The notes under the pieces are model-generated. The model did not search any database, was not told the origin of the DNA, and saw nothing but the letters and a program-made list of their open reading frames with translations. A DNA stretch of 64,000 bases from Pseudomonas mendocina (GTDB lineage Bacteria > Pseudomonadota > Gammaproteobacteria > Pseudomonadales > Pseudomonadaceae), in NCBI RefSeq assembly GCF_003008615.1, contig NZ_CP027657.1, positions 3,906,001 to 3,970,000 on the forward strand. The letters are read 5' to 3'. Shown in pieces: positions 1 to 64,000 of this stretch. Made by a program: the position numbers and the translations under genes. Within the stretch, counting starts at the first letter, position 1. Each line of letters starts with the position of its first letter.

Positions 1-245
1 CGAAGTGCTTCGAGCACATCCTCCATGGCTTGCGGTAGCGGCATCAGGACACTGAGATCGATGTAGCCGAGGTTGCCCTTGAGTGTGTGCACCAGGCGGA
101 AGAGTTCGCGCAGGCGCTCGCGGCTCTTCGGTGCTCGCTCCAGTTCGATCAATAATTGTTCGCAACGTGGGAATTGCTCGGCTGCATCCAGTCGGAAGTC
201 CTCCAGCAGATCGCTGGAGAGGTCGGCTGCGCGGGGTGAAGGCAT
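1..245 (-). CDS. Hpt (histidine phosphotransfer) domain protein, 3' part outside window
   Basis: The first 81 residues are visible; the gene runs off the left edge. The motif LFRLVHTLKGNLGYIDL carries the phospho-accepting histidine of Hpt domains (His followed by TLKG), near residue 53, inside a predicted helical bundle. The start ATG at 245 is preceded by AGGGAGA about seven bases upstream. Hpt domains pass phosphate between hybrid histidine kinases and response regulators, or form the front of CheA-like kinases. Whether this is a stand-alone Hpt protein or the N-terminus of a larger kinase cannot be seen. It is divergent from aspS. Confidence 0.75.
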   Translation of the reverse strand, partial: MPSPRAADLSSDLLEDFRLDAAEQFPRCEQLLIELERAPKSRERLRELFRLVHTLKGNLGYIDLSVLMPLPQAMEDVLEAL

Positions 246-321
246 GATGGTTCTCCCTGATGGAGGCCTCTTCATTATAGAAGCCATCCGCCAGGCGGCT
301 GCGTCACGGCGATTTACCCTA

Positions 322-327
322 TATAAT
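322..327 (+). promoter_or_regulatory. candidate -10 box of aspS promoter
   Basis: A perfect TATAAT lies 117 bases upstream of the aspS start, in the divergent gap after the Hpt gene. No convincing -35 hexamer sits 16-18 bases upstream, so the call rests on the -10 alone. Confidence 0.4.
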
Positions 328-443
328 CCCGCTCTTTATCGAAGCGCGGCGCGCGGTTGGACACACGCCGCGGTGTGGCCTCTGCCCGGTGCATTGGGGG
401 CTGCCTGACCAATCCAAGACCTTTAGAGAAGCGAAACACGATC

Positions 444-2219
444 ATGATGCGCAGCCACTATTGCGGCCAACTGAACGAGAGCCTGGATGGCCAGGAAATC
501 ACCCTTTGCGGCTGGGTACACCGTCGCCGCGACCATGGCGGGGTGATCTTCCTCGATATTCGTGATCGTGAAGGTCTGGCCCAGGTGGTATTCGACCCTG
601 ATCGTGCCGACACATTCGCCAAGGCCGACCGCGTACGCAGCGAGTATGTGGTCAAGATCACCGGCAAGGTGCGCCTGCGTCCGGCGGGGGCGGTCAACCC
701 GAACATGGCGTCTGGCGCCATCGAGGTGCTGGGTTACGAGCTGGAAGTACTCAACGAAGCGGAAACCCCACCGTTCCCGCTCAACGAATACACCGATGTC
801 GGCGAAGAAACCCGTCTGCGCTATCGCTTCATCGACCTGCGCCGCCCGGAAATGGCCGAGAAGCTCAAGCTGCGTTCGCGCATCACCTCGAGCATCCGTC
901 GCTACCTGGACGACAACGGTTTCCTCGATGTGGAAACGCCGATCCTGACCCGCGCCACGCCGGAAGGCGCGCGTGACTATCTGGTGCCGAGCCGCACCCA
1001 CGCCGGTAGCTTCTTCGCCCTGCCGCAGTCGCCGCAGTTGTTCAAGCAGCTACTGATGGTCGCCGGCTTCGATCGTTACTACCAGATCGCCAAGTGCTTC
1101 CGCGACGAAGACCTGCGTGCCGACCGCCAGCCGGAATTCACCCAGATCGACATCGAGACCAGCTTCCTCGATGAAAAAGACATCATGGATATCACCGAGA
1201 CCATGGTGCGCAACCTGTTCAAGGAAGTGCTGGATGTCGAGTTTGGCGAGCTTCCGCACATGACCCTGGCCGAAGCCATGCGTCGTTTCGGTTCCGACAA
1301 GCCTGACCTGCGCAACCCGCTGGAGCTGGTGGATGTCGAGGATCAGCTCAAGGACGTCGAGTTCAAGGTCTTCGCAGGTCCAGCCAATGACCCGAAATGC
1401 CGTGTCACTGCACTGCGCGTACCGGGCGGGGCGAGCATGCCGCGCAAGCAGATCGACGATTACACCAAGTTCGTCGGTATCTACGGTGCCAAGGGGCTGG
1501 CCTATATCAAAGTCAACGAGCGCGCCGCTGGCGTCGAAGGCTTGCAGTCGCCGATCGTCAAGAACATCCCGCTGGACAACATCAATGTCATCCTCGATCG
1601 CGTTGGCGCTGTCGATGGCGACATCGTGTTCTTCGGCGCCGACAAGGCCAAGATCGTCAGCGAGGCTCTGGGCGCGCTGCGCATCAAGCTGGGTCATGAC
1701 CTGAACCTGCTCACCTGCGAGTGGGCACCGCTGTGGGTCGTCGACTTCCCGATGTTCGAAGAGAACGACGATGGCAGCCTGACCGCCATGCACCACCCGT
1801 TCACCTCGCCCAAGTGCACCCCCGAGGAGCTGGAAGCCAATCCGGCCGCCGCACTGTCGCGTGCCTACGACATGGTGCTCAACGGCACCGAGCTGGGTGG
1901 CGGTTCGATCCGTATCCATGACAAGGCCATGCAGCAGACCGTGTTCCGCGTGCTCGGCATCAGCGAAGATGAACAGCAGGAGAAGTTCGGCTTCCTGCTC
2001 GACGCGCTGAAGTACGGTGCGCCGCCCCATGGTGGCCTGGCCTTCGGCCTGGATCGCCTGGTGATGCTGATGACGGGCGCTCAGTCGATCCGCGAAGTGA
2101 TCGCCTTCCCGAAAACCCAGAGTGCGGCCTGCGTCATGACCCAGGCGCCGGGTGTGGTGGACGGCAAGTCGCTGCGCGAGCTACATATCCGCCTGCGCGA
2201 GCAACCCAAGGCCGAATAA
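444..2219 (+). CDS. aspS: aspartyl-tRNA synthetase
   Basis: Class II aminoacyl-tRNA synthetase of 591 residues that charges tRNA with aspartate. The N-terminal OB-fold anticodon-binding domain (about residues 1-110, with [19 protein letters not shown]) precedes the catalytic core. Motif 2 is [18 protein letters not shown], the bacterial GAD insert lies at about residues 290-400, and motif 3 is [13 protein letters not shown]. The reading frame extends further upstream, but ATG 444 ([10 protein letters not shown]) gives the length and N-terminus usual for Pseudomonas. Pseudomonas enzymes of this type are known to be non-discriminating and also make Asp-tRNA(Asn) for the amidotransferase route; that is family knowledge, not visible here. 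A terminator follows. Confidence 0.97.
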
Positions 2220-2227
2220 GCCTGTAC

Positions 2228-2256
2228 AAGAAGCCTGGATTTCCAGGCTTCTTCGT
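2228..2256 (+). terminator. rho-independent terminator after aspS
   Basis: An 11-bp perfect stem (AAGAAGCCTGG / CCAGGCTTCTT) with a 4-base loop begins eight bases after the aspS stop codon. The T-tract is short, so termination may be partial. Confidence 0.75.
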
Positions 2257-2313
2257 TATGGGGCATGCACGACCGTGCCCTGGCATTTATCAGTGGAAAA
2301 AACGGAGTGAGTT

Positions 2314-3060
2314 ATGGCTGGTCATTCCAAATGGGCCAACATCAAGCACCGCAAGGGGCGTCAGGACGCCAAGCGGGGCAAGATCTTCACCAAGCTGATT
2401 CGTGAGCTGACGGTCGCCGCCAAGCACGGTGGCCCGATCCCGGCGGACAACCCGCGTCTGCGCCTGGCTGTGGACAAGGCGCTGACCAACAACATGTCCC
2501 GCGACGTGATCGACCGCGCCATCGCCCGCGGTGCCGGCAACAACGAAGCCGACAACGTCGTCGAGTTCAGCTACGAGGGCTATGCGCCAAGTGGTGTGGC
2601 GATCATCGTCGAAGTGATGACCGACAACCGCAACCGTACCGCCGCCGAAGTGCGTCATGCTTTCACCAAGTGTGGTGGCAACTTGGGTACCGACGGCTCG
2701 GTCGCCTACATGTTCGAGCGCAAGGGGCAGATCAGCTTCACCTCTGTGGACGAAGATGCGTTGATGGAAGCGGCGCTTGAGGCGGGTGCCGATGACGTGG
2801 AAATGGGCGAGGAGGGCGCTGCCCTGGTGTCGACCAGCTTCACCGAGTTCCACGCGGTGATCGAGGCTCTGGCTGCAGCCGGTTTCAAGAGCGGCGAGGC
2901 TGAGATCGCCATGATTCCGTCAATCAGTGCGCCGATCACCGATCTGGAAACCGCACAAAAGGTCTTCAAGCTGATCGATATGCTCGAAGATCTGGATGAC
3001 GTGCAGAACGTCTACCACAACGCCGAAGTTTCCGACGAGATCATGGAGCAGCTCGGCTGA
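2314..3060 (+). CDS. yebC: YebC/PmpR (TACO1) family protein
   Basis: A 248-residue member of the YebC/TACO1 family, beginning with the hallmark [25 protein letters not shown]. The family has three domains, seen here as an N-terminal helical segment and two alpha/beta lobes ([26 protein letters not shown] is characteristic). In P. aeruginosa the orthologue PmpR was described as a repressor of the PQS quorum-sensing regulator. Newer work on YebC-type proteins points to ribosome-associated relief of stalling at proline stretches, so both roles should be kept open. GGAGTGAG precedes the ATG. The gene sits between aspS and ruvC, as in other pseudomonads, and has its own terminator. Confidence 0.95.
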
Positions 3061-3124
3061 GGTAGCCTGGCCTGGGTGCAATCCGGGACATATTTTCCGG
3101 GTGCGGTCGGGTTATTTAATAAAG

Positions 3125-3160
3125 AAGCCGGAAGCGCTGCGCAGCGTTTCCGGCTTTTTT
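3125..3160 (+). terminator. rho-independent terminator after yebC
   Basis: A long GC-rich stem (GCCGGAAGCGCTGC with its complement, one G-T pair) is followed by six T residues. It separates yebC from the ruvCAB promoter. Confidence 0.85.
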
Positions 3161-3218
3161 CGTCGGGCGGCGCGACTTTTAACCATGAGTGGCGGATGAC
3201 GGCGTGCAGGGCGCCCCG

Positions 3219-3246
3219 TATACTCGCCAACTGGATAAATAGACAG
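3219..3246 (+). promoter_or_regulatory. ruvCAB promoter -10 with overlapping LexA (SOS) box
   Basis: TATACT at 3219-3224 is a good -10, with a TGACGG -35-like hexamer at 3197-3202. Immediately downstream, 3231-3246 reads CTGGATAAATAGACAG, which fits the LexA consensus CTG-N10-CAG with an A/T-rich centre; the flanking bases extend the palindrome to AACTG...CAGTT. The box covers the expected transcription start and lies nine bases before the ruvC ATG. LexA bound there would block ruvCAB transcription. Established in other bacteria for ruvAB; inferred here. Confidence 0.75.
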
Positions 3247-3254
3247 TTGCTGAT

Positions 3255-3779
3255 ATGACCTTGATCCTCGGAATCGACCCAGGCTCGCGCATCACCGGTT
3301 ACGGTGTGGTGCGCGATACCGGGCGTGGCTGCGAATACGTGGCATCAGGCTGCATTCGCACCGGCAACGGGCCGTTGGCCGAGCGCCTGCAGATCGTTTT
3401 TCGTGGTGTCAGCGAGGTGATTCGTGCGCATGGGCCGGTAACCATGGGTATCGAGCAGGTGTTCATGGCACGCAATGCTGACTCGGCGTTGAAACTTGGC
3501 CAGGCTCGCGGCGCGGCAATCGTTGCGGCAGTAGAGGCGGGCCTGGAGGTCAGCGAGTACACCGCCACGCAGGTCAAGCAGGCAGTAGTGGGTACTGGTG
3601 CGGCGGACAAACAACAGGTGCAGATGATGGTCATGCACCTGCTCAAGTTGGTGCAGAAACCGCAGATCGATGCCTCCGACGCCCTGGGTATCGCCTTGTG
3701 CCACGCGCACCACCGACAGAGTCTGATCCCCCATGGGTTGGCCGGCGCCAAGCGGCGCGGCGGTCGTCTCCGTTTATAG
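3255..3779 (+). CDS. ruvC: crossover junction endodeoxyribonuclease RuvC
   Basis: Holliday-junction resolvase of 174 residues. It cuts the four-way junctions that RuvAB migrates during recombination and fork repair. The acidic catalytic residues of the RNase H-like fold are all present: D8 (GIDPGS), E67 (GIEQVF), D139 and D142 ([15 protein letters not shown]). It is the first gene of the ruvCAB operon, 21 bases before ruvA, and the LexA box immediately upstream implies SOS induction. Confidence 0.97.
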
Positions 3780-3800
3780 AGCAAGTGAAGGAACAAGCCG

Positions 3801-4406
3801 GTGATCGGACGTTTGCGCGGTAATCTGGCGGAGAAACAGCCTCCGCATTTGCTTCTGGATGTAAATGGCGTTGGTTATGAGCTGGAAGTGCCGATGACCA
3901 CCCTTTATCGTCTGCCCTCGGTGGGGGAGCCGGTAACCCTGCACACCCATCTGGTGGTGCGCGAGGACGCGCATCTGCTCTATGGCTTCTTCGAAAAGCG
4001 TGAGCGTGAGCTGTTCCGCGAACTGATTCGGCTCAACGGTGTGGGGCCGAAACTGGCTCTGGCTTTGATGTCGGGGCTGGAGGTCGATGAGCTGGTACGT
4101 TGCGTGCAAGCTCAAGATACCGCTGCGCTGGTCAAGGTGCCTGGTGTGGGCAAGAAAACGGCCGAGCGCCTGCTGGTCGAACTCAAGGACAGGTTCAAGG
4201 CCTGGGAGTCGATACCGTCCATTGCACCGCTGGTGGTTGAACCTCAGTCTGCTCTGGCAGTCTCAAGCGCGGAGAATGATGCCGTGAGCGCGCTGATTTC
4301 CCTGGGATATAAGCCCCAGGAGGCCAGTCGAGCCGTGGCTGCAATCAAGGAAGATGGCTTGAGCAGTGAAGATTTGATACGTCGCGCATTGCGCGGCATG
4401 GCGTGA
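3801..4406 (+). CDS. ruvA: Holliday junction branch migration protein RuvA
   Basis: A 201-residue DNA-binding subunit of the RuvAB branch-migration motor. The N-terminal OB fold (MIGRLRGNL...[11 protein letters not shown]) is followed by two helix-hairpin-helix motifs ([15 protein letters not shown] and [18 protein letters not shown]). The C-terminal domain III ([20 protein letters not shown]), from about residue 155, contacts RuvB. The start is GTG. ruvB follows after 22 bases. Confidence 0.96.
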
Positions 4407-4428
4407 CAAGGTCGATGGAAGTATTGCG

Positions 4429-5481
4429 ATGATCGAAGCCGATCGCCTGATTACCGCCAGCCCGCGTGAGCGCGAGGAACAGCAGGATAGGGCCATCCGC
4501 CCCCTGAAACTGGCCGAATACATCGGCCAGCCGAGTGTGCGCGAGCAGATGGAGCTGTTCATCCAGGCTGCCCGCGGGCGCAAGGAGTCGCTCGACCATA
4601 CGCTGATTTTTGGCCCGCCGGGTCTTGGCAAGACCACGCTGGCCAATATCATCGCCCAGGAGATGGGGGTTTCGATCAAGAGCACTTCCGGCCCGGTACT
4701 CGAGCGCCCTGGTGATCTGGCTGCGCTGCTAACCAACCTGGAGTCCGGCGACGTGTTGTTTGTCGACGAAATCCATCGCCTCTCGCCCATCGTCGAAGAG
4801 GTGTTGTACCCGGCCATGGAAGACTTCCAGCTCGACATCATGATCGGTGAAGGCCCTGCGGCGCGCTCGATCAAGCTGGATCTGCCGCCCTTCACCCTGG
4901 TTGGTGCCACCACTCGCGCCGGTATGCTGACCAACCCGCTGCGGGATCGTTTCGGCATCGTGCAGCGCCTGGAGTTCTACGGTATCGATGACCTGGCGAC
5001 CATCGTCACCCGCTCTGCCGGAATCCTCGGTTTGCCCATTGAGGATCAGGGCGCCTACGAGATTGCCCGTCGCGCGCGTGGTACGCCGCGTATAGCCAAC
5101 CGTCTGTTGCGCCGCGTGCGCGATTTTGCCGAGGTTCGTGGGCGCGGGCACATAACCCGCGAAATCGCCGACCTGGCTCTGAACCTGCTGGATGTCGACG
5201 AGCGTGGCTTCGATCACTCCGACCGTCGTCTATTGCTGGCCATGATCGAGAAGTTCGACGGTGGGCCAGTTGGTGTCGACAGCCTGGCGGCAGCGATCAG
5301 CGAGGAGCGCCACACCATCGAGGATGTCCTCGAGCCTTACCTGATCCAGCAGGGCTACATGATGCGCACACCTCGCGGTCGAGTGGTCACGCGTCATGCC
5401 TATCTGCACTTTGGTCTGAACACGCCGAAGCGCCTGGGTGAGCAGCCCAATGCCGATCTTTTTTCAGCAGGTGATGAATGA
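4429..5481 (+). CDS. ruvB: Holliday junction branch migration ATPase RuvB
   Basis: AAA+ hexameric motor of 350 residues that pumps DNA through the RuvA tetramer. Walker A is [12 protein letters not shown] (about residues 61-72) and Walker B is [10 protein letters not shown]. The arginine-finger and sensor region is [18 protein letters not shown], and the winged-helix C-terminus ([23 protein letters not shown]) binds DNA. It is the last gene of ruvCAB, 53 bases before ybgC. Confidence 0.97.
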
Positions 5482-5534
5482 CGAAAAAATTGTTACCAGG
5501 CCGGATTGGCAAGCGACAGGCCGGGGACTAGAGT

Positions 5535-5987
5535 ATGCGCGCGCAAAACGGAGTCCAGCCGTTCAGCCACCATTGCCGGGTCTACTACGAAGACACCGAT
5601 GCGGGTGGCATCGTCTACTACGTCAATTACCTCAAATTCATGGAGCGGGCTCGCACCGAGCGCTTGCGTGAGCTGGGTTATGCCCAGTCGACGCTCGCGG
5701 GTGAGGGCCTGTTGTTCGTCGTGCATTCGGCCGAGGCGCGCTACCACGCGCCGGCGCGGCTGGATGACGAGTTGTTGATCAGCGCTGATGTAATCGAATT
5801 GAACCGTGCCAGCCTGCGTTTTCGTCAACAGGTCAGGCGGGCTGCGGATGATGTGCTGCTCTGCGAAGGGCAGTTTCTGGTGGCCTGTGTGCGCGCCGAC
5901 AACTTGAAACCCCGGGCTATCCCCGAAACCCTGCGACACGCGTTCGCCGGGACGCAGGCGCCGGGTTTAATTGCAGCAGGAGAGTAA
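5535..5987 (+). CDS. ybgC: Tol-Pal-associated acyl-CoA thioesterase YbgC
   Basis: A 150-residue hot-dog-fold thioesterase of the 4-hydroxybenzoyl-CoA thioesterase family, first gene of the Tol-Pal operon. The signature [26 protein letters not shown] includes the catalytic aspartate (EDTDAGG). Family members hydrolyse acyl-CoA or acyl-ACP and have been linked to phospholipid metabolism. ATG 5535 (MRAQNGVQ) matches Pseudomonas orthologues although no strong Shine-Dalgarno is visible. It ends two bases before tolQ. Confidence 0.94.
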
Positions 5988-5989
5988 GC

Positions 5990-6685
5990 GTGGAAGCTAA
6001 CGCCGTTGACCATATGTCGATGTGGAGTCTGATCAGTAACGCCAGTCTGGTGGTTCAGTTGGTGATGCTGACCCTGGTGGCCGCCTCGGTCATTTCCTGG
6101 GTGATGATCTTCCAGCGTAGCAATGCGCTGCGCGCAGCAAAGCGTGCCCTTGACAACTTCGAGGATCGCTTCTGGTCCGGCATCGATCTGTCCAAGCTGT
6201 ATCGCCAGGCGGGTAGCAACCCGGATCCGGATTCGGGCCTGGAGCAGATCTTCCGCGCCGGCTTCAAGGAGTTTTCTCGTCTGCGTCAGCAGCAAGGCGT
6301 CGATCCAGATGCGGTGATGGATGGCGTGTCGCGCGCCATGCGTGTGGCCATCTCCCGTGAAGAGGAAAAACTGGAAACCGCTTTGCCATTCCTCGCTACC
6401 GTCGGCTCCACGAGCCCTTATATCGGTCTGTTCGGTACCGTTTGGGGCATCATGAACTCCTTCCGCGGCCTGGCTCAGGTGCAGCAAGCCACTCTGGCCA
6501 CCGTAGCTCCGGGTATTGCCGAGGCGCTGATTGCCACGGCCATCGGCCTGTTCGCCGCCATTCCGGCGGTCATCGCCTACAACCGTTTCTCCGCCCGTGG
6601 CGAGATGCTGATCGGTCGTTACTACACCTTTGCCGACGAGTTCCAGGCCATCCTGCACCGTAAAGTGCATACCTCGGAAGAATAA
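5990..6685 (+). CDS. tolQ: Tol-Pal system proton-channel subunit TolQ
   Basis: A 231-residue inner-membrane protein of the TolQ/ExbB/MotA family. With TolR it uses the proton-motive force to energise TolA for outer-membrane constriction at division. Three membrane segments can be seen, at about residues 15-38 (LVVQLVMLTLVAASVISWVMIF), 135-160 and 170-195 (IAEALIATAIGLFAAIPAVIAYN). The start is GTG, preceded by GGAGAG, two bases after ybgC. Sequence is close to P. aeruginosa TolQ throughout. Confidence 0.97.
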   Translation: MEANAVDHMSMWSLISNASLVVQLVMLTLVAASVISWVMIFQRSNALRAAKRALDNFEDRFWSGIDLSKLYRQAGSNPDPDSGLEQIFRAGFKEFSRLRQQQGVDPDAVMDGVSRAMRVAISREEEKLETALPFLATVGSTSPYIGLFGTVWGIMNSFRGLAQVQQATLATVAPGIAEALIATAIGLFAAIPAVIAYNRFSARGEMLIGRYYTFADEFQAILHRKVHTSEE

Positions 6686-6712
6686 GACGCGCGAAGAGGA
6701 TAGGTTCTAGCC

Positions 6713-7165
6713 ATGGCGAGAATTCGCAAGAGACGCAAGCCGGTAGCCGAGATGAACGTGGTGCCCTACATCGACGTGATGTTGGTACTGCTGGTCATCT
6801 TCATGGTCACCGCACCGATGCTCAACCAAGGGGTCAAGGTCGATCTGCCCAAGGTCAGCAGCGAAGCGCTGCCTCAGGACAATGACGCGCAGGTGCTGAC
6901 TATTTCCATCAAGGCCGACAAGACCTACTACTGGAACATGGGGAGCGAGGTCGACGTCGACACCGAGCAGGAGCGCGCCTCCACGCTGCCGCAGATGACT
7001 CAGGCGGTAACGGCGATCATTGCCGAGAACCGCCGCCAGGGTAAGCAGGTGCAGGTATTCGTGCGCGGCGACAAGTCGGTCGATTACGGCACCGTGATGG
7101 CGGCCATGGGCGGTCTGCAGCAGGCCGACGTGGGCAACGTCGGATTGATTACCGAGGCTCCCTGA
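6713..7165 (+). CDS. tolR: Tol-Pal system protein TolR
   Basis: A 150-residue TolR/ExbD-family protein. One membrane helix near residues 16-38 (MNVVPYIDVMLVLLVIFMVTAPM) contains the essential aspartate (YIDVML) that takes part in proton flow with TolQ. The rest is a periplasmic domain. The stop overlaps the tolA start by one base (TGATG), suggesting translational coupling. Confidence 0.97.
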   Translation: MARIRKRRKPVAEMNVVPYIDVMLVLLVIFMVTAPMLNQGVKVDLPKVSSEALPQDNDAQVLTISIKADKTYYWNMGSEVDVDTEQERASTLPQMTQAVTAIIAENRRQGKQVQVFVRGDKSVDYGTVMAAMGGLQQADVGNVGLITEAP

Positions 7166-8118
7166 TGCAGCAAACCGAGCGCTCGCAATCGGAAAGCTAC
7201 TTCTGGCCCATCGTCTGGGCCGTGGGTTTGCACGTCCTGATGTTTGCCATGCTGTTCGTCAGCTTTGCCTTCACCCCCGAACTGCCTCCAGCGCGTCCGG
7301 TGGTACAGGCTACGCTGTATCAGTTGCAGTCACAGAGTCAGGCCACCACACAAACCACGCAGAAGGTGGCGGGTGAGGCACAGAAAACCTCGGCGCCGCA
7401 GTTCGAAACCGAGCGGCTGGAGCAGAAGAAGGCCGAGGAGCAGAAGGTAGCGGCAGCCAAGGCCGCGGAACAAAAGCGTGCCGAGGAAGCTCGAAAGGCC
7501 GAAGTAGCCAAGGCTGACGCAGCGAAGAAGGCCGAGGCTGAGAAAGCTGCCGAGCAGAAGCGCCAGGCCGATATTGCCAAGAAACGCGCCGAAGACGAAG
7601 CGAAGAAAAAGGCTGCTGAAGAGGCCAAGAAGAAGGCCGCTGCAGAAGAAGAGAAGAAAAAAGCGGCAGCCGCCGAGGCAGCGAAGAAAAAAGCTGCTGA
7701 GGACGCCAAACGCAAGGCTGAAGATGCACGGCGCAAGGCAGCCGAGGATCAGAAAGCGGCTGCGCTGGCTGAGCTGCTGTCAGACAACGTGCAGAACCAG
7801 CAGGCGCTGGCCGAGACGCATGGCGACCAGGTGGCGGGTAACCTCGACGACCTGATCATCAAGCTGATCACCGAGAACTGGCAGCGGCCGATGTCGGCGC
7901 GTCGGGGCATGAGCGTCGAGTTGCTGATTCAGATGCTACCCGACGGAACCGTGACCAACGCCAGCGTATCGCGCTCCAGTGGTGATGCGCCGTTCGACAA
8001 TTCCGCCGTCGCCGCAGTACGTAACGTCGGGCGTATTCCCGAGATGCAACAATTGGATCGCGCTACCTTCGACCGTATGTACAGGCAGCGTCGCGTCATT
8101 TTCAAACCGGAGGATTGA
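7165..8118 (+). CDS. tolA: cell envelope integrity protein TolA
   Basis: A 317-residue inner-membrane protein linking TolQR to outer-membrane Pal and TolB. It has a single N-terminal helix (residues about 14-34, [21 protein letters not shown]) and a long Ala/Lys/Glu-rich helical domain II from about residues 85-205, with many KKAAE-type repeats. The globular domain III from about residue 215 contains [11 protein letters not shown] and [18 protein letters not shown]. Low complexity in domain II is normal for TolA. tolB begins six bases after its stop. Confidence 0.96.
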
Positions 8119-8123
8119 GCTCT

Positions 8124-9422
8124 GTGAATACCCTGATTCGTACCGCCCTGCTGGGGTTGGTGATGCTGGTCGGTAGCGTCCAGGCGGCCGACCCGCTGGT
8201 GATTTCCCAAGGTGCTGACCGCGCCACTCCGATTGCCGTGGTGCCGTTCGGCTGGCAAGGCGGCTCGGTGCTGCCCGAGGACATGGCCGAAATCATCGGC
8301 AATGACCTGCGCAACTCCGGTTACTTCGAGCCCATTCCGCGGCAGAACATGATCAGCTTGCCGAGCCAGGCCAGCGAAGTGATCTACCGCGACTGGAAAG
8401 CGCTCGGTGCTCAATACGTGCTGGTGGGCAACATGGTGCCCAACGGTGGCCGTCTGCAAGTGCAATACGCGCTCTTCAACGTCAACACCGAGCAGCAGGT
8501 CATGACCGGCAACGTCGGCGGCGGCACCGATCAACTGCGCGATATGGCTCACCACATCGCCGACCAGTCGTTCGAGAAGCTGACCGGTGTGAAAGGTGCC
8601 TTTTCTACTCGTCTGCTCTATGTGACCGCAGAGCGCATGGGAACCAATAATACGCGTTATACCCTGCAGCGTTCCGATTACGACGGTGCCCGTGCAGTGA
8701 CCCTGCTGCAGTCGCGTGAGCCGATCCTGTCGCCGTCGTTCGCGCCCGATGGCCGTCGTATTGCATACGTCTCCTTCGAGCAGCGTCGTCCGCGCATCTT
8801 CGTGCAGCACATCGATACCGGTCGCCGCGAGCAGATCACCAACTTCGAAGGCCTCAACGGTGCGCCCGCCTGGTCGCCCGATGGCAGCCGCCTGGCATTT
8901 GTACTGTCCAAGGACGGCAACCCGGAAATCTACGTGATGGACATGGGGAGCCGGCAGATGCGCCGAATCACCAACCATTACGCCATTGATACCGAACCCT
9001 TCTGGGGCAAGGACGGTCAGACCCTTTACTTCACCTCTGATCGTGCGGGGCGTCCGCAGATCTACAAGACCAACATCAATAGCGGGGCAGTGGAGCGAGT
9101 GACCTTCGTCGGTAACTACAACGCCAACCCGAAATTGTCGGCTGACGAGAAGACGCTGGTGATGATCCATCGCCAGGACGGTTTCACCGTGTTCAAGGTG
9201 GCCGCCCAGGATCTGGAAACCAACCGTCTGCGCATACTTTCCGACACAAGTTTGGATGAGTCGCCCACTGTTGCGCCCAATGGCGCCATGCTAATCTACG
9301 CCACCCGCCATCAGGGTCGGGGAGTCTTGATGTTAGCGTCCACCAATGGTCGCGTTAGGCTCCCTCTTCCTACCGCTCAAGGCGAAGTTCGAGAGCCTTC
9401 TTGGTCCCCTTACCTGAACTGA
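8124..9422 (+). CDS. tolB: Tol-Pal system periplasmic beta-propeller protein TolB
   Basis: A 432-residue periplasmic protein that binds Pal and the TolA C-terminus. The signal peptide is about 21 residues ([21 protein letters not shown], cleaved before ADPLV). An N-terminal alpha/beta domain (to about residue 165) is followed by a six-bladed propeller with repeats such as [12 protein letters not shown] and [12 protein letters not shown]. The GTG at 8124 is chosen because GGAGG lies ten bases upstream and the length then equals that of orthologues. A TTG nine bases earlier is in frame but badly spaced from the ribosome-binding site. Confidence 0.96.
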
Positions 9423-9479
9423 TGCGGTGCTACACCTTATTTTTGCTTAACACAACTGGGGTTCATTAGGAGTTACATG

Positions 9480-9977
9480 ATGGAAATGCTGAAATTCGGT
9501 AAGTTCGCTGCACTGTCCCTGGCTCTCGCCGTTGCCGTAGGTTGCTCCTCCAAAGGCGGCGACGCTGCTGGTGAAGGCGCTGTCGACCCGAACGCTGGCT
9601 ACGGCGCCAACACTGGCGCTGTTGACGGCAGCCTGAGCGAAGAAGCTGCTCTGCGCGCTATCACCACCTTCTACTTCGAGTACGACAGCTCCGACCTGAA
9701 AGCCGAAGCCATGCGCGCTCTGGACGTACACGCCAAGGACCTGAAAGGCAACGGCGCTCGCGTCGTTCTGGAAGGCCACGCTGACGAGCGCGGTACCCGT
9801 GAGTACAACATGGCTCTGGGCGAGCGTCGTGCCAAGGCCGTTCAACGCTACCTGGTTCTGCAGGGCGTTTCCCCGGCTCAGCTGGAACTGGTTTCCTACG
9901 GCGAAGAGCGTCCGGTTGCCACTGGCAACGACGAGCAGTCCTGGGCTCAGAACCGTCGCGTAGAGCTGCGTAAGTAA
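9480..9977 (+). CDS. oprL: peptidoglycan-associated lipoprotein Pal (OprL)
   Basis: A 165-residue outer-membrane lipoprotein that tethers the outer membrane to peptidoglycan and partners TolB. The lipobox ends AVG-C, giving an acylated cysteine at residue 22, followed by SSK. The OmpA-like domain from about residue 60 carries the peptidoglycan-binding core ([24 protein letters not shown] and NRRVEL). Two adjacent ATG codons exist; 9480 lies seven bases from AGGAG and matches P. aeruginosa OprL, so it is preferred over 9477. The 57-base gap after tolB may hold a separate promoter, but none is clear. Confidence 0.96.
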
Positions 9978-9983
9978 GCTGCC

Positions 9984-10796
9984 ATGCGTGATTGCCGCCG
10001 TATCCTGACCCTTCTGACACTCGCCTTGCCGCTCGCGGCAGTGGCGGAGGTTCCCGTACTGGAAAGCAGCTCCATGCAACAGGGCAGCAGCTATCCACCG
10101 GCGGGTTATGGTACGGCCGGCTCCTACGCCGGAGCGGGTGCGCAAGCGCCCGCTTCTGCGCAGGGTATGCTGTTCAATCAGCTCGAGCAGATGCAGCAGG
10201 AAATTGCGCAACTGCGTGGCATGGTCGAAGAGCAGCAGAATGAAATCCAGCGCCTCAAGCAGGAAGGCCTGGAGCGTTACCAGGATCTGGATCAACGTAT
10301 TTCTTCCGGTGTTGCCGCCGGTGGAGCTCCCGCACAGAATTCAGCCGATGGCGCGGTAAACGCCAGTGGCACTCCGACGCCGCCTGCCGCGCAGCAGCAG
10401 GCCAGCGCTGAGCCGGGTGATCCGGCCAAGGAAAAACTTTATTACGACGCCGCCTTTGACCTGATCAAGGCCAAGGATTTCGACAAGGCGTCGCAGGCAT
10501 TCACCGCCTTTCTCAATCGTTATCCCAACAGTCAGTACGCCGGCAACGCTCAATACTGGTTGGGCGAAGTGAACCTGGCCAAAGGTGATCTGCAAGCGGC
10601 TGGTCAGGCGTTTGCCAAGGTCAGCCAAGGCTATCCGAGCCACGCCAAGGTGCCGGATTCGCTGTTCAAACTGGCTGATGTAGAGCGCCGTCTGGGTCAC
10701 AACGACAAGGCGCGTGGCATTCTTCAGCAGGTTATCGCGCAGTATCCGGGTAGTTCGGCTGCGCAATTGGCTCAGCGAGATTTGCAACGCCTGTAA
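9984..10796 (+). CDS. cpoB: cell division coordinator CpoB (YbgF)
   Basis: A 270-residue periplasmic protein that couples Tol function with PBP1B-dependent peptidoglycan synthesis in E. coli. The signal peptide is about 21 residues (LLTLALPLAAVA). A trimerising coiled coil follows at about residues 55-105 (LEQMQQEIAQLRGMVEEQQ), then an Ala/Pro/Gln linker, then TPR repeats from about residue 150 (YYDAAFDLIKAKDFDKASQAF and later copies). It is the last gene of the Tol-Pal operon, six bases after oprL, and is followed by a terminator. Confidence 0.95.
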   Translation: MRDCRRILTLLTLALPLAAVAEVPVLESSSMQQGSSYPPAGYGTAGSYAGAGAQAPASAQGMLFNQLEQMQQEIAQLRGMVEEQQNEIQRLKQEGLERYQDLDQRISSGVAAGGAPAQNSADGAVNASGTPTPPAAQQQASAEPGDPAKEKLYYDAAFDLIKAKDFDKASQAFTAFLNRYPNSQYAGNAQYWLGEVNLAKGDLQAAGQAFAKVSQGYPSHAKVPDSLFKLADVERRLGHNDKARGILQQVIAQYPGSSAAQLAQRDLQRL

Positions 10797-10814
10797 GCCC
10801 TGACTCGAAGAACG

Positions 10815-10838
10815 AACCCGCGCTTGTCGCGGGTTTTT
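10815..10838 (+). terminator. terminator of the Tol-Pal operon
   Basis: A stem AACCCGCG/CGCGGGTT with a short loop is followed by T residues, 18 bases after the cpoB stop. Confidence 0.85.
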
Positions 10839-11013
10839 CTTGTCCGTCATTCGGGCACTTCAATTAGAATGCCTGCTCGCGTGGCGGGCGCGGTTTCAGC
10901 TCGGCTGATGTCCTTGCCTACACGTCTCGTCGAATGCGGGCTCAGGCCTGTGTTCCTGTCTTTTAACGCAACGGAGGCGGATGGCCTGTTTCGTCATCAC
11001 GCCCGTGGCTACC

Positions 11014-11661
11014 ATGCAAGAAACCCTGCGCATCACCGAGATTTTCTACTCGTTGCAGGGGGAAACGCGTACTGCCGGCTTGCCGACGGTATTCGTACGC
11101 CTTACCGGCTGCCCCCTGCGCTGTCAGTACTGTGACACTGCCTACGCCTTCAGCGGCGGTGAAATCGTCACCCTGGACAGCATCGTCGACCAAGTGGCCG
11201 CCTACAGGCCACGCTACGTCTGCGTTACCGGCGGCGAACCGCTGGCTCAACCCAACTGTATTCCCCTGCTTACACGTCTGTGCGATGCCGGTTACGAGGT
11301 GTCGCTGGAAACCAGTGGCGCGCTCGATGTGTCGGCGGTCGATTCGCGGGTCAGCAAGGTGCTCGACCTGAAGACGCCTGGTTCGGCCGAAGTGCAGCGT
11401 AACCGCTACGAGAATATTCAGTGGCTGACTCGTAATGACCAGGTCAAGTTCGTCATCTGCTCGCGTGAGGACTATGACTGGGCGGTATCCAAGCTGATCG
11501 GGCATGACTTGGCCGCACGTGCCGGCGAGGTACTGTTCTCGCCCAGCCACCAGCAGGTCGATGCCCGTGCACTGGCCGACTGGATAATCGCGGACAACCT
11601 GCCGGTACGGCTGCAACTGCAGCTACACAAGATTCTCTGGAACGACGAGCCGGGACATTGA
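11014..11661 (+). CDS. queE: 7-carboxy-7-deazaguanine synthase QueE
   Basis: Radical-SAM enzyme of 215 residues in the queuosine/preQ0 pathway; it contracts 6-carboxytetrahydropterin to 7-carboxy-7-deazaguanine. The [4Fe-4S] motif is C-x3-C-x2-C in [11 protein letters not shown], and VTGGEPL is the SAM-binding GGE motif. ATG 11014 ([18 protein letters not shown]) gives the family N-terminus. An in-frame ATG at 10981 has a strong GGAGG just upstream (spacing three bases) and would add 11 residues, so the true start is not settled. The stop lies three bases before queC. Confidence 0.93.
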
Positions 11662-11663
11662 GC

Positions 11664-12338
11664 ATGAGCGAGAAAAAAGCGGTAATCCTCCTTTCCGGCG
11701 GCCTGGATTCGGCCACCGTAGTGGCGATGGCAAAGGCCGAAGGCTACAGCTGCTACAGCATGAGTTTCGATTACGGGCAGCGCCATCGCGCCGAGTTGCA
11801 GGCAGCCGAGCGTGTGGCGAGGCAGTTGGGTATGGTCGAACACAAGGTGATCGGCCTGAATCTCAACGGTATTGGTGGTTCGGCACTGACCGACAGCAGT
11901 ATCGCAGTGCCTGAATCGCCCACCGAGGGGATTCCTTCGACTTACGTGCCAGCACGCAACACGGTGTTTCTGGCGCTCGCGCTGGGCTGGGCCGAGGTGC
12001 TGGAAGCGCGCGAGATCTTCATCGGCGTCAATGCTGTGGATTACTCGGGTTATCCCGATTGCCGTCCGGAGTTCGTCGACGCCTTCGAGCGTATGGCCAA
12101 TCTGGCGACCAGGGCTGGCGTGGAGGGGCAGGGCTTTACCATTCGCGCGCCGCTGCAGCAGATGAGCAAGTGCGAGATCATCGAGGCGGGGATACGTCTG
12201 GGCGTGGATTATGCGCTGACTGTTTCCTGCTACCAGGCTGATGACGATGGCCGAGCTTGTGGCAAGTGCGACAGTTGCCGCCTGCGTGCGGCCGGTTTCA
12301 TCGCTGCTGGTGTGCCTGACGTCACCCGCTACTTCTGA
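11664..12338 (+). CDS. queC: 7-cyano-7-deazaguanine (preQ0) synthase QueC
   Basis: A 224-residue ATP-dependent ligase that converts 7-carboxy-7-deazaguanine to preQ0, next after QueE in queuosine biosynthesis. The PP-loop SGGLDSAT (about residues 12-19) binds ATP. Four cysteines near the C-terminus ([17 protein letters not shown]) hold zinc. ATG 11664 matches orthologues; a TTG two codons earlier overlaps the queE stop and is not preferred. queE and queC are clearly one transcription unit. Confidence 0.96.
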
Positions 12339-12356
12339 AAAAGTTTTTGCGAAGTG

Positions 12357-12384
12357 TTGATTTCCTGAATTAAATCAGTATCAT
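12357..12384 (+). promoter_or_regulatory. tRNA-Lys promoter
   Basis: TTGATT (12357-12362) and TATCAT (12379-12384) are separated by 16 bases and lie 13 bases before the tRNA. This is a good sigma-70 promoter followed by a GC-rich discriminator, GCGCCTCGCG. Confidence 0.65.
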
Positions 12385-12396
12385 GCGCCTCGCGTT

Positions 12397-12472
12397 GGGT
12401 CGTTAGCTCAGTTGGTAGAGCAGTTGGCTTTTAACCAATTGGTCGTAGGTTCGAATCCTACACGACCCACCA
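12397..12472 (+). tRNA. tRNA-Lys (anticodon TTT)
   Basis: A 76-base cloverleaf with acceptor stem GGGTCGT/ACGACCC, D-arm AGCTCAGTTGGTAGAGC, anticodon loop CTTTTAA with TTT at 12430-12432, T-arm GTAGGTTCGAATCCTAC, and an encoded CCA end. Confidence 0.98.
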
Positions 12473-12581
12473 ACCTTCCCCTCAGTGTCACCTCTCCCCT
12501 GATTTCCGTATTCGCCCGTTCTTCCTGGTTTTCTTGGGGAGGTATACTCGGTGCGCCGGATAATAATCAGAGCCTGATGAC

Positions 12582-13640
12582 ATGACGCAGATTTCCGAAC
12601 GACTCCTCGTTCAAGCCCACCTCGATGCCAAGCAGCCAAAGCCGCTGACGGTCGAGGAGGAGGCCTTCTACCGCCGCGAAATCGCCGCTGAACTGAAGAA
12701 GCAGAACGCCGTTTTGGTGGCGCACTATTACTGTGATCCGGTAATCCAGGCGCTCGCCGAGGAAACCGGTGGCTGCGTCTCCGACTCTCTGGAAATGGCC
12801 CGCTTCGGTAACCAGCACCCGGCACAGACCGTGGTGGTGGCCGGCGTCAAGTTCATGGGTGAGACAGCGAAGATTCTCAACCCGGAGAAACGTGTGCTGA
12901 TGCCCACGCTGGAGGCGACCTGCTCGCTGGATCTGGGCTGTCCGGTAGATGAGTTCTCGGCTTTCTGCGATCAGCATCCGGAGCGTACCGTGGTGGTTTA
13001 TGCCAACACCTCGGCCGCGGTGAAGGCGCGGGCCGACTGGGTGGTGACCTCCAGCTGCGCGCTGGAGATCGTCGAGAGTCTGATGGACAACGGCGAGACC
13101 ATTCTCTGGGCACCGGACAAGCATCTGGGCAACTACATTCAGCGCGAGACTGGTGCCGACATGTTGCTGTGGGATGGTGCCTGTATCGTTCATGAGGAAT
13201 TCAAGTCCAAGCAGTTGCTGGACATGAAGGCGCTGTACCCGGATGCCGCCATTCTGGTGCACCCCGAGTCGCCACAGAACGTGGTCGAACTGGCAGATGC
13301 CGTGGGCTCTACCAGTCAGCTGATCAAGGCGGCGCAGACCCTGCCGAACTCGACCTTCATCGTTGCCACCGACCGTGGCATCTTCTACAAGATGCAGCAG
13401 CTGTGCCCGGACAAGACTTTCATCGAGGCACCGACCGCTGGTAACGGCGCTGCCTGCCGCAGCTGCGCGCATTGCCCGTGGATGGCGATGAATACGCTGG
13501 AGCGCGTGCTGACCGGCTTGCGTGAGGGCACGGGTGAAATACACGTCGACCCGGCGCTGATTCCCAAGGCAGTCAAACCGCTCAAGCGCATGCTCGATTT
13601 TACCCAGGCGGCTCGGATGAAGGTCGCCGGTAATGCCTGA
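12582..13640 (+). CDS. nadA: quinolinate synthase NadA
   Basis: A 352-residue [4Fe-4S] enzyme that condenses iminoaspartate with dihydroxyacetone phosphate to quinolinate, for NAD synthesis. Family motifs include [15 protein letters not shown] near residue 42, the cluster cysteine in [13 protein letters not shown], and the C-terminal [13 protein letters not shown], with cysteines positioned for cluster binding. The protein is near-identical to the P. aeruginosa orthologue. It is a monocistronic unit between tRNA-Lys and a bidirectional terminator. Confidence 0.97.
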
Positions 13641-13656
13641 CCGCTAGCAGTCAAAA

Positions 13657-13687
13657 AGAAGCCCAGCAAATGCTGGGCTTCTTGTTT
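13657..13687. terminator. bidirectional terminator between nadA and the LOG gene
   Basis: A perfect 12-bp stem (AAGAAGCCCAGC and complement) with a four-base loop, A-rich before and T-rich after, so it can serve both converging genes. Confidence 0.85.
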
Positions 13688-13699
13688 TATGTGGTTCGC

Positions 13700-14773
13700 T
13701 CAGTCTGCCCAATTTTCCGGTTCGTTGACCACATTGAGCAGTGCACGCAAGCGGCCGTAGTCGCGACCATTGAAAGCGAAGGCCAGGCGGGTCAGATCGC
13801 ATAGTTCCGGTTCGTCCCGTTCTTGCTCGCAGTGAGGCTGTTGGGTGAAGCCTCCTTCCTTGCATAGTACGGAGAAGTCGCTGTGCAGTTTCTCCAGAGC
13901 CGCTTCATTGAGTGGGTGGTTGAGACGAATCACGAAGCGATCCTTGAGCCAGCGACTGGAATGGAAGTTGCGATAGAACCGAGCAATTTCATCCACTGCT
14001 TCCTCGGCGCTGTAGACCAGATGCATCAGGTTGAGATCGGTGGGCAGGATATAGCCGTTGTCGCCAAGCTGCCTGCGAATGAAACCGAGTGCGTCTTCCC
14101 AGTAGCTGCCGCCCGGCTGATCGAGCAAGACCACCGGCACCAGCGGGCTCTTGCCGGTCTGGATCAGCGTCAGTACTTCCAGCGCCTCGTCCAGGGTGCC
14201 GAAACCACCAGGGCAGAGTACCAAGCCATCGGCTTCCTTGACGAAGAACAGTTTGCGCAGGAAGAAGAAGTGGAACGACAGCAGATGGTGACTGCCACGC
14301 ATCGTGGCGTTGGCAGTTTGCTCGAAGGGCAGGGTGATATTGAAGCCCAGACTGTTTTCCGTGCCGGCGCCTTCGTGAGCGGCAGCCATGATACCGCCGC
14401 CTGCGCCGGTGACCACCATCAGGTCGCGGTGTGCCAGTAATGCGCCGAGTTCGCGAGCCTGCCGGTACAGCGGGTGATCGGCGGGGGTTCGCGCCGAGCC
14501 GAATACCGTAACCTTGCGTCGGCGCTTCAGTTGCTCCAGAACGCCGAAGGCATGCTCCATCTCACGCAGGGTCTGCAGCATGATCTTGGCGTCCCAGCGG
14601 TTGCGATCCGCCTGGGCCATGTGGATCACGGTGCCGAGCATTTCTCGATATAGCTGAAGATTCGGGCTGTTGCCGGGGGCTGCCAGCGCCACCAACTCGT
14701 CCACTTTGCTGCTCAGGTCGACTTCGCTGGTTTGTACGTGGCGCGACAGATAGTCGTCCGCTTCATAGGGCAT
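13700..14773 (-). CDS. LOG-family (TIGR00730-like) Rossmann-fold protein
   Basis: A 357-residue protein with the LOG signature PGGFGTLDEALE and a glycine-rich nucleotide site VTGAGGGIMAAAHEGA. LOG enzymes release cytokinin bases or cleave nucleoside 5'-monophosphates; older databases call them lysine decarboxylases, for which there is no support. This version is longer than the usual 180-220 residues, with about 90 extra N-terminal residues and a C-terminal tail, and so resembles larger PpnN-like nucleosidases, although it is shorter than PpnN. GGAGAG precedes the ATG. Substrate is unassigned. Confidence 0.8.
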   Translation of the reverse strand: MPYEADDYLSRHVQTSEVDLSSKVDELVALAAPGNSPNLQLYREMLGTVIHMAQADRNRWDAKIMLQTLREMEHAFGVLEQLKRRRKVTVFGSARTPADHPLYRQARELGALLAHRDLMVVTGAGGGIMAAAHEGAGTENSLGFNITLPFEQTANATMRGSHHLLSFHFFFLRKLFFVKEADGLVLCPGGFGTLDEALEVLTLIQTGKSPLVPVVLLDQPGGSYWEDALGFIRRQLGDNGYILPTDLNLMHLVYSAEEAVDEIARFYRNFHSSRWLKDRFVIRLNHPLNEAALEKLHSDFSVLCKEGGFTQQPHCEQERDEPELCDLTRLAFAFNGRDYGRLRALLNVVNEPENWAD

Positions 14774-14905
14774 GGAAACTCTCCTCTTCTTGACCAGCGA
14801 GATGCTTCAAGGCATCTCGCGTTGGTCGGTTCCTTGATTATGGAGTCTCCCGGAGCTTGCCACAGTCAGTTTGCCGTTTCGCTGCCGGCTTTTCGTAAGT
14901 GCCGG

Positions 14906-16309
14906 TTACAGGGCGATCTGTTCGCCCGGTTCGGGAATGTTGGCGATCCAGTTCAAGCGCTCGCGCAGGGCCTGCTGCAGGGCCTGCATCTTCTCCAGCT
15001 CGCCGTGCACCAGGTACAGCTCGGGGTGATGACCGAACTGGCTGGCCCAATCCAGCAGTTGCGCCTGCCCGGCATGTGCGGAGAAGCCGCCGAGGGTATG
15101 CACCTTGGCCTTAACCGCGATGCGCTGGTGCAGCACCTTGACCGTCTCGGCTCCGTCTACGATGAGGCGGCCGAGCGTGCCCTTGGCCTGAAAACCCGGG
15201 AACACCAGGTGGCAGTTCTCGCGCCAGAGGTTGTGCTTGAAGTGATGCACGATGCGCCCGCCATTGCACATGCCGGCGCCAGCGATGATGATCGCGCCGC
15301 TCTTGATTCGGTTGATCGCCATCGATTCTTCGGCTGTTGGCGTGCAGCGCAGAATCGGCAGCCAATCTTCGACGCGCTTGACGCTTTTGGCTGCCAGCGC
15401 CGCGCGATCTGCAGCAGCGAACTGTTCGTGGAAGCGGCTGTAGATGGTATTGGCGCGAATGGCCATGGGGCTATCGAGGAACACCGCCTGCTGCGGCAGC
15501 CGACCTTCCTGATAGAAACGACCGAGGTAGTAGATCAGATCCTGGGTGCGACCGACGGCGAACGACGGAATCAGCACATTGCCACCTTCCTTGTGAGCCT
15601 GCTGCAGTATGTCAGCCAGTTCTTCCAGGGTTTCGTCGCTGGGGCGGTGATCGCGGTCGCCATAGGTCGACTCCATCAGCAGTACGTCCGCCTGTCTCAG
15701 CTGTGTAGGTGGCTGCATAAGCGGCGAACAGGTATTGCCCAGGTCACCGGAGAACACCAGATGGCGGCGCAGGTGGTGATCTTCCACCTGCATCTCGACG
15801 ATGGCCGAACCCAGGATGTGGCCGGCGTTATGGAAGGTGACCTGCACGCCCTTGGCCACTTCCACCGGCTCGCCATAAGCATGTGGTCGGCGCTGGCTGA
15901 GCGCCTGCTCGGCATTGGCGATGGTGTATAGCGGTTGAACCGCCGGTTTGCCCTGACGCGCTCGCCAGCGGTTTTCCCACTCGGCGTCCTTTTCCTGCAG
16001 GAAGGCAGAATCCAGCAGCATCAGCTCGAGCAGTTCGCAACTGGCGTCGGTGGCGTGAATCGGGCCGCGATAACCCTCAGCCACCAAACGCGGTAGCAGG
16101 CCGCTGTGATCCAGGTGCGCATGGGAGATCACCACTGCATCCAGGCTGCTCGGGTCGAAGGGGAAGCTGCTACGGTTCTGATCTTCTTCCTGTCGGCGGC
16201 CCTGATGCATGCCGCATTCGAGCAGCACCTTGGCTCCGTCGCGGCTCTCCACGAGGTAGCAGGAGCCGGTGACTTGCTGGATCGCGCCGATGAAGGTGAG
16301 CAGGGCCAT
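14906..16309 (-). CDS. beta-CASP metallo-beta-lactamase-fold hydrolase (putative RNase)
   Basis: A 467-residue protein with the metallo-beta-lactamase zinc motif HAHLDHSG (near residue 65), a further histidine in HNAGHILGSA, and FSGDLG. The beta-CASP insert and RNA-specificity domain follow (VLIPSFAVGRTQDLIYYL, AGAGMCNGGRIVHHFKHNLW, and GGFSAHAGQAQLLDW near the C-terminus). This layout is that of CPSF73-like exonucleases and endonucleases found widely in bacteria. Its target is unknown. The SD AAGGAT lies upstream of ATG 16309. It is divergent from the phosphoketolase-like gene. Confidence 0.85.
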   Translation of the reverse strand: MALLTFIGAIQQVTGSCYLVESRDGAKVLLECGMHQGRRQEEDQNRSSFPFDPSSLDAVVISHAHLDHSGLLPRLVAEGYRGPIHATDASCELLELMLLDSAFLQEKDAEWENRWRARQGKPAVQPLYTIANAEQALSQRRPHAYGEPVEVAKGVQVTFHNAGHILGSAIVEMQVEDHHLRRHLVFSGDLGNTCSPLMQPPTQLRQADVLLMESTYGDRDHRPSDETLEELADILQQAHKEGGNVLIPSFAVGRTQDLIYYLGRFYQEGRLPQQAVFLDSPMAIRANTIYSRFHEQFAAADRAALAAKSVKRVEDWLPILRCTPTAEESMAINRIKSGAIIIAGAGMCNGGRIVHHFKHNLWRENCHLVFPGFQAKGTLGRLIVDGAETVKVLHQRIAVKAKVHTLGGFSAHAGQAQLLDWASQFGHHPELYLVHGELEKMQALQQALRERLNWIANIPEPGEQIAL

Positions 16310-16433
16310 GGGTCTATCCTTGTCGTGGTGATGAAACGAGTCTGCCGTATATATCCCCGGCAGGCCTTGATGCAGATCAGCCGGCGCTTTTCCCAGGTGC
16401 CTAGACTGGCGGCGAACCTTCAGGAGCGCACCG

Positions 16434-18836
16434 ATGACTCAGTTACTCCCCGACGCGGCCACCCTGGCTGGGCATGCCCAGCGCTATCCCGACTTCGCGC
16501 GCTGGCGCAAAGGGCATGGGCCTATTCAGCATAGCCCGCAGACCTGTGCGGCGGTCTTTCGACTCGCTCATCAACTGGTGCAGAGCGGCGCACAGCCTGA
16601 CCTGTCCAGTGTCTATCGACGCATGCTGGCGCTGGATGCGTTGACCGCGGCTGGAATGTGGCTGGTGGTACACATGACCTATGCCCGGCGCGTTCGGCTC
16701 GACGGCCAGCCGCTGCAGGTCGATGACTTCAAGGCTGTGCCGGAGGGGCATACGGGCGGTGCTCTGAACATGGTGCCGGCCTACGCCGGCTACCTGGCCC
16801 TCAACGCGCTGACCGGCGAAACTCGCGGCTGGCTGATGGGGCAGGGGCATTGCGTGGCGGCGATCGAGGCACTGAACCTGCTGACCGCTAATCAACATCC
16901 GGAGCAGGCCGCTCGTTATGGCTGCGATGAAGCCGGTATGAGCCGCCTGGTCGCCGACTTCTACAGCTATGCCCAGGCTTCGGACGGCAGCGCTGGCGTA
17001 CCGCTGGGTAGCCACGTCAACCCACACACCGCTGGCGGCATCGCCGAGGGCGGATACCTGGGGTTCGCCGAATTGCAGTACGCACACCTGCCACTGCCTG
17101 GCGAGAAGCTGGTAGCGTTTCTCTCCGATGGGGCGGCAGAGGAGCAGCGCGGCAGTGACTGGATGCCACGCTGGTGGCGGGCCGAGGACTGCGGTGTGGC
17201 GTTGCCGGTGATGATCGCCAACGGCCGGCGTATCGAGCAGCGTACCGAACTGGGCACGCTGGAAGGGTTGGACGGCTTTCGTCGGCATCTGCGTGGCTGC
17301 GGTTTCGATCCCTTGAGCTTCGATGGCCGCGATCCGGCTGCTTTCGTCTGCGCACTATGGGAGATGGAGCAGCGTCTGGAGCACCGCGTGAGTGAACTGA
17401 ACAACGAGTTGATCGGTTACCCCCTGCCGATGCCTTATGGCATCGCTGAAACCACCAAGGGCTACGGCTTCTTTGGCGCCGGTAGCAACGCTGCGCACAA
17501 CCTGCCTTTGCCGGCCAGTCCGGCACAGGATGAACATGCGCGCGAGTTGTTCAACAAGCATGCTGCGGCGTTGTGGGTGGAGCCGCAGGCGTTGTCCGAG
17601 GCCTGCAGTCTGTTCGTATCGCGGGAGGGGCGCGTGCTGGAACGGGACAACCCGCTGGCCCAGCGTCATCCAGCGCTGCCCGTGCAGCCGGCGTTGCACT
17701 TCCATGACCAGGCCTGCTCGCCAATGAGCGCACTGGATCGTTATTTCGTCGATCTGGTGCGTCTCAATCCGCAGTTGCGACCGCGCGTAGGCAATCCGGA
17801 CGAGTTGGCCAGCAACCGTCTGGGAGGTGTATTGGCGGCGTTAAAGCATCGCGTCAGCCAGCCGGAGAGCGATCTGGAGGCGATCGACGGCGCCGTGATC
17901 ACCGCACTCAACGAAGAGGCCGTGGTGTCGGCCTGCCTGGCCAACCAGGGCGGTCTGAATCTGGTGGCCAGTTACGAAGCCTTCTGCGTGAAGATGCTCG
18001 GTGCCGTGCGTCAGAGCCTGATCTTCGCCCGTCAGCAGAAGGAAGCGGGACGTCCGGCAGGCTGGCTGGGCTGGCCTTTGGTGGCCACTTCGCACTCCTG
18101 GGAGAACGGCAAGAACCAGCAGTCGCATCAGGACACTACCTTCTGTGAGGCACTGCTGGGCGAGATGCACGATGTCATGCGCGTGCTGTTACCGGCAGAT
18201 CACAATTCGTTGCTGGCGCTGCTGCCAGAGATCTATCAGGCACGTGGCAGGCTGGCTTGTCTGGTAGTCGCCAAGCGTGAACAACCTTGCACCTTCACGG
18301 TCGAACAGGCTGAACAGCTGGCGCGTGATGGTGCGCTGCTGGTCGATGCCGAAGGTGAGGGCGAGCCGGTGCTGCTGATTGCCAGTGGCAGTTATCAGCT
18401 GAACGAGATGCGTCGCGCTGCCGTTCGTCTGAGCGAGCAGGCTGTGGCCTGGCGTCTGATTTACTTGCAGGAACCGGGGCGGTTTCGTACGCCGCGGGAT
18501 ACCTGGGAGGCGCCGAGCCTGGCTAGCGCTGCATCGCGTGAGGCACTGTTCCCCTTGGCCTGTCGACGGCGCGTGTTACTCAGCCACATGCGCCCGGAAG
18601 TGGCTTTGGGGCATCTGTCGACGGTATTGGGCGATGCCGCTTCGTGTCGTGCGTTGGGTTATCGCAATCGTGGCGGCACTTTTGACGAAGCCGGAATGCT
18701 GTTTGCCAATGGCTGCAGTTGGGCGCACGTGCTGCAAAGCGTTGCCGAGGTGCTCGGCGCATCGATCGACGCCTGGCTGACGGCTGAGGAACGGGCAGCT
18801 CTGGCAGGGAGGGGGGATCCTCGCTCTCTGCGTTGA
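16434..18836 (+). CDS. divergent phosphoketolase-like thiamine-diphosphate enzyme
   Basis: An 800-residue protein with the size and order of motifs of phosphoketolases (xylulose-5-phosphate to acetyl phosphate and glyceraldehyde 3-phosphate). Visible landmarks are GHTGG (residues 105-109), LMGQGH (134-139), SHVNPHTAGGIAEGGYLGFA (193-212), and a ThDP-binding region SDGAAEE...N at residues 231-263. In classic enzymes this last motif is GDG; here the first glycine is serine. Many positions differ from lactic-acid-bacterial enzymes, so activity on xylulose or fructose phosphates is not assured. Some pseudomonad annotations call the relative an epimerase, which the sequence does not support. CAGGAG precedes the ATG. 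Confidence 0.75.
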   Translation: MTQLLPDAATLAGHAQRYPDFARWRKGHGPIQHSPQTCAAVFRLAHQLVQSGAQPDLSSVYRRMLALDALTAAGMWLVVHMTYARRVRLDGQPLQVDDFKAVPEGHTGGALNMVPAYAGYLALNALTGETRGWLMGQGHCVAAIEALNLLTANQHPEQAARYGCDEAGMSRLVADFYSYAQASDGSAGVPLGSHVNPHTAGGIAEGGYLGFAELQYAHLPLPGEKLVAFLSDGAAEEQRGSDWMPRWWRAEDCGVALPVMIANGRRIEQRTELGTLEGLDGFRRHLRGCGFDPLSFDGRDPAAFVCALWEMEQRLEHRVSELNNELIGYPLPMPYGIAETTKGYGFFGAGSNAAHNLPLPASPAQDEHARELFNKHAAALWVEPQALSEACSLFVSREGRVLERDNPLAQRHPALPVQPALHFHDQACSPMSALDRYFVDLVRLNPQLRPRVGNPDELASNRLGGVLAALKHRVSQPESDLEAIDGAVITALNEEAVVSACLANQGGLNLVASYEAFCVKMLGAVRQSLIFARQQKEAGRPAGWLGWPLVATSHSWENGKNQQSHQDTTFCEALLGEMHDVMRVLLPADHNSLLALLPEIYQARGRLACLVVAKREQPCTFTVEQAEQLARDGALLVDAEGEGEPVLLIASGSYQLNEMRRAAVRLSEQAVAWRLIYLQEPGRFRTPRDTWEAPSLASAASREALFPLACRRRVLLSHMRPEVALGHLSTVLGDAASCRALGYRNRGGTFDEAGMLFANGCSWAHVLQSVAEVLGASIDAWLTAEERAALAGRGDPRSLR

Positions 18837-18873
18837 GCCTGCTGTATGGGTCAATGGGAAGGGAGAGGCAGGT

Positions 18874-19068
18874 ATGCCCAAGCTGATGCTTGAGATCGAT
18901 ACGGATCTCTATCGCATGCTGCAAGAAGCAGCGCGAATCAACCAATTGAGTTTGCAGGATGAGTGCACACGCCGCCTGGAGGGCGGCGTGCGCCGTTCAC
19001 GCTATATGGAAGCGCTGCTCGCCGAACTGCGCGCCGATGATGCGCAGCGACGAGCGGAAAGGAACTGA
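18874..19068 (+). CDS. small ribbon-helix-helix-like protein
   Basis: A 64-residue basic/acidic protein (MPKLMLEIDTDLYRMLQEAA...) with an initial beta strand followed by two helices, the pattern of Arc/MetJ-type ribbon-helix-helix DNA-binding proteins. AGGCAGG precedes the ATG. It lies 37 bases after the phosphoketolase-like gene on the same strand and may be co-transcribed. No toxin partner is next to it. Function unassigned. Confidence 0.55.
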   Translation: MPKLMLEIDTDLYRMLQEAARINQLSLQDECTRRLEGGVRRSRYMEALLAELRADDAQRRAERN

Positions 19069-19082
19069 GTGGGGGCGTTACT

Positions 19083-19484
19083 TCAAATACCGCAGTCACT
19101 CTTGTCGAAGACTTCGACGGTAACCGGGCGGTTGCTGCGGTACTCGCTGAACTGGTAGCGCAGTTGTGCGCCTTTGGCCAGCAGGTTGCGATAACCCGGA
19201 TTGCGGCAGACGCTGGCTGCCAGTTGCGCACGCACGATGTCGGGGTTACCGCGCATCTTTGCAGCATGGGCCTCACGCACGCTGAGGTGGTTGATCAGGG
19301 TGTGGCCTTCCACGGAATAGCCCTGATCGAGAATGTCCTCGTTGATTGCTCGCGGCGTGCCTTCGCTGCTCTGACGAGCGACTTGCTCCAGGGTGCGAGT
19401 CAGTTCCATCTCCTTCAGCGAAGCCGCCTGGGCATTGGGAAGCATCAGGCTGAACGCGAGAGCGGGGAGGATGTAACGCAGCAT
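19083..19484 (-). CDS. secreted protein of the PA3611 (QSregVF) family
   Basis: A 133-residue protein with a 20-residue signal peptide (MLRYILPALAFSLMLPNAQA). Two cysteines near the C-terminus (ASVCRNPGYRNLL and DKSDCGI) could form a disulphide. From memory of the P. aeruginosa PA3611 family (putative quorum-sensing-regulated virulence factor), the pattern TPRAINEDILDQGY and LINHLSVR is diagnostic. Nearby erdR, dgkA and the DTW gene also resemble the PA3603-PA3611 neighbourhood. AGGAG lies nine bases before the ATG. Biochemical role unknown. Confidence 0.65.
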   Translation of the reverse strand: MLRYILPALAFSLMLPNAQAASLKEMELTRTLEQVARQSSEGTPRAINEDILDQGYSVEGHTLINHLSVREAHAAKMRGNPDIVRAQLAASVCRNPGYRNLLAKGAQLRYQFSEYRSNRPVTVEVFDKSDCGI

Positions 19485-19772
19485 GTAATGTGACTCCTGA
19501 AAGCGTGGACGAGGGTTGGACAGGGCTTCGGGGCGAATGTTCGCGCTAATGGCCAGTTGCCTGCCTGAAACAACGTGTTACCGATGGGGACATGCTGGCC
19601 TCTGGCCGCCGTCCGTCACCACGACCAAAGGCCGGGGATCATCGGCCAAACCTGCACGTCACAAGACTGAGCCGCCGTTGCAGTCGGACGTTGCCTACGC
19701 AGACCTGCCTGAAGTCTGTCGCGGGTGATCGCTGCGCTGCGCGGTGTTGAAGTAGCGTGCAGGAGAATAACA

Positions 19773-21470
19773 ATGACAATGCTCTTTCGGCGCTGGCCAT
19801 CGCGTGTGGTGGTCGGCAGTTTACTGGTTTTGCCCGTCGCACAGGTGCAGGCATCCGGTTATCACTTTGGTTCGCAATCGGTGGCGGCGCAGGGTTCGGC
19901 GCACGCCAACGGTGCCGAGGCAGCCGACCCCTCGACCATTTTCTACAACCCGGCCGGCCTGGCCAGACTCAAGGGCACTCAGGTGACCTCCGGTTTGAGC
20001 ATTCTGCTGCCGGATGGCAAGTATGAGGACAAGGGTAGCACCGACGTGTTCGGCAATCCGGTGTCGGGGGATGCCGGCAAGTTCCTGCCCGATGCCGCCG
20101 CAGCGCCCAATTTCTATTTCTCCCATGAGATCAACGATCAGGTAACGGTGGGCCTCGGCATCTTCACCCCGTTCGGTGCCAAGCTCGATTACAAGGAGGA
20201 CTGGGCCGGGCGTTATGGCATCCAGTCGGCCAGCCTGGAGACCGTGACCTTCAACCCGAGCATTTCCTTCCGTTTCAATGAACATCACAGCATCGGCTTC
20301 GGGGTGTCGGCGCAGTACATCAAGTCGATCCAGCGCGGAGCGGCGGATGTCAAAGGCGCATCGCGGCAGTTGGCCGGGCAGTTCGTCGATGCCAACTATG
20401 AAAGTACCCGTAACGCGGCGGATCCCATTCTCGGGCCGATCGTCGGAATCATTGCCGGAGTTCCTGTGCCGGATGAAATCACCTCCTGCGGTGGTGTGGC
20501 GGATCGAGACGGCTTTGTCGATTGTGTGGCGGGCAACTTCGCCGACAACGTGCAGGGCGATGGCTATTTCCGGGTCAAGGGTGACGATTGGGGCTTTGGC
20601 TGGAACATCGGCTATTTGTGGGAGCCGACCGAGTCGACGCGTTTTGGCGTGTCCTATCGCTCCAATATTCGCCACACCCTGGAAGGTGAGACCAAGTGGA
20701 GCTTCGCTGGGGTACAGGGGGGCGTCCCGTCCCCGGATACGTCGCTCGAGGGTGGCTTCACTATCCCTGTGCTCGACATCTACGTTCCCCCGACCGACGC
20801 GTTGCAAGAGTTGTTCGACGAAGGCAACTGGGTCAACCCGGGGGAGTTCGCTGCGACTCGTCTGCATCCCAACTCAAAGGCCAAGACCGCCATCGATACG
20901 CCGGAGATGCTCTCCTTCAACGCCTTCCACCAGTTGAACGACAAGGTGGCGCTGATGGCGGATCTGACCTTTACCCGGCATTCGCGACTCGACGAAGTGC
21001 GCATCGGTATCGATCAGGTGGCGGGCTATCCCTACTTCAACGGCGTGACCGAGGGCGACCTGAGCGTCAAGCAGGACTGGAAGGACAGCTACAAGATCTC
21101 CCTGGGCATGAACTACCAGTACAGCGATGACCTGCTGCTGCGCACCGGCGTGGCCTATGACCGCTCACCGGTCAATTCGCCACAGTTGCGTCATCCGGCC
21201 TTTCCCGATGCGGATCGCTACTGGCTGTCGCTTGGCGCCAACTACAAGGTAACGCCTGACACATCGCTGGATTTCGCCTACAGCTACGTGCAGTTCTCCA
21301 GCGGCAAGATGGATTACCAGGATGGCTGTTCGCCGGCCGGCTGGGTGCCGGGCTCCGGTGGCCTGTATCAGGACAGTGGCGTGCGCTGCACCGGCAACGG
21401 TGGCAACTTCAAGGGCGAGTACGAGACCCGTATCCATTTCATCGGCCTGGCGTTGAACCATTCGTTCTGA
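19773..21470 (+). CDS. FadL/OmpP1-family outer-membrane hydrophobic-compound channel
   Basis: A 565-residue outer-membrane beta-barrel of the FadL family, which imports long-chain fatty acids or other hydrophobic molecules. The signal peptide ends near QVQAS. The N-terminal hatch is marked by SQSVAAQGSAHANGAEAADPSTIFYNPAGLARLKGT, and the chain ends in a typical aromatic residue (HFIGLALNHSF). It is about 100 residues longer than E. coli FadL; an insert around residues 205-260 includes a cysteine pair (TSCGGVADRDGFVDCVAG) and probably enlarges extracellular loops. ATG 19773 is chosen because AGGAG lies eight bases upstream; an upstream in-frame start adds an unlikely leader. Confidence 0.88.
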   Translation: MTMLFRRWPSRVVVGSLLVLPVAQVQASGYHFGSQSVAAQGSAHANGAEAADPSTIFYNPAGLARLKGTQVTSGLSILLPDGKYEDKGSTDVFGNPVSGDAGKFLPDAAAAPNFYFSHEINDQVTVGLGIFTPFGAKLDYKEDWAGRYGIQSASLETVTFNPSISFRFNEHHSIGFGVSAQYIKSIQRGAADVKGASRQLAGQFVDANYESTRNAADPILGPIVGIIAGVPVPDEITSCGGVADRDGFVDCVAGNFADNVQGDGYFRVKGDDWGFGWNIGYLWEPTESTRFGVSYRSNIRHTLEGETKWSFAGVQGGVPSPDTSLEGGFTIPVLDIYVPPTDALQELFDEGNWVNPGEFAATRLHPNSKAKTAIDTPEMLSFNAFHQLNDKVALMADLTFTRHSRLDEVRIGIDQVAGYPYFNGVTEGDLSVKQDWKDSYKISLGMNYQYSDDLLLRTGVAYDRSPVNSPQLRHPAFPDADRYWLSLGANYKVTPDTSLDFAYSYVQFSSGKMDYQDGCSPAGWVPGSGGLYQDSGVRCTGNGGNFKGEYETRIHFIGLALNHSF

Positions 21471-21530
21471 TCCGCCTGAGCGGCGAGCGGGGGTGCTAGA
21501 ATCGGGCCCCCGTTCGCTGTCGCCCCTCCC

Positions 21531-22253
21531 ATGACTCAACCAGCCCCACATGCCGTCGCCCGTTTGCGTGCCGAACGCTTGGCGCGCAGCCTGAAACCCT
21601 TCGTTGCCCGCGGCTCACGCGCCGAGCGCTGCCCGAATTGCCGGGTGCAGCCAACCCACTGCCTGTGCGCCTGGCGTCCGCAGGTACAGGCCAATGCCGG
21701 GATGTGCCTGGTGATGCACGACATCGAGGCGCTCAAGCCGAGCAACACCGGCTGGTTGATCGCCGATGTGGTACCCGAGACTCATGCGTTCGGTTGGGCG
21801 CGCACGGCCGTGGAGCCGGGGCTGCTGGCGTTGCTGGCCGATCCGCAGTGGCAGCCGTTTCTGGTCTTCCCGGGGGAGTATGTCGCGCCGCAGCGAGTCG
21901 TCGAAGAGGTGAATCTGGCACCCGGCAAACGCCCCTTGTTCGTGCTGCTCGATGCCACCTGGACCGAGGCGCGCAAGATGTTTCGCAAGAGCCCGTATCT
22001 GGATGCACTACCGGTGCTCAGCCTGACGCCAGCACAGTTATCGCGCTATCGCCTGCGGCGCTCCACCCGTGGCGAGCACCTGTGCACTGCCGAAGTGGCA
22101 GCCATGTGCCTGGAGCTGGCCGGCGACCTGCGCGCCGGCGAGGCGCTGGATGATTACCTGGATGCCTTCAGCCAGCATTATCTGGCGGCCAAACGACGTC
22201 TGCCGCTGGATCTCAACGATCCTTTGCATCAGCGTTTGCAGGCGTACCGCTGA
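21531..22253 (+). CDS. DTW-domain tRNA-uridine aminocarboxypropyltransferase
   Basis: A 240-residue DTW-domain protein. The domain signature DATWTEARKMFRKSPYLDALP and an N-terminal cysteine cluster (CPNCRVQPTHCLC) are present, with SRYRLRRSTRGEHLCTAEVA downstream. E. coli relatives TapT (YfiP) and TuaA use SAM to add the acp group to uridine in tRNA. Which position this one modifies cannot be told. A TAGAAT -10-like hexamer lies 29 bases before the ATG. Its last 41 bases overlap the 3' end of the convergent EamA gene. Confidence 0.85.
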   Translation: MTQPAPHAVARLRAERLARSLKPFVARGSRAERCPNCRVQPTHCLCAWRPQVQANAGMCLVMHDIEALKPSNTGWLIADVVPETHAFGWARTAVEPGLLALLADPQWQPFLVFPGEYVAPQRVVEEVNLAPGKRPLFVLLDATWTEARKMFRKSPYLDALPVLSLTPAQLSRYRLRRSTRGEHLCTAEVAAMCLELAGDLRAGEALDDYLDAFSQHYLAAKRRLPLDLNDPLHQRLQAYR

Positions 22254-23139
22254 GCTCGATTGGCAGTGGTTTCGGCCACAATTGGGCCAAGAGCATGCCG
22301 GCGAACATCAGCGCGCAGCCCAGATAGCCGCGTAGTTCCAGCATTTCACCGAGCAGCAGGGCGCCGGCGATAGCGGCGAATACGGCCTCCAGCGAGAAGA
22401 TGATCGCTGCGTGCGAGGCGATGGCGTGCTGCTGGGCGATGACCTGCAGGGTGAAGCCGATCGCCACCCCGAAAATGCCGCCATAGAGGATGGCCGGGCC
22501 GGCTTTGAGGATGCCCTCCAGCGTTGCCGTCTCGAACACCAGGGCCAGTGCCAGGCTGATCACCGCGCAGGTGGCGAACTGGATCAGTGCCAAGCGCAGC
22601 GGGTCATGGCGGCTGGCGAAGAAACCCACCAACAGCACATGGATGCCCCAGACGAAGGCGCCAGCCAGCTGCAGCCAGTCGCCGGATGCCACGGTGAACC
22701 CTTCGCCGACGCTGAGCAGGAACATGCCGACTACAGCCAGGCTGGCGCCCAGCCAGATGCCGAGGCTGCTTTTCTGGCCGATGAAGAGACCGAGCAGCGG
22801 TACCACGATCACATACAGACCGGTGATGAAGCCGGAGTTGGTCACGGTGGTGAACATCAGACCAACTTGCTGCAGGTTGATACCGATCGCCAGCGCCAGC
22901 CCCATGATGACGCCGCCCAGCAGCAGACCTCGGCTAGGGGCCGGACTCGGCTGCCGGCTGCGCCGTTGTATAAGGAGGATCACCGGGATCAGCACCAGGC
23001 TGGCGAGGACGAAGCGCAGACCGGAATAAAGGAAGGGGCCGATATTTTCCATGCCCAGTTGCTGGGCGACGAACACGCTTCCCCAGATCATCGCGGTAAT
23101 CAGCATCAACAGGTCGGCGCGCAGGGCTTGGCTTCGCAT
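22213..23139 (-). CDS. EamA/DMT-family transporter
   Basis: A 308-residue inner-membrane protein with two EamA repeats and about ten hydrophobic segments, e.g. LRADLLMLITAMIWGSVFVAQQ and AAIIFSLEAVFAAIAGALLLGEML. The family exports amino acids or other metabolites; the substrate cannot be predicted. The frame extends 69 codons upstream, but ATG 23139 (MRSQALRADLL) begins just before the first membrane helix and fits family length. It converges with and overlaps the DTW gene. Confidence 0.85.
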   Translation of the reverse strand: MRSQALRADLLMLITAMIWGSVFVAQQLGMENIGPFLYSGLRFVLASLVLIPVILLIQRRSRQPSPAPSRGLLLGGVIMGLALAIGINLQQVGLMFTTVTNSGFITGLYVIVVPLLGLFIGQKSSLGIWLGASLAVVGMFLLSVGEGFTVASGDWLQLAGAFVWGIHVLLVGFFASRHDPLRLALIQFATCAVISLALALVFETATLEGILKAGPAILYGGIFGVAIGFTLQVIAQQHAIASHAAIIFSLEAVFAAIAGALLLGEMLELRGYLGCALMFAGMLLAQLWPKPLPIELSGTPANADAKDR

Positions 23140-23345
23140 CTGGTAGTCTCGGCGGACAAAGCAGCGCATCCTGCCGTAAAGCATTGCGCTTGACCACCCC
23201 GTCATCGCTCGGCATGCTGGGCGCCGCCGTCGATCCGTGTGGGGAGCCTGCTGCGTTGAAATTCGCAGGCTTGAGCGGATAGCAGGTAAATAAAGCACTG
23301 CCATACTCACCTCAGTGCCACTCATAACAAGAACAGGATCCGTCA

Positions 23346-23996
23346 ATGGCCGCCTACGAAATCCTGATTGCCGATGATCACCCGCTGTTTCGCAGCGCGT
23401 TGCAGCAAGCCTTGACGCTGGGCCTGGGCCCTCAGGTTCGGCTGGTGGAGGCTGCCAGCATCGCCGAGCTCGAAGCCTGCCTGGCCGAGAAGAACGACTG
23501 GGATCTGGTGTTGTTGGATCTGAACATGCCGGGTGCCTACGGCTTTTCCGGCCTGGTCTTGCTGAGAGGACAATACCCGCAGATTCCTGTGGTGATGATC
23601 TCCGCGCAGGAAGAGGCTTCGGTGGTCAATCGCTCCCGCGAGTTCGGTGCCAGTGGCTTCATCCCCAAGTCCAGTTCGCTGGAAATCATCCAGCAGGCTG
23701 TACGCCAGGTGCTCGACGGGGATACCTGGTGGCCGCAACTGGCGGAAGAGGCCGCGCCAGTCTCGGCTGAGGCCAAGGCTGCCAGCGCCGGTCTGGCCAG
23801 TCTCACGCCACAGCAGTTCCGAGTGTTGACCATGGTCTGCGAAGGCCTGCTGAACAAGCAGATCGCCTACGAATTGAGCGTGTCCGAGGCGACCGTCAAG
23901 GCTCACGTTACCGCCATTTTCCGTAAGCTGGGCGTGCGAACCCGTACCCAGGCGGCCTTGCTGTTGCAGCAGATGGAATCGATTCCAGGGCAATAA
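23346..23996 (+). CDS. erdR: LuxR-family response regulator ErdR
   Basis: A 216-residue NarL/LuxR-type response regulator. The receiver domain has the acidic pocket IADDHP, the phospho-acceptor D58 (VLLDLNMPG) and the conserved lysine in IPKSS. The C-terminal HTH (about residues 148-210) reads LTPQQFRVLTMVCEGLLNKQIAYELSVSEATVKAHV. Sequence and position next to dgkA match P. aeruginosa ErdR (PA3604), reported to control acetate and ethanol utilisation. Its cognate kinase is not in the window. Confidence 0.88.
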   Translation: MAAYEILIADDHPLFRSALQQALTLGLGPQVRLVEAASIAELEACLAEKNDWDLVLLDLNMPGAYGFSGLVLLRGQYPQIPVVMISAQEEASVVNRSREFGASGFIPKSSSLEIIQQAVRQVLDGDTWWPQLAEEAAPVSAEAKAASAGLASLTPQQFRVLTMVCEGLLNKQIAYELSVSEATVKAHVTAIFRKLGVRTRTQAALLLQQMESIPGQ

Positions 23997-24048
23997 GGCG
24001 ACGAATACAGTAAGCTTCGCGCCTTTCCACCGTGGGGCAGGGCGCAGC

Positions 24049-24414
24049 ATGTCGCCATTCAAGGGTCAGACCGGCCTGAAACGTATCCTCAACGCTGCCA
24101 GTTATTCGCTCGACGGTTTGCGCGCTGCCTTTCTCGGTGAAGCGGCCTTTCGTCAACTGGTGCTGCTCAACTGCGTACTCATCCCCTCGGCATTTCTGCT
24201 CGACGTCAGTCGCGCAGAGCGGGCATTGATGGTGGCGGTCTGCCTGCTGGCGCTGATCGTCGAGTTGCTCAACTCGGCCATCGAAGCGGCCATCGACCGT
24301 ATTTCCCTTGAGCGTCACCCGCTTTCCAAGAATGCCAAGGACATGGGCAGCGCTGCGCAGTTCGTCGCGCTTGGCATGATCGCAGCGGTCTGGGCGGTCA
24401 TCCTGCTGGGCTGA
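24049..24414 (+). CDS. dgkA: diacylglycerol kinase DgkA
   Basis: A 121-residue integral-membrane kinase that phosphorylates diacylglycerol to phosphatidic acid, recycling lipid left from membrane-derived glucan synthesis. The signature ELLNSAIEAAIDRISLERHPLSKNAKDMGSAAQFVAL carries the catalytic glutamate and asparagine; three hydrophobic segments are visible. It lies 52 bases after erdR, in the order seen in other pseudomonads. Confidence 0.95.
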   Translation: MSPFKGQTGLKRILNAASYSLDGLRAAFLGEAAFRQLVLLNCVLIPSAFLLDVSRAERALMVAVCLLALIVELLNSAIEAAIDRISLERHPLSKNAKDMGSAAQFVALGMIAAVWAVILLG

Positions 24415-24416
24415 GC

Positions 24417-25343
24417 TCAGACGATGGGCGGCAGTACGATCTCGTCGCTACGCGTCACCCCGGCGGTGAGCGTCTGGCATTGTTCGAGAAACTCGCGCAT
24501 CGCCGATGTCTGGTATTTCTGCTTGTGCCAGATGAAGTAGAACTGCCGGCGCAGATCCAGCTCGGGTGTGTCCACGGCCACCAGGCTGCCGCGGCGGAAC
24601 GCATCGCGCAGGGCCAGGCGCGAGATGCAGCCGATACCCAGGCCTGACTCCACGGCGCGTTTGATTGCCTCGGTGTGCTCCAGCTCCAGGCGCACGTTCA
24701 GGCTGTGCGGGTGGTGGCGCATGGCTTGATCGAAGGTCAGTCGGGTGCCTGAACCCTGCTCGCGAAGAATCCAGGCTTCCTGAGTCAGCTGCTCCAGCGT
24801 GGCGCTGCCACGTTTCGCCAGCGGGTGCGGGGGCGCGCAGAAGACCGTCAGTTCATCTTCCACCCAGGGCTGAACCTCGATGTCCGGGTGCTGGCAATCG
24901 CCTTCGATTAGACCCAGATCAAGTTCGTAGTGGGCGATCTGTTGGACGATATGCGCTGTATTGCGTACATGCAGGCTGACTCGGCATTCGGGGTGGCTCT
25001 GCATGAAGTTGCCGATCAGCAGCGTGGCCAGGTAGTTGCCCACGGTCAGGGTGGCGCCCAGGTTCAGCGAGCCGAAACTGCTCTTGCCACTGAGCAGGCG
25101 CTCGATTTCCTTGGCCTGGTCGAGCAATGCCACCGCCTGCGGCAGGAGCTGATGGCCCAGGGCATTGAGGCTCAGACGTTTGCCAACGCGATCGAACAAC
25201 TGGCAATCGGATTGCCGTTCCAGTTCGGTCAGCGAGGTACTGGTGGCCGACTGCGACAGAGCAAGGGATTCGGCGGCGCGCGAGACGCTTTCGTGCTGCG
25301 CGACGGAAACGAAAACCTGGAGTTGCCTGAGAGTAAATCGCAT
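24417..25343 (-). CDS. finR: LysR-family regulator FinR
   Basis: A 308-residue LysR-type regulator with an N-terminal winged HTH (FTLRQLQVFVSVAQHESVSRAAESLALSQSATSTSLTELERQ) and an effector-binding domain from about residue 90. It is divergent from fpr, the arrangement known for FinR in Pseudomonas, where it activates fpr under oxidative stress. The gene ends two bases from the convergent dgkA stop. No clear Shine-Dalgarno precedes ATG 25343. A palindrome with LysR spacing begins three bases before the start codon, so autoregulation is likely. Confidence 0.88.
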   Translation of the reverse strand: MRFTLRQLQVFVSVAQHESVSRAAESLALSQSATSTSLTELERQSDCQLFDRVGKRLSLNALGHQLLPQAVALLDQAKEIERLLSGKSSFGSLNLGATLTVGNYLATLLIGNFMQSHPECRVSLHVRNTAHIVQQIAHYELDLGLIEGDCQHPDIEVQPWVEDELTVFCAPPHPLAKRGSATLEQLTQEAWILREQGSGTRLTFDQAMRHHPHSLNVRLELEHTEAIKRAVESGLGIGCISRLALRDAFRRGSLVAVDTPELDLRRQFYFIWHKQKYQTSAMREFLEQCQTLTAGVTRSDEIVLPPIV

Positions 25344-25345
25344 AT

Positions 25346-25369
25346 CGATATAACCAATAACCTATATCG
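25346..25369. promoter_or_regulatory. candidate FinR operator in the finR-fpr gap
   Basis: The inverted repeat CGATATA-N10-TATATCG contains a T-N11-A core as expected for a LysR-type site. It lies just upstream of finR and 11 bases upstream of the fpr -35 box, a good place for activation of fpr and repression of finR. Confidence 0.5.
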
Positions 25370-25380
25370 TAATAACCCAC

Positions 25381-25409
25381 TTAACAGATATTCTCGGCGC
25401 AATTAGAAT
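25381..25409 (+). promoter_or_regulatory. fpr promoter
   Basis: TTAACA (25381-25386) and TAGAAT (25404-25409) with the optimal 17-base spacer lie about 50 bases before the fpr ATG. Confidence 0.65.
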
Positions 25410-25459
25410 GCCGCGCAATCGCGCCGTCCTGGTGCCCGAGCTTTTCCGAGGAAATCATC

Positions 25460-26239
25460 ATGAGCAACATGAACGTCGAGCGCGTGCTCAGCGTCCACCA
25501 CTGGAACGATACCCTTTTCAGCTTCAAGTGCACCCGCGATCCGGGTCTGCGCTTCGAGAATGGCCAGTTCGTGATGATCGGTCTGCAACAGCCCAACGGC
25601 CGCCCGCTGATGCGCGCCTACTCCATCGCCAGCCCGAACTGGGAAGAGCATCTGGAGTTCTTCAGCATCAAGGTGCCGGACGGCCCGTTGACCTCGCAGC
25701 TGCAGCACCTCAAGGAAGGCGACGAGATCATCATCAGCAAGAAGCCTACCGGTACTCTGGTGCTCGATGACCTCAACCCTGGCAAGCACCTGTACCTGCT
25801 CAGCACCGGTACCGGTCTGGCGCCGTTCATGAGCGTGATCCAGGATCCGGAAACCTACGAGCGTTTCGAGAAGGTCATTCTGGTGCACGGTGTGCGTTAC
25901 GTGAACGAAGTTGCCTACCGCGAGTTCATCACTGAGCATCTGCCGCAGAACGAATTCTTTGGCGATGCGCTGAAGAGCAAGCTGATCTACTACCCGACCG
26001 TAACCCGCGAGCCGTTCGAGAATCAGGGGCGTCTGACCGACCTGATGCGCAGCGGCAAGCTGTTCGCCGACATTGGCCTGCCACCGATCAACCCGCAGGA
26101 CGACCGCGCCATGATCTGCGGCAGCCCGAGCATGCTCGACGAGACCAGTGAAGTGCTCGACAGCTTCGGTCTGAAGATTTCCCCGCGTATGCGTGAGCCG
26201 GGTGACTACCTGATCGAGCGCGCCTTCGTCGAGAAGTAA
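25460..26239 (+). CDS. fpr: ferredoxin/flavodoxin-NADP+ reductase Fpr
   Basis: A 259-residue FAD enzyme that exchanges electrons between NADPH and ferredoxin or flavodoxin, supporting iron-sulphur repair and oxidative-stress defence. The FAD motif is RAYSIAS, the NADP-binding segment is LLSTGTGLAPFMSVIQ, and the C-terminal nucleotide region contains MICGSPSMLDE. The chain ends in AFVEK. GAGGAAA precedes the ATG. It is divergent from finR and followed within six bases by a short repeat element. Confidence 0.96.
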   Translation: MSNMNVERVLSVHHWNDTLFSFKCTRDPGLRFENGQFVMIGLQQPNGRPLMRAYSIASPNWEEHLEFFSIKVPDGPLTSQLQHLKEGDEIIISKKPTGTLVLDDLNPGKHLYLLSTGTGLAPFMSVIQDPETYERFEKVILVHGVRYVNEVAYREFITEHLPQNEFFGDALKSKLIYYPTVTREPFENQGRLTDLMRSGKLFADIGLPPINPQDDRAMICGSPSMLDETSEVLDSFGLKISPRMREPGDYLIERAFVEK

Positions 26240-26244
26240 GCCGT

Positions 26245-26376
26245 CGATCTGCTGCGCGTCGGCCCTGCTGCGTTAAAAACAGGCTCGAAATGCTCATGTG
26301 CTACAGCACACTCCGCTTTCTCGCCTGTTTTTGTGGGGCCGCCATCGGTATTGCATGGCTCTAGCTCGCAAGATCG
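26245..26376. repeat. short repeat element after fpr (internally deleted copy of the 54877 element)
   Basis: This 132-base stretch matches the two ends and centre of the element at 54877-55100: GATCTGCTGCGCGTCGGCCC, GCGTTAAAAACAGGCT, and near the right end GGCCGCCATCGGTATTG and GGCTCTAGCTCGC. The longer copy has about 80 extra bases in the middle. Internal arms (AAAACAGGC and GCCTGTTTTTG) can form a hairpin. Its terminal repeats have decayed to CGATC...GATCG. Confidence 0.7.
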
Positions 26377-26382
26377 AATAAG

Positions 26383-26410
26383 AAAGCCGCCCGATGGGCG
26401 GCTTTGTCTT
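26383..26410. terminator. bidirectional terminator between fpr and ppiA
   Basis: A perfect 10-bp stem AAAGCCGCCC/GGGCGGCTTT with a three-base loop, A-rich on the left and T-rich on the right, serving both converging genes. Confidence 0.85.
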
Positions 26411-26421
26411 TTGTGTGGTGT

Positions 26422-26976
26422 CTACAGACGTTTGGCTTCGATGATCAGCACTGGCTCACGCGGTACGTTCTGGTGCATGCCGCGGTTGCCGGTCGGTACC
26501 TGGGCGATCTTGTCGACCACGTCCATGCCACGGGTGACCTTGCCGAATACGGCGTAGCCGAAGTCGCGCGAGCCGTGATCGAGGAAGGCGTTGTCCTTGT
26601 GGTTGATGAAGAACTGGCTGGTGGCCGAGTCACGAGCCTGGGTGCGGGCCATGGCCAGGGTGCCGCGAACATTGTGCAGGCCATTGTCGGCCTCATTCTT
26701 GATCGGTGCGTCGGTGTCCTTCTGGCGCATGTCGGCATCGAAGCCGCCGCCCTGAACCATGAAGCCCGGGATTACCCGGTGGAACTGGGTGCCGGCATAG
26801 AAGCCGCTGTCGACGTACTTGAGGAAGTTCTGCGTGCTGATCGGCGCCTTGTCGGCAGCCAGTTCGATTTCCACTTCGCCGAGGCTGGTGGTCAGCAGCA
26901 CCTTGGGGTTTTCCGCGGCCAGCAGACTGGTCGACAGCAGCAGGGCGCCAGTGGCAAGAACGAGTTGCTTGAGCAT
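26422..26976 (-). CDS. ppiA: periplasmic peptidyl-prolyl isomerase (cyclophilin) PpiA
   Basis: A 184-residue cyclophilin with a signal peptide ([20 protein letters not shown], cleaved near AENP), so probably periplasmic. The catalytic arginine and substrate pocket are in [14 protein letters not shown], with further family blocks [21 protein letters not shown] and AVFGKV. AAGGAAAA precedes the start. It lies five bases after the hydrolase gene on the same strand and is probably co-transcribed with it. Confidence 0.93.
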
Positions 26977-26981
26977 GATGG

Positions 26982-27779
26982 TCAGTTTTCCTTGTTGGCA
27001 GTCTCACCGAGGAAGGCGAGTAGGGCGTTATTAAAGCGTTCCGGTTGATCCAGTGGTGTGGCGTGGCGCGAATTTTCGATCACCAGCAGGCGCGCGTTGG
27101 ACATTTCTGCCACGTATTCACGCTTGCGTTCGACCGGGGTGTAGTCGCGATCGGCGGTGATCACCAGCGTAGGACAGGTGATGCGATTGAGGCGTTCCCG
27201 CACGCCCCAGCCGATGATGGCGTCGAGGCTGGCGAGGTAGGCGCGCTTGTCATTCTGCGGCCAGCGTTCCTCGACCTTGCGCCTCAGTTCGGCCTGCTCC
27301 GGTTTGGGGAACAGCAGCTTGGCCAGCGCCTTGGCAATGGTCTCCAGGCTGAGCAGGCGCGATAGCGTCCAGCGTTTGCCGATCTCCAGCCAGTCCCGTG
27401 CGCTCTTGGCCTTCACTTCGGGGCCGCTGTTGACGATGGTCAGGCTGCGCAGCAGTTCGGGGCGGTCGACGCCGAGCTGAAAGCCGATCATGCCGCCCAT
27501 GGAGATGCCCACCAGATGCACGGGCGGCAGCTGCAGGTACTCGATCAGTGCGGCCACATCACTGGCAAAATCGGCAATGCGGTAAGCCTCGCGGGGTTTG
27601 TCCGAGCGGCCATGGCCGCGCACGTCGAGCGCAATTACCCGGTAGTGCTGGCTGAGCAACGGAATCTGGTACTCCCAGTCGCGAGTGCTCGAGCCCAGAC
27701 CATGCACCAGCAGCAGCGGCGTGCCATGGCCATAGTCTTCGTAATGCAGTTGGCAGCCATCGTTGTCGAAGTAGGGCAT
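26982..27779 (-). CDS. alpha/beta-fold hydrolase
   Basis: A 265-residue alpha/beta hydrolase. The oxyanion region is [13 protein letters not shown], the nucleophile elbow is GISMGGMIG, the likely acid is in [10 protein letters not shown], and the histidine is in [13 protein letters not shown]. The sequence resembles 3-oxoadipate enol-lactonase-like enzymes, but the context (LysR, azoreductase, cyclophilin) gives no pathway, so the substrate is open. GAGGA precedes the ATG. It sits between the LysR gene and ppiA, in the order of PA3225-PA3227. Confidence 0.8.
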
Positions 27780-27788
27780 GGGCAGTCC

Positions 27789-28715
27789 TCAGTTGGGCGA
27801 CTGCGGCGCGGCGAAGGCGGCGTCCAGCGGTGCTGCATCGAAGTTCTTGATCAGTTCGATGAGGATCTGTGTCGCCGGGCCTAGCACGCGATCCTTGTTG
27901 CTGTAGAGGAAGAAGCGGGGCTTGCGCACGCCGCCCTGGGTCAGCGGAAGAAGCTTGAGCTGACCTTCCTGCAGTTCGCGGGTGATCAGGTGACGGGGTA
28001 GCCAGGCGAAGCCCAGGCCGCTGCTGACGAAGGTGCGCGCGGTCGGCAGGCTGCCCACCGTCCAGCGTTGTTCCGCGCCCAGCCAGCCGGCATCGCGCGG
28101 CTGCAGGCGGCCACTGTCGCGCGTTACCACCTGCATCTGGCCTTCCAGATCTTGGAAGCTCAGCTCGCGTTGCAGGCGATGCAGCGGGTGTTCCGGGTTG
28201 GCGACGGCGACGAACTCCACTTCATTGAGCTCGATACCGAGGTGCCCGGTGATGTTCAGTGCGCTGATAGCCAGGTCGGCGGTACCTTCGAGCAGCACCT
28301 CCTCGACGCCGGACAGCACCTCTTCACGCAGACGTACACGACAGCCGCGGCTTTGCGGCATGAAGGCGGTCAGCGCGCGGACGATATTGGCAGTGGGGTA
28401 GGCCGCGTCCACCACCAGGCGCACCTCGGCTTCCCAACCCTGTTCCATATGGTGGGCCAGGTCTTCCAGCTGGCTGGCCTGCTTGACCAGTTGTCGCGAG
28501 CGTCGCAGCAGCACGTCGCCTGCTTCGGTCAGCACGGCCTTGCGCCCATCGATGCGCAGCAGTGGTACGCCGAGCTGTTCCTGCATGCGCGCCACGGTAT
28601 AGCTGACCGAGGACTGCGAGCGGTGCAGCACTTCGGCTGCCTGGGCGAAGCCGCCCTGATCCACCACGGCTTGCAGCGTGCGCCATTGATCCAGGGTTAC
28701 GCGGGGGGCTTTCAT
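27789..28715 (-). CDS. LysR-family transcriptional regulator
   Basis: A 308-residue LysR-type regulator with an N-terminal HTH (VTLDQWRTLQAVVDQGGFAQAAEVLHRSQSSVSYTVARMQ) and a type 2 periplasmic-binding-like effector domain. The frame extends much further upstream, but ATG 28715 (MKAPRVTLDQW) is the family start and has AGGATG just before it. By position it corresponds to PA3225 of P. aeruginosa. The divergent small secreted-protein gene and azoR downstream are plausible targets. Confidence 0.85.
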   Translation of the reverse strand: MKAPRVTLDQWRTLQAVVDQGGFAQAAEVLHRSQSSVSYTVARMQEQLGVPLLRIDGRKAVLTEAGDVLLRRSRQLVKQASQLEDLAHHMEQGWEAEVRLVVDAAYPTANIVRALTAFMPQSRGCRVRLREEVLSGVEEVLLEGTADLAISALNITGHLGIELNEVEFVAVANPEHPLHRLQRELSFQDLEGQMQVVTRDSGRLQPRDAGWLGAEQRWTVGSLPTARTFVSSGLGFAWLPRHLITRELQEGQLKLLPLTQGGVRKPRFFLYSNKDRVLGPATQILIELIKNFDAAPLDAAFAAPQSPN

Positions 28716-28793
28716 CACATCATCCTGCCTGTATCGACCTGTTATCGCCGACGATCTCGACTTACACTGGCGATCCCATGTTGGAGAGCACCT

Positions 28794-29108
28794 ATGAAAA
28801 AAATAATCTGCCTGCTGTTCACTTGCCTGCCGTTGGGGGCCTACGCCTATCCCATCGAGGTGGAGAAGCAGTTCAACGGCGCCGAGGTCTCTGCTACCAC
28901 TCAAGAGATCGACCACAACATGGCGGCGTTGATGCTCTACAACTACGGTCAGAGCGAAGCCGAATGCAGAGCGGTATTCCGCAATGGCCCCGAGGCGCCG
29001 CGCACGCGGCGCACCGTCCTGGCTCCTGGCGCCAGCAACAACATGACCGTCAAGTTCACGCGTAGCGTGATCCGCCTGCGAATCAGCCTGACCTGCGGGC
29101 TCAAGTAG
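28794..29108 (+). CDS. small secreted protein, unknown function
   Basis: A 104-residue protein with a clear signal peptide (MKKIICLLFTCLPLGAYA, before YPIEVE). The mature part has two cysteines (EAECRAVF and SLTCGLK), perhaps a periplasmic disulphide, and a beta-rich pattern. GGAGAG lies seven bases before the ATG. It occupies the position of PA3224 between the LysR gene and azoR. No function can be assigned from sequence. Confidence 0.75.
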   Translation: MKKIICLLFTCLPLGAYAYPIEVEKQFNGAEVSATTQEIDHNMAALMLYNYGQSEAECRAVFRNGPEAPRTRRTVLAPGASNNMTVKFTRSVIRLRISLTCGLK

Positions 29109-29243
29109 GCAAAGCCTAGCCACGGGGCCTCCATAAATCAACTTTGTCGATATATGTAAGCGGATATTTGCGCTTTTTAATCGATCGTTGCGAATCTAGT
29201 CTGTGCTCCATCGACCTTCACCCACTTCGATGGAGTCTCAAAC

Positions 29244-29843
29244 ATGTCCCGTGTCCTGGTTATCGAAAGCAGCGCCCGCCAACAAGGTTCGGTTTCCCGT
29301 GACCTGACCCAGCAATTCATCGCCACCTGGCAAGCGGCCCATCCGGCAGACCAGGTTCAGGTTCGCGACCTCGCCGTCGATCCGGTACCACACCTGGACG
29401 CCACCCTGCTGGGCGGTTGGATGACGCCGAGCGAGCAGCAGAGCGAGGCCGAGAAAGCCGCGCTGGCGCGTTCCAACCAACTGACCGACGAGTTGCTGGC
29501 CGCCGATGTACTGGTACTGGCTGCGCCGATGTACAACTTCGCGATTCCCAGCACCCTGAAGGCCTGGCTGGATCACGTGCTGCGCGCTGGCGTCACTTTC
29601 AAGTACACCGATACCGGCCCACAGGGTCTGTTGACTGGCAAGCGTGCCTTCGTGCTCACCGCCCGTGGTGGCATCTATGCCGGCAGCGGCCTGGATCATC
29701 AGGAACCCTACCTGCGTCAGGCACTGGCGTTTATCGGCATCCACGACGTGCAGTTCATCCATGCCGAGGGCCTGAACATGGGCGCCGAGTTCAGCGAGAA
29801 AGGCCTGGCGCAGGCCAGGGCCAAGCTGGCTGAAGTGGCCTGA
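29244..29843 (+). CDS. azoR: FMN-dependent NADH-azoreductase
   Basis: A 199-residue flavodoxin-fold quinone/azo reductase. FMN-binding segments are SSARQQGSVSR (phosphate loop), APMYNFAIPSTLKAWLDHVLR, and TARGGIYAG. Pseudomonas has several paralogues; this one matches AzoR3 (PA3223) by neighbourhood. Such enzymes reduce quinones and azo compounds by two-electron transfer and protect against electrophilic stress. A terminator follows. Confidence 0.9.
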   Translation: MSRVLVIESSARQQGSVSRDLTQQFIATWQAAHPADQVQVRDLAVDPVPHLDATLLGGWMTPSEQQSEAEKAALARSNQLTDELLAADVLVLAAPMYNFAIPSTLKAWLDHVLRAGVTFKYTDTGPQGLLTGKRAFVLTARGGIYAGSGLDHQEPYLRQALAFIGIHDVQFIHAEGLNMGAEFSEKGLAQARAKLAEVA

Positions 29844-29881
29844 TCCAAACTCTCCTGGCGCCTGGGCTCCTGGGCGCTTCT

Positions 29882-29915
29882 GCCGGACACTGCGCAAGCA
29901 ATGTCCGGCTTTTTT
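29882..29915 (+). terminator. terminator after azoR
   Basis: Stem GCCGGACA/TGTCCGGC with a 12-base loop, followed by six T residues. Confidence 0.85.
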
Positions 29916-30043
29916 ACGCGTGCCTAGCGACGCGCTCTTGCCCGGTGGCGACGGCTTTCACGTGAGGCCGGCGGGGTTCGCCTGCTGTCGATTGTACGCC
30001 TGCGATGAACGCGCTAAGGTCGCCGCCTGTTCCTGAGGTGACC

Positions 30044-30916
30044 ATGCGCTATCTGTTGATCGTGACCCTGCTGTGGGCTTTTTCCTTCAGTCTGATCGGC
30101 GAATATCTGGCCGGTCGGGTCGATAGCTATTTTGCAGTACTGACGCGCATCGTCATCGCCGGGCTGCTGTTTGTCCCTCTGACTCGCTGGCGCGGCCATG
30201 CACCGTCTTTCGTACGCGGCATGTTGCTGATCGGTGCGCTGCAGTTTGGCGTCACCTACGTCTGCCTGTACCTGAGCTTCTCGGTACTGACCGTACCGGA
30301 GGTGTTGCTGTTCACCATCCTCACACCGCTGCACGTGACGCTGATCGAGGACGCTCTCAATCGGCGTTTCAATCCTTGGGCACTGGTAGCCGCGGTGGTG
30401 GCGGTACTGGGCGCGGGCATCATTCGCTATGACGGCATCAGCAGTGGCTTCATGCTGGGTTTCGTACTGCTGCAAATCGCCAACTTCACCTTCGCCGCTG
30501 GCCAGGTGCTTTACAAGCACTTGCTGCGCAGCCACCCGTCGACGGAGCCGCAATACAAACGCTTCGGCTTCTTCTATCTTGGGGCGCTGCTGGTGGCGCT
30601 GCCGGCCTTCTTGCTGCTCGGCGATGGCGAGCGTTTGCCGGCCACGGCGCTGCAGTGGAGTGTGCTCGGCTGGCTCGGCGTGGTCGCTTCGGGGCTGGGT
30701 CTGTACTGGTGGAACAAGGGCGCCAGCCTGGTCGATGGCGGCACTCTGGCGGTGATGAACAATGCCCTGGTACCAGCTGGGTTGCTGGTCAATCTGCTGA
30801 TCTGGAATCACGACGCGGATCTGTTGCGCCTGGCGCTGGGCGGTGCAGTGATCGTCGCATCACTGCCACTGGTTGGTTTCGGGCGGACGCGGCAAGCGCA
30901 AGGGAGAGCAGTCTGA
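30044..30916 (+). CDS. EamA/DMT-family transporter
   Basis: A 290-residue membrane protein with about ten hydrophobic helices in two EamA repeats (MRYLLIVTLLWAFSFSLIGEYL at the front; LAVMNNALVPAGLLVNLLIW near the end). ATG 30044 is preceded by GAGGTGA; a start 13 codons earlier lacks a site. The stop overlaps the next transporter start (ATGA), so the two are co-translated. Substrate unknown. Confidence 0.83.
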   Translation: MRYLLIVTLLWAFSFSLIGEYLAGRVDSYFAVLTRIVIAGLLFVPLTRWRGHAPSFVRGMLLIGALQFGVTYVCLYLSFSVLTVPEVLLFTILTPLHVTLIEDALNRRFNPWALVAAVVAVLGAGIIRYDGISSGFMLGFVLLQIANFTFAAGQVLYKHLLRSHPSTEPQYKRFGFFYLGALLVALPAFLLLGDGERLPATALQWSVLGWLGVVASGLGLYWWNKGASLVDGGTLAVMNNALVPAGLLVNLLIWNHDADLLRLALGGAVIVASLPLVGFGRTRQAQGRAV

Positions 30917-31809
30917 TGCAGCTGTCGGGGCGTGGGGTGGCGTTGTCGGTAGGAGCGTCGGTGCTGTTCGCGGTGTTGCCCGGCTACGTGCAGTGGTTGG
31001 CGCCGCTGGATGGCGTGCAGATTTTCGCCCAGCGTGTGCTCTGGTCGATTCCGCTGGTCTTGCTGCTGGTGGTGTTGGCTCGGCAGACCGGGTTGCTGCG
31101 CGAGAGCTTCATGCGCCTGCGCCGCGAGCCGCTTCTTTTGGCGGCCTGTCCTTTGGCAGCAGCGCTGATCGGCGTGCAGTGGGGGATTTTTCTCTGGGCA
31201 CCGTTGGCTGGACACATGCTGGAAGTGTCCATGGGTTACTTCCTTCTGCCATTGGCGATGGTGCTGACTGGGCGGTTGTTCTATGGCGAGCGTCTGCGTC
31301 CCTTGCAGCGATTGGCAGTGGCTTGCGCCATGCTTGGTGTATTGCACGAGCTATGGCGTACCCAGGCGTTTTCCTGGCTGACGTTGATCACGGCATTGGG
31401 CTATCCGCCTTATTTCATGCTGCGCCGCTGGATGCGCCTGGATGCGTTGTCCGGGTTCGTACTGGAGATGCTGATGCTGGCGCCATTGGCGATCTGGCTG
31501 ATCGTCGTCTACGGGCCGGTTGGCGCGTTCGATGGACGTCCTGCGCTCTGGCTACTGGTACCGGGCATGGCGCTGATCGGTACGCTGGCGTTTGCTGCAT
31601 ACATGGCCTCCAGCCGGCTGCTGCCGCTGGGGCTATTCGGCATTCTCAGCTATGTCGAGCCCGTGTTGCTATTCGCCGTGGCCTTGCTGGTGCTGGGGGA
31701 GAGTTTCGATGCTGGGCAATGGCTGACCTACCTGCCTATCTGGCTGGCGGTACTGCTAGTGGGTTGGGACAGCGCCCGGCTGTTGCGCAAGCAACAGCTC
31801 GAGCGTTGA
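30916..31809 (+). CDS. EamA transporter, RarD type
   Basis: A 297-residue membrane protein of the RarD branch of EamA transporters: GVALSVGASVLFAVLPGYVQWLAPLDGVQIFAQRVLWSIP at the front and LLPLGLFGILSYVEPVLLFAVALLVLGES at the end. RarD is linked by name to chloramphenicol sensitivity, but the substrate is not known. AGGGAGAG lies upstream, inside the end of the preceding transporter gene. A tandem of two different EamA families could act independently or as partners. Confidence 0.85.
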   Translation: MQLSGRGVALSVGASVLFAVLPGYVQWLAPLDGVQIFAQRVLWSIPLVLLLVVLARQTGLLRESFMRLRREPLLLAACPLAAALIGVQWGIFLWAPLAGHMLEVSMGYFLLPLAMVLTGRLFYGERLRPLQRLAVACAMLGVLHELWRTQAFSWLTLITALGYPPYFMLRRWMRLDALSGFVLEMLMLAPLAIWLIVVYGPVGAFDGRPALWLLVPGMALIGTLAFAAYMASSRLLPLGLFGILSYVEPVLLFAVALLVLGESFDAGQWLTYLPIWLAVLLVGWDSARLLRKQQLER

Positions 31810-32388
31810 TCAGGCCGCATTGATGCGCGGAGAAGGAATCTGCGTGGGCTGGCTGGCCTGTTTCTGTACCTGATAGTGCAACTGCAGCGTACCGCTGTTG
31901 AAGCGGCGCTGGTCGCTCAGTGTCAGGCTACGCTCCATTCCCGTGGCCAGCATCGGGACGCCGGCACCGAGCAGATGCGGGGCCAGATTGACGATCACTT
32001 CATCGATCAGGCCGGCGGTGTAGCAGTTACCTGCGAGCAAACTACCGCCTACTAGCCAGATGCGATGAAAACCTGCCTCCTCCAGTGCAGCCACGGCTTG
32101 GGCCGGCGTGCAGTGAGTGAGTTGAATCTCATCGGAGGCGCGTGACAGCGCGAGGCGGGTAAGCACCACGCAAGGCTTGCCGGGATAAGGCCAGGGGCCG
32201 CCACGTGCCAGCAGTGCTTCGTAGGTGCCACGGCCCATCAGCAGGGCGTCGATACCCGAGTAGAAATACTGGAAGCTGTATTCCTCGTCCGTCTGGCGGT
32301 GTGAATCGAACCAGTCGAGGCGGCCGTCGGGGCGAGCGATATACCCATCCAGGCTTGAAGTGACGTGGTAGATCAACGAGGAGTTCAT
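31810..32388 (-). CDS. dihydrofolate reductase / RibD C-terminal family protein
   Basis: A 192-residue protein of the RibD C-terminal/DHFR-like fold, with SLDGYIARPDGRLDWFD at the front, ALLMGRGTYEALL, and IWLVGGSLLAGNCYTAGLIDEVIV as the NADPH-binding block. Members are small reductases of uncertain substrate; true folate reductase activity is not implied. GGAGG lies upstream of ATG 32388. It abuts the convergent RarD-type gene with no gap. Confidence 0.82.
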   Translation of the reverse strand: MNSSLIYHVTSSLDGYIARPDGRLDWFDSHRQTDEEYSFQYFYSGIDALLMGRGTYEALLARGGPWPYPGKPCVVLTRLALSRASDEIQLTHCTPAQAVAALEEAGFHRIWLVGGSLLAGNCYTAGLIDEVIVNLAPHLLGAGVPMLATGMERSLTLSDQRRFNSGTLQLHYQVQKQASQPTQIPSPRINAA

Positions 32389-32564
32389 GGTGCCTCCACA
32401 AGCAAGTTATCTGACAGATAGATCGATTGCCGCGCGACAAGTTCGCCAGACGTCGTACCACTCGTCGGCGCTTGAATCTTATTTGAATGCAAAGAAACTC
32501 GGCCCCGACGCCGGAAACCGTTAGGCTATGCACCGTTTTGTCGATTTTTCGAGGTAGTGCTCCC

Positions 32565-33890
32565 GTGTTTGCCCAATTCGCCCTGCATGACCGCCTGCTG
32601 AAAGCCGTGGCCGAGCTTAATTTCGTCGAGCCGACTCCGGTGCAGACGGCAGCGATTCCGCCCGCATTGGAGGGCAAGGATCTGCGGGTGATCGCCCAGA
32701 CCGGCAGCGGCAAGACCGCCGCTTTCGTCCTGCCGCTGCTCAATCGGTTGCTCGGCGACGGCAACGCCAAGCAGCGCCTGAGCATTCGCGCGCTGATTCT
32801 GCTGCCGACCCGTGAGCTGGCGCAGCAGACGCTCAAGGAAGTCGAGCGTTTTGCCCAGTTCACCTTCCTCAAGGCCGGCCTGGTGACGGGGGGCGAGGAC
32901 TTCAAGGTGCAGGCCGCGATGATGCGCAAGATCGATATCCTGATCGGCACGCCAGGCCGGCTGATTGAGCATGCCAACGCCGGTAACCTGCCGCTGGATG
33001 AGGTCGAGGTGCTGGTGTTCGACGAAGCCGACCGTATGCTCGACATGGGCTTTGCCGAGGACGCCCAGCGCCTGGCCGAGGCTTGTGGCCCGCACCAGAC
33101 ACTGCTGTTCTCCGCCACCACTGGCGGCAATGGCCTGCGCGAGATGGTCGCCAAGGTGCTGAAGGAACCGCAGCACCTGATGCTCAACAGCGTCAGCCAG
33201 CTCAACGAGGGCACTCGCCAGCAGATCATCACGGCCGACCACAACTACCACAAGGAACAGCTTGTGGATTGGCTGTTGGCCAATGAGACCTACGACAAGG
33301 CCATCGTCTTCACCAACACCCGCGTCCAGGCTGATCGTCTCTATGGCAAACTGGTGGCGGCCGGGGTCAAGACGTTCGTCTTGCACGGCGAGAAGGATCA
33401 GAAGGATCGCAAGCTGGCCATCGAGCGCCTGCGTCAGGGCGCGGTCAAGGTGCTGGTGGCCACCGATGTGGCGGCGCGCGGCCTGGATGTCGAAGGCCTG
33501 GATCTGGTGATCAACTTCGATATGCCGCGTTCCGGCGATGAGTATGTGCACCGCATCGGTCGTACCGGCCGCGCCGGAGGCGAAGGCCTGGCGGTATCGT
33601 TGATCTGTCACACCGACTGGAACCTGATGTCGAGCATCGAGCGCTACCTCAAGCAGCGCTTCGAACGTCGCACCATCAAGGAGCTGAAGGGCGTCTACCA
33701 GGGGCCGAAGAACCTCAAGGCCTCGGGCAAGGCCGCCGGCAGCAAGAAGAAAAAGACCGACAAGAAAGATCCGAAGAAAGCCGCCGCCCCCAAGCGCAAG
33801 ACTGGCCCGCGCCCAGCTGGCAAGCCATCATCGCTGGTCAGCGAAGATGGCAGCGCGCCGCTCAAGCGCAGGAAGCCAGCGGCGGAGTGA
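32565..33890 (+). CDS. DEAD-box ATP-dependent RNA helicase
   Basis: A 441-residue RNA helicase with Q motif (FVEPTPVQTAAIP), motif I AQTGSGKT, Ia PTRELAQQ, II DEAD (VFDEADRMLDMG), III SAT, IV-VI including VATDVAARGLDVEGL and HRIGRTGRAG. A lysine-rich, low-complexity tail of about 60 residues follows residue 380 and probably adds RNA affinity. The start is GTG 32565 (VFAQFALHDRLL), with GAGG about ten bases upstream. Likely roles are ribosome assembly or mRNA turnover; the exact subfamily (RhlE-like) is not certain. Confidence 0.9.
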   Translation: MFAQFALHDRLLKAVAELNFVEPTPVQTAAIPPALEGKDLRVIAQTGSGKTAAFVLPLLNRLLGDGNAKQRLSIRALILLPTRELAQQTLKEVERFAQFTFLKAGLVTGGEDFKVQAAMMRKIDILIGTPGRLIEHANAGNLPLDEVEVLVFDEADRMLDMGFAEDAQRLAEACGPHQTLLFSATTGGNGLREMVAKVLKEPQHLMLNSVSQLNEGTRQQIITADHNYHKEQLVDWLLANETYDKAIVFTNTRVQADRLYGKLVAAGVKTFVLHGEKDQKDRKLAIERLRQGAVKVLVATDVAARGLDVEGLDLVINFDMPRSGDEYVHRIGRTGRAGGEGLAVSLICHTDWNLMSSIERYLKQRFERRTIKELKGVYQGPKNLKASGKAAGSKKKKTDKKDPKKAAAPKRKTGPRPAGKPSSLVSEDGSAPLKRRKPAAE

Positions 33891-33905
33891 TCTGATACTC
33901 CGGGT

Positions 33906-34003
33906 GTGGGAGGGGCTTCAGCCGCGATGCTTTCGACAGTCGCGTGGTGCACCGTGCTGTGGGAGGCGCTTTAGCGGCGATTCGCGGCTGAAGCCCCTCC
34001 CAC
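33906..34003. repeat. REP-type repeat cluster (three arms)
   Basis: Three 22-base copies of a REP-type palindromic sequence occur: 33906-33927 and 33959-33980 in direct orientation (GTGGGAGGGGCTTCAGCCGC and a variant) and 33982-34003 inverted. The second and third abut, forming a near-perfect hairpin; the first and third pair exactly over 22 bases. The layout resembles REPIN elements of Pseudomonas. It lies between the convergent helicase and ABC transporter genes and could end or stabilise transcripts. Confidence 0.85.
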
Positions 34004-34007
34004 TGGT

Positions 34008-35843
34008 TCACTCCACCCCGACGAAACCACCTGTCTGGTGTTGCCACAGGCGCGCATACAAGCCGCCGCGGGCGATCAGTTCAGCGTGGGTGCCGGTTTC
34101 GATGAGCTGGCCCTGGTCGATCACCACCAGGCGATCCATCCGCGCGATGGTCGACAGGCGATGGGCGATGGCGATCACCGTCTTGCCCTCCATCAGGCTA
34201 TCCAGGCTTTCCTGAATCGCCGCTTCGACTTCCGAGTCCAGTGCCGAGGTGGCTTCGTCCAGCACCAGGATCGGTGCGTCCTTGAGCAGGACACGGGCGA
34301 TCGCGATGCGCTGGCGCTGGCCGCCGGACAGTTTTACCCCACGTTCACCAACCTGAGCATCCAGGCCATGGCCGCCCTGGCTGTCATCGAGGGTGGGGAT
34401 GAAGGCGTCGGCACGAGCCTTGCGCACCGCTTCCAAAAGTTGTTCGTCGCTGGCGCCGGGGTTGCCGTACCGCAGGTTGTCGCGGATCGAACGGTGCAGC
34501 AGCGAGGTGTCCTGGGTCACCACGCCGATATGAGCCCGTAAGCTTTCCTGGGTCACGGTGGCGATGTCCTGGCCGTCGACCAGGATGCGACCGTTCTCCA
34601 GGTCGTAGAGACGCAGCAACAGGTTGACCAGGGTCGACTTGCCAGCGCCGGAGGGGCCGACCAGGCCGATCTTCTCGCCTGGACGGATGTCGAGGCTGAA
34701 ACCTGCAATCACGCCGCCTTTCTTGCCGTAATGGAAGTGGATGTCCTCGAAACGCACGGCGCCCTGCTGTACCTGGATCGGTTTGGCGCCGTCGTGGTCG
34801 AGTACCTGGCGCGGCTGGACGATGGTCTGCATGCCATCCTGCACGGTGCCGACGTTCTCGAAGATGCCGTTGACCACCCACATGATCCACTCGGCCATGT
34901 TGTTGATGCGGATCACCAGGCCTAGGGCCAGGGCGATGGCGCCGGTGGTGATCAGTGCCTGGCTCCATAGCCACAGCGCCAGGGCGCCGGTGCCGACGAT
35001 CAGTACGCCGTTCAGGCAGGTGATCAGAAAGTCCAGCGCGGTGATGGTGCGCGACTGCAGGCGGAACTTGTCGAGCAGATCCTGCATTGCTTCGCGGGCG
35101 TAGCTTTCCTCCTCCTGCGAGTGAGCGAACAGCTTGAGCGTGGCGATGTTGCTGTAGCCGTCGACCACCCGGCCCATGACTTTCGAGCGTGCGGAGGATG
35201 CCGCAGCGGAGCGTGCCTTGATGCGCGGCACGAAGTACCACAACGCGGCGCTGTAGCCGACTATCCACAGGGCCAGCGGCACGACGAGGCGCAGGTCGGC
35301 GGCGGCGAACAGATACAAGGCGCTGCCGGCATAGACCACCACGTGCCAGAGCGCATCTATCACCTGCATGGCCGAGTCGCGCAGCGAAGGGCCGGTCTGC
35401 ATCACGCGTTGGGCGATGCGGCCGGCGAAGTCGTTCTGGAAGAAACTCAGGCTCTGCTTGAGCACGTAGCGGTGGTTCTGCCAGCGGATCAGGTTGGTCA
35501 GGCCCGGGTTGACTGCCTGATGCGTGAGCAGGTTGTGCAGGCCGAACACGATCGGGCGGATGATCAGTGCCACCAGCAGCATCCACAGCAGTGCGTTCTG
35601 ATGCTCGGTAAAGAAACTGCTGGCATCCGTACTGGCCTGAGCCATGTCGATCAACTGGCCGAGGAAGCTGAACAGCGCCACCTCGATCACGGCGGCGAAA
35701 AAGCCGATGACCAGCACCGCGATCATCAGTGGCCATACCTGTTTCAGGTAGTGACCATAAAAGCGCAGCATGCCGGCTGGCGGGGCGACGTCCGGGCTGG
35801 GCTTGAAGACGTCGATCAGGGATTCGAAGCGGCGAAACAACAT
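34008..35843 (-). CDS. ABC transporter, fused membrane and ATPase domains
   Basis: A 611-residue half-transporter of exporter type. The N-terminal membrane domain has six helices (about residues 35-320), followed by an ATPase domain with Walker A GPSGAGKST, signature LSGGQRQRIAIARVL, Walker B ILVLDEATSALD and H-loop AIAHRLST. Two copies would form the pump. MsbA/lipid and multidrug exporters share this form and the substrate cannot be read from sequence. The SD AGGACG precedes ATG 35843. The stop lies four bases from the REP cluster. Confidence 0.88.
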   Translation of the reverse strand: MLFRRFESLIDVFKPSPDVAPPAGMLRFYGHYLKQVWPLMIAVLVIGFFAAVIEVALFSFLGQLIDMAQASTDASSFFTEHQNALLWMLLVALIIRPIVFGLHNLLTHQAVNPGLTNLIRWQNHRYVLKQSLSFFQNDFAGRIAQRVMQTGPSLRDSAMQVIDALWHVVVYAGSALYLFAAADLRLVVPLALWIVGYSAALWYFVPRIKARSAAASSARSKVMGRVVDGYSNIATLKLFAHSQEEESYAREAMQDLLDKFRLQSRTITALDFLITCLNGVLIVGTGALALWLWSQALITTGAIALALGLVIRINNMAEWIMWVVNGIFENVGTVQDGMQTIVQPRQVLDHDGAKPIQVQQGAVRFEDIHFHYGKKGGVIAGFSLDIRPGEKIGLVGPSGAGKSTLVNLLLRLYDLENGRILVDGQDIATVTQESLRAHIGVVTQDTSLLHRSIRDNLRYGNPGASDEQLLEAVRKARADAFIPTLDDSQGGHGLDAQVGERGVKLSGGQRQRIAIARVLLKDAPILVLDEATSALDSEVEAAIQESLDSLMEGKTVIAIAHRLSTIARMDRLVVIDQGQLIETGTHAELIARGGLYARLWQHQTGGFVGVE

Positions 35844-35888
35844 TGCAGGCGTCCTGCCTCGTGGGAAGGGACGCCGATAGTAACCTCC

Positions 35889-36953
35889 CTAGTGCGAGCG
35901 GGTCTCAGTTAAAAGCGGTTTCTGCAGTTCGCCAGCCCAGGCCAGCAGAGGGATTTGCAGCTCCGGCCGCCAGATGCGCTTGAGGAGCAGGGCCAGGTGC
36001 TCGACTTCGCCACGCTCGAAGGGCAGGCGATCGATGTATTCATGCACCTGCCATTGACCATCCTGCAGATGAGCGAAGTCGAAGCGGAAGGGATGGAAAC
36101 CGGTCATGCCCAGGCGTAAATCCGTGACGATCAGGTGCTCGCCAACCTGGTCGTAGCGCAGCACGCCGCCGGTGAACCAGTCCAACCGTTGATGCATGGG
36201 GGAGTCAGTCAGCTGTTTGCGCAGTTCGGTGCCGCGTGGCAGGCGCTGCAGTTGTGGTGGTGCCGTGTCGAACCAGCCGACCAGGGCCTCGTGGTAGTCC
36301 TCGCCGTCGAGCACGATCACGCGCCACAGCAGGGTGTTGAATGGTGTGGGAGTGGTGAACAGCTGTTCGGCCTGGATGCCCTGGCGCGCCAGTTCGCGCT
36401 CTACGCGCTGCTCGGCCATGAACTTGCCGGCCAGGCTGAAACCGATATACAGCGTCGACAGCGCCAGGGCTGCAGCGGGCACTCGCCAGGTCTGTTCGCG
36501 CAGGCCGGTGAAGAGACTGACCACTACGGCGACTATCAACGGCACGGTGTACAGCGGATCGATGATGAACAGGCTCGACCAGGCCGTGGGTGTTGGCATC
36601 AGTGGCCAGAACAGTTGGGTGCCGTAGCTGGTGAAGGCGTCCAGCAGTGGGTGGGTGATCAGCACCAGCCAGAGCGTGAGCAGCAAGCGATTGGCCGAAT
36701 AGCCTGGATGTGGACGAAAGCGCCTGGCCAGCCAGGTCAGCAGCAGGGCAAAGCCGCTTAGCACGAACAGCGAATGGCTGAAACCGCGGTGATAGGTCAT
36801 GTTGGCGACGGCGTCGCCGTATTCGATGACCACGTCCAGATCGGGAACGGTGGCGAGCATGGCACCGTAGAGCAGCGCCTTGCGCCCTTGCCAGCGGCCG
36901 AGCAGCGCGCCCTGGATGCTGGCGCCGAGTACCGCCTGGGTTATGGAGTCCAT
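35889..36953 (-). CDS. YdjM-like membrane-bound metal-dependent hydrolase
   Basis: A 354-residue protein of the YdjM/YbcI family. The N-terminus MDSITQAVLGASIQGALLG, the acidic/His motif PDLDVVIEYGD...YHRGFSHSLFV, and the later ITHPLLDAFTSYG are conserved. Four to five membrane helices fill residues about 60-180, then a soluble domain. The E. coli relative is an SOS-linked inner-membrane protein; the reaction is unknown. It lies 45 bases upstream of the ABC exporter on the same strand. Confidence 0.78.
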   Translation of the reverse strand: MDSITQAVLGASIQGALLGRWQGRKALLYGAMLATVPDLDVVIEYGDAVANMTYHRGFSHSLFVLSGFALLLTWLARRFRPHPGYSANRLLLTLWLVLITHPLLDAFTSYGTQLFWPLMPTPTAWSSLFIIDPLYTVPLIVAVVVSLFTGLREQTWRVPAAALALSTLYIGFSLAGKFMAEQRVERELARQGIQAEQLFTTPTPFNTLLWRVIVLDGEDYHEALVGWFDTAPPQLQRLPRGTELRKQLTDSPMHQRLDWFTGGVLRYDQVGEHLIVTDLRLGMTGFHPFRFDFAHLQDGQWQVHEYIDRLPFERGEVEHLALLLKRIWRPELQIPLLAWAGELQKPLLTETRSH

Positions 36954-37078
36954 CGAATGCTTCCGAAAAAATACAGGCCGCTACGTTAGCCGAGGCGCTG
37001 GGCGAATACCGTGGGGAAATTTCAAGCAAAGATTACAGCTTCGGCGGGTATCCTGATGGTCATGACCCCTACGAAACC

Positions 37079-37498
37079 ATGCCCATGCTAATCGTCTCCA
37101 ACAGCGTCCACTTGCCGGATGATGAAATCGAGCTGACTGCCATACGCGCCCAGGGCGCCGGTGGGCAGAACGTCAACAAGGTATCCAGTGCGGTGCACCT
37201 GCGTTTCGACAGTCAGGCCTCGTCTCTGCCGCCGTTCTACAAGGAGCGTCTGCTGGCGCTTTCCGACAGTCGCATCACCAGCGGCGGTGTGGTGATCATC
37301 AAGGCGCAGCAGTATCGCACTCAGGAGCAGAATCGCGCCGACGCCCTGGAGCGACTGGCTGAGCTGATTCGCAGTGCGGGCAAGGTGGAGAAGAAGCGCC
37401 GCCCGACCAAGCCGACCCTGGGCTCGAAAACGCGTCGTCTCGATGGCAAGAGCAAACGTGGGGCGATCAAGGCGGGAAGGGGCAAGGTGGACTTCTAG
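37079..37498 (+). CDS. arfB: alternative ribosome-rescue peptidyl-tRNA hydrolase ArfB
   Basis: A 139-residue release-factor-like protein. The GGQ catalytic motif is at residues 28-30 (RAQGAGGQNVNK), and the basic C-terminal tail (KKRRPTKPTLGSKTRRLDGKSKRG) inserts into the empty mRNA channel of stalled ribosomes. There it hydrolyses the peptidyl-tRNA, as a backup for tmRNA. ATG 37085 (MLIVSNSVHL) is an equally likely start; neither has a clear ribosome-binding site. Confidence 0.92.
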   Translation: MPMLIVSNSVHLPDDEIELTAIRAQGAGGQNVNKVSSAVHLRFDSQASSLPPFYKERLLALSDSRITSGGVVIIKAQQYRTQEQNRADALERLAELIRSAGKVEKKRRPTKPTLGSKTRRLDGKSKRGAIKAGRGKVDF

Positions 37499-37528
37499 TG
37501 GCGTTTCAGCAGTCAATCGCCGGCGGCT

Positions 37529-37607
37529 GCAGGGTGCGTCGTGCGCACCTAGGGGATCGATGCCATTCTATGGTGCGCGCGGCCTAGGCGGCCCCGCGAC
37601 ACCCTGC
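37529..37607. repeat. degenerate GTAGGGTGCG-type palindrome
   Basis: GCAGGGTGCG...GTGCGCACC at 37529-37549 is answered by GGTGCGCGCG (37572-37581) and CACCCTGC (37600-37607), an inverted copy interrupted by about 15 bases. It is a decayed relative of the intact palindrome at 52956-53019. Confidence 0.6.
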
Positions 37608-37717
37608 CCGCGTCCGGCCAGGTAGGCCTGATAGTCGGTGATACGGTACTCGCGCGGCTGCTCCAGCAGCGCCTTGATGTCCGGGCCATGCGGCTGCGAC
37701 TCATCGAGCCTCCTCAT
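37568..37717 (-). other. short reading frame after gap, possible gene remnant
   Basis: Directly after the gap stop codon, a 49-codon frame reads MRRLDESQPHGPDIKALLE then QPREYRITDYQAYLAGR before running into the palindrome at 37529-37607. The first 36 residues look like real protein in composition (mixed polar and helical residues), while the end is low-complexity. GAGGAGG inside it would better serve an ATG in another frame (37704), which gives an unconvincing Arg/Ser-rich product. It may be a truncated gene, a small real gene or chance. I do not recognise it. Confidence 0.3.
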
Positions 37718-38719
37718 TCAGGCCATGCGCGCCAGGATCAGGCAGTTGTCCAGCATACGGTTGGAAAAGCCCCACTCGTTGTCGTACCAGGCCATGACCT
37801 TGAGCAGCTTGCCGCTGGCCTTGGTGTGGTTGGCGTCGAAGATCGACGACAGCGGGTTGTGGTTGAAATCGCAGGACACCAGCGGCAGGGCGTTGTAACC
37901 CAGCACCGGTGACTGCTCGCTGGCAGCCTTGAACAGGGCGTTGACCTCTGCTGCATCGGTCTCGCGCTGGAGTTGCAGTGTCAGGTCGACCAATGACACG
38001 TTGATCACCGGTACCCGTACCGCCATGCCCGTGAGTTTTCCGGCCAGTTCCGGCAGCACCAGACCGACGGCCTCAGCGGCGCCGGTTTTGGTCGGGATCA
38101 TCGATTGGGTGGCCGAGCGCGCGCGGTACGGGTCGCTGTGATAGACGTCGGAGAGATTCTGGTCGTTGGTATAGGCGTGGATGGTGGTCATCAGCCCCTG
38201 CTCGATGCCCAGCTCGCGATGCAGAACCTGAGCGACTGGAGCCAGGCAGTTGGTCGTGCAGGAGGCGTTGGAGAGGATCTGCATGTCCGGCGTCAGCACT
38301 TGCTCGTTGACGCCGAATACCAGTGTGGCATCGGCGCCTTTGGCGGGGGCCGAGATCAGTACCTTGCGGGCGCCTGCCGTGAGATGGGCGGCCGCCTTTT
38401 CGCGTTCGGTGAACAGCCCGGTGCATTCCAGCACCACGTCGACCTGATGGGTTTTCCACGGCAGTTCGGCTGGGTTGCGAATGGCGCTGACGGCGATTTT
38501 ATCGTCCCTGACCCATAGGCTTTCGCCATCGACCTTGACCGTTTCGGCAAAGTGGCCGTGCACGCTGTCATATTGCAGAAGGTGGGCATTGATCGCGCTA
38601 TCGCCCAGATCGTTGATCGCCACGACCTGCAGATGTTGGCGATAATTCTGGGTATAGAGTGCGCGTAGCACGTTGCGGCCGATACGGCCAAAGCCATTGA
38701 TGGCGATTCGTAGTGTCAT
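37718..38719 (-). CDS. gap: glyceraldehyde-3-phosphate dehydrogenase, type I
   Basis: A 333-residue NAD(P)-dependent dehydrogenase oxidising glyceraldehyde 3-phosphate. The Rossmann motif is NGFGRIGR, the NAD-selective aspartate is in AINDLGD, and the catalytic cysteine is C154 in SNASCTTNC. Its place divergent from edd fits the Entner-Doudoroff route of pseudomonads. CAGGAAC precedes the start. A HexR box lies 22 bases upstream, indicating control by KDPG levels. Confidence 0.95.
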
Positions 38720-38740
38720 GGTGAGGTTCCTGTGATTTTG

Positions 38741-38755
38741 TTGTTTTAATTACAA
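38741..38755. promoter_or_regulatory. HexR-type operator, gap side
   Basis: TTGTTTTAATTACAA fits TTGT-N7-ACAA, the operator reported for HexR in P. putida at zwf, edd and gap-1. It begins 22 bases upstream of the gap start codon. Confidence 0.75.
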
Positions 38756-38802
38756 GATTATGCCGATTAATCTAGAAATCAAGTTCAGCGAGTGGCAGTA
38801 TT

Positions 38803-38817
38803 TTGTTGTAAAAACAA
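38803..38817. promoter_or_regulatory. HexR-type operator, edd side
   Basis: TTGTTGTAAAAACAA again fits TTGT-N7-ACAA, 32 bases upstream of the edd start. One box per divergent gene supports joint derepression of gap and edd when KDPG binds HexR. Confidence 0.75.
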
Positions 38818-38848
38818 ATAAATGTTAGTCGCAAGCCTGGAGAAGCCC

Positions 38849-40672
38849 ATGCATCCCCGCGTCGTAGAAGTCACTGACCGTCTGATCGAGCGCAGTCGTG
38901 CCACGCGCCAGCGCTACCTGGCGATGATTCGTGCGGCCGCCAGCGAAGGGCCGCAACGTGGCAAGTTGCAGTGCGCCAACTTCGCTCACGGCGTGGCCGG
39001 TTGCAGCGGTGACGACAAGCAGACCCTGCGTCTGATGGAGGCGGCCAACGTGGCCATCGTGTCTGCCTACAACGACATGTTGTCGGCCCATCAGCCCTAC
39101 GAAACCTTTCCCGAGCAGATCAAGCAGGCGCTGCGTGAGCTGGGTTCGGTGGGCCAGTTCGCCGGTGGCGTACCGGCCATGTGCGATGGCGTCACGCAGG
39201 GCGAGCCGGGCATGGAGATTGGCATCGCCAGTCGCGAGGTGATCGCCATGTCCACCGCCGTGGCGCTGTCGCACAACATGTTCGACGCCGCGTTGTATCT
39301 GGGCGTGTGCGACAAGATCGTGCCGGGCCTGGTGATGGGGGCGCTGCGTTTCGGTCATCTGCCGTCGATATTCGTGCCGGCCGGGCCGATGACCTCGGGC
39401 CTGTCCAACAAGGAAAAGGCCGATGTGCGCCAGCGCTACGCGGAAGGCAAGGCCTCGCGCGAAGAGTTGCTGGCTGCCGAAATGGCTGCCTATCACGGCC
39501 CTGGCACCTGCACGTTCTATGGCACCGCCAATACCAACCAGCTGTTGATGGAAGTGATGGGGCTGCACCTGCCGGGTGCCTCGTTCATCAACCCGGGGAC
39601 GCCGCTGCGCGATGCATTGACCCGTGAAGCCGCGCAGCAGGTCACCCGCCTGACCAAGCAGAGCGGCCAGTTCATGCCCATTGGCGAGATCGTCGACGAG
39701 CGTTGCCTGGTCAATTCCATCGTCGCCCTGCATGCCACGGGTGGTTCGACCAATCACACTCTGCACATGCCGGCCATCGCCCGTGCGGCCGGTATTCTGC
39801 TGACCTGGCAAGACATGGCCGATCTGTCCGAGGTGGTGCCGACCCTGGCCCACGTCTATCCCAACGGTAAGGCCGATATCAATCACTTCCAGGCTGCTGG
39901 CGGTATGGCGCTGCTGATTCGCGAGCTGCTCGAAGCAGGTCTGCTGCACGAAGATGTCAACACCGTGGCGGGACATGGTCTGTCGCGCTATACCCGTGAA
40001 CCCTTCCTTGACGGCGGCAAGCTGGTGTGGCGCGACGGCCCGCGCGAAAGCCTGGAGGAAAGCGTACTGCGCCCCGTTGCCCGGCCATTCTCGGCGGAGG
40101 GTGGCCTGCGTTTGATGCAAGGCAATCTCGGGCGCGGAGTGATGAAGGTCTCAGCCGTGGCGGCGGAGCATCAGGTGGTGGAGGCGCCTGCGCTGGTTTT
40201 CGAAGATCAGCTGGAACTGGTCGAGGCGTTCAAGGCTGGCAAGCTGGAGCGCGATTTCGTTGCCGTGGTGCGTTTTCAGGGGCCGCGCAGCAATGGTATG
40301 CCCGAGCTGCACAAGATGACGCCTTATCTCGGGGTGCTGCAGGATCGTGGCTTCAAGGTGGCGCTGGTGACTGACGGGCGTATGTCCGGTGCTTCCGGCA
40401 AGATTCCGGCTGCCATCCATGTCTGCCCCGAGGCTTTCGATGGTGGGCCGTTGGCACGGGTGCGCGACGGCGATCTGCTGCGCGTGGACGGCCAGAGCGG
40501 GGAACTGCTGCTGAGGGTTGACGAGAACGAGTTGGCGTCACGCGAGCTGGCCGAGGCGCCAGCCCCGGCCATGGGCTGTGGGCGCGAGTTGTTCGCCTTC
40601 ATGCGTCACAACTTCAGCACGGCGGAGCGGGGCGCCAGTGCCTTTACCGCCAGCCTGGAGTCACTGACCTGA
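38849..40672 (+). CDS. edd: 6-phosphogluconate dehydratase Edd
   Basis: A 607-residue iron-sulphur dehydratase (IlvD/Edd family) converting 6-phosphogluconate to KDPG, the first dedicated step of the Entner-Doudoroff pathway. Family blocks include [59 protein letters not shown], and [18 protein letters not shown]. Cluster cysteines are in the CDG and GTCTFYG blocks. ATG 38849 ([12 protein letters not shown]) is preceded by GGAG at six bases and matches orthologues; an in-frame ATG nine codons earlier lacks a site. Confidence 0.96.
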
Positions 40673-40688
40673 GGTGAGTGCACCATAG

Positions 40689-40722
40689 AAGCCCCGGCGG
40701 CGCGCTGTGCTACGGGGTTTGC
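40689..40722 (+). terminator. probable terminator after edd
   Basis: AAGCCCCG/CGGGGTTT stem (one G-T pair) with a 16-base loop, 17 bases after the edd stop; only a short T-tract. Confidence 0.55.
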
Positions 40723-40808
40723 TGGCGCGGGTTACTCGCGAAGCAGTACACCACTGAAGTTAGGCTTGGCGGACTGTTCGCGGGCGCTACTAGCGGCCGG
40801 CGTTCCGG

Positions 40809-40904
40809 TTCGCCCTACCTGGCTGAAGCCCGGCATAGCCCGAAGGCATCCGGGCTACCGGCTCGGCGCAGCTCGGTTGGGCCTGTAGGGCGGGTGCAAC
40901 CCGC
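40809..40904. repeat. composite REP-like palindromes between edd and rdgC
   Basis: The stretch holds TTCGCCCTACC, then GCCCGG...CCGGGCTACCGG, then GTAGGGCGGGTGCAACCCGC. The outer parts CGCCCTAC and GTAGGGCG are inverted copies, and the last block is itself a palindrome (GCGGGT..ACCCGC). It shares the GTAG/CTAC boundary seen in other palindromes of the window. The gap holds no convincing gene. Confidence 0.55.
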
Positions 40905-40937
40905 CAAGCCCTCTGGCGAGTTGCGCCCGTCCTGCGC

Positions 40938-41858
40938 TCAGATTCCCTGCGGAATCTCTTCGCCGCCCAGAGCGGTGAACAACTCCGGCAGGAACTCCAC
41001 CAGGGTCATCATCATCAGGATGAAGCTGGCATCCTGCTGGGCCAGCGCATCGTCGCCACCGTCCTGTTCGGCTTGCTCTTGCAGAACGTCCTCGAAGCGC
41101 AGGCGTTTGATGGTCAGCTTGTCGTCGAGCACGAAAGACAATTTGTCCTGCCAGGCCAGCGACAGCTGGGTGACCTGCTTGCCGGTGGACAGGTGCAACT
41201 GGATTTCCTCACTGGTCAAATCCTGGCGCTTGCAGCGCACCACGCCACCATCTTCGTGAGTGTCGCGCAGCTCGCATTCGTCCAGAACGAAGAAACCTTC
41301 CGCTGCTTTCTGGGTTTTCAGCCAGTCGGTCAGCGTGGCAGTCGGCGCGATCTTCACCGACAGCGGGCGCACCGGTAGCGAACCCATGGCTTCGCGCAGG
41401 GTGGAGAGCAGGTCTTCGGCTTTCTTGGCGCTGGCACTGTCCACCAGAATCAGGCCCTGCTTCGGCGCGATGGCGGCGAAGGTGCCGGATTTGCGAATGA
41501 AGGCGCGCGGCAGGAACGCCTGCACGATCTCGTCTTTGATCTGGTCGCGCTCTTTCTTGTACACCTTGCGCATCTGGGTGTTCTCGATCTCGTCGACCTT
41601 CTCCTTCAGCGCGTCGCGCACCACCGAGCCCGGCAGGATGCGCTCTTCCTTGCGCGTGCCAATCAGCAGGAAATCGCCGCTGACGTGTACCAGAGGTGCG
41701 TCGGCGCCTTTGCCAAAGGGGGCGGTGAAACCATAGGTGGTCAGCTCTTGGGTAGCGCAGGGGCGGGCCGGCTTGCTGGCCAGTGCGGTCTCCAGTGCTT
41801 CGGCGTCGAAGGGAATGTCCTGAGTGAGGCGGTAGACCAGCAGGTTACGGAACCACAT
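40938..41858 (-). CDS. rdgC: recombination-associated protein RdgC
   Basis: A 306-residue ring-forming DNA-binding protein that modulates RecA. The start [26 protein letters not shown] is diagnostic, as are [18 protein letters not shown] and the acidic C-terminus. ATG 41858 gives family length; the frame extends further but without homologous character. It forms the left side of a divergent region with two tRNA genes, as near PA3263. Confidence 0.95.
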
Positions 41859-42159
41859 GAGCGGGTGACTCTCCATTGGTATTGAGGTCGCAGGCAGCGT
41901 CTTCCTGGGCTTTCTCGCTTGGAAAGGGCGGGGCTGCGACGGATGTAAGGGTGTGGACAGTTTGCGTGATCGCGATTCGTCCATCGGCACAGAGCGCGCA
42001 TTATTCTCCGCTGGCGAGCTCAGGCCAACCCTGACCACGGGCCTGTGAGAAAATTCGCCGGTATCGCCTAAGTTCTTGCTGGGCCGATGAATTTTTTTGC
42101 ATGAGGGGCTTGCCAAGGCCCGGATCGCTCTCTAGAATGCGCCCCACTTCGAGAGTGAA
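41859..42159. other. 301-base gap, rdgC to tRNA-Val
   Basis: No coding sequence is convincing here. It holds the rdgC upstream region and the tRNA-Val promoter near its right end. No palindromic repeat was seen. Confidence 0.6.
42110..42138 (+). promoter_or_regulatory. promoter of tRNA-Val/tRNA-Asp
   Basis: TTGCCA (42110-42115) and TAGAAT (42133-42138) with an exact 17-base spacer, 21 bases before tRNA-Val, followed by a GC-rich discriminator (GCGCCCC). Confidence 0.75.
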
Positions 42160-42235
42160 GGGTGATTAGCTCAGCCGGGAGAGCATCTGCCTTACAAGCA
42201 GAGGGTCGGCGGTTCGATCCCGTCATCACCCACCA
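42160..42235 (+). tRNA. tRNA-Val (anticodon TAC)
   Basis: A 76-base cloverleaf with acceptor stem GGGTGAT/ATCACCC, anticodon loop CTTACAA with TAC at 42193-42195, T-arm around GGTTCGATCC, and encoded CCA. It is co-transcribed with tRNA-Asp 15 bases downstream. Confidence 0.98.
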
Positions 42236-42250
42236 ATCTCGCAGTTACGC

Positions 42251-42327
42251 GCAGCGGTAGTTCAGTCGGTTAGAATACCGGCCTGTCACGCCGGGGGTCG
42301 CGGGTTCGAGTCCCGTCCGCTGCGCCA
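42251..42327 (+). tRNA. tRNA-Asp (anticodon GTC)
   Basis: A 77-base cloverleaf with acceptor stem GCAGCGG/CCGCTGC, anticodon GTC at 42285-42287, T-arm CGGGTTCGAGTCCCG, and encoded CCA. Confidence 0.98.
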
Positions 42328-42514
42328 TTTCTATCCTCGCTTCATCCCCTCCTGTGACAATCATTCGGCACTCGCCGAAAACTTCAGAAAATTCCTTTGT
42401 TTGCTTGAACTTATGCGCACTGCTCGGCTCCTATGCCGTAGCCAGTTATCGTGGCGGACTGCTAAGCTCGCGCTTTCACACGACGGCCTTCGGGCGCATC
42501 TACAAGGAACAAGC

Positions 42515-43234
42515 ATGAAACAGCATCGTTTGGCGGCGGCAGTTGCCCTGGTGGGCCTGGTGCTAGCCGGTTGCGATTCGCAAACCAGCGAAGTCGAACT
42601 CAAGAGCCCGGCGCAGAAAGCCTCCTATGGCATTGGCCTGAACATGGGCCGCAGCCTGTCCGAAGAAGGCATGGACGATCTGGATTCCAAGGCCGTCGCC
42701 CAGGGTATCGAAGACGCGCTGGCGAAGAAGGAGCCACGCATCAAGGACGAAGACATGATCGAGGCCTTCTCCTTCCTGCAGACACGTGCCGAAGAGCGCA
42801 TGGTTGCACTGAACAAGGAAGCGGCCGAAGCCGGCAAGAAATTCCTCGAAGAGAACGGCAAGCGTGACGGCGTCGTGACCACCGAGTCCGGCCTGCAGTA
42901 TGAAGTGGTGAAGAAAGCTGACGGCGCACAGCCGAAAGAAAGCGACGTGGTGACCGTTCACTACGAAGGCAAACTGACCGACGGCACCGTATTCGACAGC
43001 TCCGTCGCTCGTGGCAGCCCCATCGATCTGCCGGTTGGCGGTGTGATTCCGGGCTGGGTCGAAGGTCTGCAACTGATGCACGTTGGCGAGAAATACAAGC
43101 TGTATATCCCCAGCGAGCTGGCTTACGGCGAGCAGAGCCCGTCTCCGGCTATCCCGGCCAACTCGGTCTTGGTGTTCGATCTGGAGCTGATCGGCATCAA
43201 GGATCAGAAGGCCGCCGAGCCGGCTGCCGAGTAA
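42515..43234 (+). CDS. fkpA: FKBP-type peptidyl-prolyl isomerase lipoprotein (FkpA/Mip-like)
   Basis: A 239-residue envelope isomerase. The lipobox LVLAGC gives a lipidated cysteine at residue 20. A helical dimerisation domain at about residues 30-120 (KASYGIGLNMGRSLSEEGMDDLD) precedes the FKBP domain from about residue 125 (VTVHYEGKLTDGTVFDSS, VGGVIPGWVEGLQLMHVGEKYKLYIPSELAYGE). ATG 42515 has AAGGAA upstream. It lies near rdgC as PA3262 does in P. aeruginosa. The lipoprotein signal distinguishes it from secreted FkpA of enterics. Confidence 0.92.
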   Translation: MKQHRLAAAVALVGLVLAGCDSQTSEVELKSPAQKASYGIGLNMGRSLSEEGMDDLDSKAVAQGIEDALAKKEPRIKDEDMIEAFSFLQTRAEERMVALNKEAAEAGKKFLEENGKRDGVVTTESGLQYEVVKKADGAQPKESDVVTVHYEGKLTDGTVFDSSVARGSPIDLPVGGVIPGWVEGLQLMHVGEKYKLYIPSELAYGEQSPSPAIPANSVLVFDLELIGIKDQKAAEPAAE

Positions 43235-43251
43235 CACTTTCGTGTGTCAGC

Positions 43252-43285
43252 ACAACGCCCTGTCTTGACGGGGCGTTGTCGTTTC
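43252..43285 (+). terminator. terminator after fkpA
   Basis: Stem ACAACGCCC/GGGCGTTGT with a ten-base loop, followed by a T-rich stretch. Confidence 0.8.
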
Positions 43286-43504
43286 TGGAGGGTATCGGGT
43301 ATCGCGCTGGTGCTTGAGTGTTACGCTTATGCACATCATGGGAAGCATTCCCAATAAGCGCCAGCTACATCTGCAGCCTGCTTGTGTCAATCAGCAACTT
43401 ATTGATTTTCATGAGTTTTATGTGCTGTATAAAAAATGCCCGATCTGAGCGAAGGCCCCATGCCACGGGGCTTTGGTAAGCTTGTTGAAGGTATTTTCAC
43501 AGAG

Positions 43505-43527
43505 TTATCCACAGCTTCGGTGGATAA
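43505..43527. promoter_or_regulatory. inverted pair of DnaA-box-like sequences
   Basis: A perfect consensus DnaA box TTATCCACA (43505-43513) is followed six bases later by an opposed near-match (GGTGGATAA, 43519-43527), so the pair can also form a hairpin. It lies 44 bases upstream of the YkvA-like gene, after an A/T-rich run at 43395-43440. This is not the genomic oriC context (no dnaA, gidA or rpmH), so the role is unknown. Confidence 0.45.
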
Positions 43528-43570
43528 GCGAGGCAAGCCCAGACACTGCCTGGCTTGCCGAGGAGGGCCG

Positions 43571-44008
43571 ATGAAAGCTCCATGGAAACTGACCCGTTAC
43601 CTGCCCCTGGCGGCGCGCTTCCTGCGTGAGGGACGTCTACCGGAATTGCTCCGTGCGTTGGGTGACAAGCGTACGCCGCAGGGCGAGCGTTTCGCAGCGC
43701 TCAAAGAGGATCTGCGTCTGCTGCGCGCACTCTGCCTGGCCTGGTTCAAAGGTGAGTATCGGCAGATCAGCAGCCAGGCCTTGCTGATGGTGGTGGCGGC
43801 GCTTCTGTACTTCCTGAGCCCGCTGGATGCGATCCCTGACTGGTTGGTGGGCGTCGGCTTCGTCGATGATCTAGCCGTGCTGGCTTGGGTGATGCGCACC
43901 TGGCACGCCGAACTGGAGGCGTTCAAGGCCTGGCGCGACAAGCAGAGCCCGGAGCGCCTGGCGCTTATCGAACATTTGCCGACTGACGAGCAGACGGTTC
44001 ACTCATAG
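43571..44008 (+). CDS. YkvA (DUF1232) family protein
   Basis: A 145-residue protein with the YkvA-type segment ALLYFLSPLDAIPDWLVGVGFVDDLAVLAWVMR (residues about 75-108), a hydrophobic hairpin with conserved aspartates. AGGAGG precedes ATG 43571; an earlier in-frame ATG would add an unlikely leader crossing the DnaA-like hairpin. Function of the family is unknown, probably membrane-associated. Confidence 0.8.
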   Translation: MKAPWKLTRYLPLAARFLREGRLPELLRALGDKRTPQGERFAALKEDLRLLRALCLAWFKGEYRQISSQALLMVVAALLYFLSPLDAIPDWLVGVGFVDDLAVLAWVMRTWHAELEAFKAWRDKQSPERLALIEHLPTDEQTVHS

Positions 44009-44170
44009 CGACGCTGTGCGCGTCGGGAGTCATAGTTGTGGTTATGCACCGCTCTCAGTGCTATTGAGCACGCCCTGCAGGGCAGGGGCCTGTTAAGATG
44101 GCAGCTCGCAAGGAAGGTGCCGAGATCGTAGATCCTGCTTTCCAACGGCGTTATTGAGATGGAGAGCTCC

Positions 44171-44494
44171 ATGACTGTGCAAATCATTGCCCGCGACGGC
44201 GAACCGGAATACGCCGTACTGCCCTGGGCCGATTACCAGGCCTTGTTGAAGGCGGCAGGGCGCGAGGAGTCCGCCGCAATCGCTGCCCCCACACCGGCTC
44301 CGACAGCCACTCGCGCGCCGCTGGAGCAGTTGCAAGTGTTGCGTGAGGCCAAGGGCTTGAGCCCGGAAGCACTGGCTCGCAGTGTAGGTATCAGCCCTCA
44401 CTACCTGGCCATGATCGAGCGTGGTGAGCGCCAACCCGATGCCGCAATCCTGCGTTCGTTGGCCTGGGAGCTGGGCTTGGAGGGCTGGTCTTGA
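44171..44494 (+). CDS. XRE-type helix-turn-helix protein
   Basis: A 107-residue protein: an N-terminal segment (MTVQIIARDGEPEYAVLPWADYQALL) like the antitoxin half of some HTH families, an Ala/Pro/Thr-rich linker, then an HTH (LQVLREAKGLSPEALARSVGISPHYLAMIERGERQPD, about residues 55-92). GGAGAG precedes ATG 44171, which is preferred to ATG 44159. It overlaps the next gene by four bases if that uses TTG. Target unknown. Confidence 0.8.
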   Translation: MTVQIIARDGEPEYAVLPWADYQALLKAAGREESAAIAAPTPAPTATRAPLEQLQVLREAKGLSPEALARSVGISPHYLAMIERGERQPDAAILRSLAWELGLEGWS

Positions 44495-44856
44495 GCGTGC
44501 GCATCAGTCGCCAGCACTGGCAGGCCTTGCTCGCAGAGCTGGACGATGCCCGCCGCCAACGTCATCTGCTGACCTATCGCGCGTTGATCGAGCGCCTCGA
44601 TCTACCGACTCCCGCCATGCAGACCCTTGCTGCGGCACTTGAGCATCTGGCTGCGCTCGATGCCCGTGCCGAACGTCCCCTGCGCAGCGCATTGGTGATC
44701 AGCCAGGGCGCAAGCCGTTTGCCGCGTACCGGTTTCTTCGACTGTGTAACGCGCCTGGGGCGTTTCAGTGGCGCTTCCGATGGCGTCGCGGCGGCGTCCT
44801 GGCACGCAGCAGAGGTTGTGCGTGTGTTCGAATTCGATTATCCCGCCGATGTCTAG
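44491..44856 (+). CDS. unknown protein, overlapping HTH and Sel1 genes
   Basis: A 121-residue protein (MSVRISRQHWQALLAELDDARRQRHLLTYRALIERL...) without a signal peptide or recognisable catalytic motif. The front looks like a winged-helix or helical DNA-binding fold; the later part is beta-rich (RLPRTGFFDCVTRLG, EVVRVFEFDYP). TTG 44491 overlaps the HTH gene stop and has GGAGGG six bases upstream; GTG 44497 is an alternative. It overlaps the Sel1 gene by eight bases, so the three are translationally coupled. Confidence 0.7.
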   Translation: MSVRISRQHWQALLAELDDARRQRHLLTYRALIERLDLPTPAMQTLAAALEHLAALDARAERPLRSALVISQGASRLPRTGFFDCVTRLGRFSGASDGVAAASWHAAEVVRVFEFDYPADV

Positions 44857-45334
44857 GCTCCTCTGGCGTCTACGCGCTCGACTGGGCTACTGGCTGGCTC
44901 GACGGCTGTTCCATTGGCCATGGGTGATGCGTCAGCCGCGTGCCTGGCAGTGGATGCAGGGCCAGTACGGACGCATGGCCAACCTGGGCGACACTTCGGC
45001 GCAGAGCTTTTATGGCCATATCCTGCTGTTTCGCGGGCAAGGCCTGGGCGCGCGCGAGGAGGGGCTGCGTCTGTTGTGCCTGGCTGCTGCCGGTGGTGAT
45101 GGCAAGGCTGCCTACCAGTTGGGGGTTCAGGCCCTGCAAGGCAATACCCGACAGGCACCGGACGGCCAGGAGGCCGTGCGCTACTGGACGCAAGCGCTGG
45201 CGGCCGGGCACCCGCTCGCAGCCAGTCGTCTCAGTCAGCTGTACCGTGACGGTGCGCCCGGTGTTGCAATCGATTCCACATTGGCCGAGCGTTATGCGGC
45301 ACAGGCGGACGATGTCTCTCGTTCAGGCCGCTGA
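44849..45334 (+). CDS. Sel1-like repeat protein
   Basis: A 161-residue protein with two or more Sel1/TPR-like repeats (AREEGLRLLCLAAAGGDGKAAYQLGVQAL and AVRYWTQALAAGHPLAASRLSQLYRDG). A basic, hydrophobic N-terminus (LLWRLRARLGYWLARRLFHWPW) may bind membrane. It ends 12 bases inside the convergent EAL-CBS-GGDEF gene. Role unknown; Sel1 repeats usually bind other proteins. Confidence 0.75.
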   Translation: MSRLLWRLRARLGYWLARRLFHWPWVMRQPRAWQWMQGQYGRMANLGDTSAQSFYGHILLFRGQGLGAREEGLRLLCLAAAGGDGKAAYQLGVQALQGNTRQAPDGQEAVRYWTQALAAGHPLAASRLSQLYRDGAPGVAIDSTLAERYAAQADDVSRSGR

Positions 45335-47077
45335 TCCATCGAGAATATGCAGGCTGTAGCCCGGTATCGCCTTGGCCTGGCGCTTGGCTTCGGAGGCAAG
45401 CTCCGCCAGCCGCGAGGCATCCAGTTGCACGCAATCATCGCTGTGCAGATAAACCACACCGATGGAGAGTGACAGCAGCGCATATTCCTGGCGCTGGCCC
45501 TGTCGATTGTGTGCGCTGAAGCAGCCGGCCTGCAGGTGCTCTTCCCGATAGAACCGCCGGCATTGGCCCTGAAAATCCTCGATCAGACGACCAAGCTTGT
45601 CGCGCCAGTCGCTGGAACCGAGCACCAGCATGAAATCGTCGCCGCCGATATGGCCGACGAAGTCACGCGCAGGATCCACCTTATCGTTCAGGCACTGGGC
45701 CAGGCACAGCAGCACCTCGTCGCCCTTGGCATAACCATAGATATCGTTGAAGGGTTTGAAACTGTCGATATCGACGTAACACACCGCCGCCTCGCGTTGT
45801 TGTTGCAGCAGGCGGGTGAGGCACTGCTGGATCGGTACGTTGCCCGGTAGCAGGGTCAGTGGGTTGGCGTGGCGCGCCTGTTGTAGTTTTTGCTCGGTGA
45901 TCAACTTGAGCACGTCGATGACGCGGCCCAGACCCAGGTAGCGCCCGCCCTGGATGATGATGAAGTCTTCTTCTATGCGTTGGCGCGCGCGGCTGGTGAG
46001 CAGGCGGCTGACCTTCTGCAGCGATTGCGTCAGCTCCACGGCGAGAAAATCCTGGCTCATCAGGCGGCTGATCGGCTTGCGGGCGAACAGGTCGGTGGCG
46101 AAGGGTTTGAGCAGGGCTTCGGAGAGCGAGTGGCGGTGGACGATACCGACTGGCTGGTTGTGCTGATCCAGCACCGCCAGCGAGTTGAGATTGGCCTGCG
46201 CGCGGAACGCGTCCAGCACCTCGGCGATGGCAGTGTGCTGATCCACAGCAGGTTGTTCGTTGAGCAGGGCGCTGAGGTCGTGGCTTTCCTCGCCGAGGCT
46301 GGTCTGGCTGCTTTGCAGTCTCGGTAGCAGTTGCCGGGCGTCACGCGGCGGTTTTTCCTGCGGCCGGCTGAGCAGATAGCCCTGCACCAGGTCGACGCCC
46401 ATCTCGGCCAGTACCGCCAGCTCTTCAGCTTGCTCGATGCCTTCGGCAATCACCTGAGCGCGAGAGGCTGCGGCCATTTTCAGGATAGAGCCGACGAATT
46501 CGCGCTTCACCGCGTCCAGGTGGATGCCATCGATGAAATGGCGATCGATTTTCACGTAGTCCGGACGCAGCTCCGACCACAGGCGCAGGCTGGAATAACC
46601 TGCGCCGAGATCATCGAGGGCGATGGAAAATCCCATGGCGCGGTAGTGATGCAGGGCGTTGTCGAGCAGGCCGAAGTCTTCGGTGGGCGATTGCTCGGTG
46701 AGTTCGATCACCACCTGGCTGGGTGGGATGGCGAAGGCCTGCAGCAGTTTCAAGGTTCGCCCCGGCTGGTGGCTGGGGTCGAGCAACGACTCTGGCGAGA
46801 CGTTGAGAAACAACTTGCCGTCCAGACCCTGGGCGCTGAAACCTCTGCAGGCGCTCTTGCGACAGGCCATCTCCAGTTCGCTCAGGCGCCCGGCGTGGCG
46901 GGCCACGGCAAACAGCGTCAGCGGTGAGTGCAGCGGACTGTTCGAGGGGCCGCGGGTCAAAGCTTCGTAGCCGAGAATGCGTTGCTCGGAAAGCGAAACA
47001 ATGGGCTGGAACAGGCTGCTGAGGTCGCCGTGAGCGAGGATGTTACCCAGTGCGCTCAACTGCTCGGTGACGGTCAT
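45323..47077 (-). CDS. EAL-CBS-GGDEF cyclic-di-GMP protein
   Basis: A 584-residue cytoplasmic protein in the order EAL, two CBS domains, GGDEF, matching P. aeruginosa PA3258. The EAL domain has an intact set of catalytic blocks (YEALTRG with E38, IELTEQ, DDLGAGYSSL, VKIDRHFIDG, AEGIE), so phosphodiesterase activity is likely. The GGDEF signature is GGDDF, with aspartate in place of the glutamate, so cyclase activity is doubtful; it may bind GTP as a regulator. ATG 47077 (MTVTEQLSALG) is the likely start. Confidence 0.88.
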   Translation of the reverse strand: MTVTEQLSALGNILAHGDLSSLFQPIVSLSEQRILGYEALTRGPSNSPLHSPLTLFAVARHAGRLSELEMACRKSACRGFSAQGLDGKLFLNVSPESLLDPSHQPGRTLKLLQAFAIPPSQVVIELTEQSPTEDFGLLDNALHHYRAMGFSIALDDLGAGYSSLRLWSELRPDYVKIDRHFIDGIHLDAVKREFVGSILKMAAASRAQVIAEGIEQAEELAVLAEMGVDLVQGYLLSRPQEKPPRDARQLLPRLQSSQTSLGEESHDLSALLNEQPAVDQHTAIAEVLDAFRAQANLNSLAVLDQHNQPVGIVHRHSLSEALLKPFATDLFARKPISRLMSQDFLAVELTQSLQKVSRLLTSRARQRIEEDFIIIQGGRYLGLGRVIDVLKLITEQKLQQARHANPLTLLPGNVPIQQCLTRLLQQQREAAVCYVDIDSFKPFNDIYGYAKGDEVLLCLAQCLNDKVDPARDFVGHIGGDDFMLVLGSSDWRDKLGRLIEDFQGQCRRFYREEHLQAGCFSAHNRQGQRQEYALLSLSIGVVYLHSDDCVQLDASRLAELASEAKRQAKAIPGYSLHILDGSAA

Positions 47078-47097
47078 GGTGTTCTCGATCTGCCGGA

Positions 47098-47128
47098 AAA
47101 CGAAGGGGCCGGTTTTTGACCGGCCCCT
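47098..47128 (-). terminator. terminator after prc
   Basis: On the minus strand, stem GGGGCCGGT/ACCGGCCCC with a short A-rich loop is followed by TTCGTTTT, about 50 bases after the prc stop. Confidence 0.75.
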
Positions 47129-47179
47129 GCATTTCACGACAGTTCGATGACGATTTGATGACGTTAGACTACTTGCCTG

Positions 47180-49261
47180 TCAGTGCAGCGCCAGCGACGG
47201 GTTCAACCCCAGGTAGTCGAGTAGGATACGGCCGGACTCGGCGAGGTAGGCGTCGTCCTCCGGAGTGCTCTTCTCGTCGGCGACTGGCAGTGCATCCTCG
47301 TCTTCTTTCGCCAGTTCCTTGAGCGGTTCTTCGCCCTTGGCCTCGCGACGGTTGTTCTCCAGTGCCAATTGCTTGGCTTCGACTTCTGCCTGGCGCGCGC
47401 GGCGCGTCTTCTCGTTGAGACTGACGGTGGTTTCGGCCATCAGCTTCTTGGCCAGGGTCAGGCGGTCACGGGTGAAGACGAAGTCCGGATCCTTGGCGGT
47501 GCGCTGGTCATGGCGTGCCTTGAGCTCGCTGAGGAACGGCTTGATCGGGTCCAGCTCGGGCGTGATGGCCGGGCGAATGCTGTCCCAGGGCAGGGCGGCG
47601 GGCAGGGCGCTTTCGCCGATGTCCTTGGTATCCATGACATCCGGATAGAGGATGTCGGGGATTACGCCCTGATGCTGGGTGCTCTGTCCGGAAACGCGAT
47701 AGAACTTGGCCAGGGTCAGCTTCAGCTCGCCATGGTTGAGCGGCTGAATGGTCTGCACGGTGCCTTTACCGAAGGTCTGACCACCGAGAATCAGCGCACG
47801 GTGATAGTCCTGCATGGCGCCTGCGAAAATCTCCGAGGCGGAGGCGGACAGGCGGTTCACCAGAACGGCGAGCGGGCCGTTGTAGTAGATGCCCTTGTTC
47901 TCGTCGGCGAGCACATCGACGCGGCCGTCGGCGTTGCGCACCAGGACGGTTGGGCCTTGTTCGATGAACAGGCTGGTCAGTTCGGTGGCTTCCTGCAGGG
48001 AGCCGCCGCCGTTGTTGCGCAGGTCAATGACCACGCCATCGACTTTCTCGGCCTGCAGTTCGTCGAGCAGGCGTTTGACGTCGCGGGTCGTGCTCTTGTA
48101 GTTCGGATCGCCGGCACGGAAGGCTTTGAAGTCGAGGTAGAAGGCCGGCAGTTCGATCACGCCGAGCTTGTAATCCCGGCCTTCGTGCTGCAGGTTCAGC
48201 ACCTTCTTCTTGGCGGCCTGCTCTTCCAGCTTGACCGCTTCACGGGTGATGGTGACGACCTTGCTGGTCTGGTCACTGGGCGGATTGCTCGCTGGGATCA
48301 CTTCCAGGCGCACGGTCGAACCTTTCGGGCCACGGATAAGCTTGACCACTTCGTCCAGGCGCCAGCCGATCACGTCGACCATTTCACCAGTGCCCTGTGC
48401 GACGCCGACGATCTTGTCGGCCGGGGCGATCTGTTTGCTCTTTTCTGCCGGGCCAGCTGGCACCAGGCGTACGACCTTGACGTGCTCGTTGTCACTCTGC
48501 AAAACGGCGCCGATACCTTCGAGCGACAGGCTCATGTTGATATCGAAGTTTTCCGCGTTGTCCGGCGAGAGGTAGGTGGTGTGCGGGTCGTAGGTGGTGG
48601 CGAAGGCGTTGATGTAGGCCTGGAACACATCCTCGCCACGGGTCTGCTTCAGACGCGCCGCCTGATTCTTGTAGCGCTTGGTCAGCAGTTCCTGAATATC
48701 CTTGGTTTCCTTGCCGGCGATCTTCAGGCGCAGCACTTCGTCCTTGACGCGTTTGCGCCACAGGTCGTCGAGTTCGGCGCGGTTTTTCGCCCAGGGCGCT
48801 TTCTCGCGATCCACTTCCAGGGTTTCGTCGATGCTGAAGTCGATCTTGTCGACGCCCTTGGCGAGCTCTGCCAGGGCGAAATCGATCCGCTCCTGCAGGC
48901 GCGTCAGGTGACGGCGATAGATGGCGAAACCGGGTTCGAGGTCGCCGCTTTTCAGCAGGTCATCGAACTTGGTGCGCCACTGGTTGAATTCGGCGATGTC
49001 GGCCGCGGTGAAATAGCTGCGCGTCGGATCGAGCAACTTCAGGTAGTTGTCATAGATCTGGATCGAGCGTTCGTCGTTCAGCGGCGGCTTGTTGTAGTGA
49101 TGCCGCCGCAGCAGTTCCACCACGTTGAGGCTGGCAATCACCTGCTCGCGATCTGGCTGCAGATATTCCCAGCTGGCGGCAGTGGTGGTCTTAGCCGCCA
49201 GCGGCAGAGCGCTGAAACCAAGGACAAGGGCGAGGGCGGTGCTTGCGAGAGAGCGCTTCAT
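47180..49261 (-). CDS. prc: tail-specific (C-terminal processing) protease Prc / AlgO
   Basis: A 693-residue periplasmic serine protease. The signal peptide is MKRSLASTALALVLGFSALPLAA. A PDZ domain (about residues 240-325) precedes the catalytic S41 domain with S476 (SASASEIFAGAMQDY) and K499 (FGKGTVQ). The C-terminal part holds a helical region. It degrades proteins with exposed nonpolar C-termini; in P. aeruginosa AlgO (PA3257) affects the MucA/AlgU alginate response. The start is chosen for its signal peptide; its Shine-Dalgarno is weak. Confidence 0.93.
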   Translation of the reverse strand: MKRSLASTALALVLGFSALPLAAKTTTAASWEYLQPDREQVIASLNVVELLRRHHYNKPPLNDERSIQIYDNYLKLLDPTRSYFTAADIAEFNQWRTKFDDLLKSGDLEPGFAIYRRHLTRLQERIDFALAELAKGVDKIDFSIDETLEVDREKAPWAKNRAELDDLWRKRVKDEVLRLKIAGKETKDIQELLTKRYKNQAARLKQTRGEDVFQAYINAFATTYDPHTTYLSPDNAENFDINMSLSLEGIGAVLQSDNEHVKVVRLVPAGPAEKSKQIAPADKIVGVAQGTGEMVDVIGWRLDEVVKLIRGPKGSTVRLEVIPASNPPSDQTSKVVTITREAVKLEEQAAKKKVLNLQHEGRDYKLGVIELPAFYLDFKAFRAGDPNYKSTTRDVKRLLDELQAEKVDGVVIDLRNNGGGSLQEATELTSLFIEQGPTVLVRNADGRVDVLADENKGIYYNGPLAVLVNRLSASASEIFAGAMQDYHRALILGGQTFGKGTVQTIQPLNHGELKLTLAKFYRVSGQSTQHQGVIPDILYPDVMDTKDIGESALPAALPWDSIRPAITPELDPIKPFLSELKARHDQRTAKDPDFVFTRDRLTLAKKLMAETTVSLNEKTRRARQAEVEAKQLALENNRREAKGEEPLKELAKEDEDALPVADEKSTPEDDAYLAESGRILLDYLGLNPSLALH

Positions 49262-49389
49262 GCTGATTCGACGTAGTGGCAAGTGATAACGCATATTAGG
49301 CCGTAATTGAGGGCGCCAGGTTCCGTTGGCGCTAGGCAAAAGCCCAGCGGTCAGCGCTGGGCTCGGTTCACTTGCACTATGGAGGCAGC

Positions 49390-50352
49390 ATGAAGGCATT
49401 GCAAGGCGTCGAAGGACGTGCGGAATGGCTGGAGCAACCCGCGCAGGCATGTGACGCGGGACAGATCAGGGTCAAGGTGGCTGCCGCTGGGCTCAACCGC
49501 GCCGACCTTTTGCAGCGCGCCGGTCTGTATCCGCCGCCACCGGGTGCCAGCCAGGCGCTTGGGCTGGAATGCTCCGGTATGGTGATCGAAGTGGGTGCCG
49601 GTAGTGCCTGGCAGATAGGCGATCAGGTCTGTTGTTTGCTGGCTGGTGGAGGCATGGCCGAAGAGGTGGTGCTCGATGCGCGTCATGCGCTGCCGGTACC
49701 CGAAGGCGTCAGCCTGATCGAGGCGGCTGCATTGCCGGAGGTGTATGCCACTGCCTGGCTCAACCTGTTCCAGCTCGGCGGCCTGCGGCCAGGTGAAAAG
49801 GTGCTGTTGCATGCCGGAGCCAGCGGCGTCGGCTCTGCTGGCATTCAATTATGCAAGGCGTTCGGCAGCCCGTGCTGGGTCAGCGTCGGTTCAGCCGAGC
49901 GCCTGGCATACTGCGAGGCGCTCGGTGCCCAGGGTGGCGCGCTACGTGGCGAGGATCTGCAAAGCCTGCGCGACTTCGGCCCCTTCGACGTGATTCTCGA
50001 TCCGGTCGGCGGGCAATATGCGCAGCTCAACCTCGAACTGCTGGCGCGTGATGGTCGTTGGATCAACATCGGGCTGATGGGCGGCCGCGAAGCCACGCTA
50101 GATCTGGCGCAGGTATTGGGCAAGCGCATTCAGCTGATCGGCTCGACCTTGCGCAATCGTGATGACCAGTTCAAGGCCGATCTGTTGCGCGATCTGCAGC
50201 AGCATGTCTGGCCGCTGTTCGCCGAGGGGCGATTAAAGCCGCAACTGGAGCGCAGTTTTGCGATCAAAGACAGTGAAGCGGCGTTCGAGACACTCGCCGG
50301 TAACCAAGTGGCAGGTAAACTGGTGTTGCTGATCGATGCCGATCAGGTTTGA
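49390..50352 (+). CDS. NAD(P)H quinone oxidoreductase (MDR family)
   Basis: A 320-residue medium-chain reductase. The N-terminal GroES-like domain has AAGLNRADLLQRAGLYPPPPG and GLECSGMVIEVG. The Rossmann domain starts with LLHAGASGVGSAGIQLCKAFG. There are no structural-zinc cysteines of alcohol dehydrogenases, consistent with a zinc-independent quinone oxidoreductase. GGAGG precedes ATG 49390. It is divergent from prc, as PA3256 is in P. aeruginosa. Confidence 0.87.
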   Translation: MKALQGVEGRAEWLEQPAQACDAGQIRVKVAAAGLNRADLLQRAGLYPPPPGASQALGLECSGMVIEVGAGSAWQIGDQVCCLLAGGGMAEEVVLDARHALPVPEGVSLIEAAALPEVYATAWLNLFQLGGLRPGEKVLLHAGASGVGSAGIQLCKAFGSPCWVSVGSAERLAYCEALGAQGGALRGEDLQSLRDFGPFDVILDPVGGQYAQLNLELLARDGRWINIGLMGGREATLDLAQVLGKRIQLIGSTLRNRDDQFKADLLRDLQQHVWPLFAEGRLKPQLERSFAIKDSEAAFETLAGNQVAGKLVLLIDADQV

Positions 50353-50363
50353 TTCAGGTCTCT

Positions 50364-50388
50364 AGCCCGCGTCTGGCGCGGGCTTTTT
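50364..50388 (+). terminator. terminator after quinone oxidoreductase gene
   Basis: Stem AGCCCGCG/CGCGGGCT with a five-base loop, then TTTT. Confidence 0.85.
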
Positions 50389-50404
50389 CATCGATTGGTG
50401 CATT

Positions 50405-50458
50405 CAATCGATATCATGGCCGTAATCAATAAGCTTTTTTCTGTTAGGTAGCTAAGAT
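50405..50458 (+). promoter_or_regulatory. candidate ahpC promoter with possible OxyR region
   Basis: TAAGAT at 50453-50458 could be the -10. Upstream, ATCGATA..., then ATCAATA..., give an imperfect spaced A/T pattern as in OxyR sites. The match to the four-part OxyR consensus is partial, so this is tentative. Confidence 0.3.
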
Positions 50459-50508
50459 GGCACCTGTAGATTTTCAACCCCTCACAGAAACCTCAGAAGG
50501 AGTCAGCA

Positions 50509-51072
50509 ATGTCCCTCATCAACACTCAAGTGCAACCGTTCAAGGTCAACGCTTTCCACGCTGGCGAGTTCGTCGAGCTCACCGAGCAGTCCCTGCTGGG
50601 CAAGTGGTCCGTGCTGATCTTCATGCCGGCTGCCTTTACCTTCAACTGCCCGACTGAGATCGAAGACGCTGCCAACAACTACGCCGAGTTCCAGAAGGCC
50701 GGTGCCGAGGTCTACATCGTGACCACCGACACCCACTTCTCGCACAAGGTATGGCACGAAACTTCGCCAGCCGTTGGCAAGGCTCAGTTCCCGCTGATCG
50801 GTGACCCGACTCACCAGCTGACCAACGCTTTCGGCGTGCACATTCCGGAAGAAGGTCTGGCCCTGCGTGGCACCTTCGTGATCAACCCGGAAGGCGTGAT
50901 CAAGACTCTGGAAATCCACTCGAACGAAATCGCTCGTGACGTTTCCGAGACCCTGCGCAAGCTGAAGGCCGCTCAGTACACCGCTGCTAACCCGGGTCAG
51001 GTTTGCCCGGCCAAGTGGAAAGAAGGCGAAGCCACTCTGGCTCCTTCGCTGGATCTGGTTGGCAAGATCTAA
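50509..51072 (+). CDS. ahpC: alkyl hydroperoxide reductase peroxiredoxin AhpC
   Basis: A 187-residue typical 2-Cys peroxiredoxin reducing organic peroxides and H2O2. Peroxidatic C47 is in FTFNCPTE and resolving C166 in GQVCPAKW. It receives electrons from AhpF encoded downstream. GAAGGAG precedes the ATG. Between ahpC and ahpF lie a terminal-inverted-repeat element and a hairpin, which may set the AhpC:AhpF ratio. Confidence 0.97.
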   Translation: MSLINTQVQPFKVNAFHAGEFVELTEQSLLGKWSVLIFMPAAFTFNCPTEIEDAANNYAEFQKAGAEVYIVTTDTHFSHKVWHETSPAVGKAQFPLIGDPTHQLTNAFGVHIPEEGLALRGTFVINPEGVIKTLEIHSNEIARDVSETLRKLKAAQYTAANPGQVCPAKWKEGEATLAPSLDLVGKI

Positions 51073-51190
51073 AAACGGCTTCAGAGCTGCTGCGTTCGGC
51101 TAGGCAGCGTTGTAATCAGACTCGGGCTTGTAGCCCTCAGCAGATTACGCCTTGCCTAGCCGTCGCTCGCGACGCTCTGAAATCCGTTTT
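51072..51190. repeat. terminal-inverted-repeat element between ahpC and ahpF
   Basis: The left end AAAACGGCTTCAGAGC starts within the ahpC stop codon and is answered at 51174-51190 by its near-exact inverse (one base longer). Inside, GGCTAGGCA and TGCCTAGCC are a second inverted pair. The 119 bases can fold into one long hairpin and do not encode a plausible protein. CTGCTGCG after the left end recalls the 26245 and 54877 elements. Confidence 0.6.
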
Positions 51191-51241
51191 GCAATTGCTA
51201 CTTGCGCTGTTTGGGCCATCAACCGGCCCTTGTGGTGCCCG

Positions 51242-51273
51242 ATGCCCGGGCGCGATCCGTCCGGGCATTTTAT
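51242..51273 (+). terminator. hairpin/attenuator before ahpF
   Basis: Stem ATGCCCGG/CCGGGCAT with an 11-base loop, followed by TTTATT. It may end most ahpC transcripts, with some read-through to ahpF. Confidence 0.65.
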
Positions 51274-51306
51274 TGCCCGAATTTTCGTATTTGAGGAATT
51301 TCCGCC

Positions 51307-52863
51307 ATGTTGGACGCCAATCTTAAAGCCCAGTTGAAGGCCTACCTGGAAAAGGTCACCCTGCCGTTCGAGATCGTTGCGTCCCTCGATGACGGCGCGA
51401 AATCCCAGGAGCTGCTCGGGCTGTTGCAAGACATCGTCGGTCTGACCGACAAGATCACCCTGAAGACCGATGGCAACGACGCCCGTCGTCCGTCGTTCTC
51501 GCTGAACCGCCCTGGTGCGGATATCGGCCTGACGTTCGCCGGCATCCCCATGGGCCATGAGTTCACCTCGCTGGTACTGGCATTGCTGCAAGTGGGTGGC
51601 CACCCGTCCAAGCTGGACGCCGACACCATTGCGCAGATCAAGAGCATCGAAGGCAAGTTCGAGTTCGAGACCTACTTCTCGCTCTCCTGCCAGAACTGCC
51701 CGGACGTGGTGCAGGCACTGAACCTGATGGCGGTGCTCAACCCCAATATCCGCAACGTCTCCATCGACGGCGCGCTGTTCCAGGAAGAAGTCGAGCGTCG
51801 TCAGATCATGGCCGTGCCGAGTATCTACCTGAATGGTGAAGTGTTCGCTTCCGGCCGTATGGAGGTGAAGGAAATCCTCGCCAAGATCGATACCGGTGCC
51901 GCCAACCGCGACGCCGAGAAGATGAGCGCCAAGGACGCCTTCGATGTACTGGTGGTCGGTGGTGGCCCGGCGGGTGCTGCTGCTGCGATCTACGCTGCGC
52001 GCAAGGGTATCCGTACCGGTGTTGCCGCCGAGCGCTTCGGCGGCCAGGTGCTCGATACCATGGCCATCGAGAACTTCATCTCCGTCAAGGAGACTGAAGG
52101 CCCGAAACTGGTGCGTGCCCTTGAAGAGCACGTCAAGGAATACGAAGTCGACATCATGAACCTGCAACGCGCCTCGGCCCTGGTGCCGGCGGCAGCCGAA
52201 GGTGGTCTGCACGAGGTCAAGTTCGAGAGCGGTGCTTCGCTCAAGGCCAAGACCGTGATTCTGGCCACCGGCGCCCGCTGGCGTGAAATGGGTGTGCCGG
52301 GCGAGCAGGAATACAAGGCCAAGGGCGTGTGCTTCTGCCCGCACTGCGATGGCCCGCTGTTCAAGGGCAAGCGCGTGGCGGTGATCGGCGGCGGTAACTC
52401 TGGTGTTGAGGCTGCCATCGACCTGGCCGGTATCGTCGCTCACGTGACCCTGCTGGAGTTCGCCGACACCCTGCGTGCTGACGCCGTGCTGCAGAAGAAG
52501 CTCTACAGCCTGCCGAACGTGACTGTGATCAAGAGTGCGCAGACCACCGAGGTCAAGGGCGACGGGCAGAAGGTCAACGGCCTGGTGTACAAGGATCGCA
52601 CCACCGAGGAACTGCACACCGTCGAGCTGGAAGGCATCTTTGTGCAGATCGGTCTGCTGCCCAACAGTGATTGGCTCAAAGGCACCATCGAGCTCAACCG
52701 TTTTGGTGAGATCGTCGTCGATGCCAAGGGCAACACCAACGTGCCGGGCGTGTTCGCTGCCGGTGACGTGACGACTGTGCCGTACAAGCAGATCGTCATC
52801 GCCATGGGCGAGGGTTCGAAAGCATCGCTCTCGGCCTTCGATCACCTGATCCGCCACAGCTGA
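51307..52863 (+). CDS. ahpF: alkyl hydroperoxide reductase flavoprotein AhpF
   Basis: A 518-residue FAD disulphide reductase passing electrons from NADH to AhpC. The N-terminal double thioredoxin-like domain holds a redox CxxC (SCQNC, near residue 130). The thioredoxin-reductase-like part has FAD site [23 protein letters not shown] site [17 protein letters not shown], and the second redox pair CPHC in [13 protein letters not shown]. The start follows GAGGAA. A strong terminator follows. Confidence 0.97.
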
Positions 52864-52881
52864 TCGGTTGTTGCATGAATG

Positions 52882-52912
52882 AAAAAGGCCACCCCTTGGG
52901 GTGGCCTTTTTT
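52882..52912 (+). terminator. terminator after ahpF
   Basis: A perfect 14-bp stem (AAAAAGGCCACCCC and complement) with a two-base loop and six T residues. Confidence 0.9.
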
Positions 52913-52955
52913 GTGGCTGGTGGGTGTGCTCGTGCGTTAGCGATGGGCCGCTCTT

Positions 52956-53019
52956 GTAGGGTGCGCCATGCGCACCGGTATCACGGTGTCGCATCGTCGG
53001 TGCGCACGGTGCACCCTAC
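52956..53019. repeat. GTAGGGTGCG-type palindromic repeat
   Basis: The 22-base arms 52956-52977 (GTAGGGTGCGCCATGCGCAC...) and 52998-53019 (...GTGCACCCTAC) are inverted near-copies separated by about 20 bases, forming a hairpin between the convergent ahpF and ureidoglycine aminohydrolase genes. A degenerate copy is at 37529-37607. Confidence 0.8.
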
Positions 53020-53033
53020 GGGTGAGGTATCCC

Positions 53034-53876
53034 TCAGCGCTTCAGACCGCCCAGGGTCAGCGGCATCTGGCGGTTCACGTCCTTGTACAGCAGGTAACGG
53101 AAGCGGCTCGGGCCGCCGGCATAGCAGGCCTGCGGGCAGAAGGCGCGCAGCCACATGAAGTCACCGGCCTCGACCTCGACCCAGTCCTGGTTCAGGCGAT
53201 ACACCGCTTTGCCTTCCAGCACGTACAGGCCGTGCTCCATGACGTGGGTTTCGGCGAACGGAATCACGCCGCCTGGCTCGAAGTTGACGATATTGACGTG
53301 CATGTCATGGCGCATGTCCTTGATGTCGACGAAGCGCGTGGTGCTCCAGCGGCCTTCGGTACCCGGCATGACGATCGGTTCGATGTCCTGCTCGTTGGTG
53401 ACGAAGGCTTCCGGATAGGGCACACCCTCGACCGGTTGGTAGGCCTTGCGCAGCCAGTGGAAACGCACGGCTTCGCTGCCGTTGTTGCGCAGCGACCAGT
53501 CGCTTTGTGGTGGGATGAAGGCGTAGCTGCCCGGACGCATGGCGTGCTGGGTGCCGTTGAGGGTCAGGCTGAACTCGCCTTCGACGACGAAGATCACGCC
53601 TTCGGCAGTGGCATCCAGTTCCGGCTTGTCGCTGCCGCCGTTCGGGCCGACTTCGACGATGTACTGCGAGAAGGTTTCGGCGAAACCGGTCAGCGGGCGG
53701 GCGATGACCCACATGCGCATGTTGTCCCAGAACGGCAGGTGGCTGGTGACGATGTCACGCATCACGCCTTTGGGAATCACGGCATAGGCTTCGGTGAACA
53801 TGGCGCGGTCGGTCAGCAATTGCTCCTGACCTGGGTGGCCGCCATGCGGGGCGTAATAGTAGGGAGACTTGCTCAT
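53034..53876 (-). CDS. (S)-ureidoglycine aminohydrolase-like bicupin
   Basis: A 280-residue protein with two cupin domains (VGPNGGSDKPELDATAEGVIFVVEGEFSLTLNG and VNIVNFEPGGVIPFAETHVMEHGLYVLEGKAVY). The second carries metal-binding residues E-x..H-x..H. These are marks of ureidoglycine aminohydrolase, which frees ammonia during allantoin breakdown. No other allantoin gene is adjacent. ATG 53876 (MSKSPYYYAPHGGHPG) is the family start. It is divergent from a LysR gene. Confidence 0.82.
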   Translation of the reverse strand: MSKSPYYYAPHGGHPGQEQLLTDRAMFTEAYAVIPKGVMRDIVTSHLPFWDNMRMWVIARPLTGFAETFSQYIVEVGPNGGSDKPELDATAEGVIFVVEGEFSLTLNGTQHAMRPGSYAFIPPQSDWSLRNNGSEAVRFHWLRKAYQPVEGVPYPEAFVTNEQDIEPIVMPGTEGRWSTTRFVDIKDMRHDMHVNIVNFEPGGVIPFAETHVMEHGLYVLEGKAVYRLNQDWVEVEAGDFMWLRAFCPQACYAGGPSRFRYLLYKDVNRQMPLTLGGLKR

Positions 53877-54018
53877 CGGGCGATGGCCTCTACGGGTTGA
53901 TGACGCAGGGCTCGACCCCGCGCGGGAAACTGACCGGGACACTATAAGGAGATCGTGAACCGATTCGGAAATTAAATAGTAGAATGCGGGTCAGTGGATT
54001 TCATGATGGGTTGTCGCC

Positions 54019-54876
54019 GTGCTCGATCCGATTCTTCTGCGCAGTTTTCTCGCCGTGGTGCAGACCGGCGGCTTTACCCGGGCCGCGGCCAGCCTGCACC
54101 TGACCCAGTCCACCGTCAGCCAACAGATCCGTCGTCTGGAAGAACAGATCGGCGCCGAACTGCTCGATCGCAGTGGCCGCTACGTGGTCACCACCACCGA
54201 GGGCGAGCGTCTGCTCAGCTATGCCCAGCGTATCGTCGCGCTGATGGACGAGGCGCTGCTGGCACTGGGGCAGAACACCCTGGAAGGTGAGGTGCGCCTG
54301 GGCGTGCCAGACGACTTCGCGGCCAACAGCCTGACGCCTTATCTGGCGGATTTCGCCGACGCGCATCCCGGTATCCGTCTGGAGATCACCAGCGGCCTGA
54401 GCCATGACGTATGGCGCGCCTTCAATGCCGGAGAGCTGGATCTGGCGCTGATCAAGCAGCGTGCCGGCAGCGCCAAGGGCCTGGCCAGCTGGGCCGAGCC
54501 GGTGGCCTGGCTGGACAGCCGTGCGCGCCCGGTGCTGGCGCGCAATCCGGTGCCGCTGGCGGTGTTTCCTCCCAACGGCCTGTATCGCCTGGAAATGACC
54601 CATGCACTGGATGCCATGGGCAAGCCCTGGCGCATCGCCTACGTCAGCAGCAGTTTGCCCGGCGTCAGTGCGGCGGCCGAAGGCGGGCTGGGCCTGACCC
54701 TGCTGCCGCGCCGGCTGATCACCTCGGAGCACCGCGAACTGGGGGAGGCCGATGGCTTTCCCGCCGTGCCGCCGGTCGAGGTGGCGCTGCATGCCAGACC
54801 GCAGTTACCCGGTTATGCCCGTGAACTGGTGGCGGTATTGATCGAGGCTTGCGGGACGATCATGCGAGTGCTCTGA
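54019..54876 (+). CDS. LysR-family transcriptional regulator
   Basis: A 285-residue LysR-type regulator with HTH LLRSFLAVVQTGGFTRAAASLHLTQSTVSQQIRRLEEQIG and an effector domain after about residue 90. The start is GTG. It is divergent from the ureidoglycine aminohydrolase gene, which it may control. Its stop codon abuts the terminal inverted repeat of the element at 54877. Confidence 0.85.
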   Translation: MLDPILLRSFLAVVQTGGFTRAAASLHLTQSTVSQQIRRLEEQIGAELLDRSGRYVVTTTEGERLLSYAQRIVALMDEALLALGQNTLEGEVRLGVPDDFAANSLTPYLADFADAHPGIRLEITSGLSHDVWRAFNAGELDLALIKQRAGSAKGLASWAEPVAWLDSRARPVLARNPVPLAVFPPNGLYRLEMTHALDAMGKPWRIAYVSSSLPGVSAAAEGGLGLTLLPRRLITSEHRELGEADGFPAVPPVEVALHARPQLPGYARELVAVLIEACGTIMRVL

Positions 54877-55100
54877 GAATCTGTTCACGATCTGCTGCGC
54901 GTCGGCCCTACTGCGTTAAAAACAGGCTGGAGCGCCAGCCCGGTCGGAAGCTGCTTGCAGCTAACGCGCTTTAGCGCGGCCCGAAGGGCGAACGAAGTGA
55001 GTACTGCTCATGTACAACTCGTACACTCCGCGTCCTCGCCTGTTTGCGGGGCCGCCATCGGTATTGTATGGCTCTAGCTCGCGAGATCGTGAACAGGTTC
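54877..55100. mobile_element. MITE-like non-coding element with 16-bp terminal inverted repeats
   Basis: The left end GAATCTGTTCACGATC and the inverse of the right end (GATCGTGAACAGGTTC) match at 15 of 16 positions. TGA occurs directly outside both ends, compatible with a three-base target duplication. The 224-base interior has no plausible gene but several hairpins. A shortened copy is at 26245-26376. Confidence 0.6.
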
Positions 55101-55391
55101 TGAGTAGTTGTTCAAAGTCTGCTGAGCGTCGATGAACAGCGTTGCAAACGACCTGGCTTGTCAGCTCTTTCGAAATGCCAAGTTACAACATTCGAGGCCG
55201 AATGGACTGCTTGTCTGTGGCGTGGAAGAGCTTGGGGAAGTGCTGGAACGCCCGTGCTAGAGCGGTGGGTTGTTGAGGAAGTCAATATAGCTATTGGGTG
55301 TTTCAGACTAATGTCTTAGTCCGCCTGTCAGCGTTCCTTTGTAGGATCGAGCCCTCTAATTCCAATAACAACAATGAAAGAGGCAATACCT
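55101..55391. other. upstream region of the DUF4212/symporter pair
   Basis: No gene is supported between the repeat element and ATG 55392. The stretch after 55104 begins with AAAGTCTGCTGAGCGTCG, a possible decayed half of the same repeat family. The promoter of the symporter pair should lie here, but no confident sigma-70 or sigma-54 site was found. Confidence 0.4.
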
Positions 55392-55652
55392 ATGGCAGAT
55401 GAGAAATCCAACGCTGAAGCCTATTGGGCGGCGAACCTTCGCCTGATCTTCTGGAGTCTGGTGGTTTGGGCTCTGTGTTCCTACGGTTTCGGCATCATCT
55501 TGCGGCCACTGCTGGCGGGCATCTCCGTTGGTGGAGCGGATCTTGGTTTCTGGTTCGCTCAGCAAGGCTCGATCCTCACCTTTGTCGTTCTGATCTTCCA
55601 CTACAGCTGGAGGATGAACAAACTCGACAAAGAATATGGCCTTGAGGAGTAA
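55392..55652 (+). CDS. DUF4212 sodium/substrate symporter small subunit
   Basis: An 86-residue membrane protein with two helices (LRLIFWSLVVWALCSYGFGIIL and ISVGGADLGFWFAQQGSILTFVVLIFHY), typical of the small partner of TIGR03648-type sodium symporters. ATG 55392 has GAGGC eight bases upstream; an in-frame ATG 55374 is less likely. It lies six bases before the large subunit. Confidence 0.85.
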   Translation: MADEKSNAEAYWAANLRLIFWSLVVWALCSYGFGIILRPLLAGISVGGADLGFWFAQQGSILTFVVLIFHYSWRMNKLDKEYGLEE

Positions 55653-55658
55653 GCCCGC

Positions 55659-57410
55659 ATGAGTCAATTCGCAATCAACATCCTCTTCGTGGGGGCGTCG
55701 TTCGCGCTCTACATCGGCATCGCGCTCTGGGCACGAGCCGGCTCCACCAAGGAGTTCTACGTCGCCGGTGGCGGCGTAGGCCCCATTCCTAATGGCATGG
55801 CGACCGCTGCCGACTGGATGTCGGCGGCTTCCTTCATTTCCATGGCGGGGCTGATTTCCGTCGGTTACGTCAACTCGTCCTTCCTGATGGGCTGGACCGG
55901 TGGCTATGTGCTGCTGGCCATGCTGCTGGCGCCCTACTTGCGCAAGTTCGGCAAGTTCACCGTGCCGGATTTCGTGGGGGATCGCTTCTACAGCAAAGGT
56001 GCACGTCTCACCGCCGTCATCGCGCTGCTGCTCACCTCGATCACCTACGTGATCGGCCAGATGAGCGGTGCCGGTGTGGCGTTCGCGCGCTTTCTGGAAG
56101 TCAGCAACTCCACCGGTATCTGGATCGCTTCGGCGGTGGTCTTCATCTACGCGGTCATCGGTGGCATGAAGGGCATCACTTACACCCAGGTGGCCCAGTA
56201 CGTCGTGCTCATCGTCGCCTACACCATTCCGGCGGTGTTCATCTCGCTGCAATTGACCGGCAACCCGTTGCCGCAACTGGGCATGTTCGGCACCCATACC
56301 GAATCCGGTATGCCGCTGCTGAGCAAGCTCAATGAGGTGGTGCGTGAGCTGGGCTTCCAGGACTACACCGCGGATGTTTCCAACAAGTTCAACATGGTGC
56401 TGTTCACGCTGTCGCTGATGATCGGTACGGCTGGTTTGCCGCACGTGATCATTCGCTTCTTCACCGTACCGAAGGTTTCCGATGCACGTTCGTCCGCTGG
56501 CTGGGCGCTGGTGTTCATCGCCCTGCTGTACACCACTGCACCGGCGGTCGCGTCCATGGCGCGTCTGAACCTGATCACCACCGTTTACCCCAATGGTGTG
56601 GAGCAGCCGTCGCTGGAGTACGCCGAGCGTCCGGAGTGGGTGAAGAACTGGGAAAACACCGGCCTGATCAAGTTCGAGGACAAGAACAACGATGGCCGTA
56701 TCCAGATGTACAACCCAACTGCCGACTTTGCTGAGCGTGGCTGGGCCGGTAACGAGCTGGAAGTGAACTCCGACATTCTGGTTCTGGCCAACCCGGAAAT
56801 CGCCAACCTGCCAGGTTGGGTGATTGGTCTGATCGCGGCGGGCGCCATCGCGGCGGCGTTGTCCACGGCGGCGGGGCTGTTGCTGGCGATCTCCTCGGCG
56901 GTCAGTCATGACCTGATCAAGACGATCATCAATCCGAAAATCAGTGAAAAGTCGGAAATGCTCGCGGCACGTATCTCCATGGCCGTGGCGATTCTGGTGG
57001 CGACCTACCTTGGACTCAATCCACCAGGCTTCGCCGCGCAGGTGGTGGCGCTGGCCTTCGGTATTGCCGCGTCGTCGATCTTCCCGGTGTTGATGATGGG
57101 GATTTTCTCCAAGCGTATTAACAGCGCTGGCGCGGTTTCGGGTATGGTTGCCGGCCTGTTGTTCACGGTGGTGTATATCTTCATCTACCTGGGCTGGTTC
57201 TTCATTCCGGGCACCAATACCCTGCCGAACACGCCTGACAACTGGCTGCTGGGTATCTCCCCGCTGTCCATCGGTAGCGTGGGTGCGCTGATCAACTTCG
57301 CGGTGGCTTTCGCAGTTTCCCGCGTAACCGCACCACCACCTCAGGAAGTTCAGGATCTGGTGGAAAGCGTCCGTTATCCGAAGGGTGCTGGCGGTGCCAT
57401 CAGCCACTGA
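55659..57410 (+). CDS. sodium:solute symporter large subunit (VC_2705 type)
   Basis: A 583-residue symporter with 12-13 predicted helices. Family blocks are FYVAGGGVGPIPNGMATAADWMSAASFISMAGLI and LLLAISSAVSHDLIKTI. A loop of about 80 residues (295-375, with KFEDKNNDGRIQMYN) carries an acidic, EF-hand-like DKNNDG segment. These pairs often carry acetate, pyruvate or similar small acids, but the substrate is inferred from relatives only. It forms an operon with the DUF4212 gene. Confidence 0.88.
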   Translation: MSQFAINILFVGASFALYIGIALWARAGSTKEFYVAGGGVGPIPNGMATAADWMSAASFISMAGLISVGYVNSSFLMGWTGGYVLLAMLLAPYLRKFGKFTVPDFVGDRFYSKGARLTAVIALLLTSITYVIGQMSGAGVAFARFLEVSNSTGIWIASAVVFIYAVIGGMKGITYTQVAQYVVLIVAYTIPAVFISLQLTGNPLPQLGMFGTHTESGMPLLSKLNEVVRELGFQDYTADVSNKFNMVLFTLSLMIGTAGLPHVIIRFFTVPKVSDARSSAGWALVFIALLYTTAPAVASMARLNLITTVYPNGVEQPSLEYAERPEWVKNWENTGLIKFEDKNNDGRIQMYNPTADFAERGWAGNELEVNSDILVLANPEIANLPGWVIGLIAAGAIAAALSTAAGLLLAISSAVSHDLIKTIINPKISEKSEMLAARISMAVAILVATYLGLNPPGFAAQVVALAFGIAASSIFPVLMMGIFSKRINSAGAVSGMVAGLLFTVVYIFIYLGWFFIPGTNTLPNTPDNWLLGISPLSIGSVGALINFAVAFAVSRVTAPPPQEVQDLVESVRYPKGAGGAISH

Positions 57411-57460
57411 TTGACACCCCTGACGAACCGGGACGAGCATTCGGTTCGGGTTCGATCCAA

Positions 57461-57496
57461 GCGGGCTTCCCCTGAAAAGGAAGCCCGCCTTATTTT
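57461..57496 (+). terminator. terminator after symporter gene
   Basis: Perfect stem GCGGGCTTCC/GGAAGCCCGC with an eight-base loop, then a T-rich run, 12 bases before the next gene. Confidence 0.8.
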
Positions 57497-57507
57497 CGGA
57501 AAAATCT

Positions 57508-58002
57508 ATGATCTGGCACTTGGTTGCATTGGTGTTCGCCGGCCTTGGGGCCGCGAGTATTGGTTTCCTGCTGCGCTCGTTGAGCGGAAAGAAATTGCCA
57601 GGGTGGATCGTTCCTGCTTTCGCTGGTTTGGGAATGCTGGGCTATCAGATCTACTACGAATACTCCTGGGCCGAGCACAAGCAGAGTCAGCTGCCCGCAG
57701 GCTCGGCGGTCGTCGAATATGAGCGCGAGCAGCAGATTCTGCGACCCTGGACTTATCTGATGCCGATGACCGTGGGTTTCAGCGTGGTGGATACCGCTAA
57801 TATCCAGAGCGCTGAGCAGGATGGGCAACGCATCAAGCAGTTCATCCTCTATCGCTTCGAGAAGGAGTATGTGGATCGGCTCACCCACCAGACCTATCTG
57901 CTCAACTGTGACAGTGCGGAGATGGTGTCGGTCAGCGAGAACAACCCGCGTCTGCGTCAGCTCGAGCGTAGCGATGAGCTGTACCGCGTCGTTTGCCTAT
58001 AA
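57508..58002 (+). CDS. membrane protein of unknown function
   Basis: A 164-residue protein with two N-terminal membrane helices (LVALVFAGLGAASIGFLLRSL and WIVPAFAGLGMLGYQIYYEYSW) and a C-terminal soluble domain with two cysteines (LLNCDSAEMVS and VVCL). The start is at ATG 57508, just after the symporter terminator. Nothing in the sequence suggests a reaction. It ends at a bidirectional terminator. Confidence 0.7.
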   Translation: MIWHLVALVFAGLGAASIGFLLRSLSGKKLPGWIVPAFAGLGMLGYQIYYEYSWAEHKQSQLPAGSAVVEYEREQQILRPWTYLMPMTVGFSVVDTANIQSAEQDGQRIKQFILYRFEKEYVDRLTHQTYLLNCDSAEMVSVSENNPRLRQLERSDELYRVVCL

Positions 58003-58020
58003 CGCCTTTGCGTCCAATGA

Positions 58021-58053
58021 AAATGCCGTTCACCCAGGTGAACGGCATTTTTT
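58021..58053. terminator. bidirectional terminator
   Basis: A 14-bp perfect stem (AAATGCCGTTCACC and complement) with a two-base loop, T-rich after and A-rich before, between the unknown membrane protein gene and the HAD gene. Confidence 0.88.
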
Positions 58054-58074
58054 CTATTGCTCCTACGTATCGCG

Positions 58075-58728
58075 CTAGCGCCACGTGAGGATCGGCCAGC
58101 CCGCTTGTTCGGCATGTGCGCGCAGGGTCGGATCCGGATTGACGGTGAAGGGGTTGTCCACCACCTGCAGCAACGGCAGGTCGTTGCGTGAGTCGGAGTA
58201 GAAGCAGGAGCCGGCGAGCGTCTCGTTCTGTTCGATCATCCAGCTTTCCAGGCGGATCACCTTGCCTTCGCGATAGGTCAGCACGCCTTCGGTGCGCCCC
58301 GTATAGAAGCCGTGCTGTTGCTCCAGGTCGATGGCCAATACCTCGTCGATACCGAAGCGCTCGGCAATCGCGCTGACCAGGAAATGCGCCGAAGCCGAGA
58401 TCACCAACAGGCGGTCGCCTGCGGCGCGGTGCGCGGCCAGGGCGCGGCTGGCATCGCTGTAGAGAACCGGTTCGATCACATCCTCGACGAAGGGCTCGAC
58501 CACGTGGGCGACCTCCTCGGGCGTGCGGCCGACCAGCGGCGACAGGGTGAAGGTCATGTAGTCCTCCATGGCCAGCGTGCCGGCTGCATACTGGCGCATC
58601 AGCTCCTGCTCATGGGCGAGGAAGGACTCGCCGTCGGCCCAGCCGAGCTTGACCATTTCCTGCGACCACAGGGTGGAGCAATCGCCATGGATCAGGGTGT
58701 CGTCGAGATCGAAAATCGCCAGGGCCAT
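58075..58728 (-). CDS. HAD-IB family phosphatase
   Basis: A 217-residue phosphatase of the SerB-like HAD-IB group. Motif I is DLDDTLIHGD (both aspartates), motif II ISAS, motif III lysine in REGKVIRL, and motif IV YSDSRNDLPLL. Its start overlaps the transporter ATPase stop by one base (TAATG), so it is the last gene of the six-gene operon. Within that context it probably dephosphorylates a product of the imported compound; serine phosphate is only one possibility. Confidence 0.87.
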   Translation of the reverse strand: MALAIFDLDDTLIHGDCSTLWSQEMVKLGWADGESFLAHEQELMRQYAAGTLAMEDYMTFTLSPLVGRTPEEVAHVVEPFVEDVIEPVLYSDASRALAAHRAAGDRLLVISASAHFLVSAIAERFGIDEVLAIDLEQQHGFYTGRTEGVLTYREGKVIRLESWMIEQNETLAGSCFYSDSRNDLPLLQVVDNPFTVNPDPTLRAHAEQAGWPILTWR

Positions 58729-59714
58729 TACGCCACCTCCCGGATTGCATCGGCGCCAATCGCCAGGCTGACGCTCTGGCCTTCTCGGTGCAGGTCAGCG
58801 GCGCAGCGATTGAGCACGTCCACCAGCAGTTCCACGCCTCGGGCCTCGACCCGGTAGCGCACGACGTTTCCCAGCAGGCTGTGGCTGAGAATGGTGCCTT
58901 CGATACCGAGGCCGCCAATCTGGATGGCTTCCGGGCGAATCGCCACGCTGCTGCTCACCGGGCGCAGCAGCAGGCGGCTGGCGGCATCGGCATCGAGCAG
59001 GTTGTAGTTGCCGATGAAGCCGGCGGCGAAGGCATCGGCCGGTGCGGTGTACAGCGTTTCGGCGTCGCCGCTCTGGACGATCTGGCCGTCGTTCATCAGC
59101 ACGATGCGGTCGGACAGCACCAGCGCCTCTTCCTGATCGTGGGTGACGAAGATGGTGGTCAGACCCAGCTCGCGCTGGATGGCGCGAATCTGTTCACGCA
59201 GGTGCTTGCGGATGCGCGCATCCAGTGCCGACAGCGGCTCGTCGAGCAGCAGCAAGCGTGGACGGGTGACCAGCGAGCGAGCCAGGGCCACGCGCTGGCA
59301 CTGGCCACCGGAGAGCTGGTGCGGGTAGCGTCCGGCGTAGTCGTTCAGCTCCACCAGTTCCAGCGCTTCGGCGACGCGCTGATTGGCTTCGGCCGTCGGT
59401 ACTTTCTGCATGCGCAGGCCGAAGGCGACGTTCTGCGCCACGGTCATGTTGGGGAACAGCGCATAGCTCTGGAACACCATGCCGATGCCGCGCTTCTGTG
59501 GCGGCATGGGCACCAGATCCTGGCCATCGAGCAGGATCTGCCCGCCATCGACCGCCGTCAGGCCGGCGATGCAGCGCAGCAGGGTGGACTTGCCGCAGCC
59601 GGACGGGCCGAGCAGGGTGATGAACTGACCCTGGCCGATCTCGATATTGATGTCGGTGAAGACCCGCGTCGGGCCGTAGCTTTTATGCAGGTTGTGGATA
59701 TGCAGAAAACTCAT
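58728..59714 (-). CDS. ABC transporter ATP-binding protein (spermidine/iron/phosphonate type)
   Basis: A 328-residue ATPase: Walker A GPSGCGKST, Q-loop MVFQSYALFP, signature LSGGQCQRVALARS (cysteine at the usually variable position), Walker B LLLLDEPLSALD, H-loop VTHDQEEAL. A C-terminal TOBE domain from about residue 235 places it with PotA/FbpC-like importers. It overlaps the HAD gene downstream and the permease gene upstream (ATGA), so the genes are translationally coupled. Confidence 0.9.
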   Translation of the reverse strand: MSFLHIHNLHKSYGPTRVFTDINIEIGQGQFITLLGPSGCGKSTLLRCIAGLTAVDGGQILLDGQDLVPMPPQKRGIGMVFQSYALFPNMTVAQNVAFGLRMQKVPTAEANQRVAEALELVELNDYAGRYPHQLSGGQCQRVALARSLVTRPRLLLLDEPLSALDARIRKHLREQIRAIQRELGLTTIFVTHDQEEALVLSDRIVLMNDGQIVQSGDAETLYTAPADAFAAGFIGNYNLLDADAASRLLLRPVSSSVAIRPEAIQIGGLGIEGTILSHSLLGNVVRYRVEARGVELLVDVLNRCAADLHREGQSVSLAIGADAIREVA

Positions 59715-60505
59715 GATTTGTCCTTGTTCAGACGATTGGCTGCCCAGGTCATCAGCAGCACGAACATGAAGTAGGAGATCACCAGGGCGCTGGTGAAATG
59801 GCCGCTGTCGTTACGCATGTTGTACAGGTACACCTGCAGCGTCTCGTAGCGGCTGCCCACCAGCAGGTTGGCGAAGACGAATTCGCCGAACAGGAAGCTG
59901 AAGGACAGGAACACCGAAACCATCAAACCCTTGCGCAGGTTCGGCAGCACCACCATGAAGGCCACGCGCCAGGTGCTGGCACCCAGCAGGTGAGCGGCGT
60001 CCATCAGGTCGCGCAGGTTGATCGCCTGCAGGTTGTTGGTGATGGCGCGGTACATGAAGGGCAGGGCGATGGTGAAGTAGCAGCCGATCAGTATCCATGG
60101 CGTACCGAGAATCGGCAGTGGGCCCGCCGCGAACAGCTGCATCAGGCCCACCGAAGACACCACCGGCGGAATGGCGAACGGCAGCAGGATCAGCACATTC
60201 ATCACGCCGTCGAGCTTGGGGAAGTGGTAGTTGACCACGAACAGCAGCGGCAGGATCAGCAGCAGCGCCAGTGCCAGGGCGCCAAAGCAGACCAGCAGTG
60301 AGCGGCCGAAGGCGGCGAGAAAGCGTGCATCGCTCCACAGCGCCACGTACCACTTGAAGGTGAAGCCGCTGGGCAGGATGGTTGCCGACCAACTGGTGGA
60401 CAGCGAGTACACCAGGGTGCCGAGCAGCGGCAGCAGCAGGATCAGAAACAGTAGGTAGACCACCAGTTGGTGGAACAGCGGCGAGCGTTTTTCAGCGGGC
60501 GACAT
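59711..60505 (-). CDS. ABC transporter permease (second)
   Basis: A 264-residue inner-membrane permease with about six helices and the EAA-like loop NLRDLMDAAHLLGASTWRVAFMVVLPNLRKG, of the PotC type. It overlaps the neighbouring genes at both ends (four bases with the ATPase, 14 with the first permease). Confidence 0.88.
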   Translation of the reverse strand: MSPAEKRSPLFHQLVVYLLFLILLLPLLGTLVYSLSTSWSATILPSGFTFKWYVALWSDARFLAAFGRSLLVCFGALALALLLILPLLFVVNYHFPKLDGVMNVLILLPFAIPPVVSSVGLMQLFAAGPLPILGTPWILIGCYFTIALPFMYRAITNNLQAINLRDLMDAAHLLGASTWRVAFMVVLPNLRKGLMVSVFLSFSFLFGEFVFANLLVGSRYETLQVYLYNMRNDSGHFTSALVISYFMFVLLMTWAANRLNKDKS

Positions 60506-61334
60506 GGTAGCTCCGGCGCAGCAGCCATTGGTGGACGATGGTGATCAGAGTCATCAGGCCAACCAGCACCATGGCCAGTGCGCTGGCCATGTTCGGATCG
60601 AGGAAGATGTCGCCGGAAACCATCGCCGCGATACGGATCGGCAGGATGTTGAAGTTGCCGGTGGTCAGCGCGTACACCGTGGCGTAGGCGCCCAGGGCGT
60701 TGGCCAGCAGGATGACGAAGGTGCCGAGCAGTGCCGGGGTCAGCACCGGCAGGCCGATGTGCCGCCAGAACTGCCAGTTGCTGGCACCGAGCAACTCGGC
60801 CGACTCGCGCCAGTCTTCACGCAGGGCGTCGAAGGCCGGGTAGAGCAGCAGCACGCCGAGCGGAATCTGGAAGTAGGTGTAGAGCACGATCAGGCCGGTC
60901 TTGGAGTAGAGGTTGAAGTCCTCGATCACGCCCATCTGCTTGAGCAGGATGGTCAGTGCGCCGTTGAAGCCGAGCAGGATGATGAAGGCGAAGGCCAGCG
61001 GTACACCGGAGAAGTTGCTGGTCATGTTGGAAAAAGCCATGACGAAGTCGCGCAGACGGCTGCTGACCTGTCGCAGCGAGTAGCTGCCGATGATGGCGAT
61101 GACGATGCCGAACAGGCTCGACCAGAAGGCGATCTCCAGGCTGTGGCGCATGGCCTGGCGGTAGAACGGCGAGGAGAAGGCCTGCTGGAAATTGCCCAGC
61201 CCCCAGCCTTGTGGCGTATTCAAGCTATTGCTCGCCACCCAGGCCAGTGGCGCGATCTGGAAGGCGATGAAGAACAGGGCAAAGGGCACCAGGCACAGCA
61301 GTGCCCAACCCTTGCTGGAAATCGACGACTTCAT
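60492..61334 (-). CDS. ABC transporter permease (first)
   Basis: A 280-residue inner-membrane permease with about six helices. Its EAA-like loop is LREDWRESAELLGASNWQFWRHIGLPVL. ATG 61334 (MKSSISSKGWALLCLVPFALFF) overlaps the phosphodiesterase stop (ATGA); a longer frame exists but would invade that gene. Partner of the second permease. Confidence 0.88.
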   Translation of the reverse strand: MKSSISSKGWALLCLVPFALFFIAFQIAPLAWVASNSLNTPQGWGLGNFQQAFSSPFYRQAMRHSLEIAFWSSLFGIVIAIIGSYSLRQVSSRLRDFVMAFSNMTSNFSGVPLAFAFIILLGFNGALTILLKQMGVIEDFNLYSKTGLIVLYTYFQIPLGVLLLYPAFDALREDWRESAELLGASNWQFWRHIGLPVLTPALLGTFVILLANALGAYATVYALTTGNFNILPIRIAAMVSGDIFLDPNMASALAMVLVGLMTLITIVHQWLLRRSYHVAR

Positions 61335-62137
61335 GCGAGTAGCTCCCTGCACCAGGGTTTGTCGTGGGCGACGCCGAGCAACTGGCAGATGGTGCCGCAC
61401 AACTCTGTCTGTTGCAGGCGGGCTGCCGGGTCGAGGCTGAAGGCGCTGCCGAGGACGATCAGCGGCACTTCGCGCTCTTCCGGCAGCACGCCGTTGTGGC
61501 TGCGGTCGTTGTTCATGCCGTGGTCGGCGGTCACCAGGATCTGGTAACCAGCGTCGAGCCAGGTCTGGATGTATTCGGCCAACAGCACGTCGGCCATGCG
61601 CGCAGCGTTGCGGTATTGCGGGCTGTCGAGGCCGTGCTTGTGCCCGGCATCGTCGATGTTCATCGGGTGCACCAGCAGCAGGTTGGGCTGATGGCGCTGA
61701 CGCAGGCTGTCGGCATCGGCGAACAGGTGCGAGTCCGGGTAGTGGTCGGCGTAATAGAAGTGGCCGTGCTGGATCGGTAGCGACTCATCGCTGGTATGGC
61801 GGTCACGGGTTGCCTGGAACGGCGCGCGGTTGTACAGCTCGCTGACCCAGTGATAGGCCGCAGCGGCGGTAGTCAGGCCGGTGTCGCGGGCGTAGTGGAA
61901 GACGCTGCGCTGGTTCGACAGGCGCACCACATCGTTGTGCACGATACCGCTGTCGATAGGCGCGACACCGGTGAGGATGCACTCATAGAGCGGGCGGGAC
62001 AGCGCGGGCAGCGCGCAGTCGAGCTTGTACAGCGCGGCGCGTCCGGCCTGGCAGTGAGCCAGCAGGTGGCCCAGCGCATGCTGGGCCACCTGATAACTCA
62101 GGCCATCCAGCACCACCAGGATGACGTTGTGCTTCAT
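61331..62137 (-). CDS. alkaline-phosphatase-superfamily phosphodiesterase/nucleotide pyrophosphatase-like enzyme
   Basis: A 268-residue metalloenzyme. The first metal aspartate is D11 (VVLDGLSYQ). The expected nucleophile is Ser47 in SRPLYECILTGVAPIDSGIVHN, aligned with the Thr of NPP enzymes and of phosphonoacetate hydrolase. Further metal ligands lie in HPMNIDDAGHKHG and TADHGMNND. There is no signal peptide, so it should act in the cytoplasm after import. It sits between the binding-protein and permease genes. The exact substrate (phosphodiester, phosphonate or pyrophosphate) cannot be read from sequence. Confidence 0.8.
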   Translation of the reverse strand: MKHNVILVVLDGLSYQVAQHALGHLLAHCQAGRAALYKLDCALPALSRPLYECILTGVAPIDSGIVHNDVVRLSNQRSVFHYARDTGLTTAAAAYHWVSELYNRAPFQATRDRHTSDESLPIQHGHFYYADHYPDSHLFADADSLRQRHQPNLLLVHPMNIDDAGHKHGLDSPQYRNAARMADVLLAEYIQTWLDAGYQILVTADHGMNNDRSHNGVLPEEREVPLIVLGSAFSLDPAARLQQTELCGTICQLLGVAHDKPWCRELLA

Positions 62138-62163
62138 CGGTTGCTCTCGTTCGGTCGTAGCTC

Positions 62164-62223
62164 GTAACCCGGATGCAATCCGGGGGCGTACTTGGCGATT
62201 GCCCCGGATTGCATCCGGGCTAC
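62164..62223. repeat. REPIN-type palindrome inside the operon
   Basis: CCCGGATGCAATCCGGGG (62168-62185) and its inverse CCCCGGATTGCATCCGGG (62202-62219) are exact partners over 18 bases, flanked by GTA at the left and TAC at the right. It lies in the only wide gap of the operon, just after the binding-protein gene. Such hairpins can protect the upstream mRNA and lower downstream expression, the ratio wanted for binding protein over permease. Confidence 0.85.
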
Positions 62224-62246
62224 GGATCAATGGCGGCGCGACGGCA

Positions 62247-63305
62247 TCAATTCATGTTGATGATTACGTGCTCCTGCCACAGGCGTGGCAGCATCTTGGA
62301 GGTGTTCTCCCAGGCCGCGGCGTCCTTGATCGGCTGCACCTTGGCGTATTGCTCCTGCGGCAGCAGCTTGGCCTGTACCTCGGCCGGCAGGTCGATGTGT
62401 TCGGCGCGGATTGGACGGGCGTTGCCCTTGGCCAGGTTGATCTGCCCGGCATCGCTGAGGATGTACTCGCGGGTCAGCTTGGCGGCGTTGGGATTCTTCG
62501 CCCACTTGTTGATGATGGTGCTGTAGCCGGAGATCACCGAACCGTCGGAGGGGATCAGCACCTCGAAGCGCTCGGGGTCGATCTGGGCGCGGTAGGACAG
62601 GCCGTTGAAGTCCCAGACAATGCCGACTTCCACTTCACCCTTTTCCAGCGTCTGGATGGTCGGGTTGGCCAGCGACAGGCGTCGCTGCTTGGCCAGCTCA
62701 CCGTAGAAATCCAGCGCCGGCTGCACGTTGCTCTCGTTGCCGCCCATGGCGATGGCGGCAGCCAGTACGCCGTTCACGGCTTGTGCCGCGGTGCTCACGT
62801 CACCGGCGGAAACCTTGTAGGTGCCGGTCTTGAGGTCGGCCCAGGAGCGCGGAATGTCCTTGACCAGCTGCTTGTTGACGATGAAGGCAATGGAGCCGGT
62901 GTAGGCCAGCATCCAGTGGCCGTCCTTGTCCTTGGCCCAGTCCGGAATCTGCTCCCAGGTGCTCGGCTTGTACGGCTGGGTCACGCCCTGCTGCACGGCG
63001 ATGGGGCCGAAGGCGGCGCCGACGTCACCGATATCGGCGGTGGCATTGTCCTTCTCGGCGGCGAACTTGGCGATTTCCTGTGCCGAGCTCATGTCGGTGT
63101 CCTGGTGCTTGAGGCCGTAGAGTTTGCTCAGGTCGGCCCAGGTGTCTTTCCAGTTGGCCCAGCTGTCGGGCATACCCACGCTGTTCACCGCGCCTTCTGC
63201 GCGTGCGGCCTGTTCCAGTGCCTGCAAGTCAGTGCTTTCGGCCATGGCGGAAGTCGCCAGAGCGATGGCCGAGCCCATCAGTGAAGCCAGCAGCAGTTGT
63301 TTCAT
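62247..63305 (-). CDS. ABC transporter periplasmic substrate-binding protein
   Basis: A 352-residue secreted binding protein: signal peptide of about 22 residues (LASLMGSAIALATSAMA), then a PotD/FbpA-like fold (VNSVGMPDSWANWKDTWADL, ADIGDVGAAFGPIAVQQG, GIVWDFNGLSYRAQ, SGYSTIINKWAKNPNAAK). First gene of the operon, downstream of a Pho-box-type promoter. The ligand is unknown; the neighbouring enzymes suggest a phosphorus compound. GGAGTTTCCG precedes the ATG. Confidence 0.88.
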   Translation of the reverse strand: MKQLLLASLMGSAIALATSAMAESTDLQALEQAARAEGAVNSVGMPDSWANWKDTWADLSKLYGLKHQDTDMSSAQEIAKFAAEKDNATADIGDVGAAFGPIAVQQGVTQPYKPSTWEQIPDWAKDKDGHWMLAYTGSIAFIVNKQLVKDIPRSWADLKTGTYKVSAGDVSTAAQAVNGVLAAAIAMGGNESNVQPALDFYGELAKQRRLSLANPTIQTLEKGEVEVGIVWDFNGLSYRAQIDPERFEVLIPSDGSVISGYSTIINKWAKNPNAAKLTREYILSDAGQINLAKGNARPIRAEHIDLPAEVQAKLLPQEQYAKVQPIKDAAAWENTSKMLPRLWQEHVIINMN

Positions 63306-63331
63306 CGGAAACTCCTTTGCAGTGAGAGTGT

Positions 63332-63343
63332 TGGTCTAGATCA
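63332..63343. promoter_or_regulatory. candidate GntR-family operator, operon side
   Basis: TGGTCTAGATCA is a palindrome with one mismatch, of the TGGTnTAnACCA type bound by HutC/UTRA regulators such as PhnF. It lies 27 bases before the binding-protein gene, just after its expected transcription start. Confidence 0.45.
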
Positions 63344-63357
63344 GCAATGTCCGCGCC

Positions 63358-63391
63358 AATCTAGGTGCCTTCGATGACAGTTTCATGTCCA
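63358..63391 (-). promoter_or_regulatory. Pho-box-type promoter of the transporter operon
   Basis: On the minus strand, TGGACAT-GAAA-CTGTCAT (63391-63374) resembles a PhoB box (two 7-base repeats, 4-base spacer); the second repeat is perfect. Ten bases further on, TAGATT (63363-63358) can be the -10. In PhoB-activated promoters the box takes the place of the -35, as here. Confidence 0.5.
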
Positions 63392-63518
63392 GCCATGGGA
63401 TGTAGATGTCCAGGTGCAGTCAGCTGGCGCGCTCATCAAGCGTAGACCATGGGTAAGTGGCTGATTTCCCGGGCAGTGAGTCCATATGGCGATGGCATGC
63501 AGCGTGCTTGCAGCAGGG

Positions 63519-63552
63519 TTGTCATCTATCAGTCATCTAGACTGCCTAGGCT
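63519..63552 (+). promoter_or_regulatory. Pho-box-type promoter of the GntR gene
   Basis: TTGTCAT-CTAT-CAGTCAT (63519-63536) matches the Pho-box pattern with one mismatch in each 7-base half and an A/T-rich spacer. TAGGCT, ten bases downstream at 63547-63552, is a weak -10. Confidence 0.5.
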
Positions 63553-63594
63553 CGTAACCCATCCGAGCGAGTGACTTTTGCCCTGTGTTGGGGC

Positions 63595-63606
63595 TGGACT
63601 AGTCCA
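63595..63606. promoter_or_regulatory. candidate GntR-family operator, regulator side
   Basis: TGGACTAGTCCA is a perfect 12-base palindrome 15 bases upstream of the GntR start codon, similar in form to the operator at 63332-63343. It would suit autoregulation. Confidence 0.45.
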
Positions 63607-63621
63607 AAAGGGGAAATATTG

Positions 63622-64000
63622 ATGCGCGAAGAAGCGCCGCGGGCCGTCACCCTCATTTGTCGCGCCTTGCAGGAGCAGATCGACCGGGGCCTATTGCCCG
63701 CTGGCAGCAAGTTGCCGGCCGAGCGCAAGCTCAGCGAGCTGTTCGACACCACGCGTATTACCCTGCGCGAGGCGCTTGGCCAGTTGGAGGCGCAGGGGCT
63801 GGTCTACCGCGAGGAGCGCCGCGGCTGGTTCGTCTCGCCGGCGCGGGTGGCGTACAACCCCCTGGTGCGCACGCACTTCCATGCCATGGTCGCCGAGCAG
63901 GGACGTGTGCCTGCCACAGAGGTCCTGAGTGCGCGGCTGATGCCGGCCAGCGCACAGATCTGCCAGGTACTGGAGCTGCCGGCGTTATCCAGCGTTTATC
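63622..64000 (+). CDS. GntR-family (UTRA) transcriptional regulator, 3' part outside window
   Basis: The first 126 residues are present. The N-terminal winged HTH (PAGSKLPAERKLSELFDTTRITLREALGQLEAQGLVYREERRGWFV) is the GntR signature. After about residue 75, YNPLVRTHFHAMVAEQGRVPATEVL starts a UTRA-type effector domain as in HutC and PhnR/PhnF. AGGGG lies nine bases before the ATG. It is divergent from the transporter operon, which it probably controls. Confidence 0.85.
   Translation, partial: MREEAPRAVTLICRALQEQIDRGLLPAGSKLPAERKLSELFDTTRITLREALGQLEAQGLVYREERRGWFVSPARVAYNPLVRTHFHAMVAEQGRVPATEVLSARLMPASAQICQVLELPALSSVY

Follow-up and report, generated by a model that had tools for sequence, protein, structure and literature searches.

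Gene content of the locus

The window, the whole 64,000-nucleotide stretch of Pseudomonas mendocina DNA that we analysed, carries at its right-hand end all the genes that an earlier sequence-only reading had described. Gene calls and Pfam matches yield six leftward genes (58075–63305, minus strand) coding for a HAD-IB phosphatase, an ABC ATPase, two permeases, an NPP-type phosphodiesterase (PDE) and a periplasmic binding protein (SBP), and a divergent GntR gene of the UTRA type. Neighbouring genes of the leftward set overlap at four of the five junctions (1, 4, 14 and 4 bp). Only the PDE and binding protein genes are set apart, by 109 bp (62138–62246) filled by a REP-like doublet on the minus strand with a hairpin of ∼24 bp (minimum free energy −54.3 kcal/mol, z −5.5); this element has 151 genome-wide matches at up to two mismatches, against 0 for the reversed control. 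The GntR gene (63622–64000 in the window, plus strand) is cut by the window end and extends to 64338 in the surrounding genome. An Rfam scan of the window gave three tRNAs and nothing else. As stated earlier, neither phnW/phnX nor C-P lyase genes are found among the genes of the locus; a whole-genome search gave no match to PhnX, and PhnJ is encoded ∼335 kb away.

For comparison we used 80 named loci. A Campylobacter protein gave 589 confirmed matches, of which these are the best 80, so that the set is of biased composition. Downstream of 44 of these best 80, at a distance of no more than 0.8 kb and in the same orientation, comes a gene for a Na/Pi cotransporter with a PhoU domain. This site looks like what we take to be the metH/yjbB site of Enterobacterales, and because such a shared position may explain the neighbour, it was left out of the evidence.

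The binding protein (352 aa; 62247–63305, minus strand; PF13343, 1.1e-27) is an apparent orthologue of AepS, has a signal peptide as judged by eye and matches 5t1p_A (5e-147), a chain with 100% identity to a Campylobacter coli gene across 326 residues. The ATPase is PhnT2/PotA-like (328 aa; 58728–59714, minus strand; PF00005, 2.3e-38), with TIGR03265 PhnT2 as its best NCBIfam match (375.5, below the cut-off of 457.7). Of the permeases, one is PhnV-like (264 aa; 59711–60505, minus strand; PF00528, 4.5e-15; TIGR03255 PhnV 92, below 358.7). The other (280 aa; 60492–61334, minus strand; PF00528, 3.6e-13) matches TIGR01581 best (67.6), followed by a 2-aminoethylphosphonate (2AEP) permease model (63.7), both below cut-off. 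Scores against the PhnSTUV equivalog models all fell short: PhnS 51.8 against 395.3, PhnT 319.5 against 499.15, PhnU 50.5 and 26.1 against 283.45, PhnV 92 against 358.7. The transporter can persist without the PDE, since three of the best 80 of 589 loci (L147, L151, L157) keep the SBP, permeases and ATPase but no full-length PDE.

The two enzymes

The PDE (268 aa, ATG at 62137; 61331–62137, minus strand) belongs to the alkaline-phosphatase superfamily and scores 70.9 bits against PF01663 (gathering score 23); at E 0.001 it matches PF01663, Metalloenzyme and PglZ only, and no GDPD family of the Ugp type. By its sequence it is probably cytosolic, no signal peptide being seen by eye. Alignment identifies D11, S47, N68, D162, H166, D205, H206 and H214, that is, the metal ligands, the nucleophile and, 21 residues further on, the phosphate-binding Asn of NPPs; D11 and Ser47 sit where they had been placed before. 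All 39 aligned sequences, the window's among them, have S47; several distant rows begin after D11. Although the closest solved relatives include PhnA (5.6e-11), NPPs match better both by sequence and by fold, and judged by these matches the enzyme groups with NPPs rather than with phosphonoacetate hydrolase. A PhnA-like assignment, part of the earlier reading, was rejected, the score against TIGR02335 (phosphonoacetate hydrolase PhnA) being 19.3 bits for a cut-off of 407.55. Chains sharing the PDE fold include monoesterases and sulfatases too, and a preference for diesters rests on family resemblance.

The last gene encodes the HAD-IB phosphatase (217 aa; 58075–58728, minus strand; motif I DLDDT with D7 and D9), which is phosphoserine-phosphatase-like. 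It scores 235.2 against NF052360 (HolPasePseu, cut-off 280) whereas another HAD protein of the same genome (L214) reaches 358.3; histidinol-phosphatase was rejected as its identity, and from sequence it is best described as a paralogue of that enzyme. In 47 of the 80 named loci (best 80 of 589) no HAD match occupies the operon position, and the final reaction is therefore not encoded at every locus.

Regulator and promoter region

The complete GntR protein (238 aa, 63622–64338; PF00392) is PhnR-like and narrowly misses the cut-off of TIGR03337 PhnR (288.6 against 296.75); the UTRA match of the cut protein (23.5 bits) lies just below the cut-off of 23.8. Facing the operon, the intergenic region holds an operator-like palindrome, TGGTCTAGATCA (63332–63343, plus strand; one mismatch to TGGNCTAGNCCA), a putative −10 element TAGATT (63358–63363, minus strand), seen by eye in a conserved 60-bp promoter block, and a Pho box matching 11 of 14 consensus positions 48 bp upstream of the operator (63374–63391, minus strand). 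Facing GntR are a Pho box with a 12 of 14 consensus match (63519–63536, plus strand) and, before the gene, the exact palindrome TGGACTAGTCCA (63595–63606, plus strand; pattern match), which also occurs near GntR in other Pseudomonas loci (L058–L069, L071). The best Pho-box score of the region was reached by 0 of 200 base shuffles. Across the window, Pho-box matches with up to three mismatches (7, 4.51 expected) and operator patterns (3, 1.45 expected) show no excess over chance, and the case for these sites thus rests on their place and conservation.

Conservation was assessed in 93 intergenic regions, the window's included, defined by GntR and SBP hits at an interval of 50–600 bp; L147, where a GntR remnant gave the hit, is counted among them. 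Many of these loci are closely related, with 71 distinct 60-mers and 56 distinct Pho boxes (mean 9.43) in all. In 86 of the 93, a Pho box precedes the palindrome by exactly 48 bp; of the seven others (L102, L103, L104, L118, L143, L194, L198), L194 and L198 show by eye a box shifted by one base and L143 one 53 bp upstream. In 93/93, an operator site of at least 8/10 is found no further than 100 bp from where the SBP gene starts; this is no independent test because the consensus was taken from these loci, whereas the 48-bp spacing is independent.

This predicted conserved promoter is new here, and its layout, a Pho box at the promoter as in Pho regulon members, predicts both activation by PhoB and derepression by substrate. 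Phosphate-starvation control, proposed earlier, gains support from the fixed spacing and conservation of the boxes. It also agrees with levels of GntR and ATPase that depend on PhoBR in what appears to be the orthologous locus of P. putida BIRD-1 (PMC5082522). There the SBP is also up but independent of PhoBR, and AepSTU synthesis is called phosphate-independent in the abstract of PMC8316502; both fit poorly with a PhoB-dependent operon promoter.

Conservation and distribution

Of 149 Pseudomonas genomes, 143 have the PDE. The same gene block is also conserved in Campylobacter, the enzymes accompanying the transporter that far, which argues against a chance gene set. Neither PhnX nor PhnJ was found in 22 of the 143 PDE-bearing genomes (PhnA, PalA and PbfA lay outside this search), and 2AEP import is therefore unlikely to be the main job. 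PDE, SBP and GntR distances correlate at 0.88–0.90 over 90 loci with species relatedness left in, as expected for co-inherited genes. The scanned subset of neighbours of orphan PDEs (L052, L107, L108, L109) gave no substrate clue, and no neighbour scanned pointed to ethanolamine. The tags PA3249–PA3255 and PP_1721–PP_1727 are presumably the relevant ones in Pseudomonas; a search for literature on them found nothing. PA325x tags are absent from the main text of PMC9769906 and PMC9864684.

Proposed function and alternatives

We think that the locus is probably a self-contained operon that imports and cleaves a small organophosphate diester at low phosphate. Binding protein and ABC transporter would take up the diester intact; in the cytosol, the two-metal PDE would split it through Ser47 into an alcohol and a phosphomonoester, and the HAD-IB phosphatase would then release Pi. 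This order of import, hydrolysis and removal of the last phosphate, already suggested by the sequence-only reading, fits an NPP-type PDE and a phosphoserine-phosphatase-like HAD. PhoB would activate the operon promoter, and a putative PhnR-like GntR repressor, its operator just downstream of the −10 element, may be lifted by substrate or product, giving an AND gate of low Pi and substrate. The likeliest substrate class is an aminoethyl-bearing phosphodiester, with glycerophosphoethanolamine as our leading guess; transport of 2AEP by AepSTU would in that case be secondary. Glycerophosphocholine, the closest compound by head group, is disfavoured: as sole P source it does not support growth of the BIRD-1 wild type (PMC5438359, which also names ugpBAECQ of E. 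coli), although induction of the operon may fail with it and orthology in BIRD-1 is inferred.

The same mechanism with other cargo (glycerophosphoglycerol, glycerophosphoserine, glycerophosphoinositol, sugar-phosphate diesters or nucleotide derivatives) overlaps with this explanation and is a possibility to be taken seriously, if somewhat unlikely. The NPP fold serves nucleotides as well as head groups, the binding protein also matches 4r72–4r75 (labelled iron-type, presumably hexose-phosphate binders), a patatin-like phospholipase lies upstream in the Campylobacteraceae locus L123 and the Campylobacter operon includes a phytase-like protein. However, the regulator and most parts of the transporter are similar to those of 2AEP systems, and AepSTU, if the same system, can move 2AEP (PMC8316502). 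That the locus simply is the AepSTU importer, delivering 2AEP to PhnWX or C-P lyase elsewhere, with enzymes that are incidental or serve other phosphonates, appears unlikely. In BIRD-1, 2AEP no longer serves as P source once aepXVW, aepP and aepSTU are all deleted, yet the single aepSTU deletion has no phenotype (both in PMC8316502). Best scores against 2AEP models, PhnJ in the same genome and the three loci that retain the transporter speak for 2AEP import; the missed equivalog cut-offs, the genomes with neither PhnX nor PhnJ and the company of the enzymes as far as Campylobacter speak against it.

Quite improbable is a PDE that hydrolyses the C-P bond of an unrecognised phosphonate in the manner of phosphonoacetate hydrolase, the HAD doing a separate monoester step. 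PhnA's place among the solved relatives and the weak TIGR02335 match would suit it, but the NPPs match better, a following phosphatase would be needless, PhnA is described as probably using two lysines (PMC10574752), and phnWX deletion abolishes 2AEP use in BIRD-1 (PMC8316502). We give hardly any weight to a ferric ion or polyamine transporter beside unrelated enzymes. Several matches of the SBP_bac_6 protein are annotated as iron or polyamine binding; against this stand the phosphatase-type enzymes in the same gene row, and such uptake was rejected on the conserved Pho boxes and the phosphate regulation published for BIRD-1 (PMC5082522) and C. jejuni (PMC1892558).

The preferred import-and-cleave reading can be taken further, tentatively, to a version that is as a whole rather unlikely: a near-universal Pseudomonas pathway, found also in Enterobacterales, Pasteurellaceae and Campylobacter, might import aminoethyl phosphodiesters whole for PDE cleavage and HAD dephosphorylation, with a regulator that responds to the aminoethyl compound and forms an AND gate together with PhoB, and with 2AEP transport by AepSTU as a side activity. 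If phospholipid-type diesters are taken up intact, the operon would provide a private route beside secreted GlpQ, no Pi being lost to neighbours, and surveys using aepS as a 2AEP marker would count something else. The PDE of a large soil and clinical genus belongs to a catabolic half without assigned role in the literature examined, and the fixed promoter makes its regulation directly testable.

Comparison with known systems

By gene order and Pfam, the locus apparently fits the aepSTU locus of BIRD-1 (PPUBIRD1_3890–3895; PMC5082522, PMC8316502 and PMC9311074): in both, GntR adjoins a PF13343 (pfam13343) SBP and the ATPase lies four genes further. AepSTU is described as an auxiliary (minor) 2AEP importer (PMC8316502), and the word "phosphodiesterase" is absent from the main text of that paper. 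As far as its transporter is concerned, the locus is thus not wholly without assignment. The likeness was drawn by order and Pfam, orthology being inferred from gene order and the presence of the PDE in nearly all Pseudomonas genomes searched.

The Campylobacter counterpart (L120, L121) appears to fit Cj0727–Cj0733 of C. jejuni, tags that we assume from gene count. It shares the order SBP, PDE, two permeases, ATPase and HAD at 35–67% identity; it differs in a phytase-like gene between SBP and PDE, in having no GntR gene beside it and in having no Pho box of the enteric type. Cj0728–Cj0734 are given as phosphate-regulated in PMC1892558, citing Woesten 2006, and cj0727–cj0732 have 'no currently assigned function' (PMC7176700); our block thus appears to be this unexplained operon.

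The PDE has its catalytic core and residues in common with Xac NPP and ENPP6/ENPP7, whereas Xac NPP chains have ∼380 aa and a Thr nucleophile, compared with 268 aa, Ser and no signal peptide by eye here. Salmonella phnRSTUV comprises a PhnR-like regulator and PhnS/T/V-like transporter parts; the parts here are alike, but all score below the NCBIfam PhnR/PhnS/PhnT/PhnV equivalog cut-offs, and the locus is without phnWX. In the ugpBAECQ system a Pho-controlled ABC transporter imports a glycerophosphodiester and a phosphodiesterase acts in the cytosol, a scheme like the one proposed here; UgpQ, however, is a GDPD enzyme, while the PDE of this locus is a member of the NPP/alkaline-phosphatase superfamily and is accompanied by a HAD phosphatase and a GntR regulator.

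Organization and distribution of the operon

The operon is real, conserved and partly known. On the minus strand it carries genes for a HAD-IB phosphatase (HAD; 58075–58728), an ABC ATPase (58728–59714), two permeases (59711–60505 and 60492–61334), an NPP-type phosphodiesterase (PDE; 61331–62137) and a binding protein (62247–63305). The GntR/UTRA gene is divergent on the plus strand, starting at 63622 and ending at 64338 as read from the genome around the window. These coordinates bear out the leftward six-gene operon and divergent GntR gene at the window end that a sequence-only reading had described. Adjacent genes of the operon overlap by 1–14 bp at four of the five junctions. At the remaining one a 109-bp gap (62138–62246) separates binding protein and PDE; it contains a REP-like doublet, whose hairpin (MFE −54.3, z −5.5) may govern how much binding protein is made relative to the remaining gene products. 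The doublet has 151 matches genome-wide if up to 2 mismatches are allowed. A rightward 164-aa ORF (57508–58002), lying between the operon and a 583-aa ORF (55659–57410), matched nothing in Pfam or NCBIfam at E 0.001.

Within the genus, 143 of 149 genomes gave a PDE match. For the class the figure is 19 of 274, at a loose E of 0.001, and for the phylum 43 of 398, at 1e-8; each count takes in the own genome, and the phylum count others of the genus as well. Checking the neighbourhood across Pseudomonas, we found the pairing of PDE and HAD, which the same reading had singled out, to be retained: the order PDE-permease-permease-ATPase-HAD is complete in 14/14 fetched genus loci. At the fetched locus L070 the contig begins at the PDE, so that binding protein and GntR gene are absent from it. 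Named genomes were scanned with a Campylobacter binding protein as query; out of 589 confirmed loci the best 80 were kept. These stem from Campylobacter and related MAGs, two Pasteurellaceae genera, Pelistega (Alcaligenaceae) and Pseudomonas, and many of them we take to be Enterobacterales. Within these best 80 of 589, a PDE match above 80 bits was present in 77 and a divergent GntR gene above 80 bits in 68; HAD was matched in 34, directly after the ATPase in 33 and elsewhere in one (L157), whereas the Pantoea and Serratia loci among those listed gave no HAD match. No PDE match was found at L151 or L157, the L152 match is split over two frames and L147 retains PDE and GntR as remnants only. 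L147 (9532-11239) belongs to Edaphovirga cremea and has an intact-looking transporter beside the remnants; L152 (10965-11782) belongs to P. oryzihabitans KNF2016.

Several loci show other neighbours. In L106:581-8320 the PDE-HAD pair is joined to an SBP_bac_5 type ABC transporter replacing the usual one; PDEs of about 31–35% identity in L053, L056 and L110–L113 also lie near other ABC ATPases, the SBP_bac_5 gene being confirmed in L110 and L112 only. A PDE of 67% identity (L100:4484-7319) adjoins a Na/Pi cotransporter with a PhoU domain, and no transporter or HAD match was found beside it; among the best 80 of 589 named loci, 44 have a similar cotransporter no more than 0.8 kb downstream. Behind a transporter copy in Serratia marcescens (L151:9854-16772) come genes for an Orn/Arg-type decarboxylase and a GntP permease; a LysR gene lies upstream, and no PDE, HAD or GntR match was found beside the transporter, which has perhaps been re-used. 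A patatin-like phospholipase gene precedes the operon in one Campylobacteraceae MAG (L123:8723-9577).

The Campylobacter loci L120 and L121 show the gene order of the window with an added phytase-like gene, giving seven genes beside a CorA gene, a block that presumably corresponds to Cj0727–Cj0733. The added gene sits between binding protein and PDE; phytase-like proteins with a signal-peptide-like start occur in L120 (10995-12320, with PF13449), L121 and L122. A Pho box of the operon-promoter type was found in neither of the two Campylobacter loci.

Promoter and regulator

Two Pho-box-like repeats lie in the interval between operon and GntR gene; the one facing the operon agrees with the consensus at 11 of 14 positions, the one facing GntR at 12. 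The interval also contains palindromes of the form TGGNCTAGNCCA. None of 200 base-shuffled versions of the region (0/200) reached the best Pho-box score. Across the full 64 kb neither the Pho pattern (7 vs 4.51 expected) nor the operator pattern (3 vs 1.45 expected) is in excess, so the case is carried by place and conservation. We surveyed the spacing in 93 intergenic regions (the window and 92 others): exactly 48 bp upstream of the operon-side operator the Pho score averages 9.84/14, compared with 3.51 (sd 0.84) at other offsets from 20 to 109, and secondary peaks at offsets 37 and 59 fit an 11-bp repeat. A score of at least 8 at 48 bp was obtained in 86/93 regions (genus and window 14/14, other genomes 6/10, named loci 66/69). 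Downstream of the Pho box come a conserved TAGATT, at a distance of 10 bp, and then the operator, another 14 bp on. Judged by sequence, this layout agrees with a promoter that PhoB activates and a repressor blocks, the latter a role we infer for GntR. The regulator resembles PhnR (288.6 vs 296.75).

Candidate substrates and comparison with known systems

Two routes for the use of 2-aminoethylphosphonate (2AEP) were surveyed by way of PhnX and PhnJ. PhnX was matched in 101/149 genus genomes (100 over the cut-off) and PhnJ in 40/149; of the 143 PDE-positive genomes 23 carry PhnJ only and 22 neither, which makes the operon independent of these two 2AEP routes (PhnA, PalA and PbfA lay outside the survey). 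The own genome has PhnJ and no PhnX match. P. putida BIRD-1 cannot use 2AEP once phnWX is deleted (PMC8316502), so PDE and HAD take no usable phosphorus from 2AEP there. Glycerophosphocholine is disfavoured as cargo: BIRD-1, according to PMC5438359, did not grow on it at 100 μM, although it grew on phosphocholine and glycerol 3-phosphate. Another small diester remains as substrate class. The regulator and most transporter parts are 2AEP-like, and this sequence resemblance suggests an aminoethyl group in the substrate, which would make glycerophosphoethanolamine the leading guess; we regard the aminoethyl-diester reading itself as tentative and rather unlikely.

For the transport genes a name, AepSTU, seems already to be published. 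By its gene order (GntR gene, binding protein, three genes, ATPase) the BIRD-1 aepSTU locus fits the one in the window. According to PMC5082522, low phosphate raises PPUBIRD1_3890 (GntR) and 3895 (ATPase) under the control of PhoBR; 3891 (binding protein, 'PhnD3') goes up too, yet is listed as unaffected by PhoBR. The latter was subsequently named AepS and detected in all growth conditions; a triple mutant without aepXVW, aepP and aepSTU did not use 2AEP as phosphorus source, and the single aepSTU mutant was normal (PMC8316502). The minor role of AepSTU is repeated in PMC9311074. In the open-licence literature, none of the papers found assigns a function to this PDE or HAD; as far as seen, neither the catabolic enzymes nor the logic of the promoter have been described there. 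Import with cytosolic cleavage is, in our judgement, the fairly probable mechanism class: the compound would be imported intact and then cleaved in the cytosol. Ugp-UgpQ likewise combines import and cytosolic cleavage, although the operon PDE is unrelated to the UgpQ phosphodiesterase.
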